Source: Dysgonamonadaceae bacterium (GTDB lineage Bacteria; Bacteroidota; Bacteroidia; Bacteroidales; Azobacteroidaceae). Taken from it: a DNA stretch of 16,629 nt. This document shows positions 1-16,629 of this stretch, piece by piece; position 1 is the stretch's first letter; every line of letters starts with the position of its first letter. Where the stretch lies: positions 1-16,629 of the forward strand of contig JAIRKG010000017.1 in assembly GCA_031260235.1 (NCBI GenBank). Direction: 5' to 3'. Position numbers and translations under genes: made by a program. Under the pieces are notes generated by a model. It searched no databases. It was given only the letters and a program-made list of their open reading frames with translations, and was not told where the DNA came from.

Positions 1-2136
1 CTGTTTGGCCGCTTTCATAAATACAGTTTAAAATCCGAGCGGGCGCGTTCCGGTAAAGTAGCCTTGTCTTTGAAAGAGTTGCAGCAGTTCAGGCAGGGCG
101 ACTATGTGGTGCATATTGATCATGGTGTCGGCAAGTTCGGCGGGCTGATTCATACCGATATAAATGGAAGGATGCAGGAGGTGATCAAATTAATATACCA
201 AAACGACGATATTGTTTTCGTAAGTATTCATGCTTTGCATAAACTTTCCAAATATCGCGGCAAAGATAACGAGCCGCCCCGCCTGAATAAAATCGGCTCC
301 GGAGCATGGGAAAACCTGAAGGAGCGAGCCAAAAAGAGAGTGAAGAACATAGCCAAGGATTTGATATTGCTTTACTCCAGGCGGAAATCGGAGAAAGGCT
401 TTGCTTTTTCGCCCGACACTTATTTGCAGAAGGAATTAGAGGCTTCCTTTATATATGAAGACACGCCCGACCAGTTGAAGGCGGCGAATGAAATTAAGCA
501 GGATATGGAAAGCAGCAAACCAATGGACAGACTTGTTTGCGGCGACGTTGGTTTCGGCAAGACGGAAGTAGCCATCCGCGCGGCGTTTAAGGCGGCAACC
601 GACGGAAAGCAGGTCGCCGTTTTGGCGCCTACTACCCTGTTGGCGTTCCAGCATTATAATACGTTCAGGGAACGGTTAGAGAATTTTCCGGTCAGGGTGG
701 ATTACCTCTCCCGCGCACGGACACGGAAAGATGCGAAAGTTATTATCCAAGACCTTCACGACGGCAAAATAGATATACTTGTCGGGACGCACCGCATTAT
801 AAGTAAGGATATAATCTTCCACGATCTGGGTCTGCTGATAATCGACGAAGAGCAAAAGTTCGGCGTAACTGTAAAAGAAAGGCTAAAACAGATGAAAATC
901 GGCGTTGATACGCTTACGCTTACGGCTACACCTATCCCGCGTACGCTGCGATTCAGCCTGATGGGAGCACGCGATTTGTCCAATATTTCTACCCCGCCGC
1001 CAAACCGTTATCCGGTACAGACGGAGATACACCGTTTCGGTAACGATATTATCCGCGAAGCGATACACTTTGAAATGAGCCGCAACGGGCAAGTATTCAT
1101 CATCAATAATCATACCGCCAACCTACCGGAGATAGAGAAAATCGTCCACCGCGAAGCGCCGGAAGCCCGCATTGCCGTTGGGCACGGGCAGATGGATCCT
1201 TCGATGCTGGAAGATATAATCACGGGCTTTGCCGACTATGAATATGACGTGCTTATCGCTACGACTATTATTGAGAACGGAATCGACATCCCTAACGCCA
1301 ATACGATTATCATTAACAATGCGCATCATTTCGGACTGAGCGATTTACACCAGTTGCGCGGGCGCGTTGGACGCAGCAACCGCAAAGCGTTTTGCTACCT
1401 GCTTACACCGCCGCTCCACCTGCTGGCACCCGAAGCCCGCCGCCGCCTGCAAGCCATAGAAAACTTCGCCGGACTTGGCAGCGGTATCCATATTGCTATG
1501 CAGGATTTGGATATTCGCGGCGCCGGAAACATGCTTGGCGCCGAACAAAGCGGATTTATCGCCGAACTTGGTTATGAGGCTTATCATAAAATCCTCAATG
1601 AAGCGGTTTTCGAACTTAAAAACGAGGAGTTTGCCGATCTGTATAAAGACGAAAACGCAGTTAATACCGGCGAACAGTATGTGCATGAAGTCAACGTGGA
1701 AAGCGACCTGGGGCTGCTCTTCCCCGCATCCTATATTTCAAGCGAACCGGAGCGTATGGCGTTATATCGCGAACTGGACAATATGGAAGAAGAGGGCAAC
1801 GTTGAGCGTTTCCGGCAAAAACTCCGCGACCGGTTCGGCGAAATTCCACAGCAGAGCGAGGAACTGATACTTATTGTATCCCTGCGTCGCCTTGCCAAAA
1901 AACTGGGTATAGAGAAGGTTACGCTGCGAATTGGCAAGATGAATATATTTCTTGTTTCCCAAGCCGAGTCGGCTTATTACCAAAGCGAAGCTTTCGACAA
2001 ATTGCTTGCCTATGTTAAGAAAAATTACAGGCAAACACAGATGAAAGAACAGAATAACCGGCGGTCGCTCACGGTTGACGGGGTTAATTCCGTTGCAAAG
2101 GCTGTGGGGATTTTGGAGGAGATTGCCGGGCGTTGA
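1..2136 (+). CDS. mfd: Transcription-repair coupling factor Mfd, 5'-truncated by the window edge
   Basis: Mfd is a DNA translocase that removes RNA polymerase stalled at lesions and recruits UvrA for nucleotide excision repair. The frame is open from base 1, so the gene starts upstream; 711 codons are visible. In order they show the CarD-like RNA-polymerase-interacting domain (GDYVVHIDHGVGKFGGL, bases about 97-147), a superfamily 2 translocase core with Walker A (GDVGFGKTE), the DEEQ box (IIDEEQKFGV), TATPIPRTL, the late helicase motif QLRGRVGRS, and the C-terminal UvrA-masking region. The family is usually about 1,100 residues or more, so the missing part should be the N-terminal UvrB-like domains. 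The stop at 2134-2136 lies inside the convergent cvpA gene, giving a 53-bp tail-to-tail overlap. Identification is secure. Confidence 0.97.
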   Translation: MFGRFHKYSLKSERARSGKVALSLKELQQFRQGDYVVHIDHGVGKFGGLIHTDINGRMQEVIKLIYQNDDIVFVSIHALHKLSKYRGKDNEPPRLNKIGSGAWENLKERAKKRVKNIAKDLILLYSRRKSEKGFAFSPDTYLQKELEASFIYEDTPDQLKAANEIKQDMESSKPMDRLVCGDVGFGKTEVAIRAAFKAATDGKQVAVLAPTTLLAFQHYNTFRERLENFPVRVDYLSRARTRKDAKVIIQDLHDGKIDILVGTHRIISKDIIFHDLGLLIIDEEQKFGVTVKERLKQMKIGVDTLTLTATPIPRTLRFSLMGARDLSNISTPPPNRYPVQTEIHRFGNDIIREAIHFEMSRNGQVFIINNHTANLPEIEKIVHREAPEARIAVGHGQMDPSMLEDIITGFADYEYDVLIATTIIENGIDIPNANTIIINNAHHFGLSDLHQLRGRVGRSNRKAFCYLLTPPLHLLAPEARRRLQAIENFAGLGSGIHIAMQDLDIRGAGNMLGAEQSGFIAELGYEAYHKILNEAVFELKNEEFADLYKDENAVNTGEQYVHEVNVESDLGLLFPASYISSEPERMALYRELDNMEEEGNVERFRQKLRDRFGEIPQQSEELILIVSLRRLAKKLGIEKVTLRIGKMNIFLVSQAESAYYQSEAFDKLLAYVKKNYRQTQMKEQNNRRSLTVDGVNSVAKAVGILEEIAGR

Positions 2137-2596
2137 TCTGCTTTATATAGGGATAAACCACCTGCAACGCCATTTTAACGGGAGTATAAGTAATTGATTT
2201 TTCCTGCGTTTCCTTATTAATAATCGCCGAGTCGGAATCAAAAACCGATAGGATGTTCAGGGCAAAACTCAGGCACAGCAGCCATATCAAAACCCCGAAA
2301 ATCCCTCCGGCCAAGCGGTTAAGCGTATTGATAGGTGTTGCCTTGAGGATTGTATCAACCACTTTCGACAACAGGGCAAACCCCGTAATGATAAGGATAA
2401 ATGCAACGGCATAATATACTGCGCTGTGGATATTTAAATTGAGATAACTTCGCAACAGTCCGGCGATCATTCCAGAAAATACAATCGCCAATATCAGAGA
2501 AATAAAGGAAATGACCTGTTTAACCAAACCGTCGTACATGCCTTTTAGTAAGCCTGCAGCCAGGCATATCCCGATAACTATATCCAACCAGACCAT
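2084..2596 (-). CDS. cvpA: CvpA family integral membrane protein
   Basis: The product has 170 residues and about four hydrophobic segments (roughly residues 4-24, 28-50, 60-82 and 98-118), followed by a polar C-terminal tail rich in Pro, Lys and Gln. The start MVWLDIVIGICLAAGLLKGM, with Gly-rich turns, is typical of the CvpA/colicin V production family. These are inner-membrane proteins of poorly defined role, linked in other bacteria to colicin V export and envelope stress. It follows infB by 9 bp on the same strand and is the last gene of the rimP-nusA-infB-cvpA unit, as in other Bacteroidales. Its last 53 bp are also the last 53 bp of mfd on the opposite strand, so no separate terminator fits between the two genes. 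The family call is good; the cellular function is not known. Confidence 0.85.
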   Translation of the reverse strand: MVWLDIVIGICLAAGLLKGMYDGLVKQVISFISLILAIVFSGMIAGLLRSYLNLNIHSAVYYAVAFILIITGFALLSKVVDTILKATPINTLNRLAGGIFGVLIWLLCLSFALNILSVFDSDSAIINKETQEKSITYTPVKMALQVVYPYIKQINARQSPPKSPQPLQRN

Positions 2597-2605
2597 AGTG
2601 TTTTT

Positions 2606-5338
2606 TTACAGCGTTTGTTTCACTTCAATCTCCTCAAAAACTTCAATGAAGTCGCCGATTTTAATATCGTTGAAATTATTGATGTTCAGCCCACATTCAT
2701 ATCCCTGCGCAATCTCTTTCATGTCGTCTTTGAAACGTTTCAAAGAGCCTAATTCGCCGGAATAGATGACAATACCGTCGCGAATGAGGCGGATTTTGTT
2801 GGTGCGTTTGATTTTTCCTTCGCGCACTATACATCCGGCAACCGTTCCTACTTTGGTTATCTTAAATATTTCGCGGATTTCGACGTTGCCGACAATTTCT
2901 TCCTTTATTTTCGGCGAAAGCATACCTTCCATAGCGGCTTTCACTTCTTCGATTGCATTGTAAATAATGGAATACAGGCGAATATCTACGCCTTCTTTAT
3001 CGGCTAATTTTCTCGCCGCCTGTGAAGGACGCACCTGAAAACCGACAATAATTGCATCGGAAGCCGCCGACAAAATCACATCCGATTCGGAGATTTGCCC
3101 CACGCCTTTGTGAATAACATCGACCTGAATTTGTTCGGTGGACAGGCGCAGCAAAGAATCCGAAAGCGCTTCGACCGATCCGTCCACGTCGCCTTTGACA
3201 ACGATGTTCAACTGTTTGAAATTGCCGATTGCAATCCGGCGACCGACGTCGTCAAGCGTTAAGCGTTTGCCGGTGCGCAAACCCTGTTCGCGTTGCAGCT
3301 GTTCGCGTTTGGTAGCGATTTCTCGCGCTTCCTGTTCCGTTTCCATCACGTTGATTACGTCTCCGGCTTGCGGAGCGCCGTTGAAGCCAAGAATCAATAC
3401 CGGTTCTGCAGGCCCTGCCTCTTTGATTTTCTGGTTTCTTTCGTTGAACATCGCTTTCACGCGGCCATAATGCGTTCCTGCAAGAATAATATCTCCCTGA
3501 CGAAGCGTTCCGTTTTGTATCAGCATGGTAACCACATAGCCGCGTCCTTTATCCAATGAAGATTCGATGACCGATCCCGTTGCTTTCCGATCCGGATTGG
3601 CTTTTAGATTTAATAATTCGGCTTCCAGCAATACTTTTTCCAGCAGTTCCCGAACACCGATACCCTGCTTTGCTGAAATGTCCTGCGACTGGTATTTTCC
3701 GCCCCAATCTTCCACCAGATAATTCATAGTAGCCAGCGCTTCCTTTATTTTTTCGGGATTTGCTCCGGGCTTATCTATTTTGTTGATTGCAAATATCATC
3801 GGCACTCCTGCTGCCGAAGCGTGGTTAATCGCTTCGACAGTTTGGGGCATCACGCTGTCGTCGGCGGCAACAATGATGATTGCGACGTCGGTTACACTTG
3901 CACCGCGGGCGCGCATGGCGGTAAACGCTTCATGCCCCGGCGTATCAAGGAATGTAATTTTCCGCCCGTCGGACAATTCTACGTGGTAAGCTCCGATGTG
4001 CTGCGTGATTCCTCCCGCTTCTCCGGCGATTACGTTCGTATTACGGATGTTGTCGAGCAGAGAGGTTTTACCGTGGTCTACGTGTCCCATCACCGTAATA
4101 ATCGGCGGTCGGGCAACCAAGTCTTCCGGCCGGTCTTCTTCTACGGAAATGGCTTCCGTAACTTCCGCACTGACATATTCCGTTTTATATCCGAACTCGC
4201 CGGTAATCAGATTGATGGTTTCTGCGTCCAGCCGCTGGTTGATGGAAACCATAACGCCAATACTCATGCAGGTGGAAATAATGTTGACTACAGAGATGTT
4301 CATCATGTTTGCCAAATCGTTTGCCGTAACGAATTCGGTTATTTTGATGACTTTGCTTTCCTGCGCTTCCATTTCATACTGTTCGCTTTGGCGTTGGAAA
4401 ACGGCGTCTCGTTTTTCGCGGCGATATTTGGCACCTTTCTTCTGACTTTTGTTTGTCAGGCGGGCGAGTGTTTCTTTGATTTGTTTTTGGACGTCGTCTT
4501 CGTTGACTTCGTTTTTGATGAAGGGTTTATGGATTTTGACGTGTGTTTTGCCGTTTTTGCCGCCGGAGGGCGTGCTTTCGTCAATATCTATTTTTCCGCT
4601 TTGAATGCGGTTGCGTTTCCTTTTTTCCGTTTCGTCCAGATCGGCTTTTTTCACCAAAACAGGTTTTTCTTTCCTTCCTGTCCAGGTTTCTTCCGAAGCG
4701 GGCTTCTTGACTTGGACGACTGAAGCGACTTTCTTCTTTTCTGTCAGTTCGCGCCGTTTTGTCGTCTTACTTTTCTTTTTCGGACGCGCGACAGGGTTAA
4801 TAGAATTGACGTCTACGGTATCAATGACTTTAAATGCCGGTTCAAGATGAGATTGGTTGGGACTGAAAATTTCTTCTTCCTTTGGAGCGGCAAGTGCTTC
4901 GTTAACATCTGCTTCTTTTTGCTGTTCGACGGCTTCCGGCGTATCCGTCGCCTCTTCAACTTCCGATGGTTGTTTTTCCCTTTGTTCCGGTTTTTCTTCC
5001 CCGTCAATTAAATCATTTTTGTCAATGGCAACACGTTCAGGTTGTATATCTTCTGGAATTTCGGCTTTGCTTTCCTCCACTTTTTGGGGCGCTCCATAAC
5101 CTTCCACAGCCACCGTTTCGTTCTTTTCCTTTTGGTGGCGTTCCTGACTTTTCTTTTCCGCCTCAATTTTAATAGATTGATCCTTGGCAAATTCTTTGAC
5201 AAGCAATGCGTATTCCTCGTCGCTGATTTTTGCATTGGGATTTGACGCCGCCGAAAAACCCTTCTTCTGTAGAAAGTCCACAATAGTAGACAATCCTACA
5301 TTTAAATTTCTTGTTACCAGATTTAATCTAATTGACAT
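2606..5338 (-). CDS. infB: Translation initiation factor IF-2
   Basis: IF-2 is the GTPase that places initiator fMet-tRNA on the 30S subunit and promotes 70S joining. The 910-residue protein starts with an IF2-N-type helical module ([20 protein letters not shown]). A long, highly charged low-complexity linker follows (about residues 55-310, rich in Glu and Lys), as is usual in Bacteroidetes. A second IF2-N-like module (about 330-385) precedes the G domain: G1 GHVDHGKT (418-425), G3 DTPGHE (465-470) and G4 NKID (519-522). Domains II, III and the C-terminal tRNA-binding domain complete the chain. It begins 5 bp after nusA stops, which implies translational coupling. Length and domain order are normal. 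Confidence is very high. Confidence 0.98.
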
Positions 5339-5343
5339 AGTAT

Positions 5344-6597
5344 TTATTCTTCTTCAAATTCAGATTTCAGAATGGCGAGAACTTCATCTACCGTATTTTC
5401 TTCCAAATCGGCTTTTTCCATAATTTCACTACGCTCCATTGCCAAAACATTCTTGGCAGTATAACAGTTGATGTTTTTCAACGCATCAATTACCCATGCG
5501 TCGATTTCATCGGCAAATTCATCTAAATAAATATCATTTTCATCGATTACCTCGTCGCGGAATACGTCGATTGTATATTCCGTTAACATGCTTGCCAGTT
5601 TAATGTTCAGCCCACCTTTTCCGATTGCTAAGGAAACTTCTTCGGGACGCAGATATATTTCGGCTTTTTTAGTCGTTTCATGAATTTTGACAGACGATAT
5701 TTTTGCGGGGCTTAACGCTCTCTGGATGAACAAAGCGGCATTTGCCGAATAAGTTACAACGTCAATGTTTTCGTTGCACAGTTCGCGAACGATTCCGTGA
5801 ATACGCACCCCTTTCATCCCTACGCAAGCGCCAACAGGGTCGATGTGGTCGTCATAGGATTCAACGGCTACTTTGGCTCTTTCGCCCGGGATGCGGGCAA
5901 TTTTTTTGATTGTAATCAGTCCATCGTGGATTTCCGGTACTTCCAATTCAAATAATCGTTGCATGAATAAGTTAGACGTGCGGGAAAGGATAATCTTCGG
6001 GTTATTGTTCAGGTTGTCCACTTTTACGACGACGGCGCGGCGGATTTCATTCTTGCGGAAAAAGTCGCTCGGAATCTGTTCGCTTTTTGGAAGAAGCAAT
6101 TCGTTACTTTCGTTGTCCAAAAGCAGAACCTCTTTTTTCCAGATTTGATAAACTTCGGCAGAAACGATTTGTCCTATGCGGTCTTTATACTTGTTATAAA
6201 TGCTGTCATTCTGCAATTCCAGGATTTTGGCGGCCAAAGCCTGCCGAAGATTTAAAATGCCTCTTCGTCCGAAACTGTCGAAATGCACCTCGTCAGTAAT
6301 TTCTTCGCCGATTTCGTAGTCGGGGTCAATCTTTTGTGCTTCAGACAGCGTGATTTGCAGATTGGAATCCGTCAATTCATCATCCTCCACGACTTTGCGG
6401 TTTCGCCAAATTTCGAAATCGCCTTTGTCGGGGTTAATAATGACGTCGTAATGTTCATCCGAGCCGAACATTTTGCAGATTACATTGCGAAATGTTTCTT
6501 CAAGAACGCTGATTAACGTTGTTCTGTCGATATTTTTGTTTTCCTTAAATTCGGCAAAAGTATCGATCATGCTTATTACTTCTTTTCTCCTTGCCAT
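5344..6597 (-). CDS. nusA: Transcription termination/antitermination factor NusA
   Basis: NusA binds RNA polymerase and modulates pausing, intrinsic termination and antitermination. The 417 residues contain the N-terminal polymerase-binding domain (about 1-135), with the [16 protein letters not shown] stretch seen in Bacteroidetes NusA. An S1 domain follows (about 140-205), then two KH RNA-binding modules (about 225-345, including [13 protein letters not shown] and [12 protein letters not shown]). A short acidic C-terminal helical region (about 350-417) ends the protein. It lacks the duplicated C-terminal acidic repeats of the longer E. coli protein, as is common outside Proteobacteria. The start MARRKEV is 8 bp after the rimP stop and aligns with the usual N-terminus of the family. 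A terminator-like hairpin in the operon leader could be a target for autoregulation. Confidence 0.98.
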
Positions 6598-6605
6598 GAT
6601 TTTTC

Positions 6606-7070
6606 TTAAATCTTAATTAAATATTTCGTATGTTTGATTTCGTTGTAAATAAAAGTCAGGTCTTCCTCAACCGTTATTTTTCGTTTCGCGCCTTCCGGTT
6701 TTACCTGTTTTTTCATCGTAAGCACAAAAGTTTCCGCATCGGCTGATTTCAGGATACCGGTATGTTTGACGCCCGATTTCGTGAGAACTTCCACTTCGTT
6801 TCCTACATTTTTAAGGTATTGCCGCAGTATTTTGAACGGTTGTCCGATTCCTGCCGAGCCGACTTCCAGTTCATAATCCTCCGTATCTCTGTCTAATTTG
6901 GATTCGATAAATTTGCTTAAAGAAATGCAGTCGTCGATAGAAACCGCCCTGTCGCCGTCAATTTCGACAACAATCACATTATCCGGCTTTACATCTATGT
7001 TTACCAAATAATTAACCGACTGCGTCAAAAACTCGTCAACTATTCTTTTTACTGTTTCTTTCTCAATCAT
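6606..7070 (-). CDS. rimP: Ribosome maturation factor RimP
   Basis: RimP is needed for maturation of the 30S subunit. I place the start at the ATG ending at 7070 (MIEKETVKRIVDEFL), giving 154 residues, the usual family length. The frame stays open upstream to about 7151, but that extension (translated FGGWGEVKSP) overlaps the promoter and leader hairpin and has no family match. Visible features are the alpha/beta N-terminal domain with VVEIDGDRAVSIDDCISLSKFIE (about residues 34-56), the signature-like ELEVGSAGIGQPFK (67-80), and an SH3-like C-terminal domain (about 85-154). It is the first gene of the rimP-nusA-infB-cvpA unit, a gene order conserved across bacteria. Confidence 0.93.
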   Translation of the reverse strand: MIEKETVKRIVDEFLTQSVNYLVNIDVKPDNVIVVEIDGDRAVSIDDCISLSKFIESKLDRDTEDYELEVGSAGIGQPFKILRQYLKNVGNEVEVLTKSGVKHTGILKSADAETFVLTMKKQVKPEGAKRKITVEEDLTFIYNEIKHTKYLIKI

Positions 7071-7085
7071 AAAAACAAAATAAAA

Positions 7086-7104
7086 GGGGGATTTAACCTC
7101 CCCC
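7086..7104 (-). terminator. Terminator-like hairpin in the rimP-nusA-infB leader
   Basis: On the minus strand the leader reads GGGGGA, a 7-nt loop, then TCCCCC. The 6-bp, almost all-GC stem is followed by TTTTATTTTG and more T, ending 16 nt before the rimP start codon. This has the form of an intrinsic terminator, although the U-tract is interrupted by an A. It lies between the predicted promoter (7122-7152) and the first gene, where it could act only as an attenuator or as an RNA structure controlling rimP translation. The shape is seen directly; the regulatory role is inferred. Confidence 0.5.
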
Positions 7105-7121
7105 CATCCTCCAAATCGCTG

Positions 7122-7152
7122 CAAAGATAATATATTTTTAATGGTTGCCAAA
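7122..7152 (-). promoter_or_regulatory. Bacteroidetes-type promoter for rimP-nusA-infB-cvpA
   Basis: On the minus strand TTTG (7149-7152) is followed after 19 nt by TATCTTTG (7122-7129). This is an exact match to the Bacteroidetes -33/-7 pattern TTTG and TAnnTTTG. Transcription would start near 7115, leaving a leader of about 45 nt before the rimP ATG. Confidence 0.75.
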
Positions 7153-7243
7153 CTTTAACAATCTTTATTTTGATTTATTGCGTTTATTTACGCTCGCGCC
7201 GTATGTCCTTCCGTGCAAATTTTGCTCCTATGTTCAAATGAAA

Positions 7244-7275
7244 TTTGGTTTATGTAATAAAAGGTGTTATTTTTG
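7244..7275 (+). promoter_or_regulatory. Bacteroidetes-type promoter for nfnAB
   Basis: TTTG (7244-7247), a 20-nt spacer and TATTTTTG (7268-7275) match both elements of the Bacteroidetes primary-sigma promoter. The predicted start point is near 7282, about 24 nt before the nfnA ATG at 7306. With the oppositely oriented rimP promoter at 7122-7152 it makes this a compact divergent regulatory region. Confidence 0.75.
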
Positions 7276-7305
7276 TGCGTAATTTAAAATCAAATTAAGC
7301 AAAAT

Positions 7306-8097
7306 ATGAATAAAATAGTCAGTAAAGAAGCCCTCTCGGCAAACGTAATGAAATTCGTTGTTGAGGCACCGTTGATTGCAAAATCCGGAAAGCCGGGGCA
7401 TTTCATTATCCTGAAAACGGGGAAATTCGGCGAACGGATTCCCTTGACAATCGCAGATTCGAATATCCAAGACGGTACGATTACCTTAATCATCCAGCAA
7501 GTAGGCAAATCGACCCGGAAAATATGCGCCCTCGACGCCGGCGGATATATCGACGATATGGTGGGGCCGCTTGGAAAAGCTACTCACATTGAGCGTTTCG
7601 GGACGGTTGTATGCGCTTGCGGAGGCGTGGGAACTGCGCCAATGTATCCAATTGCCCGCGCCATGAAGCAGGCGGGAAATAAAGTGATTGTCGTTTTGGC
7701 AGCGCGAAATAGAGCGTTGATTCTCATGGAACAGGAAATGAGAAATTTCGCCGACGAGGTGATTATTATGACCGACGATGGCTCTTACGGACAAAAAGGC
7801 TTGGTTACGCAGGGTATAGAGCAGGTCATCAATCGTGAAAAGGTCAATTTGTGCGTAACGATAGGACCTGCGGTTATGATGAAGTTTGTTTCCTTATTAA
7901 CGAAGAGATATGAAATTCCTACGGTGGCTTCCCTGAATACAATTATGGTTGATGGGACGGGAATGTGCGGCGCGTGCCGCGTTACGGTCGGCGGGAAAAC
8001 TCGCTTTGTGTGTGTTGACGGGCCTGAGTTTGATGCACATCTGGTCGATTTTGATGAGATGATGATGCGGTTGGGGGCTTACAGGGACTATGAGTGA
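7306..8097 (+). CDS. nfnA: NfnA / sulfide dehydrogenase-type FAD/NAD-binding subunit with a [2Fe-2S] cluster
   Basis: This 263-residue protein belongs to the ferredoxin-NADP reductase-like family that includes dihydroorotate dehydrogenase electron-transfer subunit PyrK, SudB and NfnA. Visible parts are an FAD-binding beta barrel with the ERIPLTIAD motif (about residues 43-51), the NAD-binding segment CACGGVGTAPMYPIARAM (103-120), and a C-terminal [2Fe-2S] motif with C221, C224 and C236 in VDGTGMCGACRV and FVCVDGPEF. In NfnAB complexes this small subunit carries the NADH site while the large subunit holds the bifurcating FAD. A Bacteroidetes-type promoter lies directly upstream, and nfnB starts 26 bp downstream, so the two are a transcription unit. 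The PyrK role is less likely because the partner is a GltD-like protein rather than PyrD. Confidence 0.85.
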   Translation: MNKIVSKEALSANVMKFVVEAPLIAKSGKPGHFIILKTGKFGERIPLTIADSNIQDGTITLIIQQVGKSTRKICALDAGGYIDDMVGPLGKATHIERFGTVVCACGGVGTAPMYPIARAMKQAGNKVIVVLAARNRALILMEQEMRNFADEVIIMTDDGSYGQKGLVTQGIEQVINREKVNLCVTIGPAVMMKFVSLLTKRYEIPTVASLNTIMVDGTGMCGACRVTVGGKTRFVCVDGPEFDAHLVDFDEMMMRLGAYRDYE

Positions 8098-8117
8098 ATT
8101 ACTAATTATGAATTAAG
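8096..8117. repeat. Degenerate heptamer repeat between nfnA and nfnB
   Basis: The 26-bp gap between the two genes consists largely of the 7-base units GAATTAC, TAATTAT and GAATTAA. Similar 7-base periodic sequence occurs at other junctions in this window (10363-10381, 11460-11519, 16180-16204). Confidence 0.5.
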
Positions 8118-8123
8118 AGATTG

Positions 8124-9581
8124 ATGGAAGGTATGAAAAAAATGAGAGATGAATTATGGCGGAAGGAATTGCGTGAAAGTATGAAAAACAAAGAGCGCGT
8201 GGCTATTCCTCGTGTGAAAATGCCTGAGTTGGAAGCTGCATATCGCAGCCGCAGTTATGACGAAGTCAATATGGGTTTGTCGGTCGAACAGGCTGTGCTG
8301 GAAGCCAAACGCTGTCTGGATTGTCCCGAACCGGCGTGTATGAGCGGTTGTCCGGTGGGGGTGAATATTCCCCAATTTATCAAGTATATTGAGAAAAACG
8401 AAATATTGAAAGCTGCTGCGACGCTGAAAGAAACGTCGGCATTGCCTGCTGTTTGCGGTCGCGTATGTCCGCAGGAAAAGCAATGCGAAAGCCGGTGTAT
8501 ACACCTGAAAATGAAGAGTGAAGCGGTTGCCGTCGGTTATCTGGAACGCTTTGCCGCTGATTATGAACGGGAGAAAGGCGCGGTTTCGACACCTCAACCT
8601 GCGGCAAGCAACGGGATTAAGATTGCCGTAATCGGTTCCGGCCCTGCAGGGTTGTCCTTTGCCGGCGATATGGCAAAATATGGCTATGATGTAACGGTAT
8701 TTGAAGCTTTGCATGAAATCGGGGGTGTGTTGAAATATGGGATACCTGAATTTCGTCTGCCGAATCATATTGTGGATGTGGAGATTGACGTCCTCCGAAA
8801 GATGGGCGTTCAGTTTATCGCTAACTGCATCGTCGGGAAGACTGTTTCTTACGAAGATTTGCATGAACAGGGTTTTAAGGGGATTTTCGCGGCGAGCGGC
8901 GCTGGGTTGCCTAATTTTATGAATATTCGGGGCGAAAACCTGTCGGGCGTCCTATCGTCCAATGAATACCTGACGCGCATTAACCTGATGGGTGCTAATC
9001 GCGAAGAAACGGATACGCCGGTCTTTTTCGGGAAGAATGTTGCGGTTATCGGCGGCGGAAATACGGCGATGGATTCTGTGAGGACTGCCCGCCGCCTGGG
9101 CGCAGAAAAGGCGATGATCATCTACCGCCGCTCGGAAGAGGAAATGCCTGCCCGCCTCGAAGAGGTGAAACATGCGAAGGAAGAAGGGATTATTTTCCTT
9201 ACACTCCATAATCCTGTCGAATATATCGGCGACGAAAAGGGATTCGTTAAACAAATGGTTCTCCAGAAAATGCAACTCGGCGAGCCGGATGCTTCGGGAC
9301 GCAGACGACCGGTTGAAATCCCCGGTGCTGTCAAAACGGTAGATGTGGATTTGGTCGTCGTGGCGATAGGGGTATCGCCCAACCCACTTATTCCAAGTGC
9401 TTTCAGCGGATTGAACATCAGCAAGTGGGGAACGATTATCGTGGATCAGGAAAGATTGCAAACTGATTTGCCGGATGTTTATGCAGGCGGAGATATTGTG
9501 CGTGGAGGGGCTACTGTTATTCTTGCAATGGGCGACGGGCGGCGAGCGGCGAGGTGTGCTAATATGCAATGGATGGGTTAA
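8124..9581 (+). CDS. nfnB: NfnB / GltD-like NADPH-dependent oxidoreductase (annotated elsewhere as gltA)
   Basis: This is the 485-residue large subunit. An N-terminal ferredoxin-like domain has two Cys sets (C64, C67, C72, C76 and C111, C115, C121, C125) for two [4Fe-4S] clusters. It is followed by an FAD-binding GSGPAG (171-176) and a NADP-binding IGGGNTAMDSVRTARRLGA (309-327). With NfnA it would couple NADH and reduced ferredoxin oxidation to NADP+ reduction by flavin-based bifurcation. Databases often call such proteins glutamate synthase small chain, NADPH-dependent glutamate synthase or sulfide dehydrogenase subunit alpha; the adjacent NfnA-like gene favours Nfn. I chose the ATG at 8124 over the in-frame TTG just before it; ATGs at 8133 and 8142 are also possible. 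The gene ends 10 bp from the convergent tyrA stop. Confidence 0.85.
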   Translation: MEGMKKMRDELWRKELRESMKNKERVAIPRVKMPELEAAYRSRSYDEVNMGLSVEQAVLEAKRCLDCPEPACMSGCPVGVNIPQFIKYIEKNEILKAAATLKETSALPAVCGRVCPQEKQCESRCIHLKMKSEAVAVGYLERFAADYEREKGAVSTPQPAASNGIKIAVIGSGPAGLSFAGDMAKYGYDVTVFEALHEIGGVLKYGIPEFRLPNHIVDVEIDVLRKMGVQFIANCIVGKTVSYEDLHEQGFKGIFAASGAGLPNFMNIRGENLSGVLSSNEYLTRINLMGANREETDTPVFFGKNVAVIGGGNTAMDSVRTARRLGAEKAMIIYRRSEEEMPARLEEVKHAKEEGIIFLTLHNPVEYIGDEKGFVKQMVLQKMQLGEPDASGRRRPVEIPGAVKTVDVDLVVVAIGVSPNPLIPSAFSGLNISKWGTIIVDQERLQTDLPDVYAGGDIVRGGATVILAMGDGRRAARCANMQWMG

Positions 9582-9591
9582 TACTTTTCAT

Positions 9592-10365
9592 CTACTTGAT
9601 CTTATTCCTCACTCCCTGTAAAAAAACTTTCATCTCTTCCATATCCCGCGCTTCTATAATTTTTAGGAGGTTGGCAAGTTCCTTGCGGATCTGTTCCAAC
9701 TGCCGGGGAGTTCTCGGATTAAAAAGAATTTCGGTCAACAGGTAATCATCTTCCGAAAGCAGACCTCGGGCAATGTCCATATGCTTTTTGAATGTTGTTC
9801 CCGGCGCCTCCTGGTGTTTCATCACAGAAGCAAAAATCAGCGTTGAGGAAAACGGAATGGACAGCGAATAGGCAATAGTTTCGTCATGCTCATCAAACGT
9901 ATATTCAAAGATATTCAGATTCAAACTGCCGTATAAATCCCTAAAAAAGACCTTTCCCAAATGGGAAGATTCGGAAATGATAATGGCATTTTCGGACGAA
10001 AGGCTGCCCAAACGAGCAAAAGTCGGTCCAAACATCGGATGCGTGGAAACATAAGACCGTCCGGTCTTTTCGTAAAACTCCTTCAACCCCGTCTTTACCG
10101 ATGCTATGTCGGAAATAATACAGGATTCGGGAACAAAAGGCAGGACCTGATTAAACGCCTCGATTGTATAGCGAACGGTAGCGGCATTAATCAATACTTC
10201 CGGTTGAAAGTCACTGATTTCTTCAGGCTTACTCATCCGGATACAATTGTAGGTAAAGCGCAACTTTTCTGGATTCGGGTCGAAAATGGCAACTTCGTGC
10301 ATAAAACTTAGTACATCGGCAAAGAAAGAACCCATCTTTCCTGCGCCTAAAATTTGAATTTTCAT
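9592..10365 (-). CDS. tyrA: Prephenate dehydrogenase (TyrA)
   Basis: TyrA converts prephenate to 4-hydroxyphenylpyruvate with NAD(P)+, the committed step to tyrosine. I start it at the ATG ending at 10365 (MKIQILGAGKMGSFF, 257 residues); two codons upstream there is only a TTG. The Rossmann motif GAGKMG is at residues 7-12, and the STHPMFGPT segment with the likely catalytic H109 is at 107-115. A helical C-terminal dimerisation domain follows. No ACT or other regulatory domain is visible, so feedback on the enzyme may be weak and control could rest on transcription. It is the last gene of the pheA-aminotransferase-DAHP synthase-tyrA unit and starts 13 bp after the preceding stop. Confidence 0.9.
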   Translation of the reverse strand: MKIQILGAGKMGSFFADVLSFMHEVAIFDPNPEKLRFTYNCIRMSKPEEISDFQPEVLINAATVRYTIEAFNQVLPFVPESCIISDIASVKTGLKEFYEKTGRSYVSTHPMFGPTFARLGSLSSENAIIISESSHLGKVFFRDLYGSLNLNIFEYTFDEHDETIAYSLSIPFSSTLIFASVMKHQEAPGTTFKKHMDIARGLLSEDDYLLTEILFNPRTPRQLEQIRKELANLLKIIEARDMEEMKVFLQGVRNKIK

Positions 10366-10381
10366 AATCAATTCGTAATTA
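10363..10381. repeat. Degenerate heptamer repeat between DAHP synthase-chorismate mutase and tyrA
   Basis: The 13-bp gap and flanking bases read as CATAATC, AATTCGT, AATTATT, the complementary version of the GAATTAC/TAATTAT-type units seen at 8096-8117. It is short, so chance in AT-rich sequence is possible. Confidence 0.35.
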
Positions 10382-11446
10382 TTTATTTAACATCTCTATT
10401 TGCTGCCGAATTGATTCCTCGTGAATAGCCTCCAAAAGAGTTTTCATAAAACCGGCGCCAACTCCCATTTTCTCTGCCTGCGAGATTCTGTTTTCCAGGA
10501 TTTCATCGTAGCGGACAGTTTGAAGCACAGGCATATTATGCTCTTTTTTGTATTGTCCGATTTCTTGGGAAACACGCATCCGTTTGGCTAAAATACCGAG
10601 CAGTTCGTTGTCGATTTCGTCAATTTGCTGACGGAGTTGCTCCAGATTTTCCGTCGTTTGTTTCGCTTCCCGAACAACAAGCATACTCAAAATGTAAGAA
10701 AGAATATCCGGCGTAATTTGTTGTTCCTTGTCACTCCACGCACAGTCGGGATTGCAATGCGATTCGATAATCAGCCCGTCGTAATTTAGGTCCATGGCCT
10801 GCTGGCTGATGGAAGCGATCAATTCGCGCTTTCCGCCGATATGGCTCGGATCGGAAAATATCGGAATGTTCGGAATCCTCCGTTTCAATTCAATCGGGAC
10901 ATGCCATTGCGGCAGGTTTCGGTATAATTTCTTGTCGTAAGTGCTGAACCCACGATGAATTATGCCGATTTTCCGAATGCCCGCGTTGTAAACTCTTTCG
11001 ATAGCGCCAATCCACAATTCCAAATCGGGGTTCACAGGGTTTTTAATCAACACAATGCCCATAAAACCGGAAACCTGCAAGGCTTCGGCAATTTCCTGAA
11101 CGGCAAAAGGATTGACGGACGTTCGGGCACCTATCCAAATAATGTCAATCCCATGCTTAACGGTTTCAAACACATGTTTTTTATTGGCAACTTCCGTCGC
11201 AACGTACATGCCGGTTTCCCGTTTCACTTTTTGTAACCATGCAAGCCCTTCCGAACCGACACCTTCAAATCCGCCCGGTTTAGTGCGCGGTTTCCAGATA
11301 CCCGCCCTGAAAATTTTGATTTCTCTCTTTGCCAAATCTTTGGCGGTTGTCATCACCTGTTCTTCCGTTTCTGCACTGCAGGGACCTGCGATAATAATCG
11401 GACGTTTGTCGCTGACGCCCGGCAGCAAAATTGATTCTAATTCCAT
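10379..11446 (-). CDS. aroF: Bifunctional DAHP synthase / chorismate mutase
   Basis: The 355-residue chain joins two enzymes of the shikimate and Phe/Tyr pathways. Residues about 1-260 are a type I-beta (KDO8P synthase-like) 3-deoxy-7-phosphoheptulonate synthase. It shows IAGPCSAE (19-26), KPRTKPGGFEG (52-62), RGFSTY (165-170), SDPSHIGGKRE (198-208) and ESHCNPDCAWSD (228-239); C23, H202 and E228 are probable metal or active-site residues. Residues about 267-353 are an AroQ-type all-helical chorismate mutase (LRQQIDEIDNELLGILAKRM, 271-290, then K300). In Bacteroidetes and some Firmicutes such fusions let prephenate or chorismate regulate carbon entry through the mutase domain. The gene symbol varies between annotations (aroA, aroF or aroG); the function is secure. 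Confidence 0.93.
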   Translation of the reverse strand: MELESILLPGVSDKRPIIIAGPCSAETEEQVMTTAKDLAKREIKIFRAGIWKPRTKPGGFEGVGSEGLAWLQKVKRETGMYVATEVANKKHVFETVKHGIDIIWIGARTSVNPFAVQEIAEALQVSGFMGIVLIKNPVNPDLELWIGAIERVYNAGIRKIGIIHRGFSTYDKKLYRNLPQWHVPIELKRRIPNIPIFSDPSHIGGKRELIASISQQAMDLNYDGLIIESHCNPDCAWSDKEQQITPDILSYILSMLVVREAKQTTENLEQLRQQIDEIDNELLGILAKRMRVSQEIGQYKKEHNMPVLQTVRYDEILENRISQAEKMGVGAGFMKTLLEAIHEESIRQQIEMLNK

Positions 11447-11459
11447 AATTTTATATTTT

Positions 11460-11519
11460 TAGTTACGAGTTACAAGTTATGAGTTACAAGTGAGCCTGTC
11501 GCTCGTAACTTGTAACTAA
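11460..11519. repeat. Heptamer repeat array with self-complementary arms
   Basis: Between the aminotransferase stop (11484) and the DAHP synthase start, and running into the end of the aminotransferase coding sequence, the plus strand reads as 7-base units AGTTACG, AGTTACA, AGTTATG, AGTTACA. After a short spacer come the complementary units GTAACTT and GTAACTA. The two halves could fold into an imperfect hairpin in the operon mRNA. Confidence 0.6.
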
Positions 11520-12677
11520 TTTTCTAATTCTCTCCAACGCTTCTTGCAGTTTCTCATCCTTGCAACAAAGCGAAATGCGGATATAATTGTTTCCGTTACT
11601 GCCGAAAACAAATCCGGGCGTGATAAAAACGTGCGCGCCATATAAAATCCGGTCGGCTAATTCTCCACTATCTTTGTATTTACCGGGAATTTTTCCCCAA
11701 AGGAACATGCCCGACTGCTTCGAATCGAACCGGCAACCGAGCGTGTGCATGATTGCTTCGGCAATCGTTTTTCTTCTTCGATATACTTCATTCATGGACG
11801 CATACCATTCTTCGGGGGCTTGCAAGGCTCTTGCCGCCGCCAGCATCATCGGTTTGAACTGTCCACTGTCGATATTGCTTTTCACTTTCAATATCCACCG
11901 GACAAATTGCGCGTTGGAAGCGAGCATGGCGATGCGCCATCCCGGCATGTTTTGCGATTTGCTCAAAGAGTTCATTTCAATACAAATTTCTTTGGCTCCG
12001 TCGATTGACAATATACTTTTCGGGTGGTCATTCAAAATAAAACTATAAGGATTGTCGTTACAGATAATTATCTTGTACTTATGCCCGAAGTCCACTAATT
12101 TCCGGTACAGTTCAAGCGTAGCCGGAGCGCCGGTCGGCATGTGGGGATAATTGACCCACATGATCTTTATGTTTGATAAATCAAGTTGTTCCAAAGCATC
12201 AAAATCCGGTTGCCAATTGTTCTCTTCTTTCAAATCATAAGGGATAACTTGCGCTTCGACCAAATGACCGACTGAAGTGTAAGTCGGATATCCCGGATTG
12301 GGCGTCAATACGCCGTCGCCCGGATTGAGGAAAGCCATGGAAATATGCAAAATGCCTTCTTTCGAGCCGATTAGCGGCTGAATTTCCGTGTCAAGATTCA
12401 AATCCACACCATACCATTGCTTGTACCAACCGGCAAAAGCTTTACGCAATTCAGGAATGCCCACATAAGACTGGTAGCCGTGTGTATCGGCTTTCTGCGC
12501 CGATTCGCATAACGTTTCAATGGCTTCCTTCGACGGCGGTAAATCCGGACTGCCTATGCCTAAACTGATTACATCCAATCCTTTCCGATTCATTTCCGCA
12601 ATTTCTTTCAGTTTTTGGGAAAAATAATATTCGCTGACCGAATACAGGCGGCGGGACGGTTCGATTTGTTTTGTCAT
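11484..12677 (-). CDS. Class I/II PLP-dependent aminotransferase, probably acting on phenylpyruvate and 4-hydroxyphenylpyruvate
   Basis: This 397-residue fold type I aminotransferase has the PLP-binding lysine at K240 in SLSKSQNMPGWR and the cofactor-ring Asp and Tyr in NDNPY (D208, Y211). Other features are the substrate-binding VNYPHMPTG (175-183), a GSKEG phosphate-binding loop (104-108), and a C-terminal YIRISLC with the expected carboxylate-binding Arg. Sequence style is close to LL-diaminopimelate and aspartate aminotransferases. Its place between pheA and DAHP synthase-chorismate mutase, with tyrA in the same unit, argues for the last transamination giving Phe and Tyr; this is inference from context, and an aspartate or DAP role cannot be excluded. 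It starts 22 bp after pheA stops. Confidence 0.85.
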   Translation of the reverse strand: MTKQIEPSRRLYSVSEYYFSQKLKEIAEMNRKGLDVISLGIGSPDLPPSKEAIETLCESAQKADTHGYQSYVGIPELRKAFAGWYKQWYGVDLNLDTEIQPLIGSKEGILHISMAFLNPGDGVLTPNPGYPTYTSVGHLVEAQVIPYDLKEENNWQPDFDALEQLDLSNIKIMWVNYPHMPTGAPATLELYRKLVDFGHKYKIIICNDNPYSFILNDHPKSILSIDGAKEICIEMNSLSKSQNMPGWRIAMLASNAQFVRWILKVKSNIDSGQFKPMMLAAARALQAPEEWYASMNEVYRRRKTIAEAIMHTLGCRFDSKQSGMFLWGKIPGKYKDSGELADRILYGAHVFITPGFVFGSNGNNYIRISLCCKDEKLQEALERIRKLVTSYERQAHL

Positions 12678-12699
12678 AAATTTTATAAAATGAATGATT

Positions 12700-13560
12700 T
12701 TAGCAACATGATTTTAAATCCTTAAATTCCCTGTATTCTCCCAAAATCTTTAAATCCCTCATCAACGGACGGGCAGCATTCAAGCCCTGCTTGTAATTCA
12801 AAATATCCGTGAAAGTCACATCAACATAAAACAAATATTCCCATTCGCAGCCTAAAATCGGCAAAGATTGTATTTTCGTCAGATTCAGGTTGTAGAAATA
12901 GAAGATTGTCAATATTTTAGACAGGCTTCCTTCCGCATGCAGGAGGGTGAAGACAAGCGACGATTTATTGATTTCGCCGCTTTTGACCAACTCTTCGGCT
13001 ATACGGCGGTTTGAAATGATCAGGAAACGGGTGAAATTTCGCTTGTTCGTTTCGATTCCTTCTTCCAAGACTTGCAAACCATAGAGTTCGGCGGCATATC
13101 TACTGCATATTGCCGCATGTCCTTTCTGTTTGTTTTCGGCGATGATTTTCGCGATTAACGCCGTGTCTTCCCCCTCTACAATCTTTATCCTGGGAAGCAT
13201 TTTCAAATAATCGGCGCATTGCATCAAAGCAATCGGATGAGAATTGACCTCAGTGATCGTTTCGACCGATTCGCCGGGCAAGGCAGCAAAACTGTGGCGG
13301 ATGCGGATTTTTTGTTCACCGATAACAACTAAATCACTTTCCCGAATCAATTCATTGTTATGCAGCAAACTTCCTGCGATTGTGTTCTCTATCGCCATGA
13401 TACCGATAATATTCGGGTCTTTTTTCACGGCCGAAATCACATCTTTAAACTGACTACAAGGAAGAATATTGATATTTTCTTCCCCTTTTTCTTTGAAAAA
13501 TTGGCGGGCGGCTATCTCATGATAGGCGCCTTCGATCCCTTGAATGGCAATTGTTTTCAT
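12700..13560 (-). CDS. pheA: Prephenate dehydratase with C-terminal ACT domain
   Basis: This enzyme converts prephenate to phenylpyruvate for phenylalanine synthesis. I use the ATG ending at 13560 (MKTIAIQGIEGAYHE, 286 residues); five further in-frame codons upstream begin with a non-standard start and add nothing conserved. The dehydratase domain spans about 1-185, with GAYHE (11-15), IAIENT-like IMAIENT (54-60) and the conserved NFTRFLIIS (175-183), which holds the catalytic Thr-Arg-Phe. The ACT domain (about 203-280) has the GSLSK motif (211-215) but KIQSLP (229-234) where the classical feedback motif is ESRP. No chorismate mutase is fused here; that activity sits on the DAHP synthase gene. 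It is the first gene of the operon, directly behind a Phe/Tyr-codon attenuator. Confidence 0.94.
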   Translation of the reverse strand: MKTIAIQGIEGAYHEIAARQFFKEKGEENINILPCSQFKDVISAVKKDPNIIGIMAIENTIAGSLLHNNELIRESDLVVIGEQKIRIRHSFAALPGESVETITEVNSHPIALMQCADYLKMLPRIKIVEGEDTALIAKIIAENKQKGHAAICSRYAAELYGLQVLEEGIETNKRNFTRFLIISNRRIAEELVKSGEINKSSLVFTLLHAEGSLSKILTIFYFYNLNLTKIQSLPILGCEWEYLFYVDVTFTDILNYKQGLNAARPLMRDLKILGEYREFKDLKSCC

Positions 13561-13577
13561 TTTTACACAAATCAATT

Positions 13578-13609
13578 AAAAAAAAATCCCGCCGGTTCGG
13601 ACAGGATTT
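13578..13609 (-). terminator. Intrinsic terminator of the Phe/Tyr attenuator
   Basis: On the minus strand a 10-bp stem (AAATCCTGTC against GGCGGGATTT, with two G-T wobbles and a 6-nt loop; stem-loop 13584-13609) runs into nine consecutive T (13578-13586, three of them in the stem). The structure ends 17 nt before the pheA start codon, so it must be an attenuator for pheA and not the terminator of an upstream gene; the nearest upstream gene on that strand lies beyond the divergent metY. Confidence 0.85.
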
Positions 13610-13652
13610 TATATTCATTATTTATATTTCGTTTTTATCACACAAAACCCTG
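13602..13652 (-). promoter_or_regulatory. Antiterminator pairing of the Phe/Tyr attenuator
   Basis: CAGGGTTTT (minus strand, 13652-13644) begins 2 nt after the leader-peptide stop codon. It can pair over 9 bp, with one G-T wobble, to AAAATCCTG (13610-13602), which is the 5' arm of the terminator. The two structures exclude each other. A ribosome that finishes the leader peptide would cover CAGGGTTTT and let the terminator form; a ribosome stalled on the Phe/Tyr codons would leave it free. Confidence 0.75.
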
Positions 13653-13654
13653 TT

Positions 13655-13711
13655 TTACCCCTTGTTAGTGTAAAAGTAATAAAAGGAATATGTAAAGTAA
13701 AAACGACTCAT
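13655..13711 (-). CDS. Phe/Tyr-rich leader peptide of the pheA operon (attenuator sensor)
   Basis: An 18-codon reading frame on the minus strand encodes MSRFYFTYSFYYFYTNKG. Nine of its residues are Phe (4) or Tyr (5), and it has no Trp. It starts about 22 nt after the predicted transcription start and stops 2 nt before the antiterminator strand. The operon behind it makes exactly phenylalanine and tyrosine. The peptide itself is not expected to have a function; the ribosome's progress through the Phe and Tyr codons would report the supply of charged tRNA-Phe and tRNA-Tyr. It is comparable in design to pheL of enteric bacteria but unrelated in sequence. I know of no gene name for it. Confidence 0.85.
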   Translation of the reverse strand: MSRFYFTYSFYYFYTNKG

Positions 13712-13739
13712 TGCTTGTTTGTTTTCAAAAATCAGGGGA

Positions 13740-13769
13740 CAAATGTAATGCTTTTTTTTAATATGCAAT
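13740..13769 (-). promoter_or_regulatory. Bacteroidetes-type promoter of the pheA operon
   Basis: On the minus strand ATTG (13766-13769, three of four matches to TTTG) is followed after 18 nt by TACATTTG (13740-13747), an exact TAnnTTTG -7 element. The predicted start near 13733 lies just ahead of the leader-peptide ATG at 13711, as expected for an attenuated operon. Confidence 0.6.
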
Positions 13770-13819
13770 CACTAATGTCCACTAAAAAACAAAAAAGTTC
13801 TTTGAAATTATTATATACC

Positions 13820-13900
13820 GGCGGTTACGCCCCCCCTCGCCATCGCTCCCCGTCCGCACCCCGTCATTGCGAGCCGCGTAGCGGCGCGGCAATCCAGAAA
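13820..13900. repeat. REP-like GC-rich palindromic element between pheA and metY
   Basis: A GC-rich block interrupts an otherwise AT-rich intergenic region. It contains GGCGGTTACGCC (short palindrome) and then CGTCATTGCGAGCCGCG with CGCGGCAATCCAG, an imperfect palindrome (ATTGC at 13866-13870 pairs with GCAAT at 13889-13893; GCCGCG at 13873-13878 with CGCGGC at 13885-13890). Sequences of the form CGTCATTGCGAG...GCAATCCAG are familiar as dispersed intergenic repeats in many bacteria. It has no transposase and only one copy is in this window. The rest of the 401-bp gap between pheA and metY holds the attenuator and pheA promoter (13578-13769) and an AT-rich stretch (13901-13961) in which I see no convincing metY promoter. 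Confidence 0.65.
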
Positions 13901-13961
13901 AAGAATATAAATTAGTTATGAACATTCACTAAAAAAACAATAATTATAAAACAAAAAGAAA

Positions 13962-15242
13962 ATGAGTACAACGAAAGAACAGGGTTTCGACACTCTAAAA
14001 ATCCACGCGGGTTACAACCCGACGGAACATCAAGGCTCCATACAGGCGCCGATTTATCAAACAACAGCCTTTGAAGTCGGTTCGCCGGAACGCGCGGAAC
14101 GTCTTCTGCGGTTTGAGGAATTTGGGCTGTTGTACAGCCGGATAGGTAACCCTACGCAGGCGGCGCTTGAACAGCGCGTTGCTGCGCTCGACGGCGGCGT
14201 TGCGGCTGTATCTGTTGCATCGGGGATGGCTGCAGTATCGTATGCCATATTGAACGCCGGCGAAGGCGGGCGCGTTATCGCTGCCGGACAAATCTACGGC
14301 GGCACTTATGACGCTTATCGCAAACTGTATCCGAACCTCGGCGTACAGATTGACATCGTAGACGACATCAACGACCTGAAAGCCGTCCGCAAGGCCATTA
14401 AACCGGATACAAGGGCTGTCTTCGTAGAATCGATCAACAATCCGGTGAACATCATTGCCGACATCGAAGCAATCGCCAATCTCGCTCACGAAAACGGTCT
14501 TCCTTTGATTGTCGACAACACGCTCGCAACGCCCTACCTGTGGAAGCCTATCCTGAACGGCGCCGACGTTGTGGTCTATTCGGCGACCAAAGCGCTTAGC
14601 GGACACGGCTCCATTATCGGCGGAATCATCGTCGATGCGGGAAAATTCAACTGGTTCGCAGGACGGCATCCCCATTTCGAGAAGCAGGTCTATACGCTGG
14701 GCGGCAAAACCATTGGGGAAGTGTTTCCCGATTTCCCGTTTGCGGCGCGGGCGCGGAGTTATTATCTCAACCTGCTCGGCGCGGCGCTGTCGCCTTTCGA
14801 CGCTTATCTGATATTGCAGGGTATCGAAACGCTGTCCGAACGTCTCAAAAAACAGAGCGAATCGGCACAAATCATTGCCGAATATCTGTCGAATCATCCG
14901 AAAGTCAAATGGGTAAGTTATCCTACGCTGCCGGGCGGCAAATACAAAAAACTTGCCGAAAAATATTTACTCAAAGGATCCGGCGGCGTCTTTTCGTTCG
15001 GGTTCAAAGGAACGCAGGAAGAAATCTACAATTTCCTCAATACCGTAAAACTGTTTTCGTATCATGCCAACCTGGGTGACACCCGTTCGCTGATAATCAA
15101 TTCACCGAAAACCACCCATCACGAGTTGACGGAGGACGAAAAAAAGCGCACCGGCGTGCCGCCCGAAACCATCCGCCTGTCTATCGGGCTTGAAGATGTA
15201 AACGATTTAATTGCCGATTTGGAGCAGGCGTTTAACAGCTAA
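13962..15242 (+). CDS. metY: O-acetylhomoserine sulfhydrylase / methionine synthase-type Cys/Met metabolism PLP enzyme
   Basis: MetY joins O-acetylhomoserine with sulfide to give homocysteine, or with methanethiol to give methionine directly. The 426-residue protein is a full-length member of the Cys/Met metabolism PLP family. It shows the N-terminal TLKIHAGYNP and SIQAPIYQTTAF (11-20, 26-37), the phosphate-contacting YSRIGNPT (58-65), the pyridine-ring Asp in IVDNTLATP (D185), and the PLP lysine K210 in SATKALSGHG. The long insertion around FNWFAGRHPHFEK (about 228-240) is typical of O-acetylhomoserine sulfhydrylases and not of cystathionine synthases. It is 85 bp upstream of the nifH-like gene on the same strand. 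This neighbourhood suggests methanethiol as the in vivo sulfur donor; that is inference. Confidence 0.93.
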   Translation: MSTTKEQGFDTLKIHAGYNPTEHQGSIQAPIYQTTAFEVGSPERAERLLRFEEFGLLYSRIGNPTQAALEQRVAALDGGVAAVSVASGMAAVSYAILNAGEGGRVIAAGQIYGGTYDAYRKLYPNLGVQIDIVDDINDLKAVRKAIKPDTRAVFVESINNPVNIIADIEAIANLAHENGLPLIVDNTLATPYLWKPILNGADVVVYSATKALSGHGSIIGGIIVDAGKFNWFAGRHPHFEKQVYTLGGKTIGEVFPDFPFAARARSYYLNLLGAALSPFDAYLILQGIETLSERLKKQSESAQIIAEYLSNHPKVKWVSYPTLPGGKYKKLAEKYLLKGSGGVFSFGFKGTQEEIYNFLNTVKLFSYHANLGDTRSLIINSPKTTHHELTEDEKKRTGVPPETIRLSIGLEDVNDLIADLEQAFNS

Positions 15243-15263
15243 TTGAGTCCATACGTAGTTTTG
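15231..15263 (+). promoter_or_regulatory. Possible promoter for the nifH-like gene
   Basis: TAGTTTTG (15256-15263) fits the -7 pattern TAnnTTTG, with TTTA (15231-15234, three of four matches to TTTG) 21 nt upstream. The upstream element lies in the last codons of metY. This would allow the nifH-like gene to be transcribed apart from metY, starting near 15270. The spacing is slightly long, so confidence is moderate. Confidence 0.4.
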
Positions 15264-15327
15264 TATCTGTATTTATGATAAAAAAAGTCCGTGCCTTTGC
15301 GACTTGAAAAGTTTAATTTTATACGAC

Positions 15328-16188
15328 ATGTCAAATAAAAAGATCAAACAGATTGCCATTTATGGTAAAGGAGGTATCGGAAAATCAACGACAACCTCAA
15401 ACATTAGCGCCGCTTTAGTAGAAGCCGGCTACAAAGTTTTGCAATTCGGCTGCGACCCCAAGAGCGATTCGACAAACACTTTACGAGACGGGAAATACAT
15501 TCCTACTGTTCTGGATTTGTTGCGTGAGAAATCGAAAGTTGATGCTCACGAAGCGATATTCCAGGGATTCAAAGGCGTATATTGCGTCGAAGCAGGCGGA
15601 CCGGCGCCGGGCGTCGGATGTGCCGGACGTGGAATTATCACGGCAGTCGAATTGTTGAAACAGCAAAACATTTTCACGGAACTGGATTTGGATTATGTCA
15701 TTTTCGACGTCCTGGGTGACGTGGTATGCGGCGGCTTTGCCGTTCCCATTCGCGAAGGTATCGCCGAACATGTTTTCACCGTTTCGTCGTCGGATTTCAT
15801 GGCTATTTATGCGGCAAATAACCTGATGAAAGGCATCAAGAAGTATTCCAATACCGGCGGTGCATTGTTTGGCGGCATCATTGCCAATTCAATCAACAAC
15901 GAATACCAGCAGTCGATTATTGACGATTTTGCCGGTAAGACAGGTACGCAAGTCGTGGAATACGTGCCGCGCTCAATAACCGTCACGCAGTCGGAACTGT
16001 CGGGACGAACAACTATCGAAGCGCAACCCCAGTCGAAACAGGCGGATATTTATCGCAGTCTGGCTTTCAAGATTCACGAGCATACCGAATCGAAAGTCCC
16101 TACGCCGCTCAATATCGACGAACTCCGTAACTGGTCGGCCTTATGGGCCGACCAGTTGCTCGCTATCGAATCAAAAGCCAATGATTAA
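15328..16188 (+). CDS. NifH-like iron protein of a nitrogenase-like reductase (MarH-type candidate)
   Basis: This is an ATP-dependent electron-donor protein of the NifH/BchL/CfbC family. I start at the ATG at 15328 (MSNKKIKQIAIYGKGG, 286 residues); an in-frame TTG at 15304 adds only eight poor residues. The P-loop GKGGIGKST is at 13-21, and switch-type GCDPKSDST at 41-49. The two cluster ligands are C98 (GVGCAGRG) and C134 (DVLGDVVCGG), with R101 at the NifH ADP-ribosylation position. Both Cys and the Walker residues are intact, so it should be active. It differs from molybdenum NifH at several conserved spots: PKSDSTNTLR for PKADSTRL, and SSDFMAIYAANN for SGEMMALYAANN. This places it, by eye, among nitrogenase-like group IV-type proteins. 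With MetY upstream and a NifB-like gene 16 bp downstream, a methylthio-alkane reductase iron protein is the best guess; a true nitrogenase is the main alternative. Confidence 0.85.
   Translation: MSNKKIKQIAIYGKGGIGKSTTTSNISAALVEAGYKVLQFGCDPKSDSTNTLRDGKYIPTVLDLLREKSKVDAHEAIFQGFKGVYCVEAGGPAPGVGCAGRGIITAVELLKQQNIFTELDLDYVIFDVLGDVVCGGFAVPIREGIAEHVFTVSSSDFMAIYAANNLMKGIKKYSNTGGALFGGIIANSINNEYQQSIIDDFAGKTGTQVVEYVPRSITVTQSELSGRTTIEAQPQSKQADIYRSLAFKIHEHTESKVPTPLNIDELRNWSALWADQLLAIESKAND
16129..16157 (+). repeat. Perfect 12-bp inverted repeat inside the 3' end of the nifH-like gene
   Basis: AACTGGTCGGCC (16129-16140) and GGCCGACCAGTT (16146-16157) are exact reverse complements separated by TTATG. In RNA this is a 12-bp, GC-rich hairpin with a 5-nt loop, ending 31 bp before the stop codon's last base. 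It is translated as part of NWSALWADQL. No T-run follows, so it is not a standard terminator. Confidence 0.9.
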
Positions 16189-16200
16189 TCACTAATCATT
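16180..16200. repeat. Inverted repeat across the stop codon of the nifH-like gene
   Basis: AATGATTA (16180-16187) and TAATCATT (16193-16200) are perfect inverted copies around ATCAC. The left arm contains the stop codon, and the right arm ends four bases before the nifB-like ATG. The bases also follow the 7-base periodicity of the other junction repeats. The hairpin would be weak because it is AT-rich. Confidence 0.7.
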
Positions 16201-16204
16201 ATTT

Positions 16205-16629
16205 ATGGACATCAGCAATCATCCCTGTTTTAATGCGGAAGTGCGGCACACTTCGGGAAGGATACACCTGGCGGTAGCGCCGAGATGCAATGTACAGTGC
16301 AACTTTTGTAACCGTAAATTCGATTGTGCCAACGAAAGCCGTCCGGGTGTAACTACTTCGGTGATGAACCCCATTCAGGCGATTGAATACCTGTCGGACA
16401 TGGTTAAGCGGATCAACAACCTGTCGGTAGTAGGAATCGCAGGCCCCGGCGACCCTTTTGCCAATCCCGAAGAGACGATTGAAACGCTGGAACGGGTATG
16501 CGCCGCTTTTCCCGACAAATTGCTGTGTGTTTCTTCCAACGGACTGGCTTTGGCCGAATATGTGCCGAGCCTGACAAAAATAAACGTTTCGCACGTTACC
16601 GTTACCGTCAATGCCGTTGACCCGAAAGT
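16205..16629 (+). CDS. NifB-like radical SAM protein, 3'-truncated by the window edge
   Basis: NifB builds the 8Fe-9S-C precursor (NifB-co) of nitrogenase cofactors; MarB is the related protein encoded with methylthio-alkane reductase. Starting at the ATG at 16205, 141 codons are visible and the frame runs off the end. The N-terminal HPCF (6-9) is the NifB hallmark. The radical SAM motif CX3CX2C is C28, C32 and C35, followed by C41 in NRKFDCANESRPGVT. SVVGIAGPGDPFANP (74-88), SSNGL (110-114) and VSHVTVTVNAVDP (128-140) are also NifB signatures. It lies 16 bp after the nifH-like stop, so the two are cotranscribed. Whether a NifX-like domain follows cannot be seen. The presence of a cofactor maturase implies a complex iron-sulfur cofactor, which argues against simpler relatives such as BchL or CfbC systems. 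Confidence 0.9.
   Translation, partial: MDISNHPCFNAEVRHTSGRIHLAVAPRCNVQCNFCNRKFDCANESRPGVTTSVMNPIQAIEYLSDMVKRINNLSVVGIAGPGDPFANPEETIETLERVCAAFPDKLLCVSSNGLALAEYVPSLTKINVSHVTVTVNAVDPK

Follow-up and report, generated by a model that had tools for sequence, protein, structure and literature searches.

The window, that is, the whole stretch of DNA analysed (16629 bp), represents a complete contig of a draft assembly that is 75% complete. Its right end falls inside the last of three genes, all located on the plus strand:

13962-15242, plus strand: metY, 426 aa, ATG to TAA, intact
15328-16188, plus strand: marH-like iron protein gene, 286 aa, intact
16205-16629, plus strand: marB/nifB-like radical SAM gene, from ATG 16205, initial 141 codons, truncated at the contig end

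The gaps are 85 bp between metY and the iron protein gene and 16 bp between the latter and the NifB-like gene. Re-reading of the sequence thus agrees with the earlier sequence-only reading, which had described a complete MetY, an intact NifH-like protein and a NifB-like gene in a row with this spacing, and the arrangement is far beyond chance. The start of the iron protein is best placed at ATG 15328; the list of open reading frames begins it at TTG 15304.

The P-loop of the iron protein reads GKGGIGKST, and its two cluster cysteines lie within GVGCAGRG and DVLGDVVCGGF. Its closest solved relative is MarH of Rhodospirillum rubrum (9fmg_D; 82% identity over 279 residues), a component of the MarBHDK enzyme (PDB 9FMG and 9D9U; PMC12552129), which it matches with 516 bits, versus 278 bits for the best NifH. 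It is 86-97% identical to the iron proteins of Mar-type clusters, 95-96% to its nearest relatives and 47-50% to the NifH and AnfH of its own genome, from which the H tree separates it at 100/100, these two being the only nitrogenase rows in that tree. Judged from its sequence, the protein is almost certainly of the MarH type. Two kinds of catalytic D/K proteins accompany such iron proteins in relatives, designated here D1, the type of R. rubrum MarDK, and D2, which forms a sister clade. Those 86-97% identical to the window protein partner both D1 and D2, and those 74-80% identical partner D1 and other D types outside Bacteroidota. Since similar iron proteins serve D1 and D2, and NfaH of the group IV-A systems is reported to fall in one clade with MarH (PMC9147875), the iron protein alone does not identify the substrate.

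The best family for the NifB-like piece is TIGR01290 nifB; the match is partial (140 residues), and its 199.8 bits fall short of the cut-off of 343.65. In relatives the gene runs to roughly 410-430 codons. The 141 codons include HPCF, CNVQCNFC, DCANESRPGV, GIAGPGDP and VTVTVNAVDP, which we take to be NifB motifs. The piece is 81% identical over 142 residues to its homologue in a genome of the same genus (locus L046, genome G022).

The best family for metY is TIGR01326 O-acetylhomoserine sulfhydrylase (482.8 bits, slightly below the cut-off of 495.1). A SATK motif, presumably that of the PLP-binding lysine, is found at residue 207, and from its sequence the enzyme would be expected to condense O-acetylhomoserine with methanethiol or sulfide. 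In the MetY tree, where rows L104 and L052 are partial, it joins seven D2-linked MetYs at 100/100, apart from three D1-linked ones that are only 42-48% identical to it; one row scored as D1-linked (L113) comes from a genome that also has D2 (G160), its MetY lying 2.7 kb from D1. The window subfamily (at least 70% identity) was found in 4 of the 146 genomes searched, including its own. One of its members, 91% identical, closes a SusCD-ABC-transporter operon in a genome (G016, 81% complete) that lacks a full MarH-type iron protein and whose six D/K matches are arranged like nifDKEN and anfDK; therefore, this type of MetY is not tied to Mar.

A search of the draft genome for Mar-type D/K genes found none, all six PF00148 matches lying in nif or anf operons. 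The genome carries genes for two real nitrogenases on another contig (C100), which encodes nifHDKEN, anfHDGK, nifB and a nifV-like gene. The sequence-only reading had regarded a complete downstream nifDKEN set, combined with an iron protein inside the nitrogenase clusters of the tree, as evidence against a Mar system; a nifHDKEN set exists on C100, but the window iron protein is not its partner and falls outside the NifH and AnfH of this genome. A total lack of D/K subunits had been given the same weight, and for the Mar type none were indeed seen, but the remainder of the window's own NifB-like gene was also searched for in the assembly and not found. This points to a gap in the assembly, from which the DNA adjoining the contig end is absent.

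Mar-type D/K genes are present in 15 of the 17 other Bacteroidota genomes with a window-type iron protein. They lie mostly beside genes of sulfur metabolism, as counted without D2 contigs shorter than 5 kb (L105, L109) and duplicate contigs (L103, L108, L112, L117), and with a control that is partly circular, some of its seeds having been taken from the case loci. The B gene directly follows H in 12 of 18 Bacteroidota loci, so the H-B order, which the sequence-only reading had treated as a departure from B-H-D-K, is no oddity; where B directly follows H and D/K were found, D2 is present in every genome (10/10). The genome G022 has D1 on one contig (C234), D2 on another (C77) and a single Mar-type H, which would imply an iron protein common to both enzymes. 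Overall, the trees of H and B do not sort by D type: H and B of a D2 genome (L053) group with those of D1 loci (L052 and L054), and B of a D1 locus (L060) groups with B of L061. The H tree is weakly resolved within Bacteroidota (6 of 23 branches starred), and the B tree is based on 187 columns and 21 of 22 rows, L047 being left out. For this lack of separation, the likelihood of D2 and our overall confidence were lowered slightly.

The D2 proteins share 33-36% identity with MarD of R. rubrum, and the K2 proteins 38-47% with its MarK. All 130 D2 rows from relatives retain the metal ligands of MarD, including Cys270, three P-cluster cysteines and the Arg428-His429 hallmark, and all 12 K2 rows retain the K ligands, so that the six P-cluster cysteines across D/K are kept, as are the [Fe8S9C] ligands Cys270 and His429 (one of the alignments compared leaves out the five of its 120 proteins that are no longer than 450 aa). 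The substrate site differs: neither His194 nor Cys73 of the R. rubrum enzyme occurs in any D2 row (0/130), position 194 being Ile or Val and position 73 Gly, Ser, Ala, Asn or Tyr, with Thr in one protein (G166_c). Both residues are kept in the D1 rows L052, L060, L099 and L113. Trp195 is present in all D1 and D2 rows, and Phe199 in all D2 rows and all D1 rows but one. A further D clade of 11 rows, with Gly-His replacing Arg-His, lies outside D1 and D2 and may represent group IV-A. The D tree uses 17 proteins selected from the 341 listed, and in the K tree two K1 rows (G215, G448) fall outside the K1 group. The D2 fold model was middling (mean pLDDT of 71.7, with values below 50 at 175-184, 366-375, 397-400 and elsewhere, close to positions of the active site), and so no claim about the pocket is based on it.

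The sequence-only reading had assigned the cluster to a methylthio-alkane reductase system equivalent to MarBHDK. As to the kind of system, this holds: the iron protein is of MarH type, as in R. rubrum a NifB-like gene (here seen over 141 codons) and a nearby MetY accompany it, and most relatives combine it with Mar-type D/K near sulfur genes. The equivalence itself is not supported, because gene order and MetY of the window match D2 clusters, and D2 is distant from MarD, with substitutions at two positions of the substrate site; in addition, many D2 contigs bear CBS/cystathionine lyase, NlpA/MetNI and SusCD genes, a difference from R. rubrum. An ordinary R. rubrum-type (D1) cluster appears unlikely, even though D1 occurs with the same H in 6 of the 17 Bacteroidota genomes, four D1 rows from them being 70-74% identical to R. 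rubrum MarD, the same-genus genome has D1 besides D2, and H and B do not follow the D type. Against it, the order is H-D1-K1-B at all three loci where D1 lies next to H in Bacteroidota, and the window MetY belongs to the D2 clade. One locus with this order is that of Bacteroides reticulotermitis JCM 10512, whose nif-like genes were called pseudo-nif, of unknown function, in a 2015 paper that notes no His442 in the D homologue (PMC4356463). Its H is 91% identical to that of the window, and a NifB-like gene lies downstream; it differs in having D1, which is in two frames in the draft, and in its gene order, H-D-K-B. Compared with Mar-type D/K of Telmatospirillum, the two D pieces show 66% and 76% identity and the K protein 69%.

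A group IV-A (Nfa) system appears very unlikely. Group IV NflDK/NfaDK systems of heliobacteria, Paenibacillus and Endomicrobium share with the window a MarH-clade iron protein and a NifB-like partner, with no NifEN as reported (PMC9147875, PMC11257099). The Nfa enzyme is reported from termite-gut Endomicrobium (PMC11257099), and B. reticulotermitis also comes from a termite gut (PMC4356463); E. proavitum is reported to fix N2 by it, and the ligands needed to reduce N2 are described as present in Endomicrobium NfaDK (PMC9147875, PMC11257099). However, the D proteins of relatives are D1 or D2, with Trp195, Arg428-His429 and, with the single exception mentioned, Phe199, and they have no counterparts of nitrogenase Gln191, His195 and His442; the comparison of D2 with Nfa is by published description only. 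Of the 120 matches listed from each of three protein searches (out of 471, 1247 and 463), none bore a name from Endomicrobium or Paenibacillus riograndensis.

H and B might also serve the organism's own Mo and Fe-only nitrogenases, whose genes lie on C100, as an additional iron protein and cofactor-building enzyme, the more so as the window H exceeds the curated NCBIfam nifH cut-off in the family scan (403.2 versus 394.35 bits). This reading was given a very low probability, since each nitrogenase operon encodes an H of its own, a separate nifB lies on C100, and the only D/K seen in the drafts of several relatives with a window-type H are of the Mar type (G148, G151, G153, G157, G159 and G161); moreover, the window H is far closer to the H of Mar-type clusters than to those of the operons. 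It is hardly probable at all that H and B are remnants of a decayed cluster without D/K. Two other drafts besides that of the window lack Mar-type D/K: G147, with H-B and four PF00148 matches of the nif/anf type (figures the same as for G020; 74% complete), and G149, with H-B on a 3.6-kb contig and no PF00148 match in 3.5 Mb. Nevertheless, H is intact and close to its nearest relatives, the visible part of B is intact, and the fact that the rest of B is missing too suggests a gap in the assembly. The isethionate reductase of Rhodobacter capsulatus (IsrBHDK), a nitrogenase-like enzyme with a radical SAM partner that cleaves a C-S bond to free sulfur from an organic compound and is said to occur in intestinal bacteria, is almost certainly the wrong model and was rejected: IsrD is described as keeping one of three P-cluster cysteines, without counterparts of Cys275 and His442, and IsrB as resembling BciD rather than NifB (PMC11423573), whereas D2 has all three cysteines and Cys270, and the window B fits nifB with its motifs.

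The preferred reading, which we moderately favour, is that the window carries the first half of a nitrogenase-like gene cluster for a sulfur-salvage C-S reductase whose D/K is probably of the D2 kind. That the organism has Mar-type D/K is probable; that these, if present, are of the D2 type is nearly as probable; and a role in C-S cleavage for sulfur supply is fairly likely. The D/K genes would lie in unassembled DNA, adjoining B or elsewhere. The NifB-like enzyme would build the [Fe8S9C] cluster, then placed in the D/K protein, to which the MarH-like iron protein would supply electrons with ATP. We infer that D2K2 is encoded in this genome and would cut the C-S bond of a methylthio compound. 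From the methanethiol (or sulfide) set free, MetY would make methionine (or homocysteine), and in relatives CBS and cystathionine-lyase-type genes would pass sulfur on to cysteine. A sulfite reductase homologue is encoded in the genome, and so the organism is not visibly dependent on organic sulfur. Among 18 genomes, the sulfate assimilation families PF01077 and PF01507 occur in eight (the window genome included) and 17 (16 above the cut-off; in the window genome only two 455-aa frames), respectively, which implies no clear dependence of this kind. A riboswitch scan with Rfam of eight sources (the window, L100, L101, L104, L056, L058, L061 and L062) gave no matches at gathering scores.

Judging from the relatives, the missing half would seem to be a sister of methylthio-alkane reductase that has received little study, and not that enzyme itself. 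More tentatively, D2K2 could possibly be a second, separate line of methylthio-alkane reductase, with the same P- and [Fe8S9C]-clusters and a different substrate pocket. Its substrate would be a non-volatile methylthio compound taken up through SusCD and MetNI/NlpA-type transporters, and a single iron protein would serve both this enzyme and the R. rubrum-type one within a cell. Should D2K2 prove to be a C-S reductase, D1 and D2, with the same ligands, similar iron proteins and changed residues beside the cluster, would offer a natural comparison, allowing one to ask how the protein, and not the metal cluster, sets the choice of substrate in this superfamily. Anaerobic Bacteroidales would then also have a further route of sulfur acquisition, perhaps one that releases small hydrocarbons. 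As a MarH-type protein passes the curated nifH model, surveys of nifH may miscount iron protein genes of the window type as genes of nitrogen fixation.

The three genes at the end of the window lie in the positions and with the spacing described by the sequence-only reading:

13962-15242, + strand: metY
ATG at 15328 to 16188, + strand: gene of a MarH-type iron protein (H), 85 bp after metY
from ATG at 16205 past the window end, + strand: partial gene of a NifB-like radical SAM protein (B), 16 bp after the H gene

The metY gene and a prephenate dehydratase gene of the opposite strand are oriented back to back, and mfd-, infB-, nusA- and DAHP synthase-type genes occur farther off. An adjacent pair at 7306-9581 resembles genes of two families: NF004862, FAD/NAD-binding proteins of the sulfide/dihydroorotate dehydrogenase type, and TIGR01316, NADPH-dependent proteins of the glutamate synthase type. 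Pairs of this kind can be of the NfnAB/SudAB type, a possible low-potential electron source.

Among solved structures, the top match of the window H is Rhodospirillum rubrum MarH (9fmg_D; 516 bits, 82% identity over 279 residues), the best NifH scoring 278 bits. Its P-loop and two cluster cysteines are unbroken. In a tree that sets the window H among 22 relatives, with R. rubrum MarH and both NifH and AnfH of the source genome added, these two nitrogenase proteins branch off at 100/100, and the window H stands next to those of L046 (a locus of the same-genus genome G022) and L047 (97/93). Counting against the MarH reading, it exceeds the curated NCBIfam nifH cut-off (403 against 394). Since several types of D, a catalytic subunit, adjoin H proteins 74-97% identical to it, the substrate is not named by H alone; a published study places NfaH, of the group IV-A nitrogenase-like enzymes, within the MarH clade (PMC9147875).

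The source assembly (G000), a draft with a completeness of 75%, comprises 158 contigs that add up to 1.41 Mb; the window is one of these contigs in full (C1), and its sequence stops inside the B gene. All six matches to the D/K family PF00148 in this genome are located on one other contig, C100:

C100 (L007), 1021-18480: nifH, two P-II genes, nifD, nifK, nifE, nifN-like, anfH, two P-II genes, anfD, anfG, anfK, nifB, nifV-like, in this order

NifH, D, K, E and B as well as AnfD, G and K pass their curated cut-offs, and AnfH passes that of nifH; the nifN-like gene reaches 279.8 for nifN, short of the required 326.8 (308.9 for nifK), and the nifV-like gene 394, short of 462.9. The genome thus encodes a molybdenum and an Fe-only nitrogenase, each with its own H protein; nifE and a nifN-like gene, the pair whose absence the sequence-only reading proposed to check, are present. 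Three full nitrogenase-superfamily iron proteins (NifH, AnfH and the window H) are encoded in all. No Mar-type D/K was found in the draft. The remaining two thirds of the window B gene were not found either: a homologue query hits the piece in the window and the nifB of C100 and nothing else. With this part missing too, the most economical explanation is an assembly gap beyond the end of the contig.

Scanning genome contigs by pattern turned up 23 loci; the H reaches at least 74% identity in 22, and 18 of these 22 belong to Bacteroidota. In these 18, from 17 genomes (G146-G162), the D, K, B and MetY genes were mapped. Two kinds of D/K occur in the relatives: D1, the R. rubrum kind, 70-84% identical to R. 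rubrum MarD in five comparisons (70-74% in the four from Bacteroidota), and D2, 33-36% identical in 15 comparisons. Among the 17 genomes, D2 is present in 13, D1 in six and both in four; neither was found in two (G147, G149), nor in G000. B directly follows H in 12 loci, and the genome has D/K in ten of the 12; all ten carry D2, two of them D1 as well. The three Bacteroidota loci in which D1 adjoins H have the order H-D1-K1-B. In G022, which agrees with G146 (the genome of L046) in contigs and scores, H-B, D2K2 and D1K1 are on three separate contigs, with one Mar-type H.

Tandem D2 copies accompany a single K2 in L061 (three, 11730-16302) and L063 (two, 9854-12808), with Asn in one copy and Gly in the rest at the MarD Cys73 position, as if D subunits might be exchanged on one K. 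In two further genomes of the order, the H next to D1 shares just 51-52% identity with the window MarH (L159:2414-5261 and L162:9966-13773, from G388 and G215). L066:1779-12315 combines a group IV D/K with a MarH-like H and has Gly-His instead of the loop I Arg-His; its neighbours resemble genes for corrinoid methyltransferase parts.

The trees of the other two window genes bear on the kind of D/K that is missing. At 100/100, the window MetY clusters with seven MetYs linked to D2, and the three linked to D1 lie elsewhere. The NifB-like piece belongs to a six-member group (93/97), the rest of which come from D2 genomes or G149. Branching in the H and B trees does not consistently follow D type: in both, L053 (D2) clusters with L052 and L054 (D1), and the B of L060 (D1) pairs with that of L061. 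Confidence in D2 and in the overall reading is slightly lower for this reason. A Mar-like sulfur-salvage system, as first proposed, is well supported by the relatives, but identity with the R. rubrum enzyme is unsupported, and D2 is the better forecast for the missing D/K, mainly from gene order and MetY.

The genes around D2 were counted (MetY, CBS, cystathionine lyase, CysK, NlpA, MetI) on 11 D2 contigs above 5 kb (184 kb) and on 20 control stretches of 20 kb (400 kb) from G108 (equal to G158 in its figures), G160 and G154. At least one counted sulfur gene is present on 10 of the 11 D2 contigs, with 30 genes in 184 kb versus one in 400 kb of controls, a contrast inflated by seeds taken partly from the case loci; of the eight contigs that supplied no counted seeds (L056, L058, L061, L062, L098, L102, L104, L106), seven carry a sulfur gene. 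The only D2 contig without one is L098, from G022. SusC or SusD occurs on five of 11 D2 contigs versus none of 20 control stretches. NlpA, MetN and MetI adjoin D2 in L063, L101 and L102, and NlpA with SusCD is found near H-B in L100, a neighbourhood that suggests an imported, non-volatile methylthio compound as substrate. CBS and cystathionine lyase, present in L058, L061, L062, L101 and L104, suggest that the sulfur may be passed from homocysteine to cysteine.

The window's MetY subfamily (at least 70% identity) was found in four of 146 genomes including its own (G000, G022, G108, G016), other matches reaching at most 46%. G016 has six D/K hits laid out like nifDKEN and anfDK, and a full MarH-type H is absent there, with a single 42-residue match of 57%. 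MetY is the last gene of a SusC-SusD-NMT1-type ABC transporter operon in G016 and G151, and of an ABC operon with no SusCD match in G022. In two such operons, the closing MetY shares about 90% identity with that of the window:

L184:1-9778: NMT1-type binding protein, permease and ATPase, with SusCD; MetY last
L185:9953-17597: NMT1-type binding protein, permease and ATPase, no SusCD match; MetY last

Given its presence in uptake operons and in a genome without a full MarH-type H, this MetY belongs to sulfur uptake generally, not to Mar alone.

In a D2 profile search (best 120 of 471 matches), the close relatives among the matches listed are Bacteroidales where named, and a wider set of 49-56% identity includes, by name, Geotalea, Polyangiaceae and Firmicutes among others; a Clostridia-side search (best 120 of 1247) lists Syntrophobotulus, Clostridium, Sporomusa and Pelosinus. 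D2 matches of at least 600 bits occur in three of 393 genomes of the window's order (G108, G388, G448), a sample that did not include G022, which has D2. The nif-like genes of Bacteroides reticulotermitis, regarded by Inoue et al. 2015 (PMC4356463) as pseudo-nif genes of unknown function without His442, are by the present comparison D1-type Mar genes; the draft of strain JCM 10512 splits the D1 gene (L054:10889-12374) between two reading frames, through either a sequencing error or real breakage of the gene. Isethionate reductase (PMC11423573) differs from the present system in its cysteines and B. Judged by the neighbours of L066, that locus resembles the type I mlp clusters, which include MarHDK-like genes (PMC10418091). 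Among the papers listed by a literature search with few subscription journals in its scope, none was devoted to a second Mar clade or to Mar from Bacteroidales.

The window H (15328-16188) is of MarH type yet above the nifH equivalog cut-off, and automatic annotation and nifH surveys may score it as nitrogenase.
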